Source: a virus. From it: DNA of 64,000 bases. This document shows, one piece after another, positions 1 to 64,000 of this stretch; positions within the stretch are counted from its first letter, which is position 1, and each line of letters begins with the position of its first letter. The notes beneath the pieces are model-generated. The model ran no database searches, had not been told where the DNA came from, and was given only the letters and a program-made list of their open reading frames with translations. The stretch is taken from positions 1-64,000 of the IMG/VR virus record IMGVR_UViG_3300017963_000188, one strand, 5' to 3'. Made by a program: the position numbers and the translations under genes.

Positions 1-49
1 AAAGATTGAGGCTATGATTAGTGTTTGTAAGTCTTTGAGTCCAGAATGA
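1..49 (+). CDS. 3' end of an upstream gene (partial)
   Basis: An open frame entering from the left edge reads KIEAMISVCKSLSPE and stops at TGA 47-49. The stop overlaps the ATG of the next gene in an ATGA junction, which is how many genes in this window are joined. Too little is visible to name a function. Confidence 0.6.
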   Translation, partial: KIEAMISVCKSLSPE

Positions 50-519
50 AGTGGTATGTGAACAAAGATGTGTCTGGTTCTGGTCCTTGTCAGCTCATTA
101 CAGCTCTTAATGCTCTTGTGTATCTTGAATCCCCATTACCTTCAAGACATGTTATTGAAATCCTCATTGATGCAGTAGCATGTCGGTATGGTTCGGCACT
201 TCGCATTGAAGCAGGATGGGAAGCTCTTGGATTACACGTAGAATGGTTACCTAGAGATTCTATACCGTTGATTTGGATTAAGGAGCAATTGAAACTTGGA
301 AGACCAGTAGAAATAGGTGGGTTTAGTCCTGATTGGGGATATCATAGCTCTCTTTGTATTGAAGCGAAGGGGAAAAGTTTGAGACTTGTAAACTGGGAAA
401 AAACTAAAGATACCTCTATGGTAAGATGGGATCAGATTAAAATACCAGAGTGTAACAAAGGTCCTGTAGCATTTTATATGGATGACCGAAAACGAGAATT
501 GGATCTTTACCCGTTATGA
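46..519 (+). CDS. C39-like / papain-like cysteine peptidase-fold protein
   Basis: 157 aa. Residues 11-20 (GSGPCQLITA) place a candidate nucleophile Cys15 at the start of a helix. H100 (in WGYHSSLCIE) and N116 (in LVNWE) fit the Cys-His-Asn/Asp order of C39-like peptidases, whose family length is similar. No signal peptide or membrane segment is visible, so it is probably cytoplasmic. The ATG overlaps the previous stop, and the 3' end overlaps the arginase-like gene by 4 nt. By family knowledge such proteins cleave peptides (for example leader peptides at Gly-Gly). Whether this one is active is inference. It could also be an inactive binding fold. Confidence 0.6.
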   Translation: MKWYVNKDVSGSGPCQLITALNALVYLESPLPSRHVIEILIDAVACRYGSALRIEAGWEALGLHVEWLPRDSIPLIWIKEQLKLGRPVEIGGFSPDWGYHSSLCIEAKGKSLRLVNWEKTKDTSMVRWDQIKIPECNKGPVAFYMDDRKRELDLYPL

Positions 520-1109
520 AAATATATCTTTCCATAGACTATGATTATTGGGGATTTACCTATCACCAAAGAGACATTCAGTTCTTGTATCAAGCCTTAG
601 CACTTAAAGTTCCAAAGATTGCTATGGTGAACCATGATTTGATGGTGGATCATATAGATTCGATATCACATGATCTGTTGATTAACATTGACTATCATTC
701 TGACCTTCCATTTTCATATGACTGTCGATCTTGTTTGAGTATTGGTAATTGGCCTTGTTATCTTGATTATCATAATGATCGGGATTATGAATGGAGACAT
801 CCATTTTTCAGATATCGAAACGGTCTTTGTCGGGATTCTAAGTGGTATCGTACCCATGATAATTTCAGAAAGGTTTTTAGGAAACAAGGAGTTTCAGATA
901 TCAATCTTGATGATGTGGTGGGGGTAGGTTTTTGTTTAAGTCCAGAATATATTGAGGAGGAATCTATACCTCAACTCCTTAAAGTTGAATCCACTAAGTT
1001 TTTGAGATTTATCAATAGACAGATAAAGCGTTGGAAACGGGATGGAGGTGGGTGGAGGACATTTTGGGATTATGTTGGGGAAACCATTGAGGAAACCGTT
1101 AAATTTTAG
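516..1109 (+). CDS. Arginase-like metallohydrolase-type hypothetical protein (UPF0489-like)
   Basis: 197 aa. The core INIDYHSDL (D59, H61, D63) matches the D-x-H-x-D metal motif of the arginase/ureohydrolase fold. It is preceded by VNHDLM (H40) and followed by NWPCYL and VGVGFCLSPEYI, an arrangement I associate with UPF0489-type phage proteins. Members of that group include peptide arginases that turn Arg into ornithine, but the substrate here is unknown. It overlaps the C39-like gene by 4 nt, so the two are probably translated together. A pairing of peptidase-like and arginase-like proteins is suggestive only. Confidence 0.55.
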   Translation: MKIYLSIDYDYWGFTYHQRDIQFLYQALALKVPKIAMVNHDLMVDHIDSISHDLLINIDYHSDLPFSYDCRSCLSIGNWPCYLDYHNDRDYEWRHPFFRYRNGLCRDSKWYRTHDNFRKVFRKQGVSDINLDDVVGVGFCLSPEYIEEESIPQLLKVESTKFLRFINRQIKRWKRDGGGWRTFWDYVGETIEETVKF

Positions 1110-1117
1110 GAGCTGAC

Positions 1118-1438
1118 ATGAAATATCGAGTCTGGTCTAATAATGAATTTCAGTATCATGAAGAAGATTTCCAGCTCTATGCTGATGTGAAGGATTCAAA
1201 AGGAAACCCTATTTATGAAGGGGATATTGTCAAAGGAATTTGGAATGGTATATTTCCAAAGGATAAAGTGGGTTTTATAGGTGTTGTAGAGTGGAGCACA
1301 CTCATGCTCAGATTCATGATTTATTTACCATCTGAAGGTGGGTGGGTCATATTGAACCATGATGACATAGAATATCTAGAAGTAATTGGTAATGAGAAAG
1401 AGAATCCAAATCTTTTGGAGGGTGTATGTGCCATATGA
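1118..1438 (+). CDS. YopX-family protein
   Basis: 106 aa. It has the YopX pattern: an N-terminal MKYRVW, a central D-x-x-G-N-P-I-Y-E-G-D-I-V-K, then GVVEW and a C-terminal EVIGNEKENPNLLEG. YopX proteins are small, widespread in phages and of unknown role. TAGGAGCTGAC precedes the ATG. The end overlaps the following gene. Confidence 0.85.
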   Translation: MKYRVWSNNEFQYHEEDFQLYADVKDSKGNPIYEGDIVKGIWNGIFPKDKVGFIGVVEWSTLMLRFMIYLPSEGGWVILNHDDIEYLEVIGNEKENPNLLEGVCAI

Positions 1439-2127
1439 TAATAAATATCAATGATAAGATACATTTTTATCATTGCCCAAATAGAATACATGAAAAGAAG
1501 ATCCAAGATCCAGATGGTACCGCACCGGAATATTTCTCTCATAAACATGCTGAAAAGGAAGGATGGTCTTTCACTATGGATGAGAAGTGGAGTAGTGATG
1601 GTGAACTCGTTGCTGTATGTCCTCAGTGTAATCATACCACAGCTCTTTTGAATCGTCTTGACACAGTGTATGCTACTCACTGTGAGCAACTTCCAAAAGA
1701 ACCAGATAAGTTCAAGAATTGGGCCGAGAAGGAAGACCTCAAGGGGATGGAGGTTATATTTGTCCCCGATCAACCTTTTTACAAGAAAGTTCTGGATCTT
1801 ATAGATCCAAATGATGTGGTATTTGATGCTGGTGCTGGGGATTTCAGACTTTCTTACCTCATGGCTCAGGTGTGTCAAAAAGTCTATGCTGTGGAAGTCA
1901 ACCCTTTGACAGTATCTCATGCATTGGAGACTTTTGGATATGATATGCCTCCAAATCTGATTACGATACGAGGTAATTTCCGTCAAATACCTATGTTTTG
2001 GGATGTCACCACAATCGTAATGTTGATGCGTCATTACCAGCACGAACTTCCAGGTGAATGGAAGAACAAAAGGCTCATCACAAATGCCTTTGGGAACGAT
2101 AAAGAATTGCTCGTCCAGAATATTTAG
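1426..2127 (+). CDS. SAM-dependent methyltransferase-like protein with zinc-ribbon-like N-terminus
   Basis: 233 aa. Residues 131-140 (VVFDAGAGDF) form the glycine-rich SAM-binding motif I, and E157 (YAVEVN) fits the acidic residue at the end of strand 2. The N-terminal part carries C17 and CPQC (65-68), suggesting a metal-binding element. The C-terminal half is short for a full methyltransferase and no substrate motif is seen, so the target is unknown. GGAGG lies 4 nt before ATG 1426; ATG 1435 overlaps the YopX stop and is an alternative start. Confidence 0.6.
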   Translation: MCHMIININDKIHFYHCPNRIHEKKIQDPDGTAPEYFSHKHAEKEGWSFTMDEKWSSDGELVAVCPQCNHTTALLNRLDTVYATHCEQLPKEPDKFKNWAEKEDLKGMEVIFVPDQPFYKKVLDLIDPNDVVFDAGAGDFRLSYLMAQVCQKVYAVEVNPLTVSHALETFGYDMPPNLITIRGNFRQIPMFWDVTTIVMLMRHYQHELPGEWKNKRLITNAFGNDKELLVQNI

Positions 2128-2128
2128 C

Positions 2129-2157
2129 TTTAAAATCTACCATCTCCCCAGTATATA
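2129..2157 (+). promoter_or_regulatory. Phage-type promoter
   Basis: TTTAAA at 2129-2134, a 17-bp spacer ending CAG, then TATATA at 2152-2157. It matches the recurring promoter of this genome and would serve the genes from 2233 on, with an unusually long leader of about 70 nt. Confidence 0.7.
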
Positions 2158-2232
2158 TTTATGGTAATTTTTTAATATGTTCTGTTTTTGACAGGACGTA
2201 TGAAGATATTTATAGAAAATAGGGGATTGAAC

Positions 2233-2475
2233 ATGAGTTCTATAGAACTTAGAAAACTTTCATTCAAAATAGCACAGGATGAAATTCAAGCTCCAGACCC
2301 AAAAGTCAAGAAAGAAGTGAATAAATACTACAAAGAATGTCGTGCCGATGGTGGTTCACAAGAGTATTGTGCCCGTGTTGCATGGCAAATCTATTGTGAA
2401 AATGTCAATCCCGACTATGAGGGTTGCACTGAATTTGGTGAAACTGAAAAGACCGTTGGTCCTCTCAACAAATGA
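2233..2475 (+). CDS. Small hypothetical protein with LRKLSxKI N-terminal motif
   Basis: 80 aa from ATG 2233, preceded by AGGGGA; an upstream in-frame ATG at 2188 lacks such a site. The N-terminus MSSIELRKLSFKIA belongs to a motif shared with several other proteins here (21513, 31369, 57797). The middle has conserved-looking Cys residues (ECRAD, EYCARVAW, IYCEN). The stop overlaps the next start. Function unknown. Confidence 0.7.
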   Translation: MSSIELRKLSFKIAQDEIQAPDPKVKKEVNKYYKECRADGGSQEYCARVAWQIYCENVNPDYEGCTEFGETEKTVGPLNK

Positions 2476-3110
2476 CGGAGTTTGTAATGCCCAGTTCAAA
2501 TCTATGTGAGTTAGGTAGGAAAATTAGTATATCGGTGGGAGATACATCACAAGGTGGTTTGAAACTTACCAAAACATTGGCTATTCGATTTGGTAAAGAA
2601 GCTCAGAATTCAATGGAGACTCATTTCACATTAAATGGGCCTGATGACTCTAATTTTCATGTTGAGAAAAAAGGAAATAGTTATTCTGTAGGTGCTTTTG
2701 CTGAAGGTGTCCCAGGAGAAATGTGGATTGGTGGGGAAGATAATGCTCTGGTGGAAAGAGAAACTCAACAAGAAGCTAGTTGGCAGGGAATTGAAGAAGG
2801 CACTGAGGAATGGAATGATTTATATGAAGAGATTGAACGACGTATTTATCGTCCAGCCAATGAAGCTGAAATCAACATAGAAATGACCCTTGAACAAGGG
2901 GAATACACAGAACATATCGAAGATGATGAGTCCAATATTGTTGGTGAGGAAAAAATCCCATATGTACACCTGACATACGAACTCTTCTCTAAATATGGTT
3001 ATGATGATGGGAAGTCTCGGGGGTGGTATGAGGAATGGCTTTGGACAGAACAAGAAGTCAAAAATGCCATCTCAGATATGAAACGTCATATTGAATACAT
3101 GACAATATAG
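2472..3110 (+). CDS. Hypothetical acidic protein
   Basis: 212 aa, no recognised domain. A Gly/Ser/Thr-containing N-terminal half (to about residue 95) is followed by an acidic, Glu-rich helical C-terminal half with several Trp. The start overlaps the preceding stop (ATGAC), indicating coupling. Confidence 0.7.
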   Translation: MTEFVMPSSNLCELGRKISISVGDTSQGGLKLTKTLAIRFGKEAQNSMETHFTLNGPDDSNFHVEKKGNSYSVGAFAEGVPGEMWIGGEDNALVERETQQEASWQGIEEGTEEWNDLYEEIERRIYRPANEAEINIEMTLEQGEYTEHIEDDESNIVGEEKIPYVHLTYELFSKYGYDDGKSRGWYEEWLWTEQEVKNAISDMKRHIEYMTI

Positions 3111-3148
3111 AAATAGCAGTAAAACTCGTCACAAAAAGGAAGAAACCC

Positions 3149-4021
3149 ATGGATCTCAATGAAATTTCAGGATATGAATCGGGCTCAACAGAGATTTGGT
3201 ATTATAAACCAGGACAGAGCCGTGACTTAGGGATGGGTTCAGAATGGATGCTGAAGAAAATGCCCAAAGCCATGCCTGACCCCAACAATTTGAAGAAGAC
3301 ACATACTCTTCTGGGTACTCTCAAGGAAACCAATCTCAACAAGATCTATGAGATGTTGCAGGGTATGTTTTGGAGTCCAAACGGTGAGGCTCGTGAACTT
3401 ATCAATGACTTAGACCTTGATCACACATCAATGAGTGTGGGAGATATCATCAAGACTCCATCAAGAACGGTGATGGTTGATGGTTATGGTGACCATGGTT
3501 TCTATGACCTTACCAACAAAAAAGGTGTAGAGAGCACACTAATCCAGACCATAGATAGGATAGCTAAAAAAGCAAACAAAGCTGAATTTGAACGGCACTT
3601 GGAACAGAACCCTGTGGTAGGTCAAGAATTTGCTGATTCAGTTATGGTTTACAGTGAGAAAGATCTCGATGATCCTATTTGGGTATCTTTTGCCTGGTAT
3701 GGTCATGGGCATCAATCGGTACATTGTATCGGAATCAGTGAGTATGGTCCTGATTCAGCTATTGAAGCTGCATTTGATACGGCTGAACAAGAGACTTTTG
3801 CAGACATGATCCGGGAAGCTGAAGAAGAGTATTATCAGGACTTCATTGAAGAAGGTATGTCTGAAGAAGATGCTCGTGAAAAAGCATATGAATGGTCACA
3901 GGAACCATTAGATGGCATGGTCTATGAGCTAACCAAAGGTGAGTTTGGAGAAGTAGCTGAAAAGTCCAAGAGCATGCAAGGTAATGACCTCTCAAAACTC
4001 TACGATGAAGATATCGACTAA
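3149..4021 (+). CDS. Hypothetical protein with YodL-like SMSVGD motif
   Basis: 290 aa. Residues about 91-114 contain HTSMSVGDII followed by VDGYGDHGFYDL. This resembles the conserved block of YodL-type domains found in phage and plasmid proteins, whose role is not established. The C-terminal third is strongly acidic and helical. AAAGGAAG precedes the ATG. Last gene of its block: a promoter and the RNA ligase follow. Confidence 0.55.
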   Translation: MDLNEISGYESGSTEIWYYKPGQSRDLGMGSEWMLKKMPKAMPDPNNLKKTHTLLGTLKETNLNKIYEMLQGMFWSPNGEARELINDLDLDHTSMSVGDIIKTPSRTVMVDGYGDHGFYDLTNKKGVESTLIQTIDRIAKKANKAEFERHLEQNPVVGQEFADSVMVYSEKDLDDPIWVSFAWYGHGHQSVHCIGISEYGPDSAIEAAFDTAEQETFADMIREAEEEYYQDFIEEGMSEEDAREKAYEWSQEPLDGMVYELTKGEFGEVAEKSKSMQGNDLSKLYDEDID

Positions 4022-4032
4022 TCCCTACCAAC

Positions 4033-4061
4033 TTTAAAAAATCGATTATCTCCGGTATAGA
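4033..4061 (+). promoter_or_regulatory. Phage-type promoter for the RNA ligase gene
   Basis: TTTAAA 4033-4038, 17-bp spacer ending CCGG, TATAGA 4056-4061, followed at once by AGGAGGAGG. A full match to the recurrent promoter. Confidence 0.75.
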
Positions 4062-4073
4062 TCTTTAGGAGGA

Positions 4074-4087
4074 GGTGGAGATCCACC
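4074..4087 (+). promoter_or_regulatory. Short hairpin in the RNA ligase leader
   Basis: GGTGG and CCACC form a 5-bp stem with an AGAT loop between a first AGGAGGAGG and the real ribosome binding site (GGAGG near 4110) of the ligase gene. The first Shine-Dalgarno has no start codon at a usable distance. The hairpin may modulate initiation; inference. Confidence 0.35.
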
Positions 4088-4120
4088 AAGTCCAGTAGGA
4101 TCTGAAATTGGAGGTAGTAG

Positions 4121-5242
4121 ATGAATCCATATAACATTCCATTTAATGAATTGTATCAAGGATTACTTGCTGAGGTTGAAAAGGGGTGGATTCGTAAAGT
4201 AGATGACCCTGAAGGTCCATTAGAGCTATATAACTACACAGAAGACTGTCAAGAACAACGAGTATGGAATCCCTCAACAATCGTTGCAAGGGGTCTTGTA
4301 CTTGATCCAATCAAGAAGAAGGTTGTAGCTCACCCCTTCCCAAAATTCTTCAATCTGGGGGAACCTGAGGCTGCTGAGATACACCACCCCATCAAGGTAA
4401 CAGAGAAGATGGATGGGTCTTTGGTAATAGCTTTCTGGGATGAATATCAAAATAAGTTCAGAACCGTGACCAGAGGTTCATTCACAAGTCCAGCAGCTCT
4501 ATCAGCTCAAGATATGTTACCTCAGAACCTGAACAAAGATTACACATATCTGCTTGAGTTGATTGGTCCTGATAATTGGGTTGTGGTGAAATATCCTGAT
4601 GATCGTCTCATTCTTCTCACTATCTACGATCAAATAGGTCATGAGTTGAATTGGCCTGATGTTCTTTTATGGGGTAGGAGGATGGGTGTTGATGTCGTTC
4701 AGACTCATGTTTTCGATACTGTTGGGGAGACATTGCAATATGCTCAAACTCTCCCAAATGACCGTGAAGGATTTGTAATACGTGATAGATATGGAAGTAG
4801 GGTAAAAGTAAAGGGTCCAGAGTATCTGAAGCTCCATAAATTCTTGTCTAGAATCACACCTAAGAATGTGTGGAGGTGGATGAGGCATGGTGAGGGGGTA
4901 GATCCAGAACGAATCCCTGACGAATTTTTGCCTGACTTCAAAGAACTCCAACGAATGTTTGAAGAGAAGTTTGAAGAAGTGTTGGGGCAGGTGGGTTTGT
5001 TGAAGGGAAAGGTATATCAGTTCTCTCGAAAAGAACTAGCACTGACTCTTAATGGAGGGAAATGGCCTCGTGGTTCAGAAGTTACGAGGTTTGAGAAGAA
5101 GTTTGCCTTCCACTGTTTTGATCTAGATTTCCCAGAGAAGGCTCGTACCATAGGGTCCAAACAACGTCGTAACGTGTTTGATGAGTTTGAGCCAAAAGGG
5201 AAACATCTCGATGGATTTGAACCACTCAATTCAATGATCTAA
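4121..5242 (+). CDS. T4 Rnl1-like RNA ligase
   Basis: 373 aa, the usual length of Rnl1 ligases (T4 RnlA is 374 aa). Nucleotidyltransferase motifs are in order: motif I KMDGS with the adenylated Lys96, upstream RGLVLDP (57-63), motif III/IIIa region YLLELIGPDNWVVVKY (143-158), motif IV EGFVIR (216-221) and motif V VKVKG with Lys229 and Lys231. The family joins 5'-phosphate and 3'-hydroxyl RNA ends with ATP. In T4 it repairs tRNA cut by host anticodon nucleases. It has its own promoter; no polynucleotide kinase is seen in the window, but a Thg1-like protein is encoded at 46.9 kb. High confidence in family, moderate in tRNA repair role. Confidence 0.92.
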   Translation: MNPYNIPFNELYQGLLAEVEKGWIRKVDDPEGPLELYNYTEDCQEQRVWNPSTIVARGLVLDPIKKKVVAHPFPKFFNLGEPEAAEIHHPIKVTEKMDGSLVIAFWDEYQNKFRTVTRGSFTSPAALSAQDMLPQNLNKDYTYLLELIGPDNWVVVKYPDDRLILLTIYDQIGHELNWPDVLLWGRRMGVDVVQTHVFDTVGETLQYAQTLPNDREGFVIRDRYGSRVKVKGPEYLKLHKFLSRITPKNVWRWMRHGEGVDPERIPDEFLPDFKELQRMFEEKFEEVLGQVGLLKGKVYQFSRKELALTLNGGKWPRGSEVTRFEKKFAFHCFDLDFPEKARTIGSKQRRNVFDEFEPKGKHLDGFEPLNSMI

Positions 5243-5245
5243 TAA

Positions 5246-5285
5246 TATACCATTTCCGGTAAAATATTAAATCGGAGATGGTATA
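5246..5285 (+). promoter_or_regulatory. Promoter-like -10 and inverted repeat around the ribosome binding site
   Basis: An 8-bp inverted repeat (TATACCAT 5246-5253, ATGGTATA 5278-5285) encloses CCGGTAAAAT, a variant -10, and GGAG (5274-5277). The right arm touches the start codon of the SANT-like gene, so it could be an operator for that DNA-binding protein or an mRNA hairpin limiting translation. Confidence 0.45.
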
Positions 5286-6007
5286 TGAGAAGAAAGTGGA
5301 CTCCTAAAGAGATAGCAGACCTTAGACTGCTTGCAGAATTAAAATCAATACAAGAATTGTCCCGATTATTTGACCGTAGCTCGGACTCTATAAGAGCACA
5401 ATGCCGATTACATAACATTAGTTACAAGAGGGTTGTGAATCGTAAAGAATGGTCTAGTAGGGAATTGGAACGACTCAAAGGTCTATTAGAGCATTATACG
5501 ATAAGTGAAGCTGCTGAACGATTGGGTCGCAACCCAAAAGCTGTTTGGGCTAAGATGAAACAGGAAGGTATAAAGCATAAGGTCACAAAGGCTAGTCCTT
5601 TCCATACCAAGGATCGGAATAGGGTATGGACCCAGGAAGATGATGATTTACTCTACCAGATGGCTGAGACAAGTTCGGTACGGAACATAGCTAAAAGGAT
5701 GGATCGAAGCCCTGGAGCTATCAGAACCAGAGCTATGGAGCTTGGTATTACATGGCATCGATACCGATGGACAATAGGGAAAATAGCTGAACTTTTAGGG
5801 GTAGGTAAGACTACTGTTGCTAAATATAGAAAAAAACTCAAACAGAAGTGGAGATATAAGAGCACTTTCAAAGAACCCACAGAAGAAGAGATACAAGCTA
5901 TAGCTCAAGCCATACTTGATAATCCTCGTTCTCAGGTCAAAGATGCAAAAAGACTCAGACAAATAGCTGAAGGAAATTGGGATGCTTGGGAGTGGAGATT
6001 AAAATAA
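5285..6007 (+). CDS. Myb/SANT-like multi-HTH DNA-binding protein
   Basis: 240 aa, very basic. At least three SANT/Myb-like helix-turn-helix units can be seen, each with spaced Trp and an R-x-x-x-A-I-x-x-R/K recognition-helix pattern: about 3-45 (WTPKEIADLR..SSDSIRAQ), 55-95 (WSSRELERLK..NPKAVWAKM) and 114-155 (WTQEDDDLLY..SPGAIRTRA). A DNA-binding-like helix GVGKTTVAKYRKK follows. The C-terminal block (AQAILDNP..KDAKRLRQIAEGNWDAWE) is shared with the minus-strand protein at 37370-38233, so the two are paralogues. Likely a phage transcription regulator; target unknown. Confidence 0.75.
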   Translation: MRRKWTPKEIADLRLLAELKSIQELSRLFDRSSDSIRAQCRLHNISYKRVVNRKEWSSRELERLKGLLEHYTISEAAERLGRNPKAVWAKMKQEGIKHKVTKASPFHTKDRNRVWTQEDDDLLYQMAETSSVRNIAKRMDRSPGAIRTRAMELGITWHRYRWTIGKIAELLGVGKTTVAKYRKKLKQKWRYKSTFKEPTEEEIQAIAQAILDNPRSQVKDAKRLRQIAEGNWDAWEWRLK

Positions 6008-6020
6008 TCCTTTTTTCCTC

Positions 6021-6049
6021 TTTAAAAAAATAAATCTCTTCAGTATAGA
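6021..6049 (+). promoter_or_regulatory. Phage-type promoter
   Basis: TTTAAA 6021-6026, 17-bp spacer ending CAG, TATAGA 6044-6049, then AGGAGG at 6055-6060. The predicted transcript start falls essentially at the ribosome binding site of the next gene. Confidence 0.8.
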
Positions 6050-6065
6050 TCTATAGGAGGTGTTC

Positions 6066-6266
6066 ATGTCCCCTCAACTCAAAAAAACCTACGATGCCAT
6101 CGCTGCTAAATATGGATTTCAGTGGCTTGACATGGATCAGCTTGATAGAGAATTCAACTCTCATCATCTTCTCGACCTTCTCCAAATCGGTATGGCTACT
6201 TGTAAGACTCTCCCTCGTCAATTGGGAGTTCCTCACCCTGTGACCCGATATCGTATCTTTGCTTAG
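6066..6266 (+). CDS. Hypothetical small protein
   Basis: 66 aa from ATG 6066, 5 nt after AGGAGG; a GTG at 6060 would overlap the ribosome binding site. No domain recognised. First gene after a strong promoter. Confidence 0.7.
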   Translation: MSPQLKKTYDAIAAKYGFQWLDMDQLDREFNSHHLLDLLQIGMATCKTLPRQLGVPHPVTRYRIFA

Positions 6267-6274
6267 GAGACGAT

Positions 6275-6383
6275 ATGAAGCTCTATGAAGTGAAAGTCGA
6301 GATGACTACGTGCCGATATTGCTTGGGTTGAACCGGGACGGGAAGGATCTGGTACATGGAAAAATCTGGATAGGAGGAAGTAA
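6275..6383 (+). pseudogene. Small gene interrupted by an apparent +1 frameshift
   Basis: AGGAGACGAT precedes ATG 6275, which opens MKLYEVKVEMTTCRYCLG and stops at TGA 6329-6331. Skipping one base at the stop continues as EPGREGSGTWKNLDRRK and ends at TAA 6381-6383, which overlaps the ATG of the next gene as TAATG. The tight junction suggests that the long frame was the real gene (about 35 aa). The shift may be a mutation, a sequencing error or a programmed event at GGT-TGA. Confidence 0.45.
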
Positions 6384-6679
6384 TGTCAATGAATCTACAC
6401 CTTAAGGTCGATGATCAAGAAATCGACCTTTGGCAGACACCAACGAGCATCACGCATATGTGTTTGGTTAATCACAATTTTGAGATTCAATTTGAGGTTG
6501 AAGGAGAAGCCGCTCTCAGAGCGATAGCTATCTATACTACCTGGGTCCGAAGCACATTAAACGGTATATGGGATGATGAAGAAGACCTCAGAACCCATCA
6601 GGTGTTTGTCTCGGATCATATCTCGGATATAAAAAACGCTGTCACAAAAGGACACAAAGTAAATGTGTATCAGCTTTAG
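6383..6679 (+). CDS. Hypothetical protein
   Basis: 98 aa, no domain recognised; alternating beta-like N-terminal half and an amphipathic C-terminal helix. AGGAGG lies 6 nt upstream, and the start overlaps the end of the frameshifted small gene. Confidence 0.7.
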   Translation: MSMNLHLKVDDQEIDLWQTPTSITHMCLVNHNFEIQFEVEGEAALRAIAIYTTWVRSTLNGIWDDEEDLRTHQVFVSDHISDIKNAVTKGHKVNVYQL

Positions 6680-6688
6680 GAGGGAGCA

Positions 6689-6940
6689 ATGACCATTGAT
6701 ATTTCCATGTGGCAAGAATGTCCGGCCAAGGGCTGTGACTGCCCACCCCGATTCTGGGGAAAGCCTGTAAAATTCCTGATTGAAGACCCACATATCCCAG
6801 CAGGGTATGTGGTTTTGATGGGCTGGGAGTGTGATGGTCTCATTTATGGGACCGTGACCAGAGCTGGTGGGGAGAACATGGAAAGCCATGGTCATACCTA
6901 TCTCCGTAACCTTCCTGGACGTACTGTAACTGTGACCTGA
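6689..6940 (+). CDS. Hypothetical small protein with N-terminal Cys cluster
   Basis: 83 aa. C10, C15 and C17 (ECPAKGCDCPP) lie close together near the N-terminus and may bind metal. AGGAGG precedes the ATG. Function unknown. Confidence 0.7.
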   Translation: MTIDISMWQECPAKGCDCPPRFWGKPVKFLIEDPHIPAGYVVLMGWECDGLIYGTVTRAGGENMESHGHTYLRNLPGRTVTVT

Positions 6941-6948
6941 GGTTAGAC

Positions 6949-7215
6949 ATGAATCATACCAGGCACTCAAAGCACAGGAAGTTGCGTAAATGGTGGATGC
7001 GTAATGAATCCCATAGTGGTCCTATCCGTGTGAAACGTCCCGGTCGAAGTCGATACCGTCGATGTCCTTTATGTAAAAAACGTCGTAAATGGTGGATGCG
7101 AGCTAATGAATGGCATGAAGATAGAACTCGATGGGGGTATGTGAATGGGGTAAAGGCTTGTTGGTTGTGTGTGAAACGTGCTCAGGAGAATGGGGATGTC
7201 ACTGGTCAAGACTGA
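6949..7215 (+). CDS. Very basic zinc-ribbon-like protein
   Basis: 88 aa, dominated by Arg, Lys and His. Two CxxC pairs (C39/C42 in CPLC, C71/C74 in CWLC) suggest a zinc ribbon. The segment KWWMR occurs twice (14-18 and 47-51), pointing to an internal duplication. Charge and ribbon suggest nucleic acid binding. The 3' end overlaps the next gene by 20 nt. Confidence 0.65.
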   Translation: MNHTRHSKHRKLRKWWMRNESHSGPIRVKRPGRSRYRRCPLCKKRRKWWMRANEWHEDRTRWGYVNGVKACWLCVKRAQENGDVTGQD

Positions 7216-7801
7216 GATTCAACGAGCTATTATCGAGATGTCTTGCATGATTAATAATGATGAGGTGATTTACCATTTCATCTCACAGGATTCTTTGGAG
7301 AAGGTACTTCCAAAACTCAAGGGACGTTTCAATGACCCTCATATAAGATGTGTCAGGCCAGTGTTCAAAGAGGAGATTCAGCAAGGGTTGGACCCAACAA
7401 AGAACTGGACCACTGACGATATCTTTGCCTATATTGACAAGCATGAAGAGAATCCATTTCCTAAAATCACTCGTGCCTTAGATGCTCTTTACATTCTTCA
7501 TCGAAGGATTGAAATCAGTGTGGGTAAGCTTCAGAGAGATCCCAAAGAAGCTATTGTGCAGTTCATAGCCTATGAATATTATGATTGTATGTCAGGAGGG
7601 TGTTCACCATACTCATTGGCCATGTGTCGGTATCTGTATGAGAAGTACGGATTCGATCTTGATGAGGAAGTGTACCCAGCTTCAGAAGGGAAGGGGAATG
7701 ATAATGGGTGGTACACAATGAAGATGTTTCTAGAACACATCGAACATATCCCAAGATATGAAACTTTGTTCCCTGAAATATTAGCCCTTCCTGAACCATA
7801 A
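7196..7801 (+). CDS. Hypothetical protein
   Basis: About 201 aa from ATG 7196, 6 nt after AGGAGA; ATG 7190 and 7178 are further in-frame options. Helical, with several Cys and Tyr near residues 135-160 (YDCMSGGCSPY, MCRYLYEKYGF). No family recognised. Confidence 0.7.
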   Translation: MSLVKTEIQRAIIEMSCMINNDEVIYHFISQDSLEKVLPKLKGRFNDPHIRCVRPVFKEEIQQGLDPTKNWTTDDIFAYIDKHEENPFPKITRALDALYILHRRIEISVGKLQRDPKEAIVQFIAYEYYDCMSGGCSPYSLAMCRYLYEKYGFDLDEEVYPASEGKGNDNGWYTMKMFLEHIEHIPRYETLFPEILALPEP

Positions 7802-7887
7802 TTAAACCCCATTAGTATAGTTATATAGCTCTATACAAAAGAGTTGGTATAGAGCAGAATGTTCAATAAATTATTGAAGGCGGCCAA

Positions 7888-8118
7888 ATGCCACACCAAT
7901 TTAAACCTGCAAAAATTGCTAAGGAAACTTGTAGTTGTGGTGTTCAATTTGACCTGATGATCGAACCTGGAATGTGTCCAGGTTGTAATGGGGATGGTCT
8001 TGGGGATGGTCCAGATGGGAGTTGTGGTGCTTGCAACGGTGCAGGATACGACTGGTCAGAACAATGGTTGTGTGACGACTGCATAAGGGAATATGATGAG
8101 CCAGTACACGAAATGTAA
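7888..8118 (+). CDS. Small protein with DnaJ-type CxxCxGxG zinc motif
   Basis: 76 aa. CPGCNGDG and CGACNGAG are paired CxxCxGxG repeats like those of DnaJ zinc fingers, with extra CSCG and CDDC pairs at the edges. No J-domain is present. Such detached zinc-finger proteins are common in phages; role unknown. The gap before it (7802-7887) has a weak promoter-like AGTATAGT at 7814-7821. Confidence 0.7.
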   Translation: MPHQFKPAKIAKETCSCGVQFDLMIEPGMCPGCNGDGLGDGPDGSCGACNGAGYDWSEQWLCDDCIREYDEPVHEM

Positions 8119-8326
8119 CTATTGCATCTATCAACGGATCAAGAAACATGCTGAGTCTAAAGGAATGTCCATATCAGTAACTACTGGTGATTATGGATTC
8201 CAAGAGGTGCATGTCTACCCACCTGAAGTACCTATTGAAAAAGCTACGAAAAGGAAACCAGATGGAGAACCCAATGAATATTGGGTGGCTGGATTTATGG
8301 CTCTTTCTGATCATTGTTGCTGTTAG
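8093..8326 (+). CDS. Conserved phage small Cys protein
   Basis: 77 aa. The layout CNYC near the N-terminus, a basic helix, a HVYPPE segment and a C-terminal DHCCC tail matches a small protein found in many phages, of unknown role; the cysteines probably bind a metal. It overlaps the previous gene by 26 nt. Confidence 0.7.
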   Translation: MMSQYTKCNYCIYQRIKKHAESKGMSISVTTGDYGFQEVHVYPPEVPIEKATKRKPDGEPNEYWVAGFMALSDHCCC

Positions 8327-8334
8327 GAGATGGT

Positions 8335-8991
8335 ATGGCTTTTAATAACATAGTCCCACCATACGTTTTTGCTATTGATACCGATCAATATGCAGGCAAT
8401 TTTGAACGTCAGATGGTGGGGTATATCACTGGTCAGTTTGGTGAATGTGGTGTGGGAAAATCTGAATCTGATGTATTCTGGGATGATTTTGCAGGAGACC
8501 CTATTCTTATCAGTGATGATGAAACCATATTTGATGATGTGGTTTCCTTGCCAGATCATAATGGATGTTGTAGACCAGCAACAATATGGCCTACCCCAGG
8601 ATGGTTCAATGATGGAATGGGTGGGCATTATCAAGATGGTCAGGAGGAAGAAGCCCAAAAAGAATGGGTGCGGAAATGCATCAGAGAAGCTAATGATCCT
8701 GGAAGTCTTCATCCAGCAAATCATCAGGAACATAAGGAAAGATGGTTGGAACAATCAAAAAAATCTATGACTAAATATCCTGCATATCAAAGTGTGGCTG
8801 TGCTTTGGGGTGATAAACCTTGTGAGACAGCTATCGAAATCATGATAAAACGGTCCCATCGATTCTGCTCAAGTTACGTCAAGACTACCAGTAGTGGTGT
8901 AATTTCTTTACTCAGACCTTACATCAAAATTCTAGGCTTTAGGTTGATCTATCAACAAATAACTTCAGAAGTTATCAATACATATCCATAG
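8335..8991 (+). CDS. Hypothetical protein
   Basis: 218 aa from ATG 8335 (GGAG 4 nt upstream). Acidic, aromatic-rich N-terminal half with Gly-rich loops; basic C-terminal end. No family recognised. Confidence 0.7.
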   Translation: MAFNNIVPPYVFAIDTDQYAGNFERQMVGYITGQFGECGVGKSESDVFWDDFAGDPILISDDETIFDDVVSLPDHNGCCRPATIWPTPGWFNDGMGGHYQDGQEEEAQKEWVRKCIREANDPGSLHPANHQEHKERWLEQSKKSMTKYPAYQSVAVLWGDKPCETAIEIMIKRSHRFCSSYVKTTSSGVISLLRPYIKILGFRLIYQQITSEVINTYP

Positions 8992-8999
8992 GAGATACT

Positions 9000-9446
9000 A
9001 TGTATTACCTACACATCAAATGCATTGAAAGCCAAGAATTGTATATTTGCAATGCTGAAACCGAATCAGAAGTGAAACATAAAATCCAACATCTTAATCC
9101 TACTGAAGTGCTTACTGAAGTGCTTATTGATGTCGTTGAAGGTGTTTCGGTAAAGGATCAATTCAAAACAGATCTGAAAGTCCACACAGGGAAAGAACCT
9201 CCAAAACCTGGAGATGTGATTTACATAAAGTCATCTTATTACATTGGCCATGGTGAGGATGATGTATGTGGTGGCAAGGCTATTGTAGAAGAAGTTTCAG
9301 AAGGAATCAGTGCAGGGAATCCAACTCCATTTGTAACGGTACATGGGGTTGATGTGAGTTACAATTGGGAAATACTAGCTGAACAACAGGAGAAGTTGAA
9401 AGAACAATTTGGGGATGAATGGGCTCATCCATGTCCTGACAGATAA
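9000..9446 (+). CDS. Conserved phage hypothetical protein
   Basis: 148 aa. The core PGDVIYIKSSYYIGHGEDDV followed by GGKAIVEEV and SYNWEILAEQQEKLKEQFGD is a pattern I recognise from many unrelated phages, where it remains uncharacterised. GGAG precedes the ATG. Confidence 0.75.
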   Translation: MYYLHIKCIESQELYICNAETESEVKHKIQHLNPTEVLTEVLIDVVEGVSVKDQFKTDLKVHTGKEPPKPGDVIYIKSSYYIGHGEDDVCGGKAIVEEVSEGISAGNPTPFVTVHGVDVSYNWEILAEQQEKLKEQFGDEWAHPCPDR

Positions 9447-9457
9447 GGAGATTTTCA

Positions 9458-9994
9458 ATGCATATCAATCTTAAAAAACATGCGGGAGTCTATTTCTCGG
9501 ACTCAAGAATTCTTGAGCTACACATCACTGTGGATAGTCATGGAGAGGGTAGCTCTATACGAGGTTCAATCTTATTTGATTCTCCAGATATCGTTGGTAA
9601 ACCTGTAGATATTACAGTGTCCTGTTATGACCCAGTAGCTAGGGCAAGTCTCCAACTAGAACTCTATGGGGTAGAAATTGAAGGAGATGTATTTAAGGCT
9701 AAAGCTCTCAAGAATTGGACTCCTATGAGGGACACAGTGAGGACAGTATGCTTGGCTTGTGACGGCACGGGTCTTTATCGGGGCATGGCTGAACCCGAAG
9801 GTATTGCTGTGGTGTGTCTTATATGTGATGGTACGGGGTTTAAGGAACGTAAACTGTTTGTAAGACGTATGCCTCGAAAGGGAATCAATACAGTGAGGAG
9901 AAGTAAAGGGTCTTTTATTGCTACAGGGGTAGGTCCTACAGGCTCTTCAATCACATACCAAGAATTCACAGAAGGGAAATATCCTGAACAGTAG
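9458..9994 (+). CDS. Protein with two CxxCxGTG DnaJ-like zinc knuckles
   Basis: 178 aa. A beta-rich N-terminal domain (to about residue 85) is followed by CLACDGTG and CLICDGTG, the DnaJ-type zinc-binding repeats, and a basic C-terminal tail. It lacks a J-domain, so it is probably not a classical co-chaperone. AAGGAG precedes the ATG. Confidence 0.7.
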   Translation: MHINLKKHAGVYFSDSRILELHITVDSHGEGSSIRGSILFDSPDIVGKPVDITVSCYDPVARASLQLELYGVEIEGDVFKAKALKNWTPMRDTVRTVCLACDGTGLYRGMAEPEGIAVVCLICDGTGFKERKLFVRRMPRKGINTVRRSKGSFIATGVGPTGSSITYQEFTEGKYPEQ

Positions 9995-10059
9995 TGATAA
10001 CATTCATAACATTTCAGTATCATTACATAATCTAGAAACCAAAAAAATTAAAAGCCCAG

Positions 10060-10083
10060 TATAGTATCCGTAACTTTTTACGG
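10060..10083 (+). promoter_or_regulatory. Promoter -10 and hairpin at the BRO gene ribosome binding site
   Basis: CAGTATAGT gives a -10 at 10060-10065 (the -35 side is only A-rich). It is followed by an inverted repeat CCGTAA-CTTT-TTACGG (10068-10083) whose right arm overlaps the GGAGG. It could be an operator or a translational hairpin. Confidence 0.5.
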
Positions 10084-10092
10084 AGGTGGGCT

Positions 10093-10851
10093 ATGAGCAC
10101 ATTGCCAGAACGAAAAGAAGTAGAAGATCAGTTTAGTGAAGTGGTGGATTTCCACAAAGGTCAAGGACGAGGGAAATGGCAGTTACGGATACGACCAGAT
10201 ACTCCCTATGCTTGGTTTATCGCTGAGGATGTTTGCAAAATCCTTGGAATCAAGAACCAGGCTCAAGCTCTGAGAGCTTTAGATGAAGATGAAAAAGCCA
10301 TCATATCTATTGTAGATGATGGGGTTCCTCACAAACTCTCGATTATTTCAGAACCAGGGCTCTATAGCTTGATTCTTAGATCTAGAAAACCAGAAGCAAA
10401 ACCGTTTCGACGGTGGGTAACTCATGATGTTTTACCTACGATTCGAGCCACTGGTAGCTATGGGGCTTTGGAAAACCATCACAAAAAACTTCTTGAAGAG
10501 ATAGATAGGGCTCAGAATCAACTTAGAGCCCTCAAGGAGCACACCATTGAGCTTAAAGAAGCTCTCCCATCCCTAAAGGTTAGTTACGGTAGAAATGTCT
10601 TATACGCCCTTCTGAGGCATGTAGGAGTGCTTCAGTGGGATAACAAACCCAAGCCTGAATATCTTGAAAAAGGTTATTTTGTCATGGAGCCTCAGTCTCG
10701 ATATTCAAAGAAGAAAGACAGGTACAATTGGACCATGAAGTTGAAGGTAACGAAGAAGGGGCTCAGTTTTTTGAAAGAATTGGTACAGGAATGGGAAGTT
10801 GTCAAGGTTCCTCAGAATCAACTGCCAATGCAGAGTCGGAATAAAAAGTAA
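10093..10851 (+). CDS. BRO-N / KilAC antirepressor-like protein
   Basis: 252 aa. Residues about 35-120 fit BRO-N: WFIAEDVCKILGIKNQAQALRALDEDEK, then ISEPGLYSLILRSRKPEAKPFRRWVTHDVLPTIR. A coiled-coil linker (125-155) leads to a KilAC-like C-terminal domain (about 160-245). BRO/KilAC proteins bind DNA and act as phage antirepressors or regulators. A promoter with a hairpin at the ribosome binding site precedes it, suggesting self-regulation. Two more BRO-like proteins are encoded at 25815 and 39207. Confidence 0.85.
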   Translation: MSTLPERKEVEDQFSEVVDFHKGQGRGKWQLRIRPDTPYAWFIAEDVCKILGIKNQAQALRALDEDEKAIISIVDDGVPHKLSIISEPGLYSLILRSRKPEAKPFRRWVTHDVLPTIRATGSYGALENHHKKLLEEIDRAQNQLRALKEHTIELKEALPSLKVSYGRNVLYALLRHVGVLQWDNKPKPEYLEKGYFVMEPQSRYSKKKDRYNWTMKLKVTKKGLSFLKELVQEWEVVKVPQNQLPMQSRNKK

Positions 10852-11049
10852 CATTTACACACTTATGTCTATGGGACAATTCCCCTATATATAAAATAGA
10901 TAAATAAAATACATATAGAAATATAGAATTGCCCTCGTCCACAAAACCCCATGAAACTCCACGAAACTCCACGAAACTCCAAATCTTTATAAAAAATAAA
11001 GAGAAGTATAGTCTTAGAGTGTTGATTATTTTTCACCAAGGAGGTTCAA
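10852..11049. promoter_or_regulatory. Intergenic region with 10-bp tandem repeats and a promoter
   Basis: AT-rich gap holding three tandem 10-bp units A(T/C)GAAACTCC (10951-10980), one helical turn apart. They are followed by a promoter with TCTTTA 10984-10989, 17-bp spacer and TATAGT 11007-11012. The repeats lie just upstream of the -35, a natural place for an activator or repressor. Confidence 0.5.
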
Positions 11050-12078
11050 ATGTCAATCAATGTGAAGTTTGGGGAACTTGAAATCAGTAACCTTACAATG
11101 CCACAACTAAATGAAATAATACCACAATTTAAAGATATGATGGGGAGTTCACCATCGGTAGATAAATCAAAACTCAAACCTAAGCCTGTTATACCTGAGC
11201 CTGAGCCTGAGCTTGAGCTTGAGCCTAAATCTGATCCCATCATAGTAAAACCTGCTGGTCGTAAGAGAGGGAGGAAACCAAAATTGAAAAAAAATGAACC
11301 AATACTCCCTGGGATGGGGTGTCAGATATGTGGTGAGGAAACCAAGGGACGACGATTATGTGCGGTGCATCATCAAGAGTATGAACGATCTATTGTGAGG
11401 ATGGATCTTAGAGGATGGGCTAAAGCTAACAATATTACCAACCTTTCTAATCTTGATACTCGTTCTCGTACATGTTCAATATCTCTTAGTGAAGAATTGA
11501 TACAAATCAATGGTCGATTCTATGACCTTAGAATGATTGGAGACCCAAGTTTCATAGAAAGACTCCATGAAGTTACCAAGGGGTGGAAAAAACATATGTT
11601 TTATACCACTAAAGAAATTAGACCATATATACCAAAAATCATGAAACGCTTTGCAGTGAAGATTGGGAAACTACCATCTATTGATATACATAGAGAAGGA
11701 ATTGTGGTGAAAAATATGATGGTAGATGAGAATACAGGGAAAGTTAAAGGGGGAAAAGTCATCCCATTTATTTCGGATTCAGTGATTGATAAAACACATA
11801 TTTTGCACAAAGGAGTTAAAAGACAAGTTGATAATGCATTCCGTCTCACTCCAGAAGCATTGGTTTCAGATCAATTTGAAAAAATGAGTTATATTCCTAA
11901 ACGATTCAAAACAAAACCTATTTTGACAAGAGATATTACAGGAAAAGTTTTGCCAAAAGAGTCCACTGGAGCAAGAAAGATCATTGTTGAAGGTCTATAC
12001 GGTATCTACAAAGAATATGCAGTGTGGAAAGTAGAAAATCGTTACGCTTGTCTTTATATTGAAGATCCCAAGCTATAA
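11050..12078 (+). CDS. Putative DNA-binding protein with PE-rich linker and AT-hook-like motif
   Basis: 342 aa. An N-terminal helix region is joined by a Pro-Glu/Leu-Glu repeat linker (about 48-60) to a basic AT-hook-like stretch GRKRGRKPK and a Cys/His cluster (CQICGEE..RRLCAVHH) that could bind zinc. The C-terminal 200 aa are basic and unrecognised. Likely a nucleic-acid-binding regulator; function inferred only. Confidence 0.65.
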   Translation: MSINVKFGELEISNLTMPQLNEIIPQFKDMMGSSPSVDKSKLKPKPVIPEPEPELELEPKSDPIIVKPAGRKRGRKPKLKKNEPILPGMGCQICGEETKGRRLCAVHHQEYERSIVRMDLRGWAKANNITNLSNLDTRSRTCSISLSEELIQINGRFYDLRMIGDPSFIERLHEVTKGWKKHMFYTTKEIRPYIPKIMKRFAVKIGKLPSIDIHREGIVVKNMMVDENTGKVKGGKVIPFISDSVIDKTHILHKGVKRQVDNAFRLTPEALVSDQFEKMSYIPKRFKTKPILTRDITGKVLPKESTGARKIIVEGLYGIYKEYAVWKVENRYACLYIEDPKL

Positions 12079-12128
12079 ACAGAAAGTGGGGGTACAGTAA
12101 AGAGGTGATGGTAGGGTAACTCCTGTAT

Positions 12129-12147
12129 CGGTTAAAGTGACTAACCG
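12129..12147. promoter_or_regulatory. Inverted repeat
   Basis: CGGTTA (12129-12134) and TAACCG (12142-12147) form a 6-bp inverted repeat with a 7-nt centre in the short gap between two genes. There is no T-run after it, so an operator is as likely as a terminator. Confidence 0.3.
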
Positions 12148-12182
12148 TCTAATTGCTAGCAAAGTAAAAAAGGAATGGAGTC

Positions 12183-12389
12183 GTGACACCTAGAATCCAG
12201 TTCATATTGAATCTATTTGAGTATCAGGTCATTGACCAATATTGTTCTCTTGAAGACTATGCTAAGCAACTTCAAGAATGGTTGATTGGTTTTGGTGGGG
12301 TGCTTGATGCTCATGTAATACCTGAAACCCCCAACTATCTTAAAATCCTTGTGAGAACAGAACCATTTGGAGGATGGATACAGCTATGA
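12183..12389 (+). CDS. Hypothetical small protein, GTG start
   Basis: 68 aa. GTG 12183 follows AAGGAATGGA. The ORF ends in an ATGA overlap with the next gene, which supports it being real. No domain recognised. Confidence 0.6.
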   Translation: MTPRIQFILNLFEYQVIDQYCSLEDYAKQLQEWLIGFGGVLDAHVIPETPNYLKILVRTEPFGGWIQL

Positions 12390-12691
12390 AATACCTACAA
12401 GTAGAAATGGAAGATGGGTCAAAATGGGCAGTCCCAGTATATGTCATTGCTCGAAACAGAGCTATAGCCTACAAATCAGAATTTGATGACAACATAGAAT
12501 TGTCACTCGAATCTGATACCATGCCTCTGTTCGATTCTGATCCATTTGAAATTGAGGATTGGGCTGTCAATAACATGGATTGGAAAGATGTTGAGGAATT
12601 TGCTGTGTGTATCTCACAGCCAGAACCTGATTATGAAGAGGGGTGGACAAACGGACCTAAAACCATAATTGATGAAAGTGAAGTACCATGA
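12386..12691 (+). CDS. Conserved phage hypothetical protein
   Basis: 101 aa from ATG 12386, which overlaps the previous stop and lies 12 nt after GGAGG; ATG 12374 sits on the ribosome binding site. The pattern KWAVPVYVIARNRA..SLESDT, then EDWAVNNMDWKDV is one I know from many phages. Function unknown. Confidence 0.7.
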   Translation: MKYLQVEMEDGSKWAVPVYVIARNRAIAYKSEFDDNIELSLESDTMPLFDSDPFEIEDWAVNNMDWKDVEEFAVCISQPEPDYEEGWTNGPKTIIDESEVP

Positions 12692-12984
12692 AGATATTTG
12701 ATAGGGTACATTTCAGAATTCTTGCTGCTTTTGTTCTTGGTTTTGCTGCTGCTATTGCCGTAACAACAATAGTCAGAAACCAATATGGGTTAGAGGCATG
12801 GGTACAATTTTTGAGAGAGAATTGGGAGTCATGGGAGACATGGAAGAGTATTGTTTCTTTAGGATTCATCTCATATTTCATGGTATATCTTCTCAAAGTG
12901 AAGACTATTCCTGTGACTCTTCATAGAATCAAAAAAGAAGATTGGGATAAGATGCAAGAGGATCTTCATGAGTGGGAAAGATAA
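12688..12984 (+). CDS. Small membrane protein, two transmembrane segments
   Basis: 98 aa. Hydrophobic segments at about 10-28 (ILAAFVLGFAAAIAVTTIV) and 54-70 (SIVSLGFISYFMVYLL) with a basic, acidic-rich tail suggest an inner-membrane protein. ATGA overlap with the preceding gene. Role unknown. Confidence 0.65.
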   Translation: MKIFDRVHFRILAAFVLGFAAAIAVTTIVRNQYGLEAWVQFLRENWESWETWKSIVSLGFISYFMVYLLKVKTIPVTLHRIKKEDWDKMQEDLHEWER

Positions 12985-13252
12985 AGTAGTCTACATGATC
13001 CAAAAGGAGTTGAACAAGTATGCAGAATATTCTTGTTCTCTACCCACTGGTCAATCTTTAGGGAAGAAATGGGTTCGTAACCAAAGCTTCCTTCTCCCTG
13101 CTGACCATCCAAAAAAACATATCGGTGACTGGTGGCTGGGTGAATATGTTCCTGACCCAGACCCAAAGATGATTGGTGTTCGATGGGTTCCAATTGAAGT
13201 GGTCGATGTTTGGGGAAAGGTTGATTATAAACCAGGAAAGGTACTTGTATGA
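12968..13252 (+). CDS. Hypothetical protein
   Basis: 94 aa, overlapping the membrane-protein gene by 17 nt and the next gene by 4 nt. Trp-rich central part; no family recognised. Confidence 0.65.
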   Translation: MSGKDKVVYMIQKELNKYAEYSCSLPTGQSLGKKWVRNQSFLLPADHPKKHIGDWWLGEYVPDPDPKMIGVRWVPIEVVDVWGKVDYKPGKVLV

Positions 13253-13467
13253 TCAAGACAAGAGAAATAAAAACATCAATTGGAAAACCATTGGTTAGGG
13301 ATAATGACAAAATTGTACTGTCTATCCTAGAGTCTTGGGATTTATCAAACCTAGATGAAAAGGATAGTGGTAGAATATTACGTTTGTTGAACCGACTAGA
13401 TCTGGTTTATAAAGATAGAGTTCGGAAACTTCAATACAAAATCTATACTTCCCAGGAAAGGGTTTGA
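13249..13467 (+). CDS. Hypothetical small basic protein
   Basis: 72 aa, ATGA overlap with the previous gene and one base before the next. Helical, basic; function unknown. Confidence 0.65.
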   Translation: MIKTREIKTSIGKPLVRDNDKIVLSILESWDLSNLDEKDSGRILRLLNRLDLVYKDRVRKLQYKIYTSQERV

Positions 13468-13468
13468 T

Positions 13469-14494
13469 ATGATAGAAAAGATATTCACATTGGAAACTAC
13501 TCAATATTCAACAGCACCTTCAATTTATTTGGCAGGACCTACATATAGAATTATTGATGGTGCAGAACCACCTATAGGGTGGAGAAATAAAGCATCACAG
13601 ATTCTTGAGTCGTGGGAAGGAGCTGTTTATATCCCTGAATGGAGAGGTGGGGTGAAGCCAGAGGGGTGGACTTATAGCAGGCAGGTGGATTGGGAAATGC
13701 AGGCTATGGAGAATGCCACAGTAATTTTGTTTTGGATACCAAGGGAACTTCCAGTTCTCCCAGCCTTTACCACCAATATAGAGTTTGGAGAATTTCTACA
13801 GACTGGAAAGATTGTGGTGGGAGCCCCTAAGGACGCTCCAAACAATCGTTATATATTTGAACGTTGTTCTAGAAGTAATGTCCCTACCAGCCATGACCTC
13901 GAAACTTGTGTGTTGCAAGCCATCAACTTGGTCAAGAGATTACGGGGAGAGATTGATACGGTACATTTCACTGCTGATACTCATTTCAATCATAAAAGAA
14001 CTCTAGAACTATCAAGACGACCATTTTCCAGTGTTCTAGAGATGAATTCTATGATGATTTACTACTGGAACGGGGTAGTATCTAGAAATGGTACTGTGTA
14101 TCATCTTGGTGATTTTGGTGACCCTTCATATATTGAACATCTGAATGGGAAAAAGATCTATATAGTTCCTGGAAACTATGACAAACCAGAGATCCTTGAA
14201 ACTTTGACCAAAGACCCAAGGGTAGAGATTCTTGGTCCACGTAGTTCTTACCATATCGATAACAACTACTTTACCTTGATTCATGCCCCTGAAGATGGGA
14301 AAGATGTGAATATGTTCTATCTCTATGGGCATATCCATAAGCTACAAATGGTGAAAATGAATGGACTCAACGTGGGGGTAGATTGTCACAACTTCACACC
14401 AATAGATGAAAATGAGGTGATGTTCTATCGAAGTGCTGTGATGCAACATTATGATGACAACGTGTTCACGCTAGGTATGGGGATGAACACTTAA
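13469..14494 (+). CDS. Nucleoside 2-deoxyribosyltransferase-like / calcineurin-like phosphoesterase fusion
   Basis: 341 aa, two domains. N-terminal (about 15-155): SIYLAGPTYR (18-27), W75-E76, FWIPRE (88-93) and TTNIEFGEF (101-109), the signature of the nucleoside 2-deoxyribosyltransferase-like family. C-terminal (about 165-330): metallophosphoesterase motifs TADTHFNH (D170, H172), HLGDFGD (D215), PGNYD (N236, with Tyr in place of the usual His), H272 and GHIH (287-290). The fusion suggests a nucleotide or nucleotide-sugar substrate processed in two steps, for salvage, base modification or removal of a nucleotide signal; which is unknown. The H-to-Y change in GNHD may lower activity. Confidence 0.8.
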   Translation: MIEKIFTLETTQYSTAPSIYLAGPTYRIIDGAEPPIGWRNKASQILESWEGAVYIPEWRGGVKPEGWTYSRQVDWEMQAMENATVILFWIPRELPVLPAFTTNIEFGEFLQTGKIVVGAPKDAPNNRYIFERCSRSNVPTSHDLETCVLQAINLVKRLRGEIDTVHFTADTHFNHKRTLELSRRPFSSVLEMNSMMIYYWNGVVSRNGTVYHLGDFGDPSYIEHLNGKKIYIVPGNYDKPEILETLTKDPRVEILGPRSSYHIDNNYFTLIHAPEDGKDVNMFYLYGHIHKLQMVKMNGLNVGVDCHNFTPIDENEVMFYRSAVMQHYDDNVFTLGMGMNT

Positions 14495-14504
14495 AGGAAA
14501 AAGA

Positions 14505-14729
14505 ATGGAAAGACAATATGTAGACACACCAGAAGGGATGCTAGAACTCCTTGAGAAATTTGAAGGTGAGGAGTGCTATAAAGTTCAACATTCAATGTTG
14601 TATGGTTTTATTGTAGGTGATACCGAATATGTTATTCGTTATATACATTTAGCTGGATCTGGTAGAAGTAGAGGAGAGAAGTTCATGATCGTTTTTCAAA
14701 AATTACCAGAAAGAGAAAGTGATGATTGA
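14505..14729 (+). CDS. Hypothetical small protein
   Basis: 74 aa following AAAGGAAAAAG. Compact alpha/beta-like sequence, no domain recognised. Overlaps the next gene by 8 nt. Confidence 0.65.
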   Translation: MERQYVDTPEGMLELLEKFEGEECYKVQHSMLYGFIVGDTEYVIRYIHLAGSGRSRGEKFMIVFQKLPERESDD

Positions 14730-15129
14730 ACAATTTCCGGTACGTCTCATTTGTTGTGGTGATGGGAACATTTCAAAAATCTATGTAGAAGAGAGGGGAA
14801 AAGTATCTGATCCTGAGACTCTAAAGGCACATGTTGAGAGATGGAAAGTGCTCTGGGAATGGGGAGAAGGGACTGAAGAAGAACAGCAACTAGCTTCAGG
14901 GAATTATGATCCAGAAAAGGTTTATGAGTGTTTTCGTAAACATTCAAGAACAACTCATTGTGGATGTACCACACCTTCCTGTCATGCCATGCACATTGTA
15001 CTTCCATTGATTTTTGTACCTTCATTCAATTTGAGTCAAAAATATGGGGTATGTTTTGACATAGCTTTTTTCAGAGTTCTAGAAGTTAAGGGGGCTATCA
15101 CAGATGATGACCGAGCAAACTTCTATTAA
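14722..15129 (+). CDS. Hypothetical Cys-rich protein
   Basis: 135 aa from ATG 14722. A central Cys/His cluster (HSRTTHCGCTTPSCHAMH) could bind metal. Beta-like ends. Function unknown. Confidence 0.65.
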   Translation: MIEQFPVRLICCGDGNISKIYVEERGKVSDPETLKAHVERWKVLWEWGEGTEEEQQLASGNYDPEKVYECFRKHSRTTHCGCTTPSCHAMHIVLPLIFVPSFNLSQKYGVCFDIAFFRVLEVKGAITDDDRANFY

Positions 15130-15148
15130 AAATCAAAACCAGTATAGT
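15120..15148 (+). promoter_or_regulatory. Probable phage-type promoter
   Basis: CCAG-TATAGT with the -10 at 15143-15148, followed by TATAGGGGGG. The -35 position (CTTCTA 15120-15125) is a poor match. It would drive the 46-codon fragment at 15178. Confidence 0.5.
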
Positions 15149-15177
15149 TCTATAGGGGGGAAATAAAGGAGTGGCTA

Positions 15178-15318
15178 ATGAAATTTTCGACCTATTCTTA
15201 CGGTGCTAGAGAACCAACAAATAAACCTATTGTTGAAGAGCAACTTTCTTTAGCCCATAAATATTACAATACACTGGTAGAGATTGAACTAGGAGGCTTA
15301 GTATTCATGACGCTATAG
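15178..15318 (+). CDS. 46-codon fragment resembling the N-terminus of TnpB/Cas12-type proteins
   Basis: AAGGAG lies 6 nt before ATG 15178. The peptide contains YGAREPTNKP, then VEEQLSLAHKYYNTLVEIEL. The Y-G-x-x-P-P/T start followed by V-x-x-Q-x-x-x-A-H-x-Y-x-N-x-L-V-E-I-E is, to my knowledge, the N-terminal pattern of compact type V (TnpB-derived, V-U-like) RNA-guided nucleases, where it leads into several hundred more residues. Here it stops after GGLVFMTL, and the break coincides with the first copy of a 21-bp direct repeat. So it is either a relic of a larger gene or a small protein using just this segment. The similarity is from memory and unverified. Confidence 0.5.
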   Translation: MKFSTYSYGAREPTNKPIVEEQLSLAHKYYNTLVEIELGGLVFMTL

Positions 15319-15384
15319 AACACGGTATCAAGACCGTAGACGAAACTGTTGAAATGCCAGCATGGAGGCTTAGTATCCATGACG
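15292..15384 (+). repeat. 21-bp direct repeat pair carrying a ribosome binding site and ATG
   Basis: Copies at 15292-15312 and 15364-15384 differ at one base (T/C), period 72 bp. Each reads GGAGG, ten bases, then ATGACG. Translated from these ATGs, the first ends the 46-codon fragment (MTL) and the second encodes MTWALC and stops. The second copy also holds an inverted repeat CATGGA..TCCATG. Two copies are too few to call a CRISPR array. Confidence 0.6.
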
Positions 15385-15433
15385 TGGGCCTTGTGTAGTT
15401 ATGATTATGGACAACATAAAAATATAGAGTTAG

Positions 15434-15439
15434 TATAGT
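15434..15439 (+). promoter_or_regulatory. Possible promoter -10
   Basis: TTAGTATAGTTCTAT matches the -10 side of the recurrent promoter and is followed by GGGAG. The -35 position (ACAACA) does not match well. Confidence 0.4.
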
Positions 15440-15458
15440 TCTATGGGAGAAAATAAAA

Positions 15459-15491
15459 ATGGGATATGCTGGGGAAAGACTTTGTTCATAA
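15459..15491 (+). CDS. 10-codon leader ORF overlapping the next start
   Basis: MGYAGERLCS, with GGGAG upstream. Its TAA (15489-15491) shares a base with ATG 15491 of the following gene (TAATG). The arrangement fits a translated leader that reinitiates into the next gene. A longer in-frame start for the next gene exists at 15443 but overlaps its own ribosome binding site. Confidence 0.4.
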   Translation: MGYAGERLCS

Positions 15492-15667
15492 TGGACTACA
15501 CAGTTTCAGTTCTGATTGTACCTGACTCTAGAGTAGACTCGTCTCAACTTGTAGAGACAATAAGATCTATAGCTGACGAACTTGGGTATGATGAATCATT
15601 GAAAAGTGACCCATTGTATTTGGCACGGCACATTCGAGGTAGATGTCTATACGAACTAGGAGAATGA
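15491..15667 (+). CDS. Hypothetical small protein
   Basis: 58 aa from ATG 15491 (MDYTVSVLIVPD), chosen because it overlaps the leader ORF stop; ATG 15443 would add 16 residues. Beta-strand then helix; function unknown. Confidence 0.6.
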   Translation: MDYTVSVLIVPDSRVDSSQLVETIRSIADELGYDESLKSDPLYLARHIRGRCLYELGE

Positions 15668-15668
15668 G

Positions 15669-16046
15669 ATGCACAAAGTTGAAGTGACGGTACACAAAGA
15701 CATTCTGGTAATCACAACCAATGATGAAGTGGAGTGTGAAGGTTGGGTCCCAGCAGGTGACGGGAAGATTGGATGTGTACTGATCGACACTAAGGGGAAG
15801 CTAGGTATCAGTGAAGAAGCTCTGGCTTGGCTCAAGAGTGTGGAAAAGAGCTGTGATGCTATCGGAGATGTAGATGCATGGAAATCTGATGATGGACCAT
15901 GCTTCTCATGGCTGGGAGGCCCAAATTCGTTAAAGCAAAGAGGCTGCACTGGAAGTAGGGGGTATAATACATCCTGTCTCGAATATGACATCATCCCCAA
16001 TCAAGTTCCTGAAGAGGCTGTGAAAGTTATTGAGGAGAATACATGA
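15669..16046 (+). CDS. Hypothetical protein
   Basis: 125 aa, AGGAG directly upstream. Contains GEWVP-like and CFSWLGGPNSL segments with several Cys, but no family is recognised. Four-base overlap with the next gene. Confidence 0.65.
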   Translation: MHKVEVTVHKDILVITTNDEVECEGWVPAGDGKIGCVLIDTKGKLGISEEALAWLKSVEKSCDAIGDVDAWKSDDGPCFSWLGGPNSLKQRGCTGSRGYNTSCLEYDIIPNQVPEEAVKVIEENT

Positions 16047-16693
16047 AAATAGTTAAGGAGGGTAGGCCCCAGAAGGGATGGGCAAAAGAATTCAAATGTA
16101 CCGGGAAGGGAAATGGTGATGGTGGATGTGGAGCTGTCCTTCTGGTAGAGAAGGGAGACTTATTCCATACCTATCGGAGCTTTATGGGTCGGGAAGAGGA
16201 ATGGTATACCACATTTGAATGTCCTTGCTGTAAGGTTCTCACCGATATCCAAACACCATTCCAATCTAGTGAACTTCCACATTACAAGGAATGGAAATCT
16301 AAACTTCCAGAATCAAACTACAGACCTGTGGCTAAGGGAAATATCCAAGGGGATCTGTTACGAAGTATGAATCATATCCTAGAAATCTATGAAGATAAAG
16401 ATAATGCAATGGTCAGGATTATCACTGATGGTTCTGACATTAATTTAGAAGAAATCAGGAAAATCATACCTCTAACGGTAGGTATTGAAATAGCAAATAG
16501 TCATGAATTTATGATTCTTTACAATGATGATCGTATGGGTCGTTGTAATACCAACTGTGAGCATAATCATCATTGTGCTTTGAATCGATCTTCCTACAGT
16601 TCAGAGCAACGGCATATCCCTAAATTAGGAATAGATGTTAGTCCTGATGGTGAAATACGGTTGGTCTGTCAAGACAAAATAGAAAGGCTTTGA
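16043..16693 (+). CDS. Zinc-ribbon-like hypothetical protein
   Basis: 216 aa. An N-terminal ribbon is visible: FKCTGKGNGDGGCGA (C19, C29) and FECPCCK, a pattern seen in small phage proteins. A second Cys/His group (CNTNCEHNHHCAL) lies near residues 173-185. The middle is unrecognised. Possibly two metal sites; function unknown. Confidence 0.65.
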   Translation: MKIVKEGRPQKGWAKEFKCTGKGNGDGGCGAVLLVEKGDLFHTYRSFMGREEEWYTTFECPCCKVLTDIQTPFQSSELPHYKEWKSKLPESNYRPVAKGNIQGDLLRSMNHILEIYEDKDNAMVRIITDGSDINLEEIRKIIPLTVGIEIANSHEFMILYNDDRMGRCNTNCEHNHHCALNRSSYSSEQRHIPKLGIDVSPDGEIRLVCQDKIERL

Positions 16694-16694
16694 T

Positions 16695-16904
16695 ATGTTG
16701 GATTTATTGCAAAATATGAGTTTTGGGAGGAAGATTGAAACTGGAGATGGGGAAAAGGTGATTGTGGTTCAAGATGGAGTGGGCTACAATTTTGAAGCTG
16801 GAGTCAAATTCAATCTGGTTGTCAAAGAAACAGACATGAACAATGAGAAGTATATGGTTCCTGTCTTTATGGTTATGGAATATCTACCCAAGAAGGAGGG
16901 ATGA
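16695..16904 (+). CDS. Hypothetical small protein
   Basis: 69 aa, beta-rich, starting one base after the preceding stop and ending in an ATGATG junction with the next gene. Function unknown. Confidence 0.65.
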   Translation: MLDLLQNMSFGRKIETGDGEKVIVVQDGVGYNFEAGVKFNLVVKETDMNNEKYMVPVFMVMEYLPKKEG

Positions 16905-17350
16905 TGGGAACAAGCACTGATGCATATCTCTACTATGGTTTCAGCCTCGATGAAGGTGAACTAGAAGAGATTTGTGAAAAAGATACAGGTAAAGATTATT
17001 TTGAAGATGATTTTGAAGAATGGCTCTGTGGGAAGATAGGAGGCCCTTCAAGACTTGACGTTGAATATGAAGGCAACGAAGCTGTTTACGAGAAGTATTT
17101 GGATGAGAAACGGGAATTTATGGAAGCTTTAGATGTGGAGATCAAATCTCACTGTAGCTGTGATTACCCTATCTATTTTGTTCATATCAAAGAATCATAC
17201 TCATGGGCATGGAGGGGTGAGCCACATCGTTTCGGTACTCAACTTCCAGTCACAAATCCTGGATGGGATGAAAAGATAAAAGAATTCTGTAAGAAACTTT
17301 ACATTCCGTTTCGAGAACCGGGATGGGAACTAGCCTCAATGTGGTGTTGA
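16904..17350 (+). CDS. Conserved phage hypothetical protein (MGTSTDA type)
   Basis: 148 aa from ATG 16904, 4 nt after AAGGAGG; ATG 16901 is too close. The start MGTSTDAYLYYGF is typical of a family seen in many phages with no assigned role. Acidic N-terminal half, Trp-rich C-terminal half. Confidence 0.7.
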   Translation: MGTSTDAYLYYGFSLDEGELEEICEKDTGKDYFEDDFEEWLCGKIGGPSRLDVEYEGNEAVYEKYLDEKREFMEALDVEIKSHCSCDYPIYFVHIKESYSWAWRGEPHRFGTQLPVTNPGWDEKIKEFCKKLYIPFREPGWELASMWC

Positions 17351-17352
17351 AA

Positions 17353-17484
17353 ATGGAGTCACAAGATTTAATCACAAGGGTGGTGCTCAAAAAATGGGGC
17401 AGTACCTACACCAATAGTGTCTATTGGGTCAAAGGTATCAGGATACTACAGACAATGTACCGACGAAAAGAAGGAAAGTTGTAG
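17353..17484 (+). CDS. Hypothetical 43-aa basic protein
   Basis: A short open frame starting 2 nt after the previous stop (MESQDLITRVVLKKWG to RRKEGKL). Basic, one Trp-rich patch. Supported only by tight spacing, with no clear ribosome binding site. Confidence 0.4.
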   Translation: MESQDLITRVVLKKWGSTYTNSVYWVKGIRILQTMYRRKEGKL

Positions 17485-17548
17485 ATATTCCTTTTTTATT
17501 TCCCTTGATATAGATGTGTTTCTGAAATTCTAGAAAAGGGAAATGACA

Positions 17549-18547
17549 ATGTATAGATATTCAAGATCATGGTTTGAGGTTGGTGATTATATAAAGCAAG
17601 AGCTACGTGACATGACAACTTGGGCTCTTGTCATTGGTAAGCTAAAGAATGGTGCAGAGAAGGTCATAGCCGTTGATTCTGATCGAGGAATACCTGCTAT
17701 CAGATCTACCAGTGGGTGGTATCCAAGTCCTGTTAGGATCGATGAATCTGAAATCCCTGAAAAGTTCCTAAAGAAGATTTTGAAGAAAAAGAATCAGGTT
17801 GGTGCTTCCAAACAAGCTAAAGATGTGACCTTCCCTGAGATGTGGAACAAGGTCAAGAAGGTATATGATCAGACCCAGAAGCAGATAGAAATGCTTCCTT
17901 GGCTTGGTGATGTGGAACTTATGGCAGCAGGTAGAGATGAATACTATACTGAGGATGTTAAAGAAATATATGATGAGATGATTAAGTATGAGGAAATACT
18001 AGAAGATTTCCTTGCAAGATATAAGGGATATCGTCCCGCTCACAAACAAAGCTCTGCCCTCAGAAAAATTGCTCAGGACATTGTAGTTAAAGAAGGTCTT
18101 TTCTTTGGTCCAAAGTTCAAAGAGAAAGGTATTAATCAAGTAGCTGGTGTATATAAAAAAGACCTCAAGAATTTCATTGAGAAGGAAATCCCTAAGAAAT
18201 ACCACCTCCCAGACCTAGCTGCTAATGTCTCTATTGATATAACCCCACATCCAGAATTCCTCATGTTCACTGTCAATGCAGAGGTATGGGATGAAGTGGG
18301 GAACAATAAGATCAGTGACATCACCATCAAAGCTGAAGGGGAAATAGACATTAGTGGGAAAGGTGAACTCGATATTTCCATGGTGGGTGCATACAGGCAT
18401 GAAACGATAGACACCAAAACAAAGAAAGAAGAGTTCAGCTTTGTGCCTGGAAAAGATGCTACTGATGCTGCACTGAAGGCTCTGGTAAAGAAAATAAAGA
18501 ATGTCCTTACCTGGGAAGGTGAGGGACTCTTTGCTATGTTTGACTAG
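17549..18547 (+). CDS. MYRY-tagged hypothetical protein
   Basis: 332 aa from ATG 17549, 8 nt after AAGGG (ATG 17543 is too close). It begins MYRYSRSW, the N-terminal tag shared by many small proteins here. An internal SSALRKIAQDIV (about 170-181) matches the second shared motif. After that comes a domain of about 150 aa with alternating beta strands (VSIDITPHPEFLMF, EIDISGKGELDISMV). No known family. Similar overall plan to 30493 and 40714. Confidence 0.7.
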   Translation: MYRYSRSWFEVGDYIKQELRDMTTWALVIGKLKNGAEKVIAVDSDRGIPAIRSTSGWYPSPVRIDESEIPEKFLKKILKKKNQVGASKQAKDVTFPEMWNKVKKVYDQTQKQIEMLPWLGDVELMAAGRDEYYTEDVKEIYDEMIKYEEILEDFLARYKGYRPAHKQSSALRKIAQDIVVKEGLFFGPKFKEKGINQVAGVYKKDLKNFIEKEIPKKYHLPDLAANVSIDITPHPEFLMFTVNAEVWDEVGNNKISDITIKAEGEIDISGKGELDISMVGAYRHETIDTKTKKEEFSFVPGKDATDAALKALVKKIKNVLTWEGEGLFAMFD

Positions 18548-18807
18548 TGATAAAAGAACTCGTCCCAATATTCACAGAATACATCCCTGAAAATCTAGAA
18601 GAGGGAAATCTCTATATTTCAGATAAATATCAGACCTCAATCCATCTTTGTTGTTGTGGCTGTGGGAATCAGGTGGTAGTTACAGACCAATGGAAGATTC
18701 TTGTAGACGATGACAAGAAGGTGACTATCTCACCATCAATTGGTAATTGGAACTTTCCATGTAAGTCTCACTATTTTATCTGCAAAAACAAGGTAGTTTG
18801 GTTATAG
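18547..18807 (+). CDS. DUF6527-like protein
   Basis: 86 aa, GTG start overlapping the previous TAG. The pattern YIPENLEEGNLYISDKYQT, CCCGCG, SPSIGNWNFPCKSHYFI matches DUF6527 from end to end. The cysteines probably bind zinc. In bacteria I recall this family beside ThiF/E1-like ubiquitin-type genes, but nothing of that kind is nearby. Confidence 0.75.
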   Translation: MIKELVPIFTEYIPENLEEGNLYISDKYQTSIHLCCCGCGNQVVVTDQWKILVDDDKKVTISPSIGNWNFPCKSHYFICKNKVVWL

Positions 18808-18859
18808 TCCAAATGGAACTTTGAAATCTGTTTCAATTTCCTGAAAAAATCCTTGTATA

Positions 18860-18894
18860 TTCCAGTTATCCCAGAATATTCTAGAATAACCAGC
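18860..18894. promoter_or_regulatory. Palindromic element
   Basis: GTTAT and ATAAC flank the palindrome AGAATATTCT in the gap after the DUF6527-like gene. An operator-like site; no protein assigned. Confidence 0.3.
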
Positions 18895-18911
18895 TTGCGC
18901 TGGGCTCATTA

Positions 18912-18981
18912 GAGCAGACCACTTGTACGGCTCGATTTGAGTCTTCCCCCCCAAGGGTCGGAGTCGGCAAGTGGTCTGCTC
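18912..18981 (+). ncRNA. Candidate structured RNA or strong terminator with 14-bp perfect stem
   Basis: GAGCAGACCACTTG (18912-18925) pairs perfectly with CAAGTGGTCTGCTC (18968-18981). The 42-nt loop has a small hairpin CTC-GATTT-GAG and a C6 run facing GGG. It is followed by CACCTTATTTT, a poor T-run, and then by a promoter at 19005. The loop is too large and ordered for a simple terminator, and it does not fold as a tRNA. Confidence 0.5.
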
Positions 18982-19004
18982 ACCTTATTTTCCCAATTTA
19001 AAAA

Positions 19005-19033
19005 TTTAAAAATCTGAAAAGTTTCGGTATAGA
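19005..19033 (+). promoter_or_regulatory. Phage-type promoter
   Basis: TTTAAA 19005-19010, 17-bp spacer ending TTTCGG, TATAGA 19028-19033, then AGGAGG. Full match; drives the better-GC genes 19052-20137. Confidence 0.8.
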
Positions 19034-19051
19034 GTTGTAGGAGGTGACGAG

Positions 19052-19429
19052 ATGAAATTCAGAGTCGAACTCGAAGTCACTGAGCGTGGTATCCTGGCCA
19101 ATGGTCAAGTCCTGACTCATGTCCGTACCATGCACATGCCTGACCGTCGATTCTACACAGGTGGTATCACCAGCAATGACAAGCGGCTGGTCTACCGTCG
19201 TGATCTGGTCCGTAAAGAACTCAAAGAGTGCTATCAGGTCAATCTCCCCAGGGGTGCCGAGATCGGGACAAAATGGACCATCGAGGTCGAAGTCGAAAAG
19301 TTCTGGGGATGGTATCATGGTGATGCTGATGACGTGACCAGCTTCGAGGATGAAGACTACGATGCCTATAGCATCGATATGGCCGATGATGATGTCCCAG
19401 TCACCCCCAACCATTTGGTAGGAGAGTGA
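19052..19429 (+). CDS. Hypothetical protein, probably highly expressed
   Basis: 125 aa. Codon use is clearly richer in C and G than in neighbouring genes, and a strong promoter and AGGAGG precede it, which suggests high expression. Basic N-terminal beta-like half, acidic C-terminal tail. No family recognised. Confidence 0.7.
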   Translation: MKFRVELEVTERGILANGQVLTHVRTMHMPDRRFYTGGITSNDKRLVYRRDLVRKELKECYQVNLPRGAEIGTKWTIEVEVEKFWGWYHGDADDVTSFEDEDYDAYSIDMADDDVPVTPNHLVGE

Positions 19430-19432
19430 GGA

Positions 19433-19771
19433 ATGAGGATTGGAATCAACTTTATGGACAACGATTTTGGTAACACCTTCCATGGTTTTGCCAAGGTGTT
19501 TCTAACAGCGGTGGACTGGAACGAGACGGTGGAGGGAAATTTCACCAAAGAAAAGCTGGCCAAGATAATCAATGACATGATGCTGCCCATGTATCTTCTG
19601 TTCCAAAGTAATGGTCAATGGGAACATACCCCAAGCATCAACATGCAGGTGTATCCAGAACATATCTACTTGAATGAAGAGATTGATGAAAAGCTCAAGA
19701 ACTTTGAGTCCTGGGCCAACTACTCATTTCTCTACATTGACACAGATAACCAGCAGTCTGAGATTTGGTGA
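19433..19771 (+). CDS. Hypothetical protein
   Basis: 112 aa, starting 3 nt after the previous gene and sharing its GC-richer codon use. Contains FGNTFHGFAKVFL and a C-terminal Trp/Tyr-rich part. Unrecognised. Confidence 0.7.
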   Translation: MRIGINFMDNDFGNTFHGFAKVFLTAVDWNETVEGNFTKEKLAKIINDMMLPMYLLFQSNGQWEHTPSINMQVYPEHIYLNEEIDEKLKNFESWANYSFLYIDTDNQQSEIW

Positions 19772-19783
19772 AAGGAGAACATT

Positions 19784-20137
19784 ATGGATTTTGACAGGTA
19801 CAAGAATGGTATGCCCTGGCCACAGAAGAAGGAGTATGTGAACCCAAAGGTGGAAGAGGTGGAGGAACACTTTGTTGGAACCATCCGTCAGATTGAAGCG
19901 GCTCGTGCCGATGCTATTGAAAGGGGTGAGGCTGAGTACAAAGAAGCTCGTCGAGCCTATGGTGCTGAGACTGCCAGGCTCGAAGCCCAGTTCAAAGCTG
20001 ACCTCGAAGAAGAGACGGGTCTTCAGAACCATCCAAAGAAAGACAAGCTCTATGCAAAGGCATGGGAGCGTGGTCATTCTGGTGGGCTCTCTGAGGTTTA
20101 CAACGAATACCTGGACCTTTCCGATCTTCTAGAGTAA
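19784..20137 (+). CDS. Hypothetical coiled-coil protein
   Basis: 117 aa. Residues about 25-80 are a long charged Ala/Glu/Arg-rich helix, probably a coiled coil. Same operon and codon style as the two genes before it. Function unknown. Confidence 0.7.
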   Translation: MDFDRYKNGMPWPQKKEYVNPKVEEVEEHFVGTIRQIEAARADAIERGEAEYKEARRAYGAETARLEAQFKADLEEETGLQNHPKKDKLYAKAWERGHSGGLSEVYNEYLDLSDLLE

Positions 20138-20170
20138 TTACCAATACCCACCAATAAATATCATACCTAG

Positions 20171-20176
20171 TATAGT
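20171..20176 (+). promoter_or_regulatory. Probable promoter -10
   Basis: CCTAGTATAGTTCTATAGG followed by AGG matches the -10/ribosome-binding-site part of the recurrent promoter; the -35 position is weak. Confidence 0.5.
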
Positions 20177-20193
20177 TCTATAGGAGGCTCAAG

Positions 20194-20328
20194 ATGGGAG
20201 ATAAAGAGTATAAGGAGATTTGTAAGAGAGTCCCTTGGTACGTTAGGATCACATTTCCCGATGTGGTACTGCCAACTGTAGCTTTGGGAATCGTAGCTTA
20301 CATGATTTACCGAGCCTTCTTCAGATGA
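20194..20328 (+). CDS. Small single-pass membrane protein
   Basis: 44 aa, AGGAGG 8 nt upstream. A charged N-terminus (MGDKEYKEICKR) leads into a hydrophobic segment DVVLPTVALGIVAYMIY and a basic end. First gene after a promoter and coupled to the next by ATGA. Function unknown; size would fit a small membrane effector. Confidence 0.6.
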   Translation: MGDKEYKEICKRVPWYVRITFPDVVLPTVALGIVAYMIYRAFFR

Positions 20329-20441
20329 GCCTCTATACTGTCCAGAGAGCCAGTAGAGACGATTCTCTCTATGGACCCATACATGGAACAGATGATGATC
20401 AAAAGACTCTCTGTGGGCAATCTATAGACGAGAACTGTTGA
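20325..20441 (+). CDS. Hypothetical 38-aa protein
   Basis: Starts in an ATGA overlap with the membrane-protein stop (MSLYTVQRASRDD) and ends DDDQKTLCGQSIDENC, with a Cys pair. Short, but the overlap and spacing support it. Confidence 0.45.
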   Translation: MSLYTVQRASRDDSLYGPIHGTDDDQKTLCGQSIDENC

Positions 20442-20453
20442 AGGAGCAAAGCA

Positions 20454-20648
20454 ATGATGGTGAGCCTGAAGGGTCTGGTTAAAAACATTTCTGAAGTCCT
20501 CAACGACCCAGAAGTGAAAGAAATGTACCCTCATAGTGGTGGTTTTGCTTACACCCTTGAAGAGATGGCTAAGAACATGGAAGAACTCAAGGCAAGGAAA
20601 AAGGAGGGAGAGAAGGTCATTGATGAATTCTTCTCTTTATATGTATGA
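20454..20648 (+). CDS. Hypothetical small helical protein
   Basis: 64 aa, AAGGAG upstream. Amphipathic and charged helices; unrecognised. Overlaps the next gene by 4 nt. Confidence 0.6.
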   Translation: MMVSLKGLVKNISEVLNDPEVKEMYPHSGGFAYTLEEMAKNMEELKARKKEGEKVIDEFFSLYV

Positions 20649-20869
20649 AGGTACAATTTGACAAGATAGGATTTCATAGCAAGAAGTCTGGGAAATGTCC
20701 GGGATGTGGTAAGAGAGCTACCAGGTCAAAGGAATTTTATCAAACCCACAATCCATGGAATAAAGATAGTGAGGGGAATATAAAGACCCCTCAGGACATC
20801 ATGGAAGAACTGAAGGTTAGATGTAAGGAATGGGAAGAAGAACCTACTTACCATGCTCGTTGTGAATGA
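20645..20869 (+). CDS. Small zinc-ribbon-like protein
   Basis: 74 aa. CPGCGKRATR near the N-terminus and C/H residues at the C-terminal end (VRCKEW, YHARCE) could form one zinc site. Function unknown. Confidence 0.6.
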   Translation: MKVQFDKIGFHSKKSGKCPGCGKRATRSKEFYQTHNPWNKDSEGNIKTPQDIMEELKVRCKEWEEEPTYHARCE

Positions 20870-20914
20870 TCTATTTGTATGTCTCTCTATATGAAACTAT
20901 TGAGGGAGACATAA

Positions 20915-21319
20915 ATGGAATTCATTCAAGAAAATCTAGACCTCATTCTCAAAATCGTCAGTCCTATCCTACTAGCTCTGTTGTCATGGGGTTCAGTGAA
21001 GCTAACACAGCTCATCAAAAATAAGGTCAAGGATGAAGAGACAAAGCAAGTATTGCTGAAGCTCAATGATGCTTTGTTCACAGCCGTTAAAGATGTCCAG
21101 CAGACCATTGTGTCTGATCTCAAAGCAGCCAATGTTGATGGAAAATTGACTGGAGAAGAGATCCAAGACGTGAAGTCTAAGGCTATTGAAAAAGCAAAAT
21201 CATTCCTGGGCTCTAGCATCTCAGATATGCCTGGAACATTAGGGATGACCCAAGAAGAGTTTGAAAAATATATATCTTCAAAACTCGAAGCCATTGTTCT
21301 AGATCTTAAAAAGGAGTGA
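20915..21319 (+). CDS. LL-H-type phage holin-like protein
   Basis: 134 aa. One N-terminal transmembrane segment (about 10-33, LILKIVSPILLALLSWGSVKL) is followed by a long charged domain with KLTGEEIQDVKSKAIEKAKSFLG. This is the architecture and length of LL-H-family holins. GGGAG precedes the ATG. No endolysin is recognisable next to it, so a role in lysis is not certain. Confidence 0.65.
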   Translation: MEFIQENLDLILKIVSPILLALLSWGSVKLTQLIKNKVKDEETKQVLLKLNDALFTAVKDVQQTIVSDLKAANVDGKLTGEEIQDVKSKAIEKAKSFLGSSISDMPGTLGMTQEEFEKYISSKLEAIVLDLKKE

Positions 21320-21322
21320 TCA

Positions 21323-21511
21323 ATGCCTATACCATTTGATCGTTTCAGATTATTGAATGAACCTACAAAGAGGTTACGAAATGAGTCTCGATATATGGGG
21401 CATGTCAAAGTAGATGAAGAAGATCCGGGTATAGAACTAGCTCCAGGACAAGAAGTAGAATTACCCCCTAGTCCTGAAGTTATTCTAGATATAGAAATCC
21501 CGGAGAAGTAG
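21323..21511 (+). CDS. Hypothetical small protein
   Basis: 62 aa, 3 nt after the holin-like gene with AAGGAG upstream. Basic N-terminal half and Pro/Glu-rich C-terminal half. Unrecognised. Confidence 0.6.
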   Translation: MPIPFDRFRLLNEPTKRLRNESRYMGHVKVDEEDPGIELAPGQEVELPPSPEVILDIEIPEK

Positions 21512-21512
21512 G

Positions 21513-21776
21513 ATGCTTTCAAAACAACTCTATGATATATCAAGAAAAATAGCAGCAAAAGATGTATATGTATGGACCTTCTATGAATGTGAGCATGGAG
21601 GGGATATGGATATGTATGCTGCTGATGTAACTAGTTCAGGTGGTGAGATCTTAGACCAGAAGCTCAATGATGATGAATGTGTCATGAAAGTAAAAGTGAA
21701 AGACTGGGATTCATTTATAGAAAGATTCAAAAACACAGAGACATTTGAATTCTGTAGTCTTTCAGATTTTGTTTAG
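21513..21776 (+). CDS. Hypothetical protein with ISRKIA N-terminal motif
   Basis: 87 aa beginning MLSKQLYDISRKIAAKD, a member of the shared L-R/x-x-(L/I)-A/S-x-K-I N-terminal motif set (2233, 31369, 57797). The rest is an acidic alpha/beta-like domain. Function unknown. Confidence 0.65.
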   Translation: MLSKQLYDISRKIAAKDVYVWTFYECEHGGDMDMYAADVTSSGGEILDQKLNDDECVMKVKVKDWDSFIERFKNTETFEFCSLSDFV

Positions 21777-21799
21777 ATGTAACATAAAGGATAAAGATA

Positions 21800-22237
21800 A
21801 TGCTATCTATATCCCCTTGGAACGTAAAACCTCCTCACATCCCATCTAATCAAATAAAGCTCAACAAGCTCATTTCAAAAATGACGAGTGAAGGGTGGAA
21901 GGGACGACCCATTCTTGCTTTGAAGTATTCAGATACGGTTAGAGCCTTAACGGGAAGCCACAGGATAGAAGCTGCTAGAGCTTCAGGGCTCAAAACTATC
22001 CCTGTCCTTACCCTAGACGGTCCCTGGTTTGAAAATGTCCTCAAAGCTGATTATGGGCTCAGTGCAGACCTGGACCTAGACGATGTGTTATGGCATGTTC
22101 AACTTACCTATTGGGGAAGACATAGAATAGCCATGCTTGCAAAAAAACATGGACACAAGAAATTCCATGATGTGATGATGAGAGAGGGAAAACAATCTCG
22201 ATCTCCAGTTATGAAGCCAGTGCTCAATCCTGCCTGA
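21800..22237 (+). CDS. ParB-like nuclease domain protein
   Basis: 145 aa. GWKGRPILAL followed by ALTGSHRIEAARASGLKTIPV is the ParB/sulfiredoxin-like core, with the G-x-H-R motif around residues 53-56. Only this domain is present, without a partition-type HTH. Such phage proteins are often nucleases or regulators; role here unknown. Confidence 0.7.
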   Translation: MLSISPWNVKPPHIPSNQIKLNKLISKMTSEGWKGRPILALKYSDTVRALTGSHRIEAARASGLKTIPVLTLDGPWFENVLKADYGLSADLDLDDVLWHVQLTYWGRHRIAMLAKKHGHKKFHDVMMREGKQSRSPVMKPVLNPA

Positions 22238-22304
22238 TTCAACTAGATTCAATTTCTGTAGAAAAAATTTACAGATTCTGACTTCCAAAACTAAATCTTG
22301 ATGG

Positions 22305-22310
22305 TATAGT
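22305..22310 (+). promoter_or_regulatory. Probable promoter -10
   Basis: ATGGTATAGTATATAG in the gap before the broken AcrVA2-like gene resembles the recurrent -10; CTTCCA lies 17 bp upstream as a weak -35. Confidence 0.4.
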
Positions 22311-22339
22311 ATATAGAACATTTTACCTGGAGGCTTACT

Positions 22340-23274
22340 ATGACCAAAAAGACAGAAGAGAAAAGATGGGATGCAATGATACCTTCTTATGAAGACACTG
22401 AAGGTGGAGGACAAAAATCTGATATACAAATTGTTAATCAGTCTGATGGTTCAAAACTTTACCCCTTGGATATCCGTGTTAGACCAGCTTTTTCTTTAGA
22501 TGAATTAGCTGCTGGCAAAGTAAACAAAGCTAAATATACACATTATTGTTTGTTTGATGGTGTTGAGTTTCTACATAAAAACAAAGAGAGTGATAAAGGT
22601 ACTGATGAAGACATTGGGAGACTTTTAAATTTTGAAATTGGAAATACTATAGAATATATGCTTTTATCTACGATAGAATTCATAGAAGATTCTTGTCAAA
22701 GAGAATTAAACCAAGTGCTGTCATTTAAAGATTCTGAAGTGGGAAAAGGAGTAGCTTCATATCTGGAGGGGGTGGAAATCTTAGTGAGAAGCCATTTTGA
22801 TAATTCCCCACAGCTTGTAGATCTTATGGATATGACGAAAGCTGTCTTACATAATCCGGCATTATCACAAATAGTTAAGCTCATTCATTTTGCTGGGTTT
22901 CAACCAAATATCTTGGTGAGGTAGAAGAACTATTTGATGTCAATGTGAAGAGACTCAAGGCACGGATCAGTAAAAGTCATGGTACAAAAAAAGTGAAGCT
23001 CCAAAAGAAGCTGGAGCAAATGAACCCTGAACAAATCTTATTGTTGGGTCGTTCAATTCAGGTGATGAAAACCATAGGGTCTTCAGAAGAAGGGGATGAT
23101 TCGGGACCCAAGCTCAAATATCGTTTATTAGTGGCAGGTCATTGGAAGAATCAAGTCTGTGGACCACAAAGGTCGGAAAGAAAACGTATCTTCATAGAAC
23201 CCTATTGGAAAGGTCCAGGGGAGGCTATTGAAGTGAATAAAGACCATAGTATAGAATTAGGAGAAATGAAATGA
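22340..23274 (+). pseudogene. Frameshifted AcrVA2-like gene
   Basis: Two consecutive frames (22340-22924, 194 aa; and 22945-23274, 109 aa) read as one protein after a -1 shift near 22920: the downstream frame is open back to EVEELFDVN before its GTG. The C-terminal part (LLVAGHW..CGPQRSERKRIF..PYWKGPGEA) matches the C-terminus of the intact minus-strand protein at 62328-63581 (VKVAGHWRRVAYGPQSS..QPYWKGPEDG), as does the preceding LKARISKSHGTKKVK/LLLGRSI region. So this is probably a decayed or frameshift-regulated paralogue. The N-terminal half is more divergent and acidic. The family link to AcrVA2 is explained at 62328. Confidence 0.6.
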
Positions 23275-24083
23275 TAGAAGTAGGGCAATGGTGGGAAGTA
23301 TGTAAAGACTTCAGAGTAATTGTAGATATTAATGAGGATGGTGTTATTTACGATTGGGCTAATAGAAATAAAAAAATACAGTCTAGGCACAAGTGTCAAA
23401 AGAGGACTTTCATTCGATGGGTAAAGGATAATAATGCATCCCTTGCTGAACCACCCAAGAAACATGTCACTTCAGAGCTGAATTTGAAATTAGATGGAGT
23501 GGATGTCTTATCTGTTGACCCGGAAGCATGGGAAGACCTGTTTATGACTTGGAAGTATAATGGATTTGAATGTCCTATTGTCCATACTGAAATCATATAC
23601 ACACCTAAATATGAATCATCATTGCATAAAGAGGTTTTTGAGTTTTGTCCCAAGCAACATGTGAAATTCTATGTAGAGCAAACAGTTGAACCTGACATAG
23701 CAAGTTATGAACACAAAGGGAGAAAACAGTATCAAGACTTATCGGCATGGTTATATGGGAAAGATGAAGAAACCCAAGCTGCTATTTGTATCTTCTCGTA
23801 TCTCCATAAGTTGAATTTTGATGATGTAGGGAAGAGATATATTTATAATATATTGAGAGGAAAGTTTGGGGATGATTTTATTTCACGACATAAATGGCAT
23901 CACACTCAACAACCTATACCGGTAAGGATTGAAGATATTTTTGATATGGAGTTTGAAAAGGGGGATTGGAAAGCTCATGCAAAACTTCTTGTGAAATGTG
24001 CTGCTGTCTCAATGGCTCTCAGTTTATATGAGTATGAAATGGTGAGAGTAAAGATCGAACCACCAAATTTAATACACACATGA
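23271..24083 (+). CDS. Hypothetical protein
   Basis: 270 aa. The N-terminal 50 residues (VGQWWEVCKDFRVIVDINEDG) look like a small beta-barrel domain found at the start of several phage proteins; the rest is mixed and unrecognised. Start and stop both overlap neighbours by 4 nt. Confidence 0.65.
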   Translation: MIEVGQWWEVCKDFRVIVDINEDGVIYDWANRNKKIQSRHKCQKRTFIRWVKDNNASLAEPPKKHVTSELNLKLDGVDVLSVDPEAWEDLFMTWKYNGFECPIVHTEIIYTPKYESSLHKEVFEFCPKQHVKFYVEQTVEPDIASYEHKGRKQYQDLSAWLYGKDEETQAAICIFSYLHKLNFDDVGKRYIYNILRGKFGDDFISRHKWHHTQQPIPVRIEDIFDMEFEKGDWKAHAKLLVKCAAVSMALSLYEYEMVRVKIEPPNLIHT

Positions 24084-24313
24084 AAAAAATAGATATGAAA
24101 TGTAAATGTGGCTCAGAGATGATCCCATTCAATGGGAAGGTCGGTGTGGAAGGATTCGGTCTGGTATGTACCTCCATGAATTGTAGAAGACAAGTACCAC
24201 CAGGAGCTATGGGGGAAGATATGATCTGTGTAAGACCAGCCACGAGTCAAGACTACTTAGACCCTGAAGTCATGGTCAGAGTGGGGTGGGTCGTAACATG
24301 GGGAGAACTATGA
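24080..24313 (+). CDS. Small zinc-ribbon protein
   Basis: 77 aa (alternative start ATG 24095). CKCGSEM and LVCTSMNCRRQVPPG give a four-Cys ribbon. Overlaps the previous stop. Role unknown. Confidence 0.6.
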   Translation: MKKIDMKCKCGSEMIPFNGKVGVEGFGLVCTSMNCRRQVPPGAMGEDMICVRPATSQDYLDPEVMVRVGWVVTWGEL

Positions 24314-24318
24314 TATAG

Positions 24319-24855
24319 ATGAGTAACTTTAAAGACCTGAAAACAGGAACTGTGTTCTGGTATGAAGACTGCTGCTATAAAAAAATTGATGAAGCTTTCG
24401 GTGAGTATATTTCCACTGGATGGGTCTACTACATGAAACCTGACACCCCCATAACTACTTTGGAAAGAAATATGACCTTTGAAGAACTAGAAGTGGTGGC
24501 TCAACAATATAAGATTCAATTGCTACGACCAGAACCAGGATACCTTGATGAAGGTGGGATGAGTTCCATCGACACTATATGGCTACATGAATCCGAAGAA
24601 TGGAAACAAGAACTCAGCTTCTGGCATGAGTTAGGTCATGTACTACTGAATCAAGAAACAGGACAAGCCATGAGTACCATCTCAAGGGAAGGGGCTGCTT
24701 GGGAATTAGGACTCATCGAAGCTGCAAAATATAGTCGTCACTGGGAATACCATTCCAAAGAACTGGGGTGGGCTAGACAATGCCTGGCTAGCTACATACA
24801 CGGTCAATATGATGACCTACCGTATAAAAAAAATCCCAGAGAAAATAATATTTGA
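24319..24855 (+). CDS. HExxH metallopeptidase-like protein (IrrE/ImmA type)
   Basis: 178 aa. FWHELGHVLL gives the zinc motif H103-E104-x-x-H107, and EGAAWELG (E124 or E129) supplies a plausible third ligand, as in IrrE/ImmA-like peptidases. In phages these can cut repressors. No fused HTH is seen, so its partner would be elsewhere. The C-terminal KKNPRENNI is duplicated in the DNA just downstream (27-bp repeat). Confidence 0.65.
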   Translation: MSNFKDLKTGTVFWYEDCCYKKIDEAFGEYISTGWVYYMKPDTPITTLERNMTFEELEVVAQQYKIQLLRPEPGYLDEGGMSSIDTIWLHESEEWKQELSFWHELGHVLLNQETGQAMSTISREGAAWELGLIEAAKYSRHWEYHSKELGWARQCLASYIHGQYDDLPYKKNPRENNI

Positions 24856-24889
24856 GAATATGAAAAAAAATCCCAGAGAAAATAATATT
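24826..24889 (+). repeat. 27-bp perfect direct repeat
   Basis: Two identical copies, 24826-24852 and 24863-24889 (A8 then TCCCAGAGAAAATAATATT), 37 bp apart. The first encodes the C-terminus of the metallopeptidase-like protein. The second, with an ATG at 24859, would encode the same peptide in frame with the next gene. Looks like a recent local duplication. Confidence 0.8.
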
Positions 24890-24901
24890 GGGGAGGTGGA
24901 T

Positions 24902-25084
24902 ATGAAGGTGAAAGAACTAAGACAGATACTTCGTACCCTCAGGGATGATATCAATGTTATAGTCAGTATAAAGGATACGAAAAGAAACCTCTCAGATGTT
25001 ATCCCTATCCACCATGAAGGAGGTATTGCCTTAGTCATGAAAGGGGAAGATACACCTATACCCACACCACCTCATTCTTCGTGA
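24902..25084 (+). CDS. Hypothetical small protein
   Basis: 60 aa from ATG 24902, GGGGAGG 6 nt upstream; ATG 24859 in the repeat would add KKNPRENNIGEVD. MKVKELRQILRTLRDDINVIVS resembles the small helix-strand start of uncharacterised phage proteins. Confidence 0.6.
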   Translation: MKVKELRQILRTLRDDINVIVSIKDTKRNLSDVIPIHHEGGIALVMKGEDTPIPTPPHSS

Positions 25085-25170
25085 TGAAGTAATGGGACAC
25101 ACACCATCTGGTTGAGGATAGAAGTCGAAACTGTATCAGCTATAGGAACCTTACAGTCTGGGAGGGAATT

Positions 25171-25533
25171 GTGAAAATATTTGTAAAAGGATATGTATCT
25201 GAAGACTTCTCTGAAGGGGCCTATCAAACCGATGGACTCACTGCTCTAGGGATATTCTATTACCATCTACAAGGGGCTGATGTCTTCCTTGAAGATGAAA
25301 GTGGAGAATGGTTCCTGTTCTTAGAGAACATTGATGATGGTCCTGCTATGGGATTTATTAACCCTGAACAACCACTGAAACAATACTTAGAAGCCCTACC
25401 CCAAGGGAAGGTGGATGAAGAACTACTCAATGAATGTAGAAACATCATAAAAGATATGTTCGGATTCAAATCTGTGCAGTCAAATGACCTCTACAGAGAG
25501 ATAAGGCAATTTGTTATCGGGGGGATGAACTAG
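25171..25533 (+). CDS. Hypothetical acidic protein, GTG start
   Basis: 120 aa, GGGAGG upstream of GTG 25171. Beta-rich N-terminal half, acidic helical C-terminal half. Unrecognised. The 86-nt gap before it holds nothing I can identify. Confidence 0.65.
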   Translation: MKIFVKGYVSEDFSEGAYQTDGLTALGIFYYHLQGADVFLEDESGEWFLFLENIDDGPAMGFINPEQPLKQYLEALPQGKVDEELLNECRNIIKDMFGFKSVQSNDLYREIRQFVIGGMN

Positions 25534-25814
25534 AAAGAGAAACTGCTCAGAGAGGGGTATAGTGAACCTCTCTTGTAGAATATTCCCAAAAATCAAACCA
25601 CGACGCAGCGCATCAAAAAAATCCGAAAATGGGGTGTTCACATGAAGTCGATTTTTCAGTCATCACATGCAAAATGTCTGACTTAAATGTATGTATGAAA
25701 GACCACCCCCGATCAAATACCCATAATGAATCCTTGACGATCTGAGATTTTTAGACACTTCACATGAAGCTCATAAAAATGAATTCTATGTATAGTTGAA
25801 TAGGAGGTGTCAAT
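25534..25814. promoter_or_regulatory. Regulatory gap with TTCACATGAAG sites upstream of a BRO-like gene
   Basis: GTTCACATGAAG (25636-25647) and CTTCACATGAAG (25758-25769), the latter with perfect CTTCA/TGAAG arms around CA. The same element recurs twice before the gene at 30493. A -10-like TATAGT (25791-25796) and AGGAGG follow. Probably an operator region. Confidence 0.5.
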
Positions 25815-26855
25815 ATGAAAACTATAGAATTTGGTATCCCCCTGAATATCAGGGATGGAATGATTAGCTTGAATGACCTAGTGTCTTGTCTCGGACTCAG
25901 CCCCAAATCAAGAAGTAGTGTGAAGAAACGAATCGGTGACCCCCACCTGAGCTATGAAGTAGTAGATGGGAATCGAACCCTCATGGTAACGAAGCAAGGG
26001 GTAAAAGAATTGTCTGGTACGCTTCGTAAAGAGGAGGCTCAGACCAGAATCAAACAATTGCTGACTCTGCTGAGTGATGATGTTTATGAGCCCCCTGTCA
26101 CATCCTTGGCTGTGGTGGAAGCAGAAGTATTTGAAGCCAAGGTAATCAATCTTGATGAAGACCCAGATAGTTTCAACCCCCATGAGTTCCCTAACTCAAA
26201 TCCGATGGAAGGTCTTGATGACCTGATGGTGTATCAAAGACAGTTTCAGGGACTCCCTGTCGAGTTCAGAACCAATGGTCAGATACCGGTGCTGACCAGA
26301 GAGCAGTTGGGGGAGAAGCTGGGATATAAACACCCACGTCTATCAATAGGGAAGATCCACAGAAATATTGAAGGGGGTCTAATAGGGCATAGCTGGGAAA
26401 CCGATTTGGTTTCTGGGGACCCTCAAAAGGGAGGGGGTCGAAGAAAGACTTGGATATATGACCTGGCAGGTATCTTGAAAATATGTGCTCGGTCCAATCA
26501 ACCTCTGGCAAAAGACTTCTCTGATTTCTGTTGTGACACAATCCTGAAAATCATGACCCACCCCTCAAGAGAAGAAAAGGTCATTGACCAGTTCTGTGAT
26601 CGAATCATGGCAGTGGGGGGCAGGTTGGAGATTTATCGTAACAGAGCAATCAGAGCTGAAACGACCAGTCAGATTCAGGTACGTGAAACATCCAAGCTCA
26701 GACTGAAGGTGTCAGAACTAGAAGAAGAGAATGAAGAACTCAAGAAGATAGTGAGACACCAGGGGAGGAAGATTAATTTCTTGGAGGGGGAGGTGGAGAG
26801 ATTAGAGGACGAGCTGGATATAAGAAGTACCATTTCTGTTGTCAGGACTTCCTAG
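25815..26855 (+). CDS. BRO-like regulator with coiled-coil C-terminus
   Basis: 346 aa. A small N-terminal domain (1-70: MISLNDLVSCLGLSPKSRSSVKKRIG, HTH-like) is joined by an acidic linker to a BRO-N-like core (about 155-240: LTREQLGEKLGYKHPRLSIGKIHRNI..DLAGILKICARSN..FSDFCCDTI) and a C-terminal coiled coil (280-335). It shares this plan and the TREQLGxxLGYKxPxxSI motif with the minus-strand protein at 38281-39207. Probable DNA-binding regulator. Confidence 0.75.
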   Translation: MKTIEFGIPLNIRDGMISLNDLVSCLGLSPKSRSSVKKRIGDPHLSYEVVDGNRTLMVTKQGVKELSGTLRKEEAQTRIKQLLTLLSDDVYEPPVTSLAVVEAEVFEAKVINLDEDPDSFNPHEFPNSNPMEGLDDLMVYQRQFQGLPVEFRTNGQIPVLTREQLGEKLGYKHPRLSIGKIHRNIEGGLIGHSWETDLVSGDPQKGGGRRKTWIYDLAGILKICARSNQPLAKDFSDFCCDTILKIMTHPSREEKVIDQFCDRIMAVGGRLEIYRNRAIRAETTSQIQVRETSKLRLKVSELEEENEELKKIVRHQGRKINFLEGEVERLEDELDIRSTISVVRTS

Positions 26856-26880
26856 TTTCAAAAAATAAAAAAATAAAAAC

Positions 26881-26909
26881 TACAAAATCCCAGAAAGTTT
26901 CAGTATAGA
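26881..26909 (+). promoter_or_regulatory. Left (plus-strand) promoter of structured island 1
   Basis: TACAAA 26881-26886, 17-bp spacer ending TTTCAG, TATAGA 26904-26909. Nearly the same sequence heads islands 2 and 3. Confidence 0.8.
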
Positions 26910-27077
26910 ATAGTAGCTGGGGGTAACGGTTACACGACCTAACCCCTCCAGGAGAAGGAACGCTTCGGGGGGATCTGTCCTGGGGAATATGGGACAGGTC
27001 GGTCCTCCCCATCCCCCTAGCCTTTCGACCGGGGGTATCTGTTCTCGAAACCCCTTAGGAGCATCAAGCTCTATATT
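26910..27077. ncRNA. Structured GC-rich island 1 between convergent promoters
   Basis: About 160 bp of G/C-rich, highly self-complementary DNA in an otherwise AT-rich genome. The main hairpin pairs GGGGGGATCTGTCC with GGGACAGGTC..CCTCCCC. CCTAA and TTAGG near the ends can close the structure. No ORF or ribosome binding site is visible. The segment AGGAACGCTTCGG..GATCTGTCC is the reverse complement, with one or two changes, of the matching part of island 3, so the core is inverted relative to islands 2 and 3. Could yield sense and antisense RNAs. Confidence 0.55.
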
Positions 27078-27106
27078 TATATACTGAGACTTTTCTGATT
27101 TTTAAA
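27078..27106 (-). promoter_or_regulatory. Right (minus-strand) promoter of island 1, sharing its -35 with a divergent promoter
   Basis: Read on the minus strand: TTTAAA (27101-27106), 17 bp ending CTCAG, TATATA (27078-27083). On the plus strand the same TTTAAA lies 18 bp from TATAGA 27125-27130 in front of the MYRY gene, so one palindromic box may serve both. Confidence 0.75.
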
Positions 27107-27147
27107 GTATTAATTAACATTCTATATAGAAACTTTGGAGGTAAACT

Positions 27148-27474
27148 ATGTACCGATATTCCAAGAGAGCTGACTATTTAACTCAAAAACATCCTGAACT
27201 AAGAAAGGGAAACACCATGTACCGTTATAGACAAGCCCGTAGAGTTAGAGCTGCCTCCTTATTAGAGATGCAGCGTGAATACAATCGTGGATTGTCTGAC
27301 CTCGAAAATGGGTATGCTGTCATGATGAAGTTGGCAGATACCTATGCTGCTGAATCTCAATATGTGAATCACCAAGCCCTCGATACTCTCAGAGAAGTGC
27401 TGGCTGACCTCCATGACCTGGTAAATGTCAACCTGAGAACTATTCAGACTCAACTTTGGGAGGATGCAAATTAA
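27148..27474 (+). CDS. MYRY-tagged small protein with doubled tag
   Basis: 108 aa. It begins MYRYSKRADYLTQKHPELRK and has a second Met at 27217 opening MYRYRQARRVRAAS, so the tag occurs twice. GGAGG precedes 27148 and AAAGGGAAA precedes 27217; either start may be used. The remainder is a helical, probably coiled-coil domain of about 75 aa. Function unknown; see the tag finding. Confidence 0.65.
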   Translation: MYRYSKRADYLTQKHPELRKGNTMYRYRQARRVRAASLLEMQREYNRGLSDLENGYAVMMKLADTYAAESQYVNHQALDTLREVLADLHDLVNVNLRTIQTQLWEDAN

Positions 27475-27607
27475 GCCATGGATACCCAAGAGCCATAAGA
27501 AAGCATCCCTAGAACGTATGAAAGGTTATGGTTCATATTCTCGTAGAAGTCGTAGAACCAGAATGGTGAGAGCTACAGTAGAATGGGGTGTAGACGAAGA
27601 GGAATGA
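27464..27607 (+). CDS. 47-aa basic protein with RxxRMVRA motif
   Basis: ATG 27464 follows GGGAGG and overlaps the previous gene by 11 nt. The middle (YSRRSRRTRMVRAT) matches the basic half of the MYRY tag (RxARRVRA), and almost the same string SRRSRKVRA occurs inside the protein at 42128-42670. Confidence 0.5.
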   Translation: MQIKPWIPKSHKKASLERMKGYGSYSRRSRRTRMVRATVEWGVDEEE

Positions 27608-27634
27608 AACAAAATCTATGTTTCGTCACTATTG

Positions 27635-27653
27635 TTAGCTAATGATGCTAACA
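27635..27653. promoter_or_regulatory. Inverted repeat in short gap
   Basis: GTTAGC and GCTAAC flank TAATGAT just before the AGGAG of the next gene. Operator or mRNA hairpin; uncertain. Confidence 0.3.
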
Positions 27654-27668
27654 CGATAGGAGATACAC

Positions 27669-27911
27669 ATGTACCGATACCGTAAAGCCCGAAGGGTGAG
27701 AGCCATGGGTATATTGCCTGATGAGATACTTGTTCGTTTGGATCAGCTAGAGAAAGATGCCAAGACGTTACAGAAGCAATACCAAGTCTTGGCAAATGAC
27801 ATGGCAATGAACCCACAGGTTGACCCTGAAGATGTTGATGACTTTATAGATGTAGTCAATGCTGTGAACGACCTCGTATATGATATCCAGAAGTATCGGA
27901 GAGGTTACTAA
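27669..27911 (+). CDS. MYRY-tagged small coiled-coil protein
   Basis: 80 aa starting MYRYRKARRVRAMG, the clearest form of the tag, followed by a helical acidic domain (LDQLEKDAKTLQKQYQVLAND). AGGAG upstream. Very similar in size and plan to the minus-strand protein at 41874-42125. Confidence 0.7.
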   Translation: MYRYRKARRVRAMGILPDEILVRLDQLEKDAKTLQKQYQVLANDMAMNPQVDPEDVDDFIDVVNAVNDLVYDIQKYRRGY

Positions 27912-27981
27912 CCCCCTGCAATAATTTATTTATAAATGTTACAAAAGACAGAATTTGTAACGTTTCATTGGAGATCTGAAG

Positions 27982-28368
27982 ATGAGACTAACAGCCAAAG
28001 ATTTGAGTCCTGAGACAGTGGACCTCATCCAAACAGCTAATGGTGATCCAGAGGTGGTGAAGTTACGTAAGGAACTGACCCTCTACAAAAAGAATGATCC
28101 AGGTCTGGCTATGATGAGAAGTAAGGTCACTACTTCCATTATGAAGTTCAATGAAGATTTGGGGAGAGCTTTGGATAAGTATAAAAGATTCCCTTCAGAC
28201 TCTGTTCTTGAAAAGTTAATTGACAAGAACTGGAAAAGAGCTGGGGTGGTTGATGACTTTGAAGGGATGTTCAAGGATTACTGCTTAGGTGTTATAGCTA
28301 AGGTGAAGAGTCTCAAGTCTACAGTGTCTGGTAAACTCAGAGCCCTTGCATCACAAATCTGTAAATGA
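27982..28368 (+). CDS. Hypothetical helical protein
   Basis: 128 aa, basic, all-helical. The C-terminus SGKLRALASQICK resembles the second shared motif (LRxLA-x-x-I). GGAG upstream; 4-nt overlap with the next gene. Confidence 0.65.
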   Translation: MRLTAKDLSPETVDLIQTANGDPEVVKLRKELTLYKKNDPGLAMMRSKVTTSIMKFNEDLGRALDKYKRFPSDSVLEKLIDKNWKRAGVVDDFEGMFKDYCLGVIAKVKSLKSTVSGKLRALASQICK

Positions 28369-28811
28369 ACTCCAGAGTAAAGCACATCATTGACACGATG
28401 GATCATTCAGATCCATTTGCCCCCAATCTGAATGAATGGCCCCTGGTGATAGTGACCTACCCCAAAGTATCCAGGCAGGTACTTATCGAGCATTTAAAAA
28501 ATGGAACTGACCTCACCCCCTTTGATAAGGTAGGGGAGTATTATGGTCTAGTGCTTGATAGTAGGAATGATGAACAGGCAACGGCTATGGAACGTAGAGC
28601 AGGGGCAGACTCTTTAGCTCAGATACAAAAACGTCTCGATAGGGGTGAGTGCAATCTTACATGTATAGCCATAGTGAACAATGCAGGTCCCTTCCTAAAG
28701 ACTGTACTCAACATCGTACTCATGCTCCAGAACATATCAATCCCAGTCAAGATGTTCAGTCATTTGCTTGAAGCAAAGTCCTGGGCTCTGAATGAAATTT
28801 ATAGAAAATAG
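28365..28811 (+). CDS. Hypothetical protein
   Basis: 148 aa, ATGA overlap with the preceding gene. Mixed alpha/beta sequence with ALIVT-like strands and a hydrophobic helix near the end (VLNIVLMLQNISIPV). Unrecognised. Confidence 0.65.
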   Translation: MNSRVKHIIDTMDHSDPFAPNLNEWPLVIVTYPKVSRQVLIEHLKNGTDLTPFDKVGEYYGLVLDSRNDEQATAMERRAGADSLAQIQKRLDRGECNLTCIAIVNNAGPFLKTVLNIVLMLQNISIPVKMFSHLLEAKSWALNEIYRK

Positions 28812-28814
28812 TTC

Positions 28815-28843
28815 TACAAAATCTCAGAAAGTTTCAGTATAGA
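28815..28843 (+). promoter_or_regulatory. Left promoter of structured island 2
   Basis: TACAAA 28815-28820, 17-bp spacer ending TTTCAG, TATAGA 28838-28843. Confidence 0.8.
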
Positions 28844-28981
28844 ATAATAGGGAGAGGGGACTTCAAAAGACCCCTGGACCCATGGGGAGGTCTGGTCTGT
28901 AGACAGTCCCTTGATAGATCTCCCCGAAGCCATGCTCCCTCAACCGGCCCCAGGTCTCGATACCCTTTTGCCTGTCATTAT
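28844..28981. ncRNA. Structured GC-rich island 2 between convergent promoters
   Basis: About 140 bp, no ORF. The core hairpin pairs GGGGAGGTCT with GATCTCCCC. An outer AGGGAG (near the left end) can pair with CTCCCT, and CCTGG with CCAGG. It shares CATGGGGAGGTCT and TCTCCCCGAAGC with the other two islands in the same order as island 3. Confidence 0.55.
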
Positions 28982-29010
28982 TATATACTGAAGAAAATCT
29001 AGATTTTAAA
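28982..29010 (-). promoter_or_regulatory. Right (minus-strand) promoter of island 2
   Basis: Minus strand: TTTAAA (29005-29010), 17 bp ending CTTCAG, TATATA (28982-28987). It faces the left promoter. Confidence 0.75.
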
Positions 29011-29020
29011 TAAAAAGTTC

Positions 29021-29049
29021 TACAAAATTCGAGAAAGTTTCAGTATAGA
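29021..29049 (+). promoter_or_regulatory. Left promoter of structured island 3
   Basis: TACAAA 29021-29026, 17-bp spacer ending TTTCAG, TATAGA 29044-29049. Confidence 0.8.
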
Positions 29050-29186
29050 ATAATAGAGGGAGGAACCGAAAAGGACCTGGGCTCATGGGGAGGTCTGTCT
29101 TAAGGGATACTCCCCTGGACAGATCCCCCCGGAGCGTTCCTACTTCGACTGGCTCCGAGTCTCAGTACCCTTTAACCAATCACTAT
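29050..29186. ncRNA. Structured GC-rich island 3 between convergent promoters
   Basis: About 135 bp. GGGGAGGTCTGTC pairs with GACAGATCCCCCC over 12 of 13 positions. AGGAAC near the left end pairs with GTTCCT to the right of the hairpin, while GGAGC next to GTTCCT can pair with GCTCC further on, which would make a pseudoknot. No ORF or ribosome binding site. Confidence 0.55.
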
Positions 29187-29215
29187 TATATACCGAAGCC
29201 AGATCAGATTTTAAA
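29187..29215 (-). promoter_or_regulatory. Right (minus-strand) promoter of island 3
   Basis: Minus strand: TTTAAA (29210-29215), 17 bp ending TTCGG, TATATA (29187-29192). Back to back with the plus promoter at 29238. Confidence 0.75.
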
Positions 29216-29237
29216 GTGACTTTTTGAAATTTTTTAA

Positions 29238-29266
29238 TTTAAAATCTCGTCTCGGTTCAGTATATA
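29238..29266 (+). promoter_or_regulatory. Phage-type promoter
   Basis: TTTAAA 29238-29243, 17-bp spacer ending TTCAG, TATATA 29261-29266, then AGGAGG. Drives the GC-rich genes 29284-30157. Confidence 0.8.
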
Positions 29267-29283
29267 GTAGTAGGAGGTGCCAC

Positions 29284-29460
29284 ATGGCTAAGACCCACAA
29301 GGACCACAACTACTGGAACCCCAAGAAGGAGAAGAAGCCTGCCAGGAAGAGGACCAACCGTAAGGCCCGTCACCTGGCCAAGGCTGCCCTCACCGATGGT
29401 TGCTTCGATGCCCACCCCCTCACCTATAGCCCCAAGACCTCTGGCTGGGAGACCAACTAA
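29284..29460 (+). CDS. Small basic protein, probably highly expressed
   Basis: 58 aa from ATG 29284, 6 nt after AGGAGG. Lys/Arg-rich N-terminal two thirds (KKEKKPARKRTNRKARH). Codons are much more GC-rich than the genome. Possibly nucleic-acid binding; unrecognised. Confidence 0.7.
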   Translation: MAKTHKDHNYWNPKKEKKPARKRTNRKARHLAKAALTDGCFDAHPLTYSPKTSGWETN

Positions 29461-29461
29461 T

Positions 29462-29944
29462 ATGCCCAAGCGTAAGGAGCTGAAGGTCTATGTGCAGGGA
29501 ACGGTAACCCCCTCCAGGAAACTGGAGGTCGAGACCATGACCCGTGAGCTAGTAGCCAAGCTCTTCTCCACCCGTATGAGCAACACCCTCAGGATCACGG
29601 TCAAGCTCAGAGCATCCACTCTCAAGAAGAGTACCAACGGGGTGGCTTGCTTCAAGTCTCTCCAAGCTCATACCTCCCACAAGTCCAAGCACTACACCAT
29701 CACCATCCAACGTGACAGATGTGACAACTTCAAACGGACCCTGGCTCATGAGCTGGTACACGTCAGGCAGTTTGCTACGGGTCAACTCAGGTTCGGACCC
29801 AAGCCCTACACCAACAAGCGTGTCTGGGGGTGGTTCTGGAGGTCAGGACCAGGGGCTGCTCAGTATTATGAACAAGACTACCCCTACGTGGACCAGCCCT
29901 GGGAGATAGAGGCCAGGCAGGTCGCTCAGGGGGTGGTCTCTTAA
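29462..29944 (+). CDS. SprT-like zinc metallopeptidase-fold protein
   Basis: 160 aa from ATG 29462, one base after the previous stop. TLAHELVHVRQF gives H96-E97-x-x-H100, and PWEIEAR supplies a downstream acidic ligand (E148 or E150), as in SprT-like zincins common in phages. Same GC-rich codon use as its neighbours. Substrate unknown. Confidence 0.75.
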   Translation: MPKRKELKVYVQGTVTPSRKLEVETMTRELVAKLFSTRMSNTLRITVKLRASTLKKSTNGVACFKSLQAHTSHKSKHYTITIQRDRCDNFKRTLAHELVHVRQFATGQLRFGPKPYTNKRVWGWFWRSGPGAAQYYEQDYPYVDQPWEIEARQVAQGVVS

Positions 29945-29965
29945 CCACCCAGGGAGGTGACAGGC

Positions 29966-30157
29966 ATGGATAAGCCAGAATGCAAGCTCACAGGAACCGA
30001 TGGGAACGTGTTTGCCATCATGGGGAAGGTCACATCAGCCCTCAAGAGGGCAGGGCAGCGTGAAAAGGCCGAAGAATTCAGGACCAAGGCCATGTCGGGG
30101 GACTATGACTATGATGGAGTGCTTCAGCTCTGCTTCGACTATGTGGATGTCTGCTAG
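29966..30157 (+). CDS. Conserved small phage/plasmid protein
   Basis: 63 aa from ATG 29966, GGGAGGTG upstream. KLTGTDGNVFAIMGKVTSALKRAGQ and the C-terminal YDYDGVLQLCFDYVDV form a pattern known from many phages and plasmids, without known function. Confidence 0.75.
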   Translation: MDKPECKLTGTDGNVFAIMGKVTSALKRAGQREKAEEFRTKAMSGDYDYDGVLQLCFDYVDVC

Positions 30158-30492
30158 CCCTACCCCTCATACCCCTCAGTCATAACATTTTCAGCAAAAA
30201 ATAGCTCACATTTATAACCGCTTCATTAATTGCCATATATGGCTATATATGGCAAAATTCGCTCGTTTGACCAATACGAATTTTGATAAAATGGAGTGTT
30301 CACATGGACTCCATATGAACTTATTTCATAATCTGTAGTAAATATAAAGAGATTCTGAATTTCAGATTTTGACTTAGAGCTAGATCTGGATTTTTTAGAA
30401 AATGGACTGTTCACATGAAGATATATTCAATAGATTACTTATATATCTATAAGATTGGAACGTATTTCTGTTAATGACATAGGAGTCTTCAA
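30158..30492. promoter_or_regulatory. 335-bp intergenic region with palindromes
   Basis: No gene. It holds the palindromic TTGCCATATA..TATATGGCAA (about 30230-30254), GTTCACATGG-ACT-CCATATGAAC (30298-30320, one mismatch) and GTTCACATGAAG (30409-30420), each of the latter preceded by AAAATGGA. The GTTCACATG element also occurs before 25815. Probably an operator or origin-like control region for 30493. Confidence 0.5.
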
Positions 30493-31359
30493 ATGCATGT
30501 CAATGAGTTGATACCAGATATTGAGAGTGCTATTCGGTCCATATGGCCTGATGCCTTCTTAGATGTGAATTTCACCGTTGGGATATATCCCACAATTAAC
30601 ATCTATTTTGCCATTGGTTCTGACAAGTCTCAGTGGAGCAATGGTATCATTCACAATGATCCTGGACATCACAGGCTCACTATTGGTGGGGTGGATAGGT
30701 ATGGGATAACAGAAGGTGGTGAGATTGAGGGTGATGTTGAGCTTATACGACAATTGGGTGGTGGTATTTCAGATAAGAGCTTCTCAACTCAGAAGGTGCC
30801 GTTCCGTAAGAAGAAGGTAAGTCCTGACAAGGTAAAGACATTGGTTCCTGCCATCAAGACTTACTTTGAAAGATTGAAGAAGAAGTATGATGAGATGGTA
30901 GCTGCTGGAACAGTGAAGGTTCCAGGAACACAGGCATCAATACTCAGAACTCTAGCAGCTAAGATTGCTAATGAGCCTATGGGGTGGGAACCAGAAGATG
31001 ATCCTGATGTGCAGTGGATGGCTCAGGACGATATTGGTCAAATAGAGCAAGACAAAAAGGCTATAAAGAAAGATATGCTCAAGATAAATGGTGCTTTGAG
31101 ACGGTTGATTATCTCTTTACCTTTTGTAGAGATGAAGGGAAGGGATTTATATCTAACCAATGAAGCTGATATCGATGATTTGTATGACCTGACTGAACAA
31201 GTAGCCAAAACCATTGATGACACGACTGAGACGGGGGTGTGGGGTTATTGGTCTTGGGATGAGGGGCATACATCAGAGATGGACCACTTTGATATGTCTC
31301 GTTCGGATGCTGAAGCCATGATGAAGGCTGATGGGTTTAGATGGGTTTTAATGGCATAG
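30493..31359 (+). CDS. Hypothetical protein with internal LRTLAAKIA motif
   Basis: 288 aa. An N-terminal beta-rich domain (1-110) and a helical linker lead to ASILRTLAAKIANE (about 149-162), a copy of the shared second motif, then an acidic helical C-terminal domain ending SRSDAEAMMKADGFRWV. The same domain-motif-domain order is seen in 17549. Function unknown. Confidence 0.7.
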   Translation: MHVNELIPDIESAIRSIWPDAFLDVNFTVGIYPTINIYFAIGSDKSQWSNGIIHNDPGHHRLTIGGVDRYGITEGGEIEGDVELIRQLGGGISDKSFSTQKVPFRKKKVSPDKVKTLVPAIKTYFERLKKKYDEMVAAGTVKVPGTQASILRTLAAKIANEPMGWEPEDDPDVQWMAQDDIGQIEQDKKAIKKDMLKINGALRRLIISLPFVEMKGRDLYLTNEADIDDLYDLTEQVAKTIDDTTETGVWGYWSWDEGHTSEMDHFDMSRSDAEAMMKADGFRWVLMA

Positions 31360-31368
31360 GAGAATAAA

Positions 31369-31659
31369 ATGCTATCACAACACTTGAGAAGATTGGCTAG
31401 GAAAATTACTAGGTTACATGACCATGATGCTAAGTTCCAAGACCGTAGAGTCTGGGATATGGTCAATAGAGCTGTAGATGAAGCACAGAGAAAGGACCAG
31501 GAGCTAGATGCTTGGATAGGTCCTAGCTGGTCAGGGGAGGACATGATTTATCTGGTTCCGACTGGTCAGCATTCACCAGGTACACAGCCATTGAATGTGA
31601 CTTTGACTCCTGATATGACTCGTGAACAGATGAAGACACAACTCTTCTCAGTTGTTTAG
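31369..31659 (+). CDS. Hypothetical protein with LRRLARKI N-terminus
   Basis: 96 aa beginning MLSQHLRRLARKITR, a clear copy of the second shared N-terminal motif. The rest is a short helical domain and a beta-like tail. Function unknown. Confidence 0.65.
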   Translation: MLSQHLRRLARKITRLHDHDAKFQDRRVWDMVNRAVDEAQRKDQELDAWIGPSWSGEDMIYLVPTGQHSPGTQPLNVTLTPDMTREQMKTQLFSVV

Positions 31660-31667
31660 GGGGTGTT

Positions 31668-31968
31668 ATGATATCACAAGGACTTAGACGTGGTGATGTT
31701 TATATCTTTCCCTCCAGAAGAACTCCCTGAATTATCTGAACAATTGAAACATGGTTATATCTTCACCACTCGGGTCATGGAAGAGATTGGAAAGTATCGA
31801 CCCGGAATGGTGGTAGATTCTCCTATGGGGACCCTTCAGGTTATAACAGTATCATTGCTCCCACACATCACTTTCCATCCCTTCTATGAAGAGCTTACAG
31901 TGTCACAACGGGATTTGATAGGTGATGGGGAGATGGAACTGATTAGACTTGTCTCTTATAGATCCTGA
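31668..31968 (+). CDS. ASCH-like small protein read through an apparent +1 frameshift
   Basis: AGGGGGTGTT precedes ATG 31668, which opens MISQGLRRGDVYIFP but stops at 31730 in that frame. A +1 shift at TTT CCC T (about 31107 in residue order, bases 31707-31713) joins it to FPPEELPELSEQLKHGYIFTTRV..GRYRPGMVVDSP-type sequence running to 31968. The second frame alone starts at GTG 31690 with no good ribosome binding site. The fused protein (about 100 aa) looks like a small ASCH-like phage protein. Mutation, sequencing error or programmed shifting are all possible. Confidence 0.5.
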
Positions 31969-32506
31969 AGTAATCATGAATCCCCATATGTTGTGGGATA
32001 TGAATGGTTTTTAAGACTTCCCATTGTGATTCAAGAAGGTGGGAAAAAGCATCATTAGCGGTGCATCCACCCCAGCCCTCACCGACAAAGATGAAGTATT
32101 GACCTGTATATTTCTTGAGAGCATAGAATGCCCATGGCTTATCGTAATCAGGCCAGATCATCATAAGGGTATGGTCAAGATACTTTTCAATAGCATCTTC
32201 AGCACAGATGATTTCAGGACTGAGCCAGAGGTGACCACCCTTTACTTGTGGGAAGTAGTTGTGGTGTTTATCCACAATATCTGTGGGGATTATATCAACT
32301 CCCCTTTCTCGTAGCTCATATGCCCAGTATCCGTTACCAGCACCAACTTCAAGGATGGGACTATGTTCAGCAATGGCAGTGAAACATTCTTCTGTAGGGA
32401 TAGCAAATGAGAAGAGACTTCTCATTGAATCCATAGCTTTCCAGTCTTTAGCAGTGATTCTTTGTCCGAGTCCCAGATTGATGTATGCGGTATGGTATCG
32501 AGACAT
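31943..32506 (-). CDS. SAM-dependent methyltransferase-like protein
   Basis: 187 aa from ATG 32506, which overlaps the stop of the gene before it (TAATG). SPILEVGAGNGYWAYEL is motif I, and IIPTDIV follows where strand 2 should end. MMIWPDY sits near the usual motif IV position. Substrate unknown. Its 3' end overlaps the convergent plus-strand gene by 26 nt. Confidence 0.7.
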   Translation of the reverse strand: MSRYHTAYINLGLGQRITAKDWKAMDSMRSLFSFAIPTEECFTAIAEHSPILEVGAGNGYWAYELRERGVDIIPTDIVDKHHNYFPQVKGGHLWLSPEIICAEDAIEKYLDHTLMMIWPDYDKPWAFYALKKYTGQYFIFVGEGWGGCTANDAFSHLLESQWEVLKTIHIPQHMGIHDYFRIYKRQV

Positions 32507-32766
32507 TACCCTACCTGTGTGATGAGTTTGGTCTTTGGGTCGAACCACCCATGAACCCTTTTGACACCCTCAGAGCCCAGGAGAGTGATATCGTAATGCC
32601 TCCACTCCTCAGGGGGTACATCAGCATTGGTCATGTAGGGTTTGACGTACCTAGACCGTTCTCCGGTGTAGCAGGAGCCGTGGATGGTCCCACACCCTGA
32701 GCAGCGGTACATTTGGGTTCCGATTTCTTCTTGAGCTTTGTAGTTGGCATTACAGAGTGGGCACAT
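32506..32766 (-). CDS. Zinc-ribbon protein
   Basis: 86 aa. CPLC near the N-terminus and CSGCGTIHGSC form a ribbon; the C-terminal part (YDITLLGSEGVKRVHGWFD) is conserved-looking. AGAGGAG precedes the ATG. Forms a two-gene unit with the methyltransferase-like gene. Confidence 0.7.
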   Translation of the reverse strand: MCPLCNANYKAQEEIGTQMYRCSGCGTIHGSCYTGERSRYVKPYMTNADVPPEEWRHYDITLLGSEGVKRVHGWFDPKTKLITQVG

Positions 32767-32800
32767 ATCGTCTCCTCTCTTGGAGGGTTAGTGTTACTAC

Positions 32801-32829
32801 TCTATACCGAGACTTTTCAGATTTTTAAA
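32801..32829 (-). promoter_or_regulatory. Phage-type promoter (minus strand)
   Basis: Minus strand: TTTAAA (32824-32829), 17 bp ending CTCGG, TATAGA (32801-32806). Drives the 32766 to 31943 pair. Confidence 0.8.
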
Positions 32830-32848
32830 TATTAAAAGGTGGGGGAGG

Positions 32849-32931
32849 TGAAAAAAAAGTTTCAGAAAAATAATATATATACTGGTTGATAGGTGTTGAT
32901 AGGTGAAAAAAAGTTCCAAGAAAATAATATA
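32849..32931. repeat. Imperfect tandem repeat, AT-rich
   Basis: GGTGAAAAAAAAGTTTCAG..AATAATATAT occurs twice about 50 bp apart (with TTCCAAG in the second copy), separated by a doubled TTGATAGGTG. It lies between divergent promoters. Could be DNA-bending or origin-like sequence. Confidence 0.45.
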
Positions 32932-32970
32932 TCTAGGGACCTGATTAGAATCAAAAAATAATCTCTACGG

Positions 32971-32976
32971 TATAAT
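32971..32976 (+). promoter_or_regulatory. Promoter -10 of the operator-controlled block
   Basis: CTACGG-TATAAT at 32971-32976 has the usual bases before the -10. The -35 position (GAATCA) is poor. Five palindromic operators follow downstream. Confidence 0.5.
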
Positions 32977-33010
32977 ATAATGGGGTTATGGAGCTGAAAG
33001 GAGTCATTGA

Positions 33011-33140
33011 ATTTCACGAGAAATAGTCTAGAGTGTTCTAGATAATTTCCCGTGAAATTAAGAAGGGTCATAGACAATTCCACGGGAAATAAAGTATAGT
33101 GTCTTAACCCATTTCCCGTGAAATACATTTCCCGTGAAAT
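33011..33140. promoter_or_regulatory. Array of five palindromic operators
   Basis: Variants of ATTTCCCGTGAAAT at 33011-33024, 33045-33058, 33077-33090, 33111-33124 and 33127-33140. Centre spacings are 34, 32, 34 and 16 bp, close to whole helical turns. They sit between the promoter at 32971 and the first gene at 33152. This looks like a cooperative repressor or activator site for the 33152-36885 operon. Confidence 0.75.
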
Positions 33141-33151
33141 AGGGAGGAGCA

Positions 33152-33406
33152 ATGTGGAAAACAGGATCAATAATCTTGAAGCCAAGATATGCAAATGACC
33201 ATACTCTGTTGGTGGATGAGCTTTCAGAACTGGCTAGCTATGCTTCAAAGCAATCGTACAGTTCTGAACTGAGTCCTGAGCAAAGGGAGTGGTGGAGAGG
33301 TAGGAGTGGGGGTATCAATAGTGCAATCAAACTCCTGATTGATCCGAATCATGACCTAGAAGAGCTGAAGACAGCAAGCTGGCCTTCAGATATAGTGCTG
33401 AAATGA
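33152..33406 (+). CDS. Hypothetical protein, first gene of the operator-controlled operon
   Basis: 84 aa, GGGAGG upstream and directly behind the last operator. Contains SPEQREWWRGRSGGINSAIKLL; no family recognised. 4-nt overlap with the next gene. Confidence 0.7.
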   Translation: MWKTGSIILKPRYANDHTLLVDELSELASYASKQSYSSELSPEQREWWRGRSGGINSAIKLLIDPNHDLEELKTASWPSDIVLK

Positions 33407-33618
33407 AGCTGAATCTTGTAGGAGACTGGACTTTATGTCCCCCTGCCTGTCAGGAAAAGGTGGTGAGGATACATTTGGGTATGATAGAGCTGTTGAGACA
33501 AGCCCAGCCCAGGATGAGTAAGAGATGGGGTAGGGAGGCTGAAGAACTGATAAAAGAAGGAGAAGAGCTATGTTTGACGGGAAAACATACGAACCTGAAC
33601 ATGACAGAGCCCGGTTAA
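33403..33618 (+). CDS. Hypothetical small protein
   Basis: 71 aa, ATGA overlap upstream and a 49-nt overlap with the next gene. Helical, basic; unrecognised. Confidence 0.6.
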   Translation: MKLNLVGDWTLCPPACQEKVVRIHLGMIELLRQAQPRMSKRWGREAEELIKEGEELCLTGKHTNLNMTEPG

Positions 33619-33989
33619 GTACCCAGCTTGATCGTGTGAAGGACTACATGAAGGACCAGGAGTGGCATGACATAGAAGAGATACGGAACATAGCAGGGGG
33701 TACAAGTCAGAGCATTAGTGCTAGGATACGTGACCTTCGTAAGCCTAAGTTTGGGGGGTGGGTCATTGACCGTAGGAGGGTAGGGAACAAGAAGAGGGGT
33801 TTGTTCCAGTATCGTATGACGGGGGAGCAAATCAAGACTCAGGTGATGATAGGGACCAAGAAGGTGAGGGAGGGGGTGGATAAGGGACGTGTCAGAAACT
33901 TGGAGAAGTTGATACGAGAAGCAGCTCCATACATGGATGAGAAGTGGAATCAAAGAGCTTGTAGAGCCTTGGGAGTGTTGTTTTTATGA
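33570..33989 (+). CDS. Winged-helix-like phage DNA-binding protein
   Basis: 139 aa. FDGKTYEPEHDRARLSTQLDRVKDYM, then EWHDIEEIRNIA..SQSISARIRDLRK and a wing-like GGWVIDRRRVG..GLFQYR. This is a wHTH pattern common in phages. A candidate binder of the upstream operators; inference. Confidence 0.7.
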   Translation: MFDGKTYEPEHDRARLSTQLDRVKDYMKDQEWHDIEEIRNIAGGTSQSISARIRDLRKPKFGGWVIDRRRVGNKKRGLFQYRMTGEQIKTQVMIGTKKVREGVDKGRVRNLEKLIREAAPYMDEKWNQRACRALGVLFL

Positions 33990-34207
33990 AACTATACTTG
34001 GCAAAATGGATAGGAGAGAGGGGGTGGAGACAAGAAAGCCATTGGACCACATCTTTGAGGGAGGCTGAACGTGCCTTGGAGCTTCATGAAGATGTATCTC
34101 AGGCAAGTATTGACGTTATAGAATTCCATCCTGATCCTAGAACGGTATGTGAACTTTTGAATGGGTATACAGGAAATGTAGAGGTAGAACATACCAAGTA
34201 TAAGTAG
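33986..34207 (+). CDS. Hypothetical small protein
   Basis: 73 aa, ATGA overlap with the winged-helix gene. Alpha/beta-like; unrecognised. Confidence 0.6.
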   Translation: MKLYLAKWIGERGWRQESHWTTSLREAERALELHEDVSQASIDVIEFHPDPRTVCELLNGYTGNVEVEHTKYK

Positions 34208-34216
34208 AGTTAGATC

Positions 34217-34540
34217 ATGTCTATTATAGTTGAGGGAGAGAAAGATATTTTCACGATACGATCTGAACCCAAGGTGATAGTGGAACGTGCAGTTTCATTT
34301 ACCTGCTGCGGTATTCCTGTGGGATCTATTGATGCTACCTATGACTTCTCTGATCTTCCTCCTGAGCTTCATTCCATGGCTATTCAAACTGTTCTTCAAC
34401 GGTCTATGAACATCTGTTTACCCTATGATTTCTTACCTCCCAGTCATGAGGTGAGGCAAAGGATGGAAGCTAAGATTAATAGGGAAAGGGATGAGGCAAG
34501 AAAGAAACTGAAACAAAGGAAATGGTGGAGGTTTTGGTAA
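34217..34540 (+). CDS. Hypothetical protein
   Basis: 107 aa, beta-rich N-terminal half with CCGIPVG and a strongly basic C-terminal helix ending RKWWRFW. Its stop overlaps the next ATG (TAATG). Confidence 0.6.
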   Translation: MSIIVEGEKDIFTIRSEPKVIVERAVSFTCCGIPVGSIDATYDFSDLPPELHSMAIQTVLQRSMNICLPYDFLPPSHEVRQRMEAKINRERDEARKKLKQRKWWRFW

Positions 34541-34809
34541 TGGACCCTAAGATGCCAAAGATAGATGAGCATCCCCTCAGGGATATTGAAGAGTTGAGTT
34601 GGGAGTGGGATATCTTGGAGACCAAGATCAAGGTTCTGAAAATCAGGATAGAGACAGCTACAAATCCTGCCTTTAACCGATATGATGAGATACCTGAACT
34701 CCTAGAGGTGCTGAGAGAAATCAACAATGTTTTGCACCCAGTTGTGCCAGACATTCCTTTTATGCTTCAGGGCTATGTGAAGAAATATAGGAGGTTTAGG
34801 AAGCTATGA
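34540..34809 (+). CDS. Hypothetical helical protein
   Basis: 89 aa from ATG 34540, 8 nt after GGAGG; ATG 34522 is in frame but overlaps that site. Charged helices; unrecognised. Confidence 0.6.
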   Translation: MDPKMPKIDEHPLRDIEELSWEWDILETKIKVLKIRIETATNPAFNRYDEIPELLEVLREINNVLHPVVPDIPFMLQGYVKKYRRFRKL

Positions 34810-35006
34810 GTTATATGAATGAACATGATCTAAAGCAGGCAAGGGAGCATTACTTTGCAGCGGGTGGTCTGGAGTCTGATATAGGTCCCAGGAATGACCC
34901 GACCTGGTATTGGAGAAGAGCAGCAAAACTCTGGAGAGAAAGAGCTGAACAAACCGAGAAGGAATGTACTTCAGCCTTTACCCCTCTGAGTGGGGAAAAG
35001 GAATGA
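34806..35006 (+). CDS. Hypothetical small protein
   Basis: 66 aa between two ATGA overlaps. Helical, Trp-rich middle (PTWYWRRAAKLWRERAEQ). Unrecognised. Confidence 0.6.
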   Translation: MSYMNEHDLKQAREHYFAAGGLESDIGPRNDPTWYWRRAAKLWRERAEQTEKECTSAFTPLSGEKE

Positions 35007-35182
35007 CTGAGCAAGAATTCATCGAGCAGTATAAGGATTCTCTTTATGACCTTCGAGAACTCACCGACCTGCTTTTAAAGCAAGTCGATGAGGGACCATT
35101 GAGATATCTGGCTGAACGGTATGAGCAAGCAGAAGAGGACATGTTCATGGCTCTGAAAGCTGAAGGATTCTTTGAGGATTAA
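35003..35182 (+). CDS. Hypothetical small helical protein
   Basis: 59 aa from ATG 35003 in an ATGA overlap with the previous stop. Acidic helices; unrecognised. Confidence 0.55.
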   Translation: MTEQEFIEQYKDSLYDLRELTDLLLKQVDEGPLRYLAERYEQAEEDMFMALKAEGFFED

Positions 35183-35183
35183 T

Positions 35184-35423
35184 ATGGTTGTCACTACCAT
35201 TGTTTGTGATGGGTGTGGGAATGAGGTTCAAGAAACAGGACCCTACACTACAAAAATCATGTATCGTAACAGACCTACCCCAGCCCATGTGATGCGTAAT
35301 TTTTTGCATACACAATATGGATGGGTTCAGAGGGGGCGTTATGATTACTGTAATGAATGTAAGGAGCATAAAGATGGACATAAGAGAGCTACAAAAGACG
35401 TTTATAGGGGCTGTCATTCTTGA
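35184..35423 (+). CDS. Small zinc-ribbon-like protein
   Basis: 79 aa from ATG 35184, GAGG upstream. CDGCGNEV and CNECKEH give a four-Cys ribbon. The 3' end overlaps the next gene by 50 nt. Confidence 0.6.
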   Translation: MVVTTIVCDGCGNEVQETGPYTTKIMYRNRPTPAHVMRNFLHTQYGWVQRGRYDYCNECKEHKDGHKRATKDVYRGCHS

Positions 35424-35868
35424 TGTTACGAGGTCTGAAAGGGACGAGTCGTTATGTGAATTCAAGATACTCCCTTCTGGAAGAGATGAGGGGGCAGTAG
35501 AATATGTGACTATACATGTTAGTGACATCATGGATTGTTGGTTGAGTAAAAGGAATTTTCTGGGACACTATTATGATGTTCAAGAGATGTTTAAGGCTGC
35601 ATGGGAACATACCGATAGATGTGAGGAGTGGCATGACGATGAAGGTGAAGGTGATGATTTTTACAATGAATTTACAATAGAGACTGACCCCTTAGCATTA
35701 GCTATAGAATTCAAATGTCCTTGTGGTCAAAAGTTTGGGGTAGCTTTAGCAGCAATCAAGCAAAGTGAGTATCGTGACTACTTCAAGCCTGAAAATCGTT
35801 GGAAGATAGCCAAGCATCTTTCTGGTTATATATCCTGCCCTGAAGATTTGGAGCGTTACAATGATTGA
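35374..35868 (+). CDS. Hypothetical acidic protein
   Basis: 164 aa from ATG 35374, 7 nt after AAGGAG; upstream in-frame ATGs at 35341 and 35317 lack such a site. Acidic middle (HDDEGEGDDFYN), then CPCGQKFG, which may bind metal with a distant Cys (YISCPED). Confidence 0.6.
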   Translation: MDIRELQKTFIGAVILDVTRSERDESLCEFKILPSGRDEGAVEYVTIHVSDIMDCWLSKRNFLGHYYDVQEMFKAAWEHTDRCEEWHDDEGEGDDFYNEFTIETDPLALAIEFKCPCGQKFGVALAAIKQSEYRDYFKPENRWKIAKHLSGYISCPEDLERYND

Positions 35869-36133
35869 TCCTCTAAAGGTACTAGGGCATCTCATAGATG
35901 GGAACTATGTAAGACTCAGAAATGGTGATGAGTATGGAATGACTAAGGATCATGATGTGGTGGTTAAGGCAGAGAAGGTGTGGTTAGCCCCACACCCTAA
36001 GGGAAAGAAACCTGGTTACAAAGAATGGGTATGGCTCCCTACCGACTACACGGTTGGTCAGTTCTTGAAGCTGTGTAAGGAAGGGGGTCAGTATTTAGAT
36101 CATAAACATGGACCATGGCAAGAGATAGAATGA
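35861..36133 (+). CDS. Hypothetical protein
   Basis: 90 aa, overlapping both neighbours. Small beta-like domain with basic loop (PHPKGKKPGYKEW). Unrecognised. Confidence 0.6.
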   Translation: MIDPLKVLGHLIDGNYVRLRNGDEYGMTKDHDVVVKAEKVWLAPHPKGKKPGYKEWVWLPTDYTVGQFLKLCKEGGQYLDHKHGPWQEIE

Positions 36134-36495
36134 AGATACAATTTTATACATGTGAATCAGATCTGGCTTTTCGTGACTGGCCTGTGCCTCCTAGAGTAGG
36201 TGATGGTATAAGGCTTGAAAAGGTAGATTACAGTGTGGTTGAGGTAAACTGGGGAGATCATGTAACAGGAACTGGTCAACCTATCAAGGATAGTCCCTGT
36301 GTTTCTGTTCAGGTTGAGCCATTGGTCCAGGAGCTAGAAGACAGGGATGGTCTTATTCTTCATCTATATGAAGCCTTGGAAGGTACCACCCCGGAACGTT
36401 GCATATGTGGGTGTGAACCGTGTTGTTGTGGCTATAAGTTGGGTCTTGACACTCTTGAGATGGCTAAGCCCTACTATCACAGACTGATAAGGTGA
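36130..36495 (+). CDS. Hypothetical Cys-rich-tail protein
   Basis: 121 aa from ATG 36130 (ATGA overlap). PRVGDGIRLEKVDYSVVEVNW is a beta-barrel-like pattern. The C-terminal CICGCEPCCCG clusters six cysteines. Confidence 0.6.
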   Translation: MKIQFYTCESDLAFRDWPVPPRVGDGIRLEKVDYSVVEVNWGDHVTGTGQPIKDSPCVSVQVEPLVQELEDRDGLILHLYEALEGTTPERCICGCEPCCCGYKLGLDTLEMAKPYYHRLIR

Positions 36496-36499
36496 TTTT

Positions 36500-36703
36500 A
36501 TGATATACGGATTATGCCCTAATTGTAAGAAGAGAGCTATTGAATATAGTCGTATGCCTGTAAAGGGTGAGTTGATAAGTAGTGAGTTGGTACTCAGAGC
36601 TGTGGGTGGGCCGAGACTTCAACCAAAGGAAAGATACCCCAAATGTCCTGAATGTGGGCATCAGTTTGAGAGCAATGATTTTCGGTTAGAATTAGTTGAT
36701 TAG
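36500..36703 (+). CDS. Small zinc-ribbon protein
   Basis: 67 aa. CPNCKKRA and CPECGHQF form a classical four-Cys ribbon. Unknown role. Confidence 0.65.
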   Translation: MIYGLCPNCKKRAIEYSRMPVKGELISSELVLRAVGGPRLQPKERYPKCPECGHQFESNDFRLELVD

Positions 36704-36717
36704 CTCCAGATATTGAT

Positions 36718-36885
36718 ATGGATTATTTCAGTGAATGGTGGGAAGAGACAAAAGCTGAACTAACTGTTCTTGTAATAGTGATGGTTCCTATCTTGATGTT
36801 CATAGGACTCAAAGCTATACAGGCTCAGTTCATTGAACGTAGACGGTACAAAAAGGAACTGAAACGTATCAGGAAAGAGCCCTAA
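36718..36885 (+). CDS. Small single-pass membrane protein
   Basis: 55 aa. An acidic N-terminus (DYFSEWWEETKAE) precedes a hydrophobic segment LTVLVIVMVPILMFIGL and a very basic tail (RRRYKKELKRIRK). Inside-positive topology expected. No strong ribosome binding site. Last gene of the plus block. Confidence 0.5.
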   Translation: MDYFSEWWEETKAELTVLVIVMVPILMFIGLKAIQAQFIERRRYKKELKRIRKEP

Positions 36886-36903
36886 TTTTTTTTGCATATA
36901 TAT

Positions 36904-37320
36904 TTAGAGTGAAGACCCGTTTTTATCCAACCACTTGTTGAACGCTTCATCGAAGATGCCCCAGGCTCGTACCTCGTCCCAGTGTTTTGATTGTCCATGA
37001 ATCATTCCTATGATCCAATATTTGAAGTTACCCTGGGATTGTATGGCACGACGAACCTTCAAACACATTTGACGTGCCGTTTCAGGATAGACCTGTGGTG
37101 ATAAGGTTTGAGCTATCTTTCTAAAGGTCCACCCCTGCATTCTCAGCTTAAAGGCTTCCCAATGTCTAGGATTTAACCCCCTCACCACTCCATAGTAGCA
37201 AACTATCTCTACGAAGTATTCCCACTCTGCTGTTACAACAATAGGATCTGATTGATGTTTTGATGGATGGTGCTTGATTGGTTTGAGTCGTTTAGCTAAT
37301 CTTTCGTATCGGTATTTCAT
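36904..37320 (-). CDS. HTH protein with sigma region 4-like helix
   Basis: 138 aa. NPRHWEAFKLRMQGWTFRKIAQTLSPQVYPETARQMCLKVRRA resembles sigma-70 region 4 or a LuxR-like HTH, with the turn at KIAQTL. No region 2 is present, so it is not a complete sigma factor. Possible transcription regulator; it lies beside the SANT-like and BRO-like genes. Confidence 0.6.
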   Translation of the reverse strand: MKYRYERLAKRLKPIKHHPSKHQSDPIVVTAEWEYFVEIVCYYGVVRGLNPRHWEAFKLRMQGWTFRKIAQTLSPQVYPETARQMCLKVRRAIQSQGNFKYWIIGMIHGQSKHWDEVRAWGIFDEAFNKWLDKNGSSL

Positions 37321-37369
37321 ATTTTATTTGTACCATGTCAAACCTCTTAAATCTCCTGCAATTTTTTGC

Positions 37370-38233
37370 TCATTTTCTTGCACCACGAGTCAGTTTGTAG
37401 TACCGACACTGTACCGAGTTTAGGCTACGTCCCAATTTTTTTGCCACAGCAACTAGATTAGGAAGACCCGTTTCGAGTCTTGACTCTATAGCCATGTCAA
37501 TTATGATTCTATCCTCTTCTGGAGTGTATTTACGTTTCCTATCCTTCTTTACTTCCACCCCATCCCAGATCCCATTGGCTACGTCTCGTATCCGTTTCGA
37601 GTCTTTGAGGTTCGTGTGTGGATTGTCCAATATGGCTTGGGCTATCTCCTTTACCCCCTTCTCTGTCAATCTGCGGTCACGGTAAGAGATTCGTTTCCAA
37701 TACCTGTGTACGGTCTGGTAGCTCACCCCCAGGACCTGAGCAGCTCTGGTGAAGTTCCATCTCTGGTCTTTCCAACGACGACCCAATTTAGAGGCACGTT
37801 GACATATCGCTGCTTTGGACCGATTGAATTCATCTGCTATATCATCCAGCTCTTTCCACTCCAACCTATCCAGCATCATCCAATCATCTTGTTTTTTCCA
37901 TTTCCTATTTGGAGCTTCGACCCACCCATTTTTTTCGCATACACTTTGTATTGCCTTAGGTGTCCGGTCCAGTTTCTCTGCTATCTCTTTATTGCTGTAG
38001 CCTTGGAGTCTATAAATAAGTACCAGTTCCAGTTCATTATCGGTCCATCTTCTACCAGCTTTCTGGACCCATCTTTTTTTTCTGCATCTGGTAAGTATGG
38101 CTGCCTTGGTTCGATTCAGTTTTTTAGCAATCTTCTCACGATCCACCCCACGTTCAATTAGTGACTTGAGTAGTCTATCTTCAGTTTCGGTCCAAGGTCT
38201 TCTGAGACTCTCTTTGAACTTTCGTTTCGTCAT
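37370..38233 (-). CDS. Myb/SANT-like multi-HTH protein (paralogue of 5285)
   Basis: 287 aa, very basic. SANT-like units with R-x-x-A-A/I recognition patterns occur at about 13-52 (WTETEDRLLKSL..TKAAILTRC), 63-103 (WTDNELELVL..TPKAIQSVC), 111-145 (WMMLDRLEW..SKAAICQRA) and near the C-terminus (TPEEDRIIIDM..LNSVQCRYY). The block AQAILDNP..KDSKRIRDVANGIWDGVE matches the C-terminus of the 5285 protein. Likely DNA-binding regulator. Confidence 0.75.
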   Translation of the reverse strand: MTKRKFKESLRRPWTETEDRLLKSLIERGVDREKIAKKLNRTKAAILTRCRKKRWVQKAGRRWTDNELELVLIYRLQGYSNKEIAEKLDRTPKAIQSVCEKNGWVEAPNRKWKKQDDWMMLDRLEWKELDDIADEFNRSKAAICQRASKLGRRWKDQRWNFTRAAQVLGVSYQTVHRYWKRISYRDRRLTEKGVKEIAQAILDNPHTNLKDSKRIRDVANGIWDGVEVKKDRKRKYTPEEDRIIIDMAIESRLETGLPNLVAVAKKLGRSLNSVQCRYYKLTRGARK

Positions 38234-38280
38234 GGTCTATAATACCATGATTGGAAATGTTTGGGGAATGTCTGGAAAGT

Positions 38281-39207
38281 TTAGACACGATTCTTAGGCT
38301 GGGAAGTCTGGTAGATGTTAGACATCATATACATGTCACGGTTCTGCTTCTTCAGACGCTCGATTTCAGCATCCTTTTCTTTGATGATCTGGTCTTTCTC
38401 TTTTGATTCCTTACCCATCTCGTAGACTTGATTCAGAACAGCAGCCATATCACAACCCTGGCTTTTCTCTGACATTTCAGCTTTGACCAGACCAACCTGG
38501 ATCTCGACCATTGCCTGGGTCAGCCAACGACGGAACATTGGAGCCCTCTTCATGGTGGAAGTGCTGCAAATTTCAATGGCACCGACCAGGTTGAATCCGA
38601 CCACGTTACGTTCTTTACCATCCTTTGTGATGGTAGGGACCAGACAACTGTAACCTTCCAGTTTCTGACGAGTCACGATATTTGAAATACTCCGCTTCGG
38701 GTCTTTGTATCCCAACGCTTTCCCGAGCTGTTCACGAGTCACGATGGGATTTTGATTCTCAGCATACATACAGATGCTGTGATTGCCATACATCTTGGTG
38801 CCTGCCAGAGAATATCCGTTGGTAGGGACCAGATCGGTAACCACTTCTGCCTCAACAACCTCAGGCTCAACAACCTCAGGCTCAACAACCTCAGGCTCAA
38901 CAACCTCAGGTTTGGGCATAGGTTCGGGTTTGGATTCAGGTTTGGGCTCAGGTTTGGACAGATAGTTCTCCTCGAACACCATCATATCATCAGCGATGGA
39001 TTCGGTTTTGTGAGCCAGCTTCTTTCCGAACTTATCCACCATCTCACAGACCCCTTCCATGGACACAACCCTCTCCCCTGCATCTTTCCAGACACATTCA
39101 GGAGAGAGCTTCTGAGCTACTGTGGTCGGTGAATAGGTGGAACCGATAGCTTTGATGAGATTCTTCAGGTTGACTACCACGAATCCTCTTGAGACTTGAA
39201 ATTTCAT
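38281..39207 (-). CDS. BRO-like regulator with PEVVE repeats and coiled coil
   Basis: 308 aa. N-terminal domain (1-75) with HTH-like pattern, an acidic linker with KPEPKPE and four tandem copies of EVVEP (about 100-122, from 15-bp DNA repeats), a BRO-N-like core (150-235: VTREQLGKALGYKDPKRSISNIV..LVGAIEIC..FRRWLTQAMVEI) and a coiled coil (265-295). Its plan matches the 25815 protein. A strong promoter precedes it. Confidence 0.75.
   Translation of the reverse strand: MKFQVSRGFVVVNLKNLIKAIGSTYSPTTVAQKLSPECVWKDAGERVVSMEGVCEMVDKFGKKLAHKTESIADDMMVFEENYLSKPEPKPESKPEPMPKPEVVEPEVVEPEVVEPEVVEAEVVTDLVPTNGYSLAGTKMYGNHSICMYAENQNPIVTREQLGKALGYKDPKRSISNIVTRQKLEGYSCLVPTITKDGKERNVVGFNLVGAIEICSTSTMKRAPMFRRWLTQAMVEIQVGLVKAEMSEKSQGCDMAAVLNQVYEMGKESKEKDQIIKEKDAEIERLKKQNRDMYMMSNIYQTSQPKNRV
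38840..38912 (-). repeat. 15-bp tandem repeats inside the BRO-like gene
   Basis: The unit CAACCTCAGGCTCAA (plus strand) is repeated about four times in frame, giving the EVVEP linker. Length may vary between related phages by slippage. Confidence 0.75.
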
Positions 39208-39225
39208 ATCGTCACCTCCTATGAC

Positions 39226-39254
39226 TCTATACTGAAACTTTTCGGATTTTTAAA
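39226..39254 (-). promoter_or_regulatory. Phage-type promoter (minus strand) for the BRO-like gene
   Basis: Minus strand: TTTAAA (39249-39254), 17 bp ending TTTCAG, TATAGA (39226-39231), then AGGAGG 6 bp later. Confidence 0.85.
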
Positions 39255-39302
39255 TTTTTATATCTTGGAAGGTTAAATTTTTTTGCCGTGTAATATTAGA
39301 TG

Positions 39303-39467
39303 TTTAACCCACTTTTTATATTTTTTACCTCATAATCGGTCAAGGGGGGATCACAGTGATCCCCCCTTGAACCTGTGTCATATAATAATTTTTCTGCATA
39401 TTATCAGTAGGTTAAGCCCACTTTTTTATCCCTTTATATTTAGGGGGGATCATGGTGATCCCCCCTA
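39303..39467. promoter_or_regulatory. Duplicated module with two long G-rich palindromes
   Basis: CAAGGGGGGATCAC and GTGATCCCCCCTTG (39341-39369) form a perfect 14-bp inverted repeat around one base. TAGGGGGGATCA and TGATCCCCCCTA (39441-39467) form a perfect 12-bp repeat around TGG. Each is preceded by a T-rich copy of TTAAxCCCACTTTTT. They lie between the divergent genes 39207 (-) and 39506 (+). Bidirectional terminator, protein-binding site or cruciform are all possible. Confidence 0.65.
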
Positions 39468-39505
39468 TAATTTTTGACCACCTGTAGAATGATTAGGAGG
39501 AAACG

Positions 39506-40096
39506 ATGCGATTAAGACCAGGCATGGTTTGGGTACATTGTGGTGGCACTGCTGAAGCTAAGACTATCAGTTCTTTACTACTCACCCAAAGATTTGAACG
39601 ATACTACTGTGGCTTTGATGGTTCTGATCCCCTAAAGCTCATGGCAAAGTTTAATATTGGTGGGAAGGTTGTGGTGAGTAGAACTGAAATAGATGATCAA
39701 GATCAAACATTCCCTTTCTCTTTCCATATTCTCCCTCCCACCGAAGCTAAGAAGAAGCTCGTCATCATAGATTCTATAGAAATGATAACGAGTCGATACA
39801 CCATGTTGTATCATCACAGAAACCATTTGATTAGACAGGCACGAGAATGGAAAAGTCCTGTAATGATGATAAGTCAAGTATCTCGTGAAACTATGCAAAA
39901 AGCTAAGAAGGAACAGATACGTAATGAGACTAGTGGGTATTTGATCGGAAATAATCTGGGATTTGATGCTGCTCTCCCTGATATCATAACCACTTCTCTA
40001 CGACGGAGAGACAATTCTGTTTTGATTCAGTGTCTGAAAGGTTATAAGTGGGCCTCAAAGATTTGGTATTGGTCAGGTCCTCTCAGGAAGGCATAA
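39506..40096 (+). CDS. RecA/DnaB-fold ATPase-like protein with degenerate Walker A
   Basis: 196 aa. HCGGTAEAKT (11-20) sits where a P-loop (GxxxxGKT) should be, but Ala18 replaces the Gly. KKLVIIDSIEMI (83-93) fits Walker B. HLIRQAREWKSPVMMISQVSRE and a C-terminal GFDAALPDIITTS..SVLIQCLKGYKW follow the RecA/DnaB core order. The size suggests one RecA-like domain without a DNA-binding extension. Nucleotide hydrolysis is doubtful given the P-loop change. Confidence 0.55.
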   Translation: MRLRPGMVWVHCGGTAEAKTISSLLLTQRFERYYCGFDGSDPLKLMAKFNIGGKVVVSRTEIDDQDQTFPFSFHILPPTEAKKKLVIIDSIEMITSRYTMLYHHRNHLIRQAREWKSPVMMISQVSRETMQKAKKEQIRNETSGYLIGNNLGFDAALPDIITTSLRRRDNSVLIQCLKGYKWASKIWYWSGPLRKA

Positions 40097-40119
40097 ATTT
40101 TTTTGCAACGAGGATATAG

Positions 40120-40653
40120 ATGAAATCCGATCTCACCGACCCAAAGCAGCTTGATGAGCATATTCAAATGCTTCGAGAAAGATTAAGGTGTGACCAATTG
40201 GATCTACAAGATGCTTTGGATCTCAAGGCTAGATTGGCATGCCCCTTCTCTATTGGAGATCATGTCACTGGAGGTGCTGTTGGGGAATCCATTGGCAAAG
40301 TTTCTGGAGTATCCTTTGATGATTCCAATGACGAACAGGTTCTGAGAATCATCATAGCTGAAGGTCTACCTGGTGAATACCCAATACTGGTCAGAGAACG
40401 TTGGTTCTCACAACTAGAAAAGGTAGAAGAGAAAGTAGATCCCACTAAACTCTATGTGGTCAGACTCTATGATGGTTTCGATAATCAGTGGATTGATGTA
40501 AGTGGTCCTGTGTCAAGACCTGAGGCTGAAGAGATTTGGAAACAGAAAACTGATAATGGAAGCCACAATACCAAGTTTGAAGATATAGATTACTACAATA
40601 TTTTCCCTGCCAATACTAAGATGCTCTACTCAAACGGATTCGGTGAAAGATAA
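40120..40653 (+). CDS. Hypothetical protein
   Basis: 177 aa. N-terminal helix (DPKQLDEHIQMLRERLRCDQLDLQDAL), a beta-barrel-like GDHVTGGAVGESIGKVSGV, and a C-terminal domain starting YVVRLYDGFDNQWIDVSGPVS. Possible two-domain binding protein; unrecognised. Confidence 0.65.
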   Translation: MKSDLTDPKQLDEHIQMLRERLRCDQLDLQDALDLKARLACPFSIGDHVTGGAVGESIGKVSGVSFDDSNDEQVLRIIIAEGLPGEYPILVRERWFSQLEKVEEKVDPTKLYVVRLYDGFDNQWIDVSGPVSRPEAEEIWKQKTDNGSHNTKFEDIDYYNIFPANTKMLYSNGFGER

Positions 40654-40713
40654 TTATCCATTTATAGATCTTTAAATATAGGTTATGTTGTTATTCTATA
40701 TTGGAGATTTACC

Positions 40714-41877
40714 ATGAGCTTCGAATCTATAGTTTCAAGAGTAGTACACAGATCCAGTGATAAGTATGAGTTCTTAGAAGGCAATCCTGAACTCACTTTC
40801 AAAGTTGGTACAGATTGGATTCCTGATTTAGAATATCCAATGGATGACCAAGACCTGGCAGACCTAATACAAGACATGATTTACGAAGATTGTAAAGCTA
40901 TGGGTGGGGACATCTCAAAGAGTGAAGTGGATGTAGATAAGGTAGGTTTTGGTGGTGGTGACAAGACATGGAAAAGCACTACCTTTACAGCCATTGTCAC
41001 AGTAGGACCCTTCGAAGGAAAAGTCTATGGGAAAGGTACTGGACTAGTTGAAGAGTATGATGCTTGGATTCGTCCAGAGAGTTTCAGCATTATGTTTGGT
41101 GGAAGAGGAGAAAAGGAAAGCTCCAATAAAGAAGGTTCCAAAGAAAGCTCGAATAAAGAAGGTTGGCTCAAGAAATTCATCGTATTACTCAAGAACATCA
41201 ATCTTGGTGACTATAGAACCATGACCGATGAAGATTGGGATTGGATCATTGATGCCTATCGTCCCGAAGCTGATCATTTTGAGTATTTTCTCAGATTAAA
41301 TGAAAATCGCACCTTTGACAAAGAGAATGATCTCAATTCCCTGGTCATTGAGGCTAACAACATCTTATCAGAACTTGAAGCTCAACTCTTGAAGATGCAA
41401 CGAGATGTGGATACCCCTGAACTGAATCAAACCTTGGATCTGATTCATGAGCTTCAGAAGACAAAAACATCAGCTCTTGAAGGACTCAAGGTCACAGACT
41501 ATGGTTTCTTTGAAGCTCCCCCAGATGATCTAGATCCTGACTTTGCTATGACTGCTGAAGTTACATTTTCAGTATCTGGACCTCTGCTAGCAAAACTTCT
41601 GGGTCGTCAACAGAGAATGGTTGAGAGAGTCTTGAAGGAACTCAAACCTGACAAGGCTATTAGACAACTCCATGATGGGCCTGCCTCTGATACTATCCTG
41701 AAGGCTTTGAAACGCTATGTTGACCGATCTGTCTATGATATGGGTCAGGAAGAATATGATCGAGACGCATACATGGAACGATATGATTGGGGCAATACTG
41801 AATATTGGGAAGCTAGGATTGGCCCCAATTCAATTACCTACCGAGTCGAGTTGGATGTGTTGGGTGAGTGGGACTAA
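40714..41877 (+). CDS. Hypothetical multi-domain protein
   Basis: 387 aa. Three parts: beta-rich domain (20-135), a KESSNKEG direct repeat linker (about 136-150), a helical domain with MTDEDWDWIIDAYRPE, and a C-terminal domain around residues 260-387. Its layout recalls 17549 and 30493. GGAG upstream; TTTAAA 40671-40676 may be part of a promoter. Overlaps the convergent minus gene by 4 nt. Confidence 0.65.
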   Translation: MSFESIVSRVVHRSSDKYEFLEGNPELTFKVGTDWIPDLEYPMDDQDLADLIQDMIYEDCKAMGGDISKSEVDVDKVGFGGGDKTWKSTTFTAIVTVGPFEGKVYGKGTGLVEEYDAWIRPESFSIMFGGRGEKESSNKEGSKESSNKEGWLKKFIVLLKNINLGDYRTMTDEDWDWIIDAYRPEADHFEYFLRLNENRTFDKENDLNSLVIEANNILSELEAQLLKMQRDVDTPELNQTLDLIHELQKTKTSALEGLKVTDYGFFEAPPDDLDPDFAMTAEVTFSVSGPLLAKLLGRQQRMVERVLKELKPDKAIRQLHDGPASDTILKALKRYVDRSVYDMGQEEYDRDAYMERYDWGNTEYWEARIGPNSITYRVELDVLGEWD

Positions 41878-42125
41878 ATAGGGTACATATCACTGTACCA
41901 GCGATCAATCTCATCAAAGAGTTCTTTGTCAGCTTTATCATATTCTTTTTTGATCTTCAGAAATGCTTCAGCCAAGGTACGTAATTTGGAGCTTGGATCA
42001 AGTTCTTTTACAGCTATTTCTGCAATCCCTGCAATAGTGGTATCCACTTTATTATCATGGATCATTTCCATAAGCTCTGTTTCAGTCATTGCTCTGACTT
42101 TACGTGCTCTTTTATATCTATACAT
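41874..42125 (-). CDS. MYRY-tagged small helical protein
   Basis: 83 aa beginning MYRYKRARKVRAMTETE, almost the same tag as 27669, then a helical acidic domain containing SSKLRTLAEAFLKI, a copy of the second motif. First in a run of tagged minus-strand genes. GAGGG upstream. Confidence 0.7.
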   Translation of the reverse strand: MYRYKRARKVRAMTETELMEMIHDNKVDTTIAGIAEIAVKELDPSSKLRTLAEAFLKIKKEYDKADKELFDEIDRWYSDMYPI

Positions 42126-42127
42126 GC

Positions 42128-42670
42128 CTACACCCTCTCTTGAAGGTCCTTGATTACTTCTTCCAGAATATATTGAGCTTTGTAGGGCATTTCTGATTCA
42201 ATACCAGGGGCAACTTTGTTGATCTCTTTAGCCACACTATCAGCAATCCTTATTGCTACTTCATCAAGCTCTGGGTATTCACCAGCTCTCACCTTCCTGG
42301 ATCTCCGTGATCTTTTCCCTACATACTTCTGTAGATCTTTGTATCGTTGCTCAGTTCCTGCTTCACCACCACTCTCTTCCCACTCTTCAGGAGTTCCACC
42401 CCACCTTGGATCAAGACCTGGGTGAGTCACTACTCCATTAGCCAGTTCCATTTTCTCCATCTTACCAAACTGGTCAGAATCGAGATCATAGATACGTTTG
42501 ATTTTAGTGGGCTTATTATTATACATCACTTCATCACCCACATAGTAGGTTTTGTCACCCACTTGCATTTTATCCTTATTCACTTCTTCTCTGGCTGTCT
42601 TCTGGGATCTTGCCACAACCCTATCTGCCATTTTTCTATACATGCTTGAAGACATCACTGATTTTTCCAT
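42128..42670 (-). CDS. Tagged protein with internal RSRKVRA motif
   Basis: 180 aa. N-terminus MEKSVMSSSMYRKMADRVVARSQ resembles the tag in diluted form. A beta-like domain follows (VGDKTYYVGDEVMYNNKPTKI). Residues about 120-130 (KRSRRSRKVRAGE) repeat the basic half of the tag before a helical C-terminal domain, as if two tagged proteins were fused. Confidence 0.65.
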   Translation of the reverse strand: MEKSVMSSSMYRKMADRVVARSQKTAREEVNKDKMQVGDKTYYVGDEVMYNNKPTKIKRIYDLDSDQFGKMEKMELANGVVTHPGLDPRWGGTPEEWEESGGEAGTEQRYKDLQKYVGKRSRRSRKVRAGEYPELDEVAIRIADSVAKEINKVAPGIESEMPYKAQYILEEVIKDLQERV

Positions 42671-42679
42671 GTCAATCTC

Positions 42680-43009
42680 CTACAATCTGATTGTACTATC
42701 TGCAATTGGTTTGTTATTGATAAGAGCCGTGACTTCTGGGACGTTTACTTCTAGAACAATCTCACTTGGATCTATATCATGATCATCTAGATAATCAAAG
42801 ATGATAGGTTCAAGATTATCTATAGCAAACAGGAATCTGCCCAAAGAGAAGTCATATCCTGCATCCATAAGTTCTTCGTGAATTTCTATGAGCACATCAT
42901 CTTGGAACATGCCATATTCGTCCATGATACCATCGAATTCTGGCATTATTTTTTTTGCTAATCTCCTCAAATAAGAAACTGTTTTGAAGTTTGCTGCTAA
43001 TCGAAACAT
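42680..43009 (-). CDS. Tagged acidic protein
   Basis: 109 aa. MFRLAANFKTVSYLRRLAKKIMPE combines an MYRY-like start with the LRRLAKKI motif. The remaining 85 residues are acidic (FDGIMDEYGMFQDD..DYLDDHDIDPSE). Function unknown. Confidence 0.65.
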   Translation of the reverse strand: MFRLAANFKTVSYLRRLAKKIMPEFDGIMDEYGMFQDDVLIEIHEELMDAGYDFSLGRFLFAIDNLEPIIFDYLDDHDIDPSEIVLEVNVPEVTALINNKPIADSTIRL

Positions 43010-43020
43010 GATTTTGACCT

Positions 43021-43293
43021 CTACAAACCACTGTCTTTGATTTCTTGGTTTGTTTCCTGTAATCTTTTATTTAGAAAGGTCATTACCTCAAGGAACCGAT
43101 TAAGTTGTTTGACCCTTGATGGATCGTCAAAGGAAAATCGATCAGGTTTAGAATCAACAATCTCATCAATAAGACGTTTTGTTTCTTGGCTTAGTTCTAG
43201 ATGTTTTTCAGTCTGATTTCTGAGTTTTCTGAGAGGTGTTACTTCGTCTACATGTCTCTCAAGTAAACCAGCTCTTTTTGGATATCGGTACAT
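43021..43293 (-). CDS. MYRY-tagged small protein
   Basis: 90 aa beginning MYRYPKRAGLLERH, then a helical region with PLRKLRNQTEKHLELS and a C-terminal coiled coil. AGAGGT upstream. Confidence 0.7.
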   Translation of the reverse strand: MYRYPKRAGLLERHVDEVTPLRKLRNQTEKHLELSQETKRLIDEIVDSKPDRFSFDDPSRVKQLNRFLEVMTFLNKRLQETNQEIKDSGL

Positions 43294-43296
43294 ATC

Positions 43297-43449
43297 TTAC
43301 CTCTTTCGTTCCAGCTTAGCATGGAGTTCTTCAATCTTTAACCATAGTCTCCAAATCACATACCCTTCAATGACCATGATTGCGTATGGACCTCCAACCT
43401 TCAGAAATTCAAGCACCTTTTGTGCTGTTGTCAATGTGGCATCGATCAT
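43297..43449 (-). CDS. Small single-pass membrane protein
   Basis: 50 aa from ATG 43449 (AAAGGT upstream). DATLTTAQKVLEFL, a hydrophobic segment GGPYAIMVIEGYVIWRLWL and a basic coiled-coil tail. Holin- or spanin-like in size only. Confidence 0.55.
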   Translation of the reverse strand: MIDATLTTAQKVLEFLKVGGPYAIMVIEGYVIWRLWLKIEELHAKLERKR

Positions 43450-43459
43450 ATCTGACCTT

Positions 43460-44950
43460 TTACAGATAAACTTTCCCGTCATCCCCAATATATGGGTCTA
43501 CCCCACCAAAGGTGTGACTGATATCGGTGAGAACTTTCCCTACTTCTTCAGTGTAATCTGAGCTATCCCAGAATCCTGCCCCATGACCATTTCTAGTAAG
43601 CCAGAAATTATGTCCAAGGCTCACACTATCCATTTCATCTACAGCTTCTTTCCCAAGCTTTTCCTCAGCCAAAGAAATGAAACCTTCAATGTCTTCACGG
43701 CTTTCTTTCAGAGCTTCATCTGAGAAATCACTAATATCAACCAGGTCATCCATTGGAGTCCCTGAATTATCATCTTCATCTTCAAAATGGACACTGGACC
43801 ACAGAGCTGTCTCTAGATATGAATCGAGAAGGTCATCTTCCCAGTTTGCTTGTTTTGCACCCATAGAAGATTCTTTCATATCTTCTTTTATTTCTTGCTT
43901 TCTTTCATAGACATGTTCTGCAATCTCATGCCAATTGATTTCTCTCAGGCTTGCATTGAGGATATCAGAGTAAGGTCCACTTGGAAGATCTGGAGCATTC
44001 TCTTCAGCATCGTTTTGAAGCATCCTAGCAATGTCTCCCTCACTCATATCTTCATCAAGAGCTGTTTCTGCATAGCCATTGATCTCATCACCCTGGTCCA
44101 TCCACAGAGCCCAGTTCCAAGTCTCATAGTTGGTCCATCCATTGTACTCTGCTGTTTTTGAACTCTTAACTACCTTGTCTGAATATTCTTTTTCAAGACT
44201 TTCAGTATCCCACTGATCATCAACTAATGCTTGGGCTTGAGGAGAATCCTCTACAACCTCTGCATCAATAGAGTAGTCTGGCCATTGTCCTCCCTGTAAA
44301 GGAGAATCTACAACCACTCTCCCACCATCTTCCATGATAATTTCAAATACTTCATGTAATTCAAACTGATCTTCATAATAACCACGTTCATCGAAATCAT
44401 CACGATCCCATTCACTGATAGGATGTCCAATTTCATCACCGTGATCTTCAAGTATTTCCCAATCACTACGAGTTACATACCAATTTCTCATCTTATTGAA
44501 GAGTTCTTCACTGATGTCTTCATAGTTACCAGCGATGTTAAGTTCATGATATGTTTCAATTTTCTTGATTGGATGGTTTGCTGCTTTCTTATTTGCTGCT
44601 ATATCAAACATAGTGCTCACCTCGAAAAGTGTTATTTCAACTTCTTTCCCCATATCTATAATAGAGATATCTTTCCCCAAACCTTGTTTACCAATATCCA
44701 TACCAGCTCTTTCGGCTTGCTTTTTAGCTACCTCTTCAAACTTAGCTGAAAGAACTTTGTTGGGGAATTTATATTTGAGTTCAAAGTCATCGAAAATCTC
44801 AAACTCTGAAGGCTGACCAGATGTTCTCACACCCTTATACTTTTTAGCTATTCGATCAAGTTCAGAAATGAAAGTGTCCATTTCCATAGCTTTTTTGCTA
44901 TTAGCACTTTTTCTGCCAGACCACTTATTTGACCAATTGTATCTATACAT
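43460..44950 (-). CDS. Large MYRY-tagged mosaic protein
   Basis: 496 aa starting MYRYNWSNKWSGRKSANSKK. Several modules that occur as separate small proteins in phages are visible: GWTNYETWNWALWMDQ (DUF7249-like, about 275-370), DDLLDSYLETALWSSV, and a C-terminal FWLTRNGHGAGFWD..GDDGKVYL. Overall acidic. It looks like a tag fused to a string of small domains. Function unknown. Confidence 0.7.
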   Translation of the reverse strand: MYRYNWSNKWSGRKSANSKKAMEMDTFISELDRIAKKYKGVRTSGQPSEFEIFDDFELKYKFPNKVLSAKFEEVAKKQAERAGMDIGKQGLGKDISIIDMGKEVEITLFEVSTMFDIAANKKAANHPIKKIETYHELNIAGNYEDISEELFNKMRNWYVTRSDWEILEDHGDEIGHPISEWDRDDFDERGYYEDQFELHEVFEIIMEDGGRVVVDSPLQGGQWPDYSIDAEVVEDSPQAQALVDDQWDTESLEKEYSDKVVKSSKTAEYNGWTNYETWNWALWMDQGDEINGYAETALDEDMSEGDIARMLQNDAEENAPDLPSGPYSDILNASLREINWHEIAEHVYERKQEIKEDMKESSMGAKQANWEDDLLDSYLETALWSSVHFEDEDDNSGTPMDDLVDISDFSDEALKESREDIEGFISLAEEKLGKEAVDEMDSVSLGHNFWLTRNGHGAGFWDSSDYTEEVGKVLTDISHTFGGVDPYIGDDGKVYL

Positions 44951-45042
44951 GGGTTTCCTCCATTACAAATTGTTCTATATCTAAAATCTACAAATAAACT
45001 ATTTATCTATATGTTTAAGTAGAAACTTTTTAGGAGCAGGTC

Positions 45043-45339
45043 ATGGACATTATTGATAAGGTAGCAGAACGAGTCACGGCAGACGATGGTGAAGCAGCGG
45101 TTGAAGATGCATTTTTCTATGAGATGTATCAGAAATTCATTCGACAAGAACTCGATAAATTCTTTAAGAATCTAGATCAAACTCTCCTTAAGATCCAACA
45201 TGGTGAGTGGCCACCTAAGATGGAATATAAGGTGATGAGATACAAACCTATGGGTATGACCGACCAAGAGTTCAGAGAACATCTTGTCGATGAATATCTG
45301 AGTTGGAAGCATGAAGTTCAGGGATTGATAAGGGAATAA
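45043..45339 (+). CDS. Hypothetical protein
   Basis: 98 aa, TAGGAGCAGG upstream. Helical; PKMEYKVMRYKPMGMTDQEFREH. Unrecognised. The gap 44951-45042 is AT-rich, with only weak promoter-like matches. Confidence 0.65.
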   Translation: MDIIDKVAERVTADDGEAAVEDAFFYEMYQKFIRQELDKFFKNLDQTLLKIQHGEWPPKMEYKVMRYKPMGMTDQEFREHLVDEYLSWKHEVQGLIRE

Positions 45340-45340
45340 A

Positions 45341-45568
45341 ATGATACGTGATATGATTCGGTTCTATTCTCGAACTTCTTTTGTCTTGAACCAGGATTAT
45401 AGCCCTGAGCAAAGACTTAACAACCAGAGTCCCCTTCCTACCTATGAAGAGGGAACACAGTTCATGCTTGTGGAACATCTCGGTAATGATGGTGACCTTT
45501 TGCTCAGAGATAGTGAAGGTCGTGAATTTATCGTAGATGGAGATGTTGCTTTAGAACTATTCCAATAA
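45341..45568 (+). CDS. Hypothetical small protein
   Basis: 75 aa, one base after the previous stop. Beta-rich second half (FMLVEHLGNDGDLLLRDSEGREF). Unrecognised. Confidence 0.6.
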   Translation: MIRDMIRFYSRTSFVLNQDYSPEQRLNNQSPLPTYEEGTQFMLVEHLGNDGDLLLRDSEGREFIVDGDVALELFQ

Positions 45569-45624
45569 ACTCAAGATCTAGAACAATAAAAAATAGATTG
45601 GGTAGAGTCATCTGGAGGTGAGGC

Positions 45625-45837
45625 ATGACTCGTCATAAAGATCTCCAAGAACTCTATGATTTGGCTACCAGTGTCTCATGGGGCATGAGCCACAGTTCTG
45701 CTAGTGTAGGTCAGGTTTGTGTCAGATGTCATAAACCAAAAGGTGAGTTCACCACTGAGAAGGCTCATAGAGAATATGGTATTTCAGGTCTCTGCGAGTC
45801 TTGTCAAAACGAAGTATTCAAACCACCAGAGGAATGA
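45625..45837 (+). CDS. Small zinc-ribbon-like protein
   Basis: 70 aa. CVRCHKPKGEF and GLCESCQNEVF form a four-Cys ribbon of the type often found in small phage proteins. GGAGGTGAGG upstream. Confidence 0.65.
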   Translation: MTRHKDLQELYDLATSVSWGMSHSSASVGQVCVRCHKPKGEFTTEKAHREYGISGLCESCQNEVFKPPEE

Positions 45838-45838
45838 G

Positions 45839-46018
45839 ATGGAAGACAAAGACAAGCAGGAGCAGAGAGCTGAAGAAAGTGAGTACAAAGGCAATCCTAT
45901 GATTACTCTCCACCCCTATGGGAATCATGGTTTCAGCTTTGGGTACAAGAAGGCATGTCTTATCGTAGATTTAATAGATGACATCAAGGCTTTTGTGGAT
46001 CGTCACAAGGAACAGTGA
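45839..46018 (+). CDS. Hypothetical small protein
   Basis: 59 aa from ATG 45839, one base after the preceding stop. Highly charged start (MEDKDKQEQRAEES). Its 3' end overlaps the convergent gene by 35 nt. Confidence 0.55.
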   Translation: MEDKDKQEQRAEESEYKGNPMITLHPYGNHGFSFGYKKACLIVDLIDDIKAFVDRHKEQ

Positions 46019-46541
46019 TTCCAAACTCAGCTAGTTTGGCTTCTTCTTCAGTTTGTTGTTCAGCCCAACCTTTTCGAATCTCTTCATGTCTTTCCTCTTC
46101 TGTCATATCGAGAAGAGTCTTTTTTTCAACCTTCCTTATCCCTTGCTTATACTCATCTTTTTGTAACGGACCACGTTCTCTGAACCTGGCAGCAAACAAC
46201 CCAAATTGAGGTGTCTCATAATCATACTGTGATGCTTTGTAGAATAGTTCTGAGATTTGCTTGAGTACCACGGGATGTGGATGGAACTGGATCGTAGAAG
46301 TTTGCCCCATGTTACTGAGACTGAACCGAACAATAGGATGTCCGTGTTTGTTCTTGAAAATCTTGATGCCAACACCACCATTGTTGATGTGGTAATGATC
46401 TTCAATTACATCAGTCCAAACTTCTACATCACTTTCCATTCGGTGGATTTTCTCATCACCAAGTTCTGTGTCAAACCATTTGCTACTGATACTAACGGTG
46501 GTGTCTGGACGAGGGACTACTCTAATCTCTTTGGCTTCCAT
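45984..46541 (-). CDS. Hypothetical protein
   Basis: 185 aa from ATG 46541, 6 nt after AGGAGG; the longer frame starting at 46607 lacks this. Beta-rich core (VEVWTDVIEDHYHINNGGVGIKIF) and a long charged C-terminal helix. Unrecognised. Confidence 0.65.
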   Translation of the reverse strand: MEAKEIRVVPRPDTTVSISSKWFDTELGDEKIHRMESDVEVWTDVIEDHYHINNGGVGIKIFKNKHGHPIVRFSLSNMGQTSTIQFHPHPVVLKQISELFYKASQYDYETPQFGLFAARFRERGPLQKDEYKQGIRKVEKKTLLDMTEEERHEEIRKGWAEQQTEEEAKLAEFGITVPCDDPQKP

Positions 46542-46616
46542 TGCTGACCTCCTGGTCGGTATGGGGTTTATGTGCTGCGCTACTGCGCTATTTATAGGGG
46601 GGTACAAAAAGACTAT

Positions 46617-46865
46617 TCAGATTATCTCATAGTACAAAGGCTCAGGGGCATGGCTTGGGGCTTTATCATCATGCCAGCCTTCGATTTGAGATGCCCAATC
46701 TATGAATTTTTGAGCTTCATATTCAGTAAGCTTCACGTAGTTTGCATTGCCATGAGTCAATGGTTTGGTCTCATCACTGAAAGGTTCCATATCTCGGACA
46801 TTTTCCCACCATGTCTCAGCATTGTTTTCAGGGTCTACACTGATTTCCCAATATTCATTTCCCAT
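46617..46865 (-). CDS. Hypothetical small protein
   Basis: 82 aa, acidic, Trp-rich; last-but-few gene of the long minus operon. Unrecognised. Confidence 0.6.
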   Translation of the reverse strand: MGNEYWEISVDPENNAETWWENVRDMEPFSDETKPLTHGNANYVKLTEYEAQKFIDWASQIEGWHDDKAPSHAPEPLYYEII

Positions 46866-46873
46866 AACTTTTA

Positions 46874-47578
46874 TTATTCCTCCTCAGCTTCAAGCAAAGG
46901 TTCAATCAATTCCCGGTGCTTGGAGATCTCAGTATGGTGTTCACTGAAAATGGTTTGTTCTCCCTCAGTGGTTTTAACGATAAGGGTGCCATATTTCCAT
47001 TTGTTATCTAACTTAACCCATGGTTCATGCCCTTCATCTACAACCATCTTCTTGAGTTCAGCACAGCTCTTGTTTTGCATCTGCTTTTGGCTAAAATGCA
47101 TCTGTGCTAACATCTGCACAGAGTTAGTGATCCAATCTCTTTGCCTCCAGACAAAGTAGTTAGTCACATCATGCCTGGGGATGTTGAATGCACGACCATC
47201 GAAGTAAGCCAGTCGGTTCGAGGTATTCTTGATGTAGTAATTGAAATGAGTCGCAGCCATAGCAGCACTGACTGAACAAATCTTTTGAATGTTGTTGTCA
47301 AACCAGGCATCGGTCACAAAACGCTTGTAATCGACCAGCAGGACCGATATCTCATCAGACTGGACAAAGGCACACTGAGCCCCCTGGATTCGTTTCAGGA
47401 GCTGTTCTGAGGTCCTCACCATAGCCCAATTAAGGTCCTCACTGAACTTTGGGTATTTACGAGTGAAGGTATGGAAAGCCACCCCGTCTACCCTTACGAT
47501 GACAGGAGTTCTACGTACCAGGTAGAATCGTTGCCGGTCCTCATAGTTCTTTTTCATTCTGTCACCAAGGCTCTTCAT
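46874..47578 (-). CDS. Thg1-like tRNA-His guanylyltransferase family protein
   Basis: 234 aa from ATG 47578, with GGGAGG upstream and an ATGA overlap with the previous gene. VIVRVDGVAFHTFTR (D31, G32) and QSDEIS (D75, E76) match the Thg1 metal-binding residues (D29, G30, D76, E77 in the eukaryotic enzyme), and the HINNLYNT-like region is replaced by THFNYYIKNTSNRL. The family adds nucleotides in the 3'-5' direction, either G-1 to tRNA-His or, in Thg1-like proteins, repair of 5'-truncated tRNAs. With the RNA ligase it may form a tRNA repair set; inference. Confidence 0.85.
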   Translation of the reverse strand: MKSLGDRMKKNYEDRQRFYLVRRTPVIVRVDGVAFHTFTRKYPKFSEDLNWAMVRTSEQLLKRIQGAQCAFVQSDEISVLLVDYKRFVTDAWFDNNIQKICSVSAAMAATHFNYYIKNTSNRLAYFDGRAFNIPRHDVTNYFVWRQRDWITNSVQMLAQMHFSQKQMQNKSCAELKKMVVDEGHEPWVKLDNKWKYGTLIVKTTEGEQTIFSEHHTEISKHRELIEPLLEAEEE

Positions 47579-47763
47579 TTCTCGACCTCCCATTCCTCGT
47601 ATTGATGGTGAATTCCAGTCTCTTCTTTGAGTTGAGCACATCTTTTTTCTGCTAGCTCTTCAGTAGCACAGACTGTTACAACACAAGATATATCACAACC
47701 ATAGTCTTGTTTGTATTCTATTCGTTCAATGACATAGACGATAAAATCATCCCTATCATCCAT
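47575..47763 (-). CDS. Hypothetical small protein
   Basis: 62 aa from ATG 47763 (GGAG upstream). Beta-alpha-beta-like with several Cys (YGCDISCVVTVCATEE). Overlaps both neighbours. Confidence 0.6.
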   Translation of the reverse strand: MDDRDDFIVYVIERIEYKQDYGCDISCVVTVCATEELAEKRCAQLKEETGIHHQYEEWEVEK

Positions 47764-48553
47764 GAGACTCTCCATTTTTCTTCATCCATTCTGGTAATTC
47801 AACTTCCCTAGAACTATACCAATCAAAAAGCATATCTCGTTGACGTTGGTTTATTTTGTCCAGATAATATACCTCACCACCACTGATTTTGACCCATCCT
47901 CTTTTTTCTAACTTGATATCCTGGAACCCTAATCGGTCAGCCATATCAGTGTGTCCTCGTAACGGACATCTATAGTATTTACCATCTGGACTGAGCCACC
48001 CATCAATGGTCGTTATTTTGTATTCTGGTGGGGGTGGATCTTCAGGTTCAGTTGGATCTGGTTCAGGATATGATTCAAGTGATTCAAGTTCAGAATCGAA
48101 TCGTGAGTGTCGATACCATGAACCAAACATCGTTTGTCGATATGGTATATCTTCTAGACCAACTTCACCTTTCTCCCATTGTTTTTTTCTTCTCTTTGGT
48201 ATCTCGATACGACCCTTGACCGACCCTACCGCATGAGTTTCACCGATAGCTAATTGGAAGTAGTCTTGTTTTGTCTCGTACTTGTCACGGATAGTTTTGA
48301 TCGTGTGTTCGATACTGAGAGGATTACCAAGTTTGGACTCAGTAGTATCATCATCTTCTAAGGTCATACCATGGCTGTCACCAACCAGCTTGTACGACCC
48401 ACATAGGATTAGATACATCGTTCCTTCGACCATTTCAGGGAAAGCTGACCGAAGGATGTTTATGGCTTTCTCTGGCTGCTGGTCATCAGCCCAGAGTGTC
48501 CGTACTATGTCCGTGAGTCTTTCACCTGTAATGTTGAATGCTATAGCAGTCAT
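47756..48553 (-). CDS. Hypothetical protein with Pro-rich linker
   Basis: 265 aa from ATG 48553 (ATGA overlap). N-terminal domain of about 165 aa, a Pro/Glu linker (YPEPDPTEPEDPPPPEY) and a C-terminal domain starting ITTIDGWLSPDGKYYRCPLRGH, which looks like a small domain of its own. Unrecognised. Confidence 0.65.
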   Translation of the reverse strand: MTAIAFNITGERLTDIVRTLWADDQQPEKAINILRSAFPEMVEGTMYLILCGSYKLVGDSHGMTLEDDDTTESKLGNPLSIEHTIKTIRDKYETKQDYFQLAIGETHAVGSVKGRIEIPKRRKKQWEKGEVGLEDIPYRQTMFGSWYRHSRFDSELESLESYPEPDPTEPEDPPPPEYKITTIDGWLSPDGKYYRCPLRGHTDMADRLGFQDIKLEKRGWVKISGGEVYYLDKINQRQRDMLFDWYSSREVELPEWMKKNGESHG

Positions 48554-48951
48554 ATTTTCTCCCATGCTTCTATTGGTCCTTTGACAACTTTGAAGATTGG
48601 GTGTGATTTCTCAGATACTTTCTGAATGTATTTTGGATTTCTTGTTTCTAATTTTCTGATCAAGTGTTCTGTTTCGTACTTTATTTGCTGGTCAGACACT
48701 GGGATTTGACCCACAGAAGGATTTGTTACTTTGGATATATCAAACCTGTACCCACAAATTTGATTAGCGTATGAAGCGATATAGTGTAGATAAGCATCGA
48801 TAGTTTGTTGATCAAACCTTTGCAGTTGGGGGTGATGCTTGTACCCTTTTGTCATCCCTTGAAGAACTCGACGTGCAAGAAGACCTTCTCGCCAAACAGC
48901 GACCAATCCTTTTGGGTCAAGACACTGGGGATGTAAAGACCAAAGTCTCAT
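48550..48951 (-). CDS. Pyrimidine dimer DNA glycosylase-like protein
   Basis: 133 aa. MRLWSLHPQCLDPKGLVAVWREGLLARRVLQG..TKGYKHHPQLQRF is the N-terminal signature of the pyrimidine dimer DNA glycosylase/endonuclease V-related family, of matching length. The family cuts DNA at UV photoproducts through a glycosylase/AP-lyase step, so a repair role in the cytoplasm is likely. Flanked by coupled genes of unknown role. Confidence 0.8.
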   Translation of the reverse strand: MRLWSLHPQCLDPKGLVAVWREGLLARRVLQGMTKGYKHHPQLQRFDQQTIDAYLHYIASYANQICGYRFDISKVTNPSVGQIPVSDQQIKYETEHLIRKLETRNPKYIQKVSEKSHPIFKVVKGPIEAWEKI

Positions 48952-49730
48952 AGACTATCTCTGATGGTTTGTAGATATTCGTCAAACTTCTCTTTCCCCC
49001 AGGCATGGATCTCGATAGCACTGGCTTGGGTTTTGTCGAAGTTGTGCCAATCTTCATCTGCCCAAAATGAAGTGTCATCTCTCTCTGCCAGCTTGGCAAT
49101 TGCAGATATCATGAATGGTGATTCTCTCTCCACCTTGATCGAGATGACTCTCTTTCGAGGACCGTAGGTAATCTTGGCTCCCTTCTCCACAAAGGTATAC
49201 CACGGCTCATTGTTCTTACGGTCATTGTAATACTGATTTGGGATTTCAGTTGCCTCTGTAGTTTCAACAGTATCTTTCCAGAATTCTCGGTGCTTCACAC
49301 CAATAGGGTCTACAGGCATTGAAAGGTCTTTGGTGGACTCAGAATCAATTAAGACCCAATCCCTTGACTTGTCACTGGGGGTATATTCTTTTTCCCCTTT
49401 ACCTAAAGACATGGTGACACCATCATCTGAGTCATCCCTGATACGTAGAAAGACATTCATGCACTCTGGGATCTGTGGTGGTGTGAGAAGGGTCTTTTCT
49501 TCACGCATAACTCGAAGTAATGGCATGATCACGTCATTGACATAATCTTCTAAGGTCTTCTCATTTTTAGATTCAAGTGAATAGAATACCCAGGGGTGTA
49601 TTTCCATCACATAACGACCGCAGTTGCAACACGAGAAACTTGTGTAAGATAGTCCTGGCCCACAATATCCACCACCACCGGAATAGTCATGGGAACCACA
49701 AATGCAATTGGGGAGGTCTTCTTTTAGCAT
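48948..49730 (-). CDS. Hypothetical Cys-rich-start protein
   Basis: 260 aa. N-terminal CICGSHDYSGGGGYCG..CCNCGRYV may hold a metal. The rest is mixed, with no known domain. Overlaps the glycosylase start by 4 nt. Confidence 0.65.
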   Translation of the reverse strand: MLKEDLPNCICGSHDYSGGGGYCGPGLSYTSFSCCNCGRYVMEIHPWVFYSLESKNEKTLEDYVNDVIMPLLRVMREEKTLLTPPQIPECMNVFLRIRDDSDDGVTMSLGKGEKEYTPSDKSRDWVLIDSESTKDLSMPVDPIGVKHREFWKDTVETTEATEIPNQYYNDRKNNEPWYTFVEKGAKITYGPRKRVISIKVERESPFMISAIAKLAERDDTSFWADEDWHNFDKTQASAIEIHAWGKEKFDEYLQTIRDSL

Positions 49731-49739
49731 GGCTTTCTC

Positions 49740-50573
49740 CTAGAAAAGTATTGTTGCTTTTGAGTTCCAACTTGTATAGACGTGTCCGTCCTGATTGAAG
49801 ATCAGAGAGCGTACATCTTCATTGTTGCTTCGTTCCTGAATGCAGTAATCAGAATGCAAGAATCCAATTCCCTTGTAGTCGTAGATAGCATTGTCCCAGG
49901 CCAGTGTCCTGACCAGTCTTGCTTGTTCAATGATTGACTGGTATTGATGTTGGAACTCCTGGTACTGTGAAGTTGCATAGAATGGGTACACCTTTTCATG
50001 AATGTATTGAGCGGTTCTATTCGTACAGTTCTCCGCAACCATGATTTTCCTGAATGTGACCTGGGAGATATTGTGCTTATGAGCATAAGAGATAATTCCA
50101 GCAATCCCATCTACCAATACTTCATGGACGAGATGAGGGAGTAAATTGATCGTGAGTCTGATATGCAGGCTCTTTTTGTAGCATTCGTCAAAGCTGTCAG
50201 CAAATGATTCAAGCTGTTTAAGAGAGTTGATCGATACGGCAATGGTATCGAACCCAAAAGCATAGAGCTTTTCAATATTATTTCTTCCTTTTGGTTGTTG
50301 GAAAAGATACCCGTTGGTCTGAAGTTCCATAGGGAAATCCTCAAACTCTTGTGAGAGACGGTAAAGGTCTTCATTCATTGTTGGCTCACCCTTGCTTGTG
50401 AACAAGACATGAGAGACATGTGCAGCTCGTGCCAGCGTCTTTACCTTTTCAATGTTTCGGTACATCCGACCAAAATTTGGTTCTACTTCTGGAGTCATCT
50501 TCGAGATACAGAAAGGACAGTTTTGATCGCATCCGTTGTTTGGAACACAAATGGTTAGGATCTCAGCTTTCAT
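49740..50573 (-). CDS. Radical SAM protein
   Basis: 277 aa from ATG 50573, overlapping the previous stop (TGATG). NNGCDQNCPFC gives the CxxxCxxC cluster motif (C15, C19, C22). FTSKGEPTMNED is the GGE-like SAM contact, and MELQTNGYLF and VSINSLKQLE follow the usual TIM-barrel order. A C-terminal DYCIQE..IFNQDGHVYTSWN may bind a second cluster or substrate. The substrate is unknown; an RNA or peptide modification is possible. Confidence 0.8.
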   Translation of the reverse strand: MKAEILTICVPNNGCDQNCPFCISKMTPEVEPNFGRMYRNIEKVKTLARAAHVSHVLFTSKGEPTMNEDLYRLSQEFEDFPMELQTNGYLFQQPKGRNNIEKLYAFGFDTIAVSINSLKQLESFADSFDECYKKSLHIRLTINLLPHLVHEVLVDGIAGIISYAHKHNISQVTFRKIMVAENCTNRTAQYIHEKVYPFYATSQYQEFQHQYQSIIEQARLVRTLAWDNAIYDYKGIGFLHSDYCIQERSNNEDVRSLIFNQDGHVYTSWNSKATILF

Positions 50574-50848
50574 CACTCTTCTCCGATACATCGTTCAATC
50601 AACTCTACCCAATAATGGTCAAAGTCATGGTCGTCCCAGCCCTCACACTCTTTCTGACCACGCATGAAGTTTCGGATCTGCATACCTTCTCGGAAATGAA
50701 CTGGATGAGGAAGCCCACTTTCATTCCAGACAGCATTGACACAACCATAGTCTTTTTTCACACCTATGAAGAAAGCTATTCCGATAGGACCCAAAAACTG
50801 TTTGGTCTTCTCAACCAGACTATCCGGTATTACCTTTCGATTTTCCAT
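50573..50848 (-). CDS. Hypothetical protein coupled to the radical SAM gene
   Basis: 92 aa from ATG 50848, GAGGAAAG upstream. FREGMQIRNFMRGQKECEGWDDHDFDHYW is a pattern seen in small phage proteins. The one-base overlap with the radical SAM start suggests that they act together. Confidence 0.65.
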   Translation of the reverse strand: MENRKVIPDSLVEKTKQFLGPIGIAFFIGVKKDYGCVNAVWNESGLPHPVHFREGMQIRNFMRGQKECEGWDDHDFDHYWVELIERCIGEE

Positions 50849-51105
50849 CCCCAAGTCTTTCCTCTCGTATATTCACGGATCATAGATTTGATATCATAAC
50901 TGGTTCTTTTTTGAAACAATGTGAAGGTCTCCGTCTTTACATCATAGGAGACAGATCCGATAAAGAAGCTTGGGCCTTTGGGGAATTTGATTCCTATTCC
51001 AGGCACTGGTACAAATGGTAATGCAGCTTCTTTCACCAGCGTACAATCCTCTGGTGTCCTGACGTTTGGGTGTTCAATCCTCACCCTCAGTGTCACTTTC
51101 CACAT
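50830..51105 (-). CDS. Hypothetical protein
   Basis: 91 aa, beta-rich, overlapping both neighbours (19 and 32 nt). Unrecognised. Confidence 0.6.
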   Translation of the reverse strand: MWKVTLRVRIEHPNVRTPEDCTLVKEAALPFVPVPGIGIKFPKGPSFFIGSVSYDVKTETFTLFQKRTSYDIKSMIREYTRGKTWGWKIER

Positions 51106-51781
51106 TCCCAGCTCCTAAAGCTAGTTGTTTAAGTTTGCCCAAGCCAGTCTTCATAGCCACTGTGGTAACGAATGAATCTACCTCGGCCTTAGCTTGCTCT
51201 ACGATAGTCTCTGTTGATTCTCGGAACAGTCGGATCATGTAGGGAGTATTGCTGGCCACCTCCCGCATTACCATATCCAAAAGACTTTTGATCTCTTGTC
51301 GATCAGATTTCTTGATGGTTTTCTGCTCAAGGATCTCTAACACTCGTTGTCTACCAGCATCAAGATCCTGAGTGAATTTGCTCAGTCTCTGTCGGAAGTG
51401 TTCTTCGACTCTCTCAATTTCTTTTTTCTGAACCGGGGGTGCTTCAACTCCTTGATACTTCCCATCCTTCCAAACACGCTCAATAGTACAAGGAACCCCA
51501 TCTCCCATGTTCATGGTAGTAAGAAGCTGAGCAAACTGGGAAGCTGTCATCCTGATACGAATCAGATGTTTCCTTCCCATGTAATAATCTTTGCCGTCGT
51601 GGTGTCGCTCACCTTCTTTGATCTCTAGTGAGATGTATGTTCCTTGACCTTGAACCTCTGAACCAAAGAAGAATCGAGGAGAACCTTGAACTCGATGGAA
51701 AACTACCATCCCATAGCTGGGATGTGATTCAATGGTTCCGTCATCATTTTCCTCAATGATGGGTTCAGTCTTAGTAGTCAT
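51074..51781 (-). CDS. Conserved phage hypothetical protein
   Basis: 235 aa from ATG 51781, overlapping the previous gene by 11 nt. HPSYGMVVFHRVQG..FFGSEVQGQGTYISLEI, then MTASQFAQLLTTMNMGDGVPCTIE is a combination known from many phages without assigned role. The C-terminal 100 residues are a long coiled coil. Confidence 0.7.
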   Translation of the reverse strand: MTTKTEPIIEENDDGTIESHPSYGMVVFHRVQGSPRFFFGSEVQGQGTYISLEIKEGERHHDGKDYYMGRKHLIRIRMTASQFAQLLTTMNMGDGVPCTIERVWKDGKYQGVEAPPVQKKEIERVEEHFRQRLSKFTQDLDAGRQRVLEILEQKTIKKSDRQEIKSLLDMVMREVASNTPYMIRLFRESTETIVEQAKAEVDSFVTTVAMKTGLGKLKQLALGAGNVESDTEGED

Positions 51782-52097
51782 CTTCAAACTCCATCGCTTC
51801 TCGTGCCAGAGCATAGGGCTCGTACCCCAAAGCTCTGATCAAGTTATTAATCAATGCATGGAAGGTCCGAGCCTCTTCCTTATGGAAAAGTGTGTAGGAC
51901 CATGCCTGCGAACCAAAGAATGGGGCTTCTTCAATATCCGGTTCGATCTGTTTCAACAGTTCTTTAAGATGGAGATGTGCTGAAGCACCTCCTTCTGGAA
52001 CCCATGTCAAAAGCCTGAGCAATGCTTTTTTGACATCAGCATTGCAGTCATGGGTCAGAATGCTATTGCATTTCGTGCATTTGATCTCGTAGCTCAT
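51771..52097 (-). CDS. Hypothetical protein
   Basis: 108 aa from ATG 52097 (TGATG overlap). IKCTKCNSILTHDC suggests a metal-binding start. Helical remainder. Unrecognised. Confidence 0.6.
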   Translation of the reverse strand: MSYEIKCTKCNSILTHDCNADVKKALLRLLTWVPEGGASAHLHLKELLKQIEPDIEEAPFFGSQAWSYTLFHKEEARTFHALINNLIRALGYEPYALAREAMEFEDDY

Positions 52098-52270
52098 CAC
52101 ACTTTCTCCGTTCTGACCAATTCTTTGATCTCAAAACTCTTGAGGAGTTGCTTGAAGACGATATCCTTATCATACATCAGGTCACGTACCTCAACAGTCT
52201 TCTCCCACCAATCCTCATCCTTCCCCTTGGTCTTGACAAGCCATGTAACATTCCATCGGCGTTTCTTCAT
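52097..52270 (-). CDS. Hypothetical 57-aa protein
   Basis: MKKRRWNVTWLVKTKGKDED..WWEKTVEVRD..LLKSFEIKELV. Begins 3 bases after one gene ends and overlaps the next start, so it fits the operon exactly although short. Confidence 0.6.
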   Translation of the reverse strand: MKKRRWNVTWLVKTKGKDEDWWEKTVEVRDLMYDKDIVFKQLLKSFEIKELVRTEKV

Positions 52271-52273
52271 GAC

Positions 52274-52441
52274 CTACTCCGAGTCGTCAAAGTTCATGAA
52301 CCGCTGGAGTTTTATGAGAAGTTCCATTGAGAGTTTGTCAGTGTATGGTCCAAGCTCACCCCATATCTCTTCAAGCAGTTCTTCGGCTTCCTTGAGATGG
52401 TTTATCTCCATCAGCAAATTTTCTATGGTATCGAGTTCCAT
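52274..52441 (-). CDS. Hypothetical 55-aa helical protein, first gene of the minus operon
   Basis: Starts at ATG 52441, 7 nt after AGGAGG next to the promoter at 52460. Acidic helices (LKEAEELLEEIWGELG). Unrecognised. Confidence 0.6.
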   Translation of the reverse strand: MELDTIENLLMEINHLKEAEELLEEIWGELGPYTDKLSMELLIKLQRFMNFDDSE

Positions 52442-52459
52442 TTACAAACCTCCTAGATC

Positions 52460-52488
52460 TATATACTGAGACAAGCTCAGATTTTAAA
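52460..52488 (-). promoter_or_regulatory. Phage-type promoter of the 52.4-46.0 kb minus operon
   Basis: Minus strand: TTTAAA (52483-52488), 17 bp ending CTCAG, TATATA (52460-52465), followed at once by AGGAGG. Confidence 0.8.
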
Positions 52489-52557
52489 CCTCTATATTAT
52501 ACCAGCCAATTTTCTATTATTATTTTTCTCTATATAAATGTGTGGGAAATGGAGACT

Positions 52558-52860
52558 ATGATGAAAAAGTTCTACAAAGACGCAATCAAGATGCTCCGAG
52601 AAGTTGAAGATGGGGAATGGAAGATAAAACAAGTCTTTGATACGTTAGAGAAATCTTCTTGGACCAAAGATAGAGATGACTCTGATGACATTCCTGGTCT
52701 ATCAGAAGTCATGGAAGATTTTGAATCCACTCTCAAAGAACTCAAACCATTGATACAAGAAGTCTCTGGGATATGGGACAAGCTATCCTCATATGTAGAT
52801 GAAATTGAAGAAATGGGTCTTGAAGATGGTTGGCTAGAACAATCAGACCTGGAAGATTAA
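52558..52860 (+). CDS. Hypothetical acidic helical protein
   Basis: About 100 aa; ATG 52558 or 52561 follows GGAG. Entirely charged helices, probably a coiled coil. Unrecognised. Confidence 0.6.
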   Translation: MMKKFYKDAIKMLREVEDGEWKIKQVFDTLEKSSWTKDRDDSDDIPGLSEVMEDFESTLKELKPLIQEVSGIWDKLSSYVDEIEEMGLEDGWLEQSDLED

Positions 52861-52869
52861 GGAGAACCA

Positions 52870-53496
52870 ATGCGAGTTTACACTGGACCAGCAATCGAGA
52901 AGGGTGATACATGCATTAAAGCTGAAGTAACACCAGGAGTGAAATACCTTTATGAAAAAGGTTTTTTCAAAAGTCCTGTTGTAGATTGGGGCTGTGGTAA
53001 ACATGTCAGAAATGCCAATTGGCTAAGAGCTAAAGGATTAAAAGTCTATGCTTATGATCCAAATTATGATACTGGCAGTGGCTATGGTGGTATCTCAAAT
53101 GTTGAGCCTACAGATAGATTCGAAACAGGTTTTTCTAGTTATGTTCTGAATGTAGTTAGGTTGGAAGATGAAGAATATATCATCCACAAGCTCTTAGAGC
53201 TATGTGCCGAATCCTACCATATAATCAGAACCGATGTTTTGGCTCAGGTCAAGAAGTGGCTTGAAAAGAACAATGTCACTGCTACAAAGTGGTTCAAAAC
53301 TGAGTTTGCTACTAAGAAAGAAATCAAGCTTCTCGACAAGGGTGAACTCCCTGATGAATTGATTGAAGAGTTTGCTCGATACGGTGTGAAGACTTCAAGA
53401 GGTAGAGGTCGATACGGATTCCAACGCCATTGTAAACTTGATCTTCCTTTAATCCTCAAAACAAATAACTTCAGTATCTTCAAGGGTGCTCAATAA
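52870..53496 (+). CDS. SAM-dependent methyltransferase-like protein
   Basis: 208 aa. PVVDWGCGKHVRNANWLRAKGLKVYAYDPNYD contains motif I (DWGCGK) and the acidic end of strand 2 (YDPN). The later region (HIIRTDVLAQVKKWL) fits the Rossmann order. A basic C-terminal part (SRGRGRYGFQRH) could contact nucleic acid. Resembles small phage class I methyltransferases; target unknown. Confidence 0.65.
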   Translation: MRVYTGPAIEKGDTCIKAEVTPGVKYLYEKGFFKSPVVDWGCGKHVRNANWLRAKGLKVYAYDPNYDTGSGYGGISNVEPTDRFETGFSSYVLNVVRLEDEEYIIHKLLELCAESYHIIRTDVLAQVKKWLEKNNVTATKWFKTEFATKKEIKLLDKGELPDELIEEFARYGVKTSRGRGRYGFQRHCKLDLPLILKTNNFSIFKGAQ

Positions 53497-53816
53497 TCAG
53501 ATTCAAAAGGTCCTTGGATTCGATCACCACAATGGCAGTAGTGGAATTCTCGTTTCGTAGAGTCATCATAGAAAGCAAGGTCCAACTTTTTCCACTCTAC
53601 TACAGTATATGAAAGACCACATTCACATTTGAGTTTAATTGACGGGTCTTCTTCTCTCGAATGTTCTTCACAAACATATCTAGGATGCTTTGTGACCTTG
53701 GGTTTTGTAGCCCATCCCTCAACGTCTTCAGGGTGACGGTCTCTACAGCTACATTCATAGCTTGCTGGTTTTTTACAACCAGGATACCCACATCGTTTGA
53801 TCTTAAAGTCAATCAT
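53490..53816 (-). CDS. Zinc-binding hypothetical protein
   Basis: 108 aa from ATG 53816 (ATGA overlap). CGYPGCKKPASYECSCRDRH is a small zinc-finger-like start. CECGLSYT and CHCGDRI give a second set of Cys. Confidence 0.65.
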   Translation of the reverse strand: MIDFKIKRCGYPGCKKPASYECSCRDRHPEDVEGWATKPKVTKHPRYVCEEHSREEDPSIKLKCECGLSYTVVEWKKLDLAFYDDSTKREFHYCHCGDRIQGPFESDY

Positions 53817-54376
53817 GAGTATTCCCTCAGAGCATGGATAGTTAGCACCCACTCAAGGTTGTCTTCGTCGTTGAACTTGAACTTCCCATTTTCAAACCGG
53901 AAATTGTGGATACCATCAACGTAATCATACAGCTCTTCCCGGACATACTTCTCGACCTGTTCTGTCGAGGTAAAGTAATAGTTGGGATTGATCCCATCCC
54001 TGGTACCACTCTCATCTCCAACCAAAAACTTGGCTGGGAGATTCGGCTCGTCAGAGAGGTTGTTTCTCTGCATATAGAATTTCCGAGCCCTCTCATAAAT
54101 CTCTTTTCGGTTTTTAAGATCTTTGTATGTTTCCCTGATGATGATCTCTTCTTCTTGATTAATTGGTGGCACATCATCCCAGGGGTGGGCCAGATCCATC
54201 ATGGTCTTAGCTTCTCGGAGCCCAAGACCAGTCCTGTACCGATACATCTTGAGGGATTCGATCCGCATGGTTTGGGCAACAGCCTTTTCAAAAATGCTAT
54301 ATTTTGGCAAGTCTTCAATGTTCATTTCTGGTATCCTCTCTCTTCTAAGATCACCCAACGATTTTGTATAAGTCAT
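53813..54376 (-). CDS. Protein with L7/L12-like GLGLREAK motif
   Basis: 187 aa from ATG 54376 (ATGA overlap). IESLKMYRYRTGLGLREAKTMMD matches the helix-loop of the ribosomal L7/L12 C-terminal domain, which also occurs in phage proteins. The MYRY here is part of that motif, not the N-terminal tag. The remainder is acidic and unrecognised. Confidence 0.65.
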   Translation of the reverse strand: MTYTKSLGDLRRERIPEMNIEDLPKYSIFEKAVAQTMRIESLKMYRYRTGLGLREAKTMMDLAHPWDDVPPINQEEEIIIRETYKDLKNRKEIYERARKFYMQRNNLSDEPNLPAKFLVGDESGTRDGINPNYYFTSTEQVEKYVREELYDYVDGIHNFRFENGKFKFNDEDNLEWVLTIHALREYS

Positions 54377-54576
54377 TCCCCATTCCGTTCTCTGAGTTCG
54401 AGGGCTTTGACACGAGCAGCCCATTTACAACATGCCTGAACATCAACGATCTTCTTCGTGTCGTTGTAGTGGACGTGATACCAGTCACCAACTGACTTTG
54501 TGACTGACATCTTCACCTGACCAACATCTTTGCAAGTGTCCTTGAGCAGCATTTGACAGAAACGATGGTTGTTCAT
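54373..54576 (-). CDS. Hypothetical small protein
   Basis: 67 aa between two 4-nt overlaps. Several Cys (FCQMLLKDTCKD, ACCKWAARV). Unrecognised. Confidence 0.6.
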   Translation of the reverse strand: MNNHRFCQMLLKDTCKDVGQVKMSVTKSVGDWYHVHYNDTKKIVDVQACCKWAARVKALELRERNGE

Positions 54577-54938
54577 TTTTCTACCACCTTTCTGAGATAA
54601 TCAGCAGCATCGTAGAGTCCCAGCTTATTGGCTGCTCCGATGAGCTGAGTAAGCTGTGTCGTGAGATCATACTGCACCTGGGGGCACTGCCTCATCTGAC
54701 CAATAACATACTCTGTGGAGTCTGTCTCGACCCTCTGAGACATTTTCTCTGCCACATCCTTGCCATCCCATCCACAGGTACAATGGTAGCAACGTACATC
54801 ATCATCTTCATGGAGCTGGAGACAGTCATCGTTGACAGAACTTTCGATCACGAACTCATCAGGACCAGCCCCACAAGCAGGACACTTCCACTCATGACGA
54901 TGAGGTTGAAACTTGGTATGAGCATGATTACAAAACAT
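54573..54938 (-). CDS. Zinc-ribbon protein
   Basis: 121 aa. WKCPACGAGPDE and CYHCTCGWDG give a four- to five-Cys ribbon. Helical C-terminus. First gene after the promoter at 54993. Confidence 0.65.
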   Translation of the reverse strand: MFCNHAHTKFQPHRHEWKCPACGAGPDEFVIESSVNDDCLQLHEDDDVRCYHCTCGWDGKDVAEKMSQRVETDSTEYVIGQMRQCPQVQYDLTTQLTQLIGAANKLGLYDAADYLRKVVEK

Positions 54939-54992
54939 GTCTTTCTCCTAGTTCTAGAGATTTCTAAGCTTCGTCTCAAAACCTCCTATTGA

Positions 54993-55031
54993 TCTATACC
55001 GATCCAAATTCATTTTTTAAAGTGGTATAAT
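54993..55031. promoter_or_regulatory. Overlapping divergent promoters
   Basis: Minus: TTTAAA (55016-55021), 17 bp ending TCGG, TATAGA (54993-54998), then AGGAGG for the gene at 54938. Plus: TCCAAA (55003-55008), 17 bp, TATAAT (55026-55031) for 55053. The two overlap by nearly 20 bp and should compete for polymerase. Confidence 0.65.
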
Positions 55032-55052
55032 GAGAAAAGGAGGTATTATGTA

Positions 55053-55490
55053 ATGATCTGCAAAGAAATCAATTTTTTAGACAAGCTGTTTAATGTAGAT
55101 AGAGTCCTAGTTGAAACAGACAGATTGTTGACCTGGACCTTCATGCAAAAGAATACTTTGATGTTGGCCCATCGTATCGAAGAAGGTATCCTGATTGTCT
55201 GCACCACTCCAGATGAAATAAAGGATATTTGTAGTGGTGGATCATTTCGAAATCTATTTTTCCGACCACCACTTTATTGGGTCAAAACAGATGGTGTGAA
55301 GATCTTAGGGATTGCTGTGACAAATCCTATAGAAACTCCTGTGAACGTCCCAGAACGATTATATCCGGTAAGCCAGTACATACAGGTGCAATACCCAATG
55401 TCTTCAATAGAGGGAAATCTGAGAACCATATATCTATCTGAATTCAAGAATCGACAATTCAATATAAGGGACTCTGACCAAAAATCCTAA
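55053..55490 (+). CDS. Hypothetical protein
   Basis: 145 aa. GGAGG lies 9 nt before ATG 55053; a nearer ATG (55048) is followed at once by TAA, which overlaps the real start (ATGTAATG). No domain recognised. Confidence 0.6.
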   Translation: MICKEINFLDKLFNVDRVLVETDRLLTWTFMQKNTLMLAHRIEEGILIVCTTPDEIKDICSGGSFRNLFFRPPLYWVKTDGVKILGIAVTNPIETPVNVPERLYPVSQYIQVQYPMSSIEGNLRTIYLSEFKNRQFNIRDSDQKS

Positions 55491-55549
55491 ATTCCCTTTT
55501 GATTTTTAATATAATTTATGCCATTCTGTCTTTAAGGTAGGAGGGTATT

Positions 55550-55888
55550 ATGGAAATAGAATTTCTCAATTCTGCTGATTTAGCACATTCAGCATGCCTT
55601 GTCATTGCACGTAACATCTCATTTGACGGTATATGTTCTACTAGACCTCTGAAGTATCGAGCAAAAACTGCTAGAATAGAATTGAATGCCAAGAATGTTG
55701 ATGAGCTTGTGCCTGAATATGATAGAATTGAAGGGCCTTATTTCCATGAGGGTCTTTTCACAGGGATGTCAAAAGAAGAAATGATACCTCCACCACCCCC
55801 TACTAATGAAAGGTCTTCATTTGAAATTGAAGGGGTATTATATAGCAAAGATGGCCCCACGGATTTCTTCGGGACTTTTAATTATTGA
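55550..55888 (+). CDS. Hypothetical protein sharing a C-terminal module with the next gene
   Basis: 112 aa. VDELVPEYDRIEGPYFHEGLFTGMSKEEM (about 50-78) parallels VDTLVPEDERIEEISYFHPALFDGGTEEDM in the next gene. AGGAGGG upstream. Function unknown; the pair probably arose by duplication. Confidence 0.6.
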   Translation: MEIEFLNSADLAHSACLVIARNISFDGICSTRPLKYRAKTARIELNAKNVDELVPEYDRIEGPYFHEGLFTGMSKEEMIPPPPPTNERSSFEIEGVLYSKDGPTDFFGTFNY

Positions 55889-55896
55889 GGATTGCT

Positions 55897-56508
55897 ATGA
55901 AAGAACTATATTTTTACTGTATCACATTCAACAAAGAAGCCAAGGTCCAACCAAAGACTAACAACAATAATTTTAGGAAGGAACCAAGGCTTGGTGTTAG
56001 TATCTTGGAGAGGTATTTCAAAGATAAAAGAATTGGTTATTTCCGTACCATTGTGGAACCTGACAACACTTTGATTCTTGCTGTGAAAAGTCCTCAAGAA
56101 TTGTACCATACTCTAGCTATTTATGATGATGGCTCCATTACAGGTATTCAGTTTCTTAGCCTAGAAACTGCTAAGACATTTGATTCATTTGAAGTTGTTG
56201 AAGGTAAGGAATATAAAAAAGGAGTGGTGCGGAATATTTCCTTTTACCCATATAAAGATTATGTACTCGTAGCTGACAGGACCCTACAAAAAACAGAAAT
56301 GAGGACTTCAATAAGAGGTGAGACTGTAGACACCCTAGTACCTGAAGATGAACGTATAGAAGAGATATCTTATTTCCACCCAGCTCTTTTTGATGGAGGT
56401 ACAGAAGAGGATATGACCCCTTCTAGAAAAGAAACTGAAGACCAGTATAAGGAATTCATTTCTTCTATTGCCCCTCCAATCGAGAATGTAGAGAAACGTC
56501 TACAATAA
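55897..56508 (+). CDS. Hypothetical protein (paralogous module)
   Basis: 203 aa from ATG 55897, GAGG upstream; a TTG at 55885 is also in frame. N-terminal 110 aa unrecognised; residues about 145-175 repeat the module of the preceding gene. Confidence 0.6.
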   Translation: MKELYFYCITFNKEAKVQPKTNNNNFRKEPRLGVSILERYFKDKRIGYFRTIVEPDNTLILAVKSPQELYHTLAIYDDGSITGIQFLSLETAKTFDSFEVVEGKEYKKGVVRNISFYPYKDYVLVADRTLQKTEMRTSIRGETVDTLVPEDERIEEISYFHPALFDGGTEEDMTPSRKETEDQYKEFISSIAPPIENVEKRLQ

Positions 56509-56529
56509 TCTCAACAGATCCAGTATATA
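56501..56529 (+). promoter_or_regulatory. Phage-type promoter
   Basis: TACAAT 56501-56506 (within the end of the upstream gene), 17 bp ending CCAG, TATATA 56524-56529. Drives the gene at 56548. Confidence 0.65.
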
Positions 56530-56547
56530 TTACTGAAGGTGGTTGAG

Positions 56548-56814
56548 ATGAAATGTTTGAGATGTGGATACTGCTGTACCAAATATGCTGTCATAATTGT
56601 AGATGATCCTGAGAAAGGTCCAGTAGAAGATAATCTCAAACCTCATCTTGGGGATGGTCCTTGCCAACATCTTGAAGGGGAAAAGCCAGGGAAGTATCAT
56701 TGCAGGATACATCATTACCCGTGGTACAAAGAGACTCCCTGTTTTGAACATACTCAAATTGGTAAGGATGATGAACCTTGTCGTATCGGCCAATGGGTAT
56801 TAAGTCGTCCCTAG
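56548..56814 (+). CDS. YkgJ-type Cys-cluster protein
   Basis: 88 aa from ATG 56548; GTG 56539 is an alternative. KCLRCGYCCTKY, then PCQHLEGEKPGKYHCRIH and PCFEH match the zinc/iron-chelating YkgJ family. Role unknown. Confidence 0.75.
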   Translation: MKCLRCGYCCTKYAVIIVDDPEKGPVEDNLKPHLGDGPCQHLEGEKPGKYHCRIHHYPWYKETPCFEHTQIGKDDEPCRIGQWVLSRP

Positions 56815-56902
56815 CTAATCTGATCTATATGTTCTTGCCATATCAAGACCTCCTGTCTATAATACTAATTGTTTTGTTTTTTCTATATCTTGAGGATTAG
56901 TG

Positions 56903-57283
56903 ATGAGAATAGATATAGCAAAAGTGTTTATTTTGTTTGGGGTGGATATCCGGGTCGAAATGAGCCGGTGCAAATCCTTCCCTGAAGCTGTGAAGATGCT
57001 TGAAAATTGTAAAAAGAAAGCCAAGGTTGGCTATAAGAAACTTGCCTTTGAGCATCATCCTGACCGAGGTGGTGACGAAGATAAGATAAAAGAACTGAAT
57101 GCACTATTTGATTTAATAGAGAAGATTCAGGTACAACCTCCACGACCAAGACCAATTGTCATTCATTTTGGTAATTTTGGTGGATGGTCAAGTTCATCTA
57201 CTACCACAACATCTACATTCACTGGTGGTGGTACAAATATCCACTATACAAACTCTGGGACAGGAACTACTGGTGGTTTTTAA
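56903..57283 (+). CDS. J-domain protein with Gly/Ser/Thr-rich tail
   Basis: 126 aa. AKVGYKKLAFEHHPDRGGDEDKIKELNALFDLI contains the HPD signature (H52-P53-D54) and helices II-III of a J-domain. The C-terminal 40 residues are Gly/Ser/Thr-rich (GGWSSSSTTTTSTF). J-domain proteins activate Hsp70. No zinc finger or substrate domain follows, so this may recruit the host DnaK. Confidence 0.8.
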   Translation: MRIDIAKVFILFGVDIRVEMSRCKSFPEAVKMLENCKKKAKVGYKKLAFEHHPDRGGDEDKIKELNALFDLIEKIQVQPPRPRPIVIHFGNFGGWSSSSTTTTSTFTGGGTNIHYTNSGTGTTGGF

Positions 57284-57285
57284 TA

Positions 57286-57753
57286 ATGGTTTATTTTTAT
57301 TATGAAAAGGAAGATAGAGGTCAAGACTTCAAAGGTCTAGATCAAGATTATTTTGATGATGATGACAAGAAGATGGAAGTAGGCCCAATGGTGGAGCCAT
57401 CATCAGAATTTGATCTCAATGAAATCATCAATGACCTACCACCTCTATATTTTTGGAGATCAGGGAGAATTGCTATGAAACCGGAAGAATTGTTAATCTG
57501 GGCAAAAGGATTTGATGCAACTATTAAGATGGGTCCCTCTCCTCGTTCTGATGCTGATTTTTTCATGGACTTCAGAGAAGGTGAGGAAGAGTTGGGTGCT
57601 ATCGTAAGTCAAATAAAAGATAAGGCTAAAAGAGAAGGGTATCGACTAGTCGATTCCTATTCCTCTAAATCTCTAGGTCTTAACCGAGTGGTGTTAGTGT
57701 ATCGAGATGAAAGAAGAGAACGGGCAGCAGTCCAAGAAGTTCTCAATAAGTAA
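57286..57753 (+). CDS. Hypothetical acidic protein
   Basis: 155 aa from ATG 57286, 2 nt after the J-domain gene. Acidic start (DQDYFDDDDKKMEVG), then a domain with FWRSGRIAMKPEELLIWAKGFDA. Unrecognised. Confidence 0.6.
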   Translation: MVYFYYEKEDRGQDFKGLDQDYFDDDDKKMEVGPMVEPSSEFDLNEIINDLPPLYFWRSGRIAMKPEELLIWAKGFDATIKMGPSPRSDADFFMDFREGEEELGAIVSQIKDKAKREGYRLVDSYSSKSLGLNRVVLVYRDERRERAAVQEVLNK

Positions 57754-57796
57754 TTTATATATCTAAAAGTATAGAACTTAACCTTTGGAGGATAAA

Positions 57797-58054
57797 ATGG
57801 TTTCCAACGAATTAAGGAAGATTGCAGAGAATATGACCAAAGAAGCAGTGAGCTGGACTAAAGGGCATTTCCAAGCCGTGGCTGATATTATAGAAAAAGT
57901 AGAAGCTACTAAAACAGTGAAGTCTGCTTTGGCTTTGATGTTTGTAAGTTACTTTGAAGCTTCAAATAAGAGCTTCAGACCTGAACAGTTTATTCGAGCC
58001 TGTGGTCTCCCTGTCTCAATTCTAAAAGACAAGGGAGAAGCTGTAGAAGAATAA
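57797..58054 (+). CDS. Hypothetical protein with LRKIAENM N-terminus
   Basis: 85 aa from ATG 57797, GGAGG 6 nt upstream. MVSNELRKIAENMTK is a copy of the second shared motif. The rest is helical (FQAVADIIEKVEATKTVKSALALMF). TATAGA at 57770-57775 may be its -10. Confidence 0.65.
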   Translation: MVSNELRKIAENMTKEAVSWTKGHFQAVADIIEKVEATKTVKSALALMFVSYFEASNKSFRPEQFIRACGLPVSILKDKGEAVEE

Positions 58055-58123
58055 TCCTAGATTTCTTCGCTAGACAATTTTTGTTTTATCCCTGCCTATA
58101 TTAGTAGGTAGGAGGATACATCT

Positions 58124-58777
58124 ATGCTTGAAACGATCATAATTTTGCTTGTGCTTATAGTATTGATTCTAGGATCAATAGCAACGTTATGGTACCTTAC
58201 ATATCGAGCCAGTAAAAATCTAGAAGACCCTGAACATGACTTGGATGAGTTGGGAGCCCTTACCGAAACTCTGTATAAGACTCAGCAAGATTTCCTAAAG
58301 AAAGAAGCATTATATGAGGAAAGGTATCGTACCGTAATAACACTTATCCCTCATATATTTTATGTCTTAGATACTGATGGAAATTTCACATTTTGTCGTA
58401 ATGCAGAAGAGTTACAATGGAGTTGTAAGGAGTTGCAAGGTAAACATTTTAGTGTTTTATTTCATCCAGATTGTCTTGATAATATTAGCTTGACCCATCT
58501 ATTGAAAAAGTTAAAAGACCCAGATTATCGAGAGAAGTTGATACAGAGTGGGAATCCTCCTGGTCTCGCTGATGAGCGTAGATCAGGGAAGAGAATGACC
58601 AGACGAGAACCTGTGACCCTAATCTGTAAAGATTGGAACGGAGAACCTGATAAAGTTGTCAATGGACGTATCACAGTCTCTGGACTCTTATCTTCTGCTG
58701 GTTTTTATGATCAACCTGTACGGTCTGAAGAAAAGGAATTTCTGGGTTCTATGGGCATTATAGAGTTGGAGAAATAG
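58124..58777 (+). CDS. Membrane-anchored PAS-domain protein
   Basis: 217 aa. One transmembrane helix (about 4-26, TIIILLVLIVLILGSIATLWYL), a helical linker (30-65) and a PAS core: RYRTVITLIPHIFYVLDTDGNFTFCRNAEELQWSCKELQGKHFSVLFHPD (67-116). No kinase, cyclase or HTH follows; the C-terminal 100 aa are unrecognised. PAS domains sense ligands, redox or light. AGGAGG upstream. Confidence 0.7.
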   Translation: MLETIIILLVLIVLILGSIATLWYLTYRASKNLEDPEHDLDELGALTETLYKTQQDFLKKEALYEERYRTVITLIPHIFYVLDTDGNFTFCRNAEELQWSCKELQGKHFSVLFHPDCLDNISLTHLLKKLKDPDYREKLIQSGNPPGLADERRSGKRMTRREPVTLICKDWNGEPDKVVNGRITVSGLLSSAGFYDQPVRSEEKEFLGSMGIIELEK

Positions 58778-58778
58778 C

Positions 58779-59033
58779 ATGCCAAATGGAACTCCTCCTA
58801 ATCTGGGAACACCAACTGAAAATGATTGGCCTAAATGGTCTATGTATGTTTTAGAGGAATTGAAACGACAGAACACATGCATGGAAGCTATAAAGAAACG
58901 ACAGAATGACCACAGTGTTGATCTAGCCATGCTCAAGGTGAGAGCCAGCGTGTGGGGACTTCTTGGGGGTGCTATCCCAGCAGCTCTGATGTTAATTTAT
59001 TGGCTTCTTAAAGGAGTTGTTGGGGGTCAGTAG
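58779..59033 (+). CDS. XhlA-like small membrane protein
   Basis: 84 aa. A charged helical half with KRQNDHSVDLAMLKVRAS leads to one C-terminal transmembrane segment (WGLLGGAIPAALMLIYWLL). This is the order of haemolysin XhlA-like phage proteins, often near lysis genes. It starts one base after the PAS gene, so the two are probably coexpressed. Confidence 0.6.
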   Translation: MPNGTPPNLGTPTENDWPKWSMYVLEELKRQNTCMEAIKKRQNDHSVDLAMLKVRASVWGLLGGAIPAALMLIYWLLKGVVGGQ

Positions 59034-59319
59034 AGCAGATGTCTATCCATTGTTCAACTTCTTCCCCACCATGAATCATCTCGATCTTTTTTAGAGAATG
59101 TTCCCATCTTTCAGAGCCATTTCCAAGAGTATTTAAAGTCCAAGGCTTGTAATCTTTCAATCCTGCCTCTACTTTCTTTTCAGCGTCACGTCTCCCCAGC
59201 TCTTCAAAACAGACTTCAAATGCTTCTTCTTTAGTGAGATTGACATGAGTGAAATTGTCTACCACATCACTGAATCGAGCCAGCAGACCATTTGGTTGTA
59301 GGATCATTCTCCAAGCCAT
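59008..59319 (-). CDS. Conserved phage hypothetical protein
   Basis: 103 aa. MILQPNGLLARFSDVVDNFTHVNLTKEEAFEVC is a start known from many phages. AGGAGGT precedes; a TATAGT-like -10 lies at about 59336 on the minus strand. Converges with the XhlA-like gene (26-nt overlap). Confidence 0.7.
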   Translation of the reverse strand: MAWRMILQPNGLLARFSDVVDNFTHVNLTKEEAFEVCFEELGRRDAEKKVEAGLKDYKPWTLNTLGNGSERWEHSLKKIEMIHGGEEVEQWIDICSTDPQQLL

Positions 59320-59377
59320 TTGTCACCTCCTAACTACTATACTCTGTTTATATTTTTTATTCTAGAGTGAGGTATTC

Positions 59378-59563
59378 ATGAATGATTTAGAGAATATCAA
59401 AGAATCTCTTATTGAGATTAAAGAAAAAGCTGGTGAGGCACAGGATCGACATCTTCGTGGGATGGATGTGCTTTCACTGCTATCAGAAATATATAGAGAA
59501 GCAACTGGAAGTCTAGAAAGAATACGGGAGATAGAAAATGAAGAAGCAAGCAGGAACATATGA
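59378..59563 (+). CDS. Hypothetical coiled-coil protein
   Basis: 61 aa, all charged helix (LENIKESLIEIKEKAGEAQ). Overlaps the next gene by 26 nt. Unrecognised. Confidence 0.55.
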   Translation: MNDLENIKESLIEIKEKAGEAQDRHLRGMDVLSLLSEIYREATGSLERIREIENEEASRNI

Positions 59564-59795
59564 ACCTAGCCATTTCAAAGGTCAAGGTTGGTACTTGACA
59601 TTTTGTGATGAACTCATAGGTGGACCATATGCAGACTGGTCTGATGTAACTACTGAGATGATTAATCAATGTGATTGGGGTGTGTTAGGTCGTGTGTATC
59701 TTGACAAACATGGTAAAGTCATGGACAAGGCACCAGATGTGATGTCTACAGCAGCTTCAGGTCTGAGGGAATTAGCACAGTACCTCAAAGATTGA
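59538..59795 (+). CDS. Hypothetical protein
   Basis: 85 aa. GQGWYLTFCDELIGGPYADW..VLGRVYLDKHGKV; compact alpha/beta. Unrecognised. Converges with the minus gene (11-nt overlap). Confidence 0.6.
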   Translation: MKKQAGTYEPSHFKGQGWYLTFCDELIGGPYADWSDVTTEMINQCDWGVLGRVYLDKHGKVMDKAPDVMSTAASGLRELAQYLKD

Positions 59796-60042
59796 GATCC
59801 TTTAACATCTCTTGTTGTAACACATCCACCTCATGTTCTGCTTGTTCTATAGCTCTATAAATATTGGAAATGTATGTTGAGTGCTGATCAGAATCTTCTA
59901 GACTATTCTCTAGAATTTCCATGACTTGTCTGATGTCACCAATTCTTTCTTTGAGATACGGGAAACCCTCTTTGGCTACAGCAACCAACTCCTGCCGTAA
60001 TATCTTGGCAGAAATAATACGAAGCTGATCTGAATCTTTCAT
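59785..60042 (-). CDS. Hypothetical helical protein
   Basis: 85 aa, charged helices with SDQLRIISAKILRQELV at the start, loosely like the second shared motif. GAGGAGG upstream, with a TATAGT -10 near 60060-60066 on the minus strand. Confidence 0.6.
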   Translation of the reverse strand: MKDSDQLRIISAKILRQELVAVAKEGFPYLKERIGDIRQVMEILENSLEDSDQHSTYISNIYRAIEQAEHEVDVLQQEMLKDLNL

Positions 60043-60100
60043 TATAACCTCCTCTATATACTATACCAGGATCTTTAAATATATAAAGGAGATTTTAGGA

Positions 60101-61105
60101 TTACTTACACATCCAGTCGTAGAAGATCTCATCTCCATCTGAGTCGAAACTCTTTCTTTGATCCTGATCATACTTCTCCTTCGATTCTTTGCACTTCTGG
60201 AGAGCCTTTTCGATCTTCTTAATCCTCTTCTTGGCCCATCCATCTTCCTGCAACATCTTGAGCAATTCCCTGTGCTGATGATCATACTGATACCGACGAT
60301 CAGACAGTTCTAGAGTGGTGAGGATTCGGCACATATCATATGCTCTCTTTTTCCCCTTCTTCTTATACTGAACACGAGCCTTAACAATTCTGAGATGAAT
60401 CCGTACCAAATCCTTCATGGGGAACCGATATGGTTCAGACATGGGTAGAGAAATGTCATGATGCATGTTCTGCTTCTTAAACCACTTCTTCACCACATCT
60501 TCATCCTGTTGGAATCTGATGTAGACAGCTTCAGCAATCTTGTTCAACAGATAAGCCTTACCATAAATATCCTCAGAGGTGAACATAGCAAAACATTCAC
60601 CCTGGATTCTTGCTACAAGATCACTGAGTCCTGAAAGGTTCTTTGCAAATTGATCTTTGTACCTTCTCAGGTAGTAGATCAACTGCTCAATCCACCCATA
60701 GATGTCATAAACCTTATTGTGTGGTGCTGGGAGCAGACCTCCAATACTCAAGAACCCATCAAACGGATCAAATTCTTTATCCCTATCTGGGTCGAAAAAG
60801 TCATCACCATCTCGACTGAGTTCACGAGCCCCAGCTTCAATGTGAGATTTGATAGCAACACCCCAAGGAGTATTGGTTTCCCATGACACCGTATTTGAAG
60901 CACTGGACCCCATGATCCAATGCATGCCATTTGACTCTGAGCCAACAGCAGCAGGCCATAGCCTCTTGATGAGACGGCACAGTTCTTCATAGTCATGAAA
61001 TCCATAAGACCTAGACTGTTGTTCCTCAAGTTCCTTCCCGAGCTTTGTGATAGCACGGATGGAATAACAGATGCCTTCGATTCTTTCTTCGTCACTGAGT
61101 CCCAT
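60101..61105 (-). CDS. Hypothetical protein
   Basis: 334 aa from ATG 61105, 4 nt after GGAGG; ATG 61117 sits on that site. Helical, with a very basic C-terminal region (KKKGKKRAYDMCRIL..KKRIKKIEKALQKC). Unrecognised. Confidence 0.65.
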   Translation of the reverse strand: MGLSDEERIEGICYSIRAITKLGKELEEQQSRSYGFHDYEELCRLIKRLWPAAVGSESNGMHWIMGSSASNTVSWETNTPWGVAIKSHIEAGARELSRDGDDFFDPDRDKEFDPFDGFLSIGGLLPAPHNKVYDIYGWIEQLIYYLRRYKDQFAKNLSGLSDLVARIQGECFAMFTSEDIYGKAYLLNKIAEAVYIRFQQDEDVVKKWFKKQNMHHDISLPMSEPYRFPMKDLVRIHLRIVKARVQYKKKGKKRAYDMCRILTTLELSDRRYQYDHQHRELLKMLQEDGWAKKRIKKIEKALQKCKESKEKYDQDQRKSFDSDGDEIFYDWMCK

Positions 61106-61352
61106 AATGTCCTCCACCCTTCAAATATTCCAGGAGATCCACAAGACCTCCAAAGTCGATAAACTCTGCCAATCGATCTAGAAGGATTGTATCAAAACTC
61201 AAAATTGCACATAGTATCATCACCGCAAGTATTGTCCCCACTACAGGTGGGAAAGCTATGATAAAATACTCAAGCAGTTTTTGTTCCCAAGGCAACTGTT
61301 TGAACTGTTCCTTTAGGTTTTCTTCAGTGATTCGTCTGAATGATTCATTCAT
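61092..61352 (-). CDS. Small membrane protein
   Basis: 86 aa. A long hydrophobic segment (YFIIAFPPVVGTILAVMILCAILSF, about 29-53) between charged ends. Overlaps both neighbours. Confidence 0.6.
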   Translation of the reverse strand: MNESFRRITEENLKEQFKQLPWEQKLLEYFIIAFPPVVGTILAVMILCAILSFDTILLDRLAEFIDFGGLVDLLEYLKGGGHYGTQ

Positions 61353-61735
61353 CTTCTACTTACCTCAACAGTCACCTCAATTTCATGGTCAAGATAACCC
61401 ATCTGTTTGGCTTCTAACAATACACACCGAGCACAACCCCTATCAGTATTCATCAGGTTGTCATCACTGCATGAGGTACGGTCATGGTTTGGTGTGAGAG
61501 CCAGAAGAGAATCAATGTGTGAGATCACAAGTTCAGCTCTCATGATTTTCATTTGAGTTCTGACTTCATTAATCTGATCATCAATCTGTCGGATCTGTGC
61601 TTCTAATTCACCTTTATCTTTGTTCAGTGGTTCTTTCTGACCTTGCAACTCTTGCAATTTTTGTTGCAGATCTTCAGTGGTAGGCTTTTCAGGATCTTTT
61701 CTTTTTACCACCATCTTTTTTTGTCTGGGCATCAT
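61349..61735 (-). CDS. Coiled-coil protein with C-terminal Cys motif
   Basis: 128 aa from ATG 61735, AAGGAG 4 nt upstream and ATGA overlap; a longer frame to 61852 lacks a site. Basic start, a coiled coil (LQQKLQELQGQKEPLNKDKG..), and SCSDDNLMNTDRGCARCVLL, which may bind metal. Confidence 0.6.
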   Translation of the reverse strand: MMPRQKKMVVKRKDPEKPTTEDLQQKLQELQGQKEPLNKDKGELEAQIRQIDDQINEVRTQMKIMRAELVISHIDSLLALTPNHDRTSCSDDNLMNTDRGCARCVLLEAKQMGYLDHEIEVTVEVSRR

Positions 61736-62013
61736 ACACTCCTTTTTTTTCTTTCTCGTCTGCCCTTCTTTGCTTCTCTCATGGTCTTGAATGGTCCTAT
61801 GGTGTCTCCTCCAAACAAACCTCCAAGAGGAGATACACGGATTGATGCACATGCCAAACGGAGAGTTTCACAGGGGAGAACTGTTCTCCACCACTCTCTG
61901 CCTTCTTTCCAGATCCAAGTATCTCGACACCGGTATACAGAGGTGCCTACACACTCCCATCTATTAGGAGGTCCACTAAGACCATCAGTGCTCCATTTCT
62001 TTGGTTCTGTCAT
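61732..62013 (-). CDS. Hypothetical basic protein
   Basis: 93 aa. Trp/Arg-rich with four Cys (WECVGTSVYRCRD, PCETLRLACAS) and a KKGRRERKKRS tail. Unrecognised. Confidence 0.55.
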   Translation of the reverse strand: MTEPKKWSTDGLSGPPNRWECVGTSVYRCRDTWIWKEGREWWRTVLPCETLRLACASIRVSPLGGLFGGDTIGPFKTMREAKKGRRERKKRSV

Positions 62014-62318
62014 AACACACAGTCTCCACAGTTGCCTTTACGTTCACAGCTTTCGCAGATCATCCGTCTCACAACCGGAATCTCATGAAGAACCCCTGAT
62101 AAAAGCTCTCTACCACGTTCCAAGTTACGAAACTCCAAAGCATACTTTGTGACCATGCTCATTGCTAGATCAAAAGCTTTTTTCAGCTCTTCATTTTCTT
62201 CATTGACTCGATCTACCTCTCGAAATGCAATGGCCATTTCGTTATGAGTATAAACTCGTTGCACCTTTTGCTTGCAAGCTTTTATGTGGGCTCTCTTGAG
62301 AGTTTCATACTGGTTCAT
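62010..62318 (-). CDS. Hypothetical helical protein with C-terminal Cys motif
   Basis: 102 aa from ATG 62318 (AAGGA upstream). Long helix followed by CESCERKGNCGDCVL, probably a metal site. Confidence 0.6.
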   Translation of the reverse strand: MNQYETLKRAHIKACKQKVQRVYTHNEMAIAFREVDRVNEENEELKKAFDLAMSMVTKYALEFRNLERGRELLSGVLHEIPVVRRMICESCERKGNCGDCVL

Positions 62319-62327
62319 TATCAATCC

Positions 62328-63581
62328 TTACTTGAGTACATGTTTCTTTGTTGAGAACACACCGTCTTCTGGACCTTTCCAATAGGGCTGTATCCACTTC
62401 CATTTACGAAGAGAAGATTGAGGTCCATAAGCAACCCTTCTCCAGTGACCAGCTACTTTTACTCGTACCATCAAGCTGTTCCCAACACCCGATTCGTCTC
62501 TTTGTTCATCTTCACTACGGTCTACAACAATTCTTTCTCCAAGCAAAAATCTCTTACGGAGATCCATGCCTCGGAGTCTATTTTGAAGGTTCTTACGTTT
62601 CTTGTTGTTCCTGCCTTTTATCTTGTCAATACGCTTCATGAGATTAGCCGCTTCACGATTCATTATGATTTCACGACCTTTTTCTACATTGGTAGCGTAC
62701 AGTATAGCATTCATAGCCCAACGGAATGGGACAGTCCAATACTCAGCCATTTCCCCAAAAGCATTGAAGTTCTTGTTGTCAAGTTTCATCTCAGAATTCA
62801 AAGTCTCAATGATGTCATCAAGACTTTGGCCTGGTACAAGAGAGAGCCTGAAGAATGATAAGGCATCATCTTCTACTTCACCATCACCAATTTTTATTGC
62901 TCCTTTTTTTGAACCTACAAGCATGAACCTCCAGGTACGGCAAGTAGGTAAATCAGGTTCATCAAGACGTTCTATAGGATCATTGTGTCGAAGCGTGTAA
63001 TGATATTTTGGGTCTTCTACAATATAGAACCCTTCAAGGTCATGCCAACCAGATTCTTGATTCCATACCTTGAGGTCTGCATTTTTTGGTACTTCTATAT
63101 ATACAGCAGGGTATGGGAGATGGAGGTCATCTGAAGTAAGACCTCTCAGCTCGGTATCTTTAAGGGACTGAGCTAGACCAGGGCTGACTTGGTAGACACG
63201 TTTACCTGCCATGCCATGGCAGGCAAGGTGGTAAATGAGATTGCTTCTAAAATAAGTCTCCAGCATGGGTGTCTCTGGAATCCCAATAGTTGCAGTGAAG
63301 AGTCTGATGTAAGTCTCTACCCCAGCTTTTTTGGCAGCATCTGAAAAGCAGAATGGGTTAGGCTCCATCATTTCTTTTGCTACCAATGTACCCATGTAAT
63401 GTAAGGTTTTGTTGAAGATACCCAAATCATAAGGCTTTACTTCAAGCATAGCAGCCGCAGCAGCTTGGCTAGAAGCATACTCTCGACCCTCAAACTCTTT
63501 TTTCCATTTCTTGTAGGAGTTCAAGAGACGGCTCTTAACAGAGCTTGGGATAGAGCCCATGATTTTTTCGGGGTGGATCAT
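62328..63581 (-). CDS. AcrVA2-like protein
   Basis: 417 aa. Order of features: an Ala-rich helical N-terminus; LPYPAVYIEVPKNADLKVWN (central strand block); EGFYIVED; AMNAILYATNV; a basic helical stretch (RIDKIKGRNNKKRKNLQNR); and a C-terminal VKVAGHWRRVAYGP..WIQPYWKGPEDG. This matches, from memory, the layout of AcrVA2 (central FLNLPDWCVYVDI..GFWAIYD, C-terminal RGHWHGYWQGT..VRWQP). AcrVA2 blocks Cas12a production through its mRNA/nascent chain, but AcrVA2-like proteins are widespread and most are untested. A frameshifted paralogue lies at 22340-23274. Confidence 0.6.
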   Translation of the reverse strand: MIHPEKIMGSIPSSVKSRLLNSYKKWKKEFEGREYASSQAAAAAMLEVKPYDLGIFNKTLHYMGTLVAKEMMEPNPFCFSDAAKKAGVETYIRLFTATIGIPETPMLETYFRSNLIYHLACHGMAGKRVYQVSPGLAQSLKDTELRGLTSDDLHLPYPAVYIEVPKNADLKVWNQESGWHDLEGFYIVEDPKYHYTLRHNDPIERLDEPDLPTCRTWRFMLVGSKKGAIKIGDGEVEDDALSFFRLSLVPGQSLDDIIETLNSEMKLDNKNFNAFGEMAEYWTVPFRWAMNAILYATNVEKGREIIMNREAANLMKRIDKIKGRNNKKRKNLQNRLRGMDLRKRFLLGERIVVDRSEDEQRDESGVGNSLMVRVKVAGHWRRVAYGPQSSLRKWKWIQPYWKGPEDGVFSTKKHVLK

Positions 63582-63597
63582 TCGTACCTCCTACAAT

Positions 63598-63626
63598 TCT
63601 ATACCGAGAAATTTGATTTTTTTGTA
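63598..63626 (-). promoter_or_regulatory. Phage-type promoter of the AcrVA2-like operon
   Basis: Minus strand: TACAAA (63621-63626), 17 bp ending CTCGG, TATAGA (63598-63603), then AGGAGG. Confidence 0.8.
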
Positions 63627-63666
63627 GAAAAAATATATAAATCTGTAATGTCAGTAGGAGGTGACT

Positions 63667-63912
63667 ATGTGGGGCAAGCCAGTAGTGAAACAAATAAAGA
63701 CTGAAGGTTGTGAAATTTCAGTCACTTTCATGATCCAACCACATGACCATGACATTGTGATACCAAAAGGTACTGAGCTACAATCCACCCAATATGACAT
63801 GGCCTATGTACTACCTGAAGATATCGTGATACGATGTGAGCCAGAAACTTTACCTTGGTACAAACGTATTTGGTATCACCTCAAAAAGATATGGAGCTGG
63901 ATATGGGACTAG
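63667..63912 (+). CDS. Hypothetical protein with Trp-rich amphipathic C-terminus
   Basis: 81 aa from ATG 63667, AGGAGG 6 nt upstream. Beta-rich body, then WYKRIWYHLKKIWSWIWD, a basic/aromatic amphipathic helix that could lie on a membrane. Unrecognised. Confidence 0.65.
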   Translation: MWGKPVVKQIKTEGCEISVTFMIQPHDHDIVIPKGTELQSTQYDMAYVLPEDIVIRCEPETLPWYKRIWYHLKKIWSWIWD

Positions 63913-64000
63913 AGCCTGGTAAAGAACTCAACATAATGATCGCAAAAGAAGTGCTAAAACAAACTCCATGTGATCAATGGTATGTCCAGCATCATTACCC
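63903..64000 (+). CDS. ABA-sandwich-type phage protein, 5' part (partial)
   Basis: Open to the window end from ATG 63903, overlapping the previous gene by 10 nt. The start MGLEPGKELNIMIAKEVLK resembles the L-x-P-G-x-E-L-x-x-x-I-A-x-x-V start of phage ABA-sandwich domain proteins. Confidence 0.55.
   Translation, partial: MGLEPGKELNIMIAKEVLKQTPCDQWYVQHHY

What the first reader, a model, noticed from the sequence alone, without database searches (positions are those of the whole stretch)
26881..29215. Three structured GC-rich islands, each enclosed by face-to-face copies of the phage promoter
Islands at 26910-27077, 28844-28981 and 29050-29186 have no ORF, are far more GC-rich than their surroundings and fold into a strong central hairpin with outer pairings. 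Each has a TACAAA-17-TATAGA promoter on the left (+) and a TTTAAA-17-TATATA promoter on the right (-), both firing inward, so both strands of the same roughly 150 bp would be transcribed. The cores share GGGGAGGTCT/AGATC(C)CCCC and flanking AGGAAC/GTTCCT-type pairs. A triplicated sense/antisense RNA unit of this kind is not one I know. It could be regulatory RNA pairs, a transcription-primed replication origin, or a mobile unit with promoter-like ends.
Basis: partly seen in the sequence, partly recalled or inferred. Interest (0 to 1): 0.82.

Follow-up and report, generated by a model that had tools for sequence, protein, structure and literature searches.

The report
Phage RNA genes with facing promoters
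A giant bacterial virus carries four related, non-coding, folded-RNA sequences, and three of them are enclosed by two of the virus's own promoters pointing inwards, so that an RNA and its exact complement (antisense RNA) are probably made from the same 150 bases; no relative was found elsewhere, and what the RNAs do is not known.

Summary
A promoter profile trained only on 16 gene promoters of this 358-kb phage record finds all six island promoters inside the range of gene promoters, with 0-1 hits in controls. In the whole record only these three places have such promoters facing inward. (1) A fourth, truncated copy lies at about 337.1 kb, without the antisense promoter. (2) The cores are one RNA family, and the core of island 1 is inverted relative to islands 2 and 3 between similar flanks. 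(3) Compensatory changes and one-sided G-U pairs mark one strand as the structured RNA: + for island 1 and the fourth copy, - for islands 2 and 3. Single-sequence folding is no better than shuffled DNA; the case for structure rests on four paralogues. GC-richness is not special: the next genes are as GC-rich. Best reading: a phage non-coding RNA (about 130-165 nt) limited by a cis-encoded, fully complementary antisense RNA. Such pairs are known from plasmids; a multi-copy, orientation-flipped unit with phage promoters at both ends is a new variant. Function is inferred.

The parts
26881..26909 (+). Island 1 left promoter (sense-directed): TACAAA-17-TATAGA
   Evidence: Profile score 39.6 bits; pattern hit
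26912..27074 (+). Island 1 RNA, sense strand = +; stem A 26916-26950, core hairpin B 26967-27010
   Evidence: Covariance model + strand 94.3 bits, - strand 5.3 bits; opposite-strand match to island 3
27078..27106 (-). Island 1 right promoter (antisense-directed): TTTAAA-17-TATATA
   Evidence: Profile score 45.5 bits
28815..28843 (+). Island 2 left promoter (antisense-directed): TACAAA-17-TATAGA
   Evidence: Profile score 39.5 bits
28850..28980 (-). Island 2 RNA, sense strand = -; stem A 28942-28976, core hairpin B 28884-28925
   Evidence: Covariance model 89.4 bits on -, 9.1 on +
28982..29010 (-). Island 2 right promoter (sense-directed): TTTAAA-17-TATATA
   Evidence: Profile score 31.5 bits
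29021..29049 (+). Island 3 left promoter (antisense-directed): TACAAA-17-TATAGA
   Evidence: Profile score 37.9 bits
29055..29185 (-). Island 3 RNA, sense strand = -; stem A 29147-29181, core hairpin B 29087-29130
   Evidence: Covariance model 109.7 bits on -, 19.3 on +
29187..29215 (-). Island 3 right promoter (sense-directed): TTTAAA-17-TATATA
   Evidence: Profile score 23.5 bits, within the range of gene promoters but low
29238..29266 (+). Ordinary gene promoter of the same class just downstream (not part of a unit), followed by TAGTAGGAGG and the ATG at 29284
   Evidence: Profile and pattern hits

Best explanation
Each island is a gene for a phage non-coding RNA of about 130-165 nt, transcribed from the phage's own genome-wide promoter class. 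It has a 5' hairpin (stem A) and a long core hairpin (stem B). A second promoter of the same class sits at the 3' end and makes the exact complement. The antisense RNA, from the promoter with the better consensus match in every unit, pairs with and limits the sense RNA, as antisense RNAs do in plasmid copy control, or the two polymerases interfere by collision. The free sense RNA acts in trans on phage or host targets. Because both ends carry promoters, an inversion of the core between them (island 1) keeps both RNAs. Shown: copies, promoter sequences, orientation, pairing conserved on one strand. Inferred: transcription, antisense control, trans action.
For: Six promoters of gene-promoter quality. 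Four paralogues form one family: local alignments in the right relative orientation score 28-64 against shuffle maxima of 20-28; the covariance model finds only these four in 358 kb, plus one weak antisense shadow. Five pairs with two-sided changes against 1.7 in shuffles; sliding the partner lowers pairing from 85% to at most 64%. RNAalifold of four copies: sense z -4.25 (0/200), antisense z -0.57. In stem A of islands 2, 3 and the fourth copy there are nine G-U and no A-C cells, which marks the strand. The antisense promoter outscores the sense promoter in all three units. No ORF with a ribosome-binding site.
Against: Only four paralogues, no independent homologue; model and structure were derived from the same sequences. 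Single-sequence folding not significant. No terminator at either end, so the 3' ends are undefined. The fourth copy has no antisense promoter. No CsrA, ProQ or Hfq relative in the phage. No expression data; a consensus match is not promoter strength, and the score gap is only 3-6 bits over the core positions.
Confidence: 0.5

Rival explanations
1. The sense RNA alone is functional; the inward promoter at its 3' end is a by-product of duplication or of the inversion and has no role of its own.
For: The fourth copy has only the sense promoter; structure conservation is clearest on one strand.
Against: In all three full units the antisense promoter keeps the full consensus and matches it better than the sense promoter, although the cores have diverged by a fifth to a quarter.
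Confidence: 0.2
2. The units act by transcription itself: clustered, colliding promoters work as a roadblock, an insulator or a sink for a limiting phage transcription factor; the RNA is incidental.
For: Seven promoters of one class lie within 2.4 kb; no terminators separate the neighbouring genes. The phage has two proteins with a sigma region-4-like domain, which could be such a factor.
Against: A roadblock needs no conserved RNA pairing, yet compensatory changes and strand-marked G-U pairs exist.
Confidence: 0.12
3. The two complementary RNAs are meant to pair with each other: a perfect 130-165 bp double-stranded RNA that occupies RNase III or blocks or decoys a host RNA sensor.
For: Both strands would be made from promoters of similar quality; the complement is perfect by construction, and orientation is free.
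Against: A dsRNA source needs no conserved fold of one strand.
Confidence: 0.08
4. Transcription-primed replication origin, with convergent primers.
For: ColE1 uses a convergent RNA pair to control a primer (PMC12361487); A+T-rich tract at 26862-26880.
Against: Four copies at two sites some 48 kb or more apart; GC skew keeps its sign on both sides of the islands and the cumulative skew peaks only near 41 kb; nothing specific to origins found.
Confidence: 0.06
5. Small mobile or invertible element with promoter-like ends.
For: Islands 2 and 3 are tandem copies 205 bp apart; island 1 has an inverted core next to a left promoter 86% like those of islands 2 and 3.
Against: The ends are the phage's ordinary promoters, present at some 30 other sites; no target duplication seen, no transposase linked; inversion by homologous recombination between inverted promoters suffices.
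Confidence: 0.04

Closest known systems
ColE1 RNA I / RNA II and related plasmid copy-control antisense RNAs (R1 CopA/CopT)
   Same: Convergent transcription over the same short DNA; a structured RNA of about 100 nt fully complementary to part of the other; the antisense RNA is the more strongly made (PMC12361487).
   Different: Single copy at a plasmid origin or rep leader; here four copies, no rep gene, no evidence of a primer, and the core exists in both orientations.
Phage antisense RNAs such as P22 sar, lambda OOP, P1 c4 (own knowledge)
   Same: Short phage RNAs made antisense to another phage transcript.
   Different: Those target a protein-coding mRNA; here both strands are non-coding.
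Jumbo-phage non-coding RNAs of phiKZ (about 100 and 180 nt, PMC8545117)
   Same: Structured non-coding RNAs of similar size from a giant phage.
   Different: Those derive from 3' and 5' UTRs of mRNAs; these have their own promoters, at both ends, and are multi-copy.
Rfam IMES-5 (RF02995)
   Same: Best Rfam match of island 3, + strand, 24.3 bits.
   Different: Gathering score is 96.1 bits; the match includes the promoter, runs on the strand with the weaker conserved pairing, and islands 1 and 2 do not match. Treated as chance.

Membership tests
cis-encoded sense/antisense RNA pair (plasmid copy-control type) | Two convergent promoters over the same short DNA | tested here: met
   By sequence only:
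cis-encoded sense/antisense RNA pair (plasmid copy-control type) | Structured target RNA whose fold is conserved | tested here: met
   four paralogues only
cis-encoded sense/antisense RNA pair (plasmid copy-control type) | Target RNA is a replication primer or rep mRNA leader | tested here: not met
   No ORF with a ribosome-binding site inside; flanking proteins match no replication family; no origin evidence
cis-encoded sense/antisense RNA pair (plasmid copy-control type) | Both RNAs are made and pair | not testable with these tools
   No expression data
Type I toxin-antitoxin (hok/sok-like) | Short hydrophobic toxin ORF with ribosome-binding site on one strand | tested here: not met
   ORF scans of both strands; the similar MGR... 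frames of islands 1 and 3 have a stop in island 2
Any Rfam RNA family | Score above the gathering cut-off | tested here: not met
Transcription-primed origin (T4/ColE1 type) | Replication start at the site | not testable with these tools
   Indirect only: no skew change

The most novel reading that the evidence does not exclude
A multi-copy, orientation-independent RNA gene unit: a folded phage RNA flanked at both ends by the phage's own inward promoters, so that sense and perfect antisense are always co-produced and the core can flip without losing either; used by a giant phage as a self-limiting regulatory or host-directed RNA.
Probability: 0.3. Interest if true: 0.75.

Novelty: new variant of a known kind. 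Interest (0 to 1): 0.5.

Why it matters
Non-coding RNAs of giant phages are barely charted. If both strands are made, this is a compact natural sense/antisense RNA device that stays functional when inverted, found in several copies in one virus and nowhere else in the collections searched; it would show antisense control of a non-coding RNA, not of a gene or a replicon, in a phage.

Tried and rejected
Coding: similar 'MGRSVLRDTPLDRSPRSVPT' and 'MGRTDLSHIPQDRSPRSVPS' frames on the antisense strand of islands 3 and 1 are explained by nucleotide conservation (stop in island 2, no ribosome-binding site). tRNA/tmRNA: none in the window. Rfam IMES-5: chance-level. Relatives: blastn against phages, promoter and core patterns in viral contigs, core pattern in genome contigs followed by the covariance model (the one 20-bit hit, L140, shares the seeded 17-mer), protein-based relatives. 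Only a 186-kb record of the same virus (G001) carries the fourth copy. Pattern TTCAGTATANA-gap-inverse hits in six viral contigs look like conserved low-GC coding sequence, lack the -35 element and do not match the model. A loose whole-genome pattern was uninformative (88 hits, control 97). RNA chaperones CsrA, ProQ, Hfq not found in the phage.

Full report
Setting. The window is bases 1-64000 of a 358,038-base virus record, a giant phage with no close relative in the phage collection: its helicase and a MoxR-type ATPase find only relatives below 60% identity, at best about 41%. No match to the RNA polymerase beta-subunit family was found, but two proteins with a sigma region-4-like domain were, so transcription probably uses host polymerase with phage factors (inference).

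Promoters. Aligning 16 gene promoters of this phage outside the islands gives TTTAAAAA-N11-TCAGTATA(G/T)A (-35 TTTAAA, 17 bases, -10 TATA(G/T)A), usually followed by TAGGAGG, the ribosome-binding site of the gene. A matrix from these finds 16 sites of at least 23 bits in the window; five Markov sequences and the reversed window gave at most one hit each, none above 18.5 bits. All six island promoters are among the 16. A genome-wide pattern search shows that inward-facing pairs within 300 bp occur only at the three islands.

Copies and orientation. A fourth copy lies at about 337094-337211, in front of the helicase gene; it is also in the 186-kb record G001. It is truncated within the core hairpin and has the sense promoter only. 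Local alignments in both relative orientations show that island 1 and the fourth copy are on the same strand, islands 2 and 3 on the other (one search finds the 60-nt inverted match of islands 1 and 3, 78%). The left promoters of islands 1-3 are 86-90% alike whichever way the core points, so the core was probably inverted between the promoters, most simply by recombination between the inverted promoter repeats (inference).

Structure and strand. In the orientation I1+, I2-, I3-, I4+ the RNAs begin with stem A (8 pairs, an AAA/GG internal loop, 4 pairs, a 6-nt loop), then a short linker and the core hairpin B GGGGRGATCTGTC...GACAGACCTCCCC. Of 28 pairs, five carry changes on both sides (shuffles 1.7), 85% of cells pair, and sliding the partner lowers this to at most 64%. 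Stem A of islands 2, 3 and the fourth copy has nine G-U and no A-C cells, as expected if this strand is the RNA. RNAalifold on all four gives z -4.25 for this strand and -0.57 for the other; with I2/I3 or I1-I3 only, the antisense strand is also somewhat better than shuffles (-2.2 to -2.3), because core hairpin B is nearly palindromic. Single sequences do not fold better than shuffles. With four paralogues this is suggestive, not proof.

Mechanism. The sense and antisense promoters lie so that each RNA would start about where the other ends. The antisense promoter matches the consensus better than the sense promoter in all three units (core positions: 34.8 against 30.9, 29.7 against 26.9, 30.6 against 24.2), reminiscent of ColE1, where the antisense RNA I is in large excess (PMC12361487). 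I therefore favour a phage non-coding RNA limited by its own antisense RNA or by colliding transcription. No terminators beyond chance were found, no target is known, and no RNA chaperone of the CsrA, ProQ or Hfq families is encoded. Rivals: sense RNA only, promoter cluster as roadblock or sink, deliberate double-stranded RNA, origin, mobile unit.

Known relatives. None by sequence: no Rfam family, no match in phages, viral contigs or genome contigs. By plan it resembles plasmid antisense pairs; the phiKZ non-coding RNAs (PMC8545117) are UTR-derived. In the literature searches made I found no report of a multi-copy RNA unit enclosed by inward phage promoters, but those searches cover open-licence papers only.

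Verdict. It is a new, so far virus-specific RNA family with an unusual promoter arrangement; function is open.

Noticed in passing
window 27148, 27669, 42125(-), 43293(-), 44950(-), 54247(-), 17543: Several otherwise different proteins share the N-terminus MYRY(R/S/K/P/N)..., in some cases MYRYRKARRVRA; possibly a common targeting or packaging signal.
   Followed up: partly
G000:C1:186407-188300 (L083, L084): Two proteins with a sigma region-4-like domain next to a gene that looks like NusG/KOW and a clamp-loader-like gene; candidates for the factors that read the phage promoter (NusG and clamp-loader readings by eye).
   Followed up: partly
genes behind the TTCAGTATA promoter, e.g. window 29284-29944, L061, L062: Some genes directly behind this promoter class look clearly more GC-rich than the rest of the phage, perhaps codon selection for high expression (window genes measured; L061 and L062 by eye).
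   Followed up: no
window 46874-47641 (-) and 4121-5239 (+): A tRNA-His guanylyltransferase (Thg1) and a T4-Rnl1-like RNA ligase, possibly an RNA-repair set.
   Followed up: no
window 10886-10991: Short tandem-like repeats of GGAGTTTCGT in an A+T-rich stretch.
   Followed up: no
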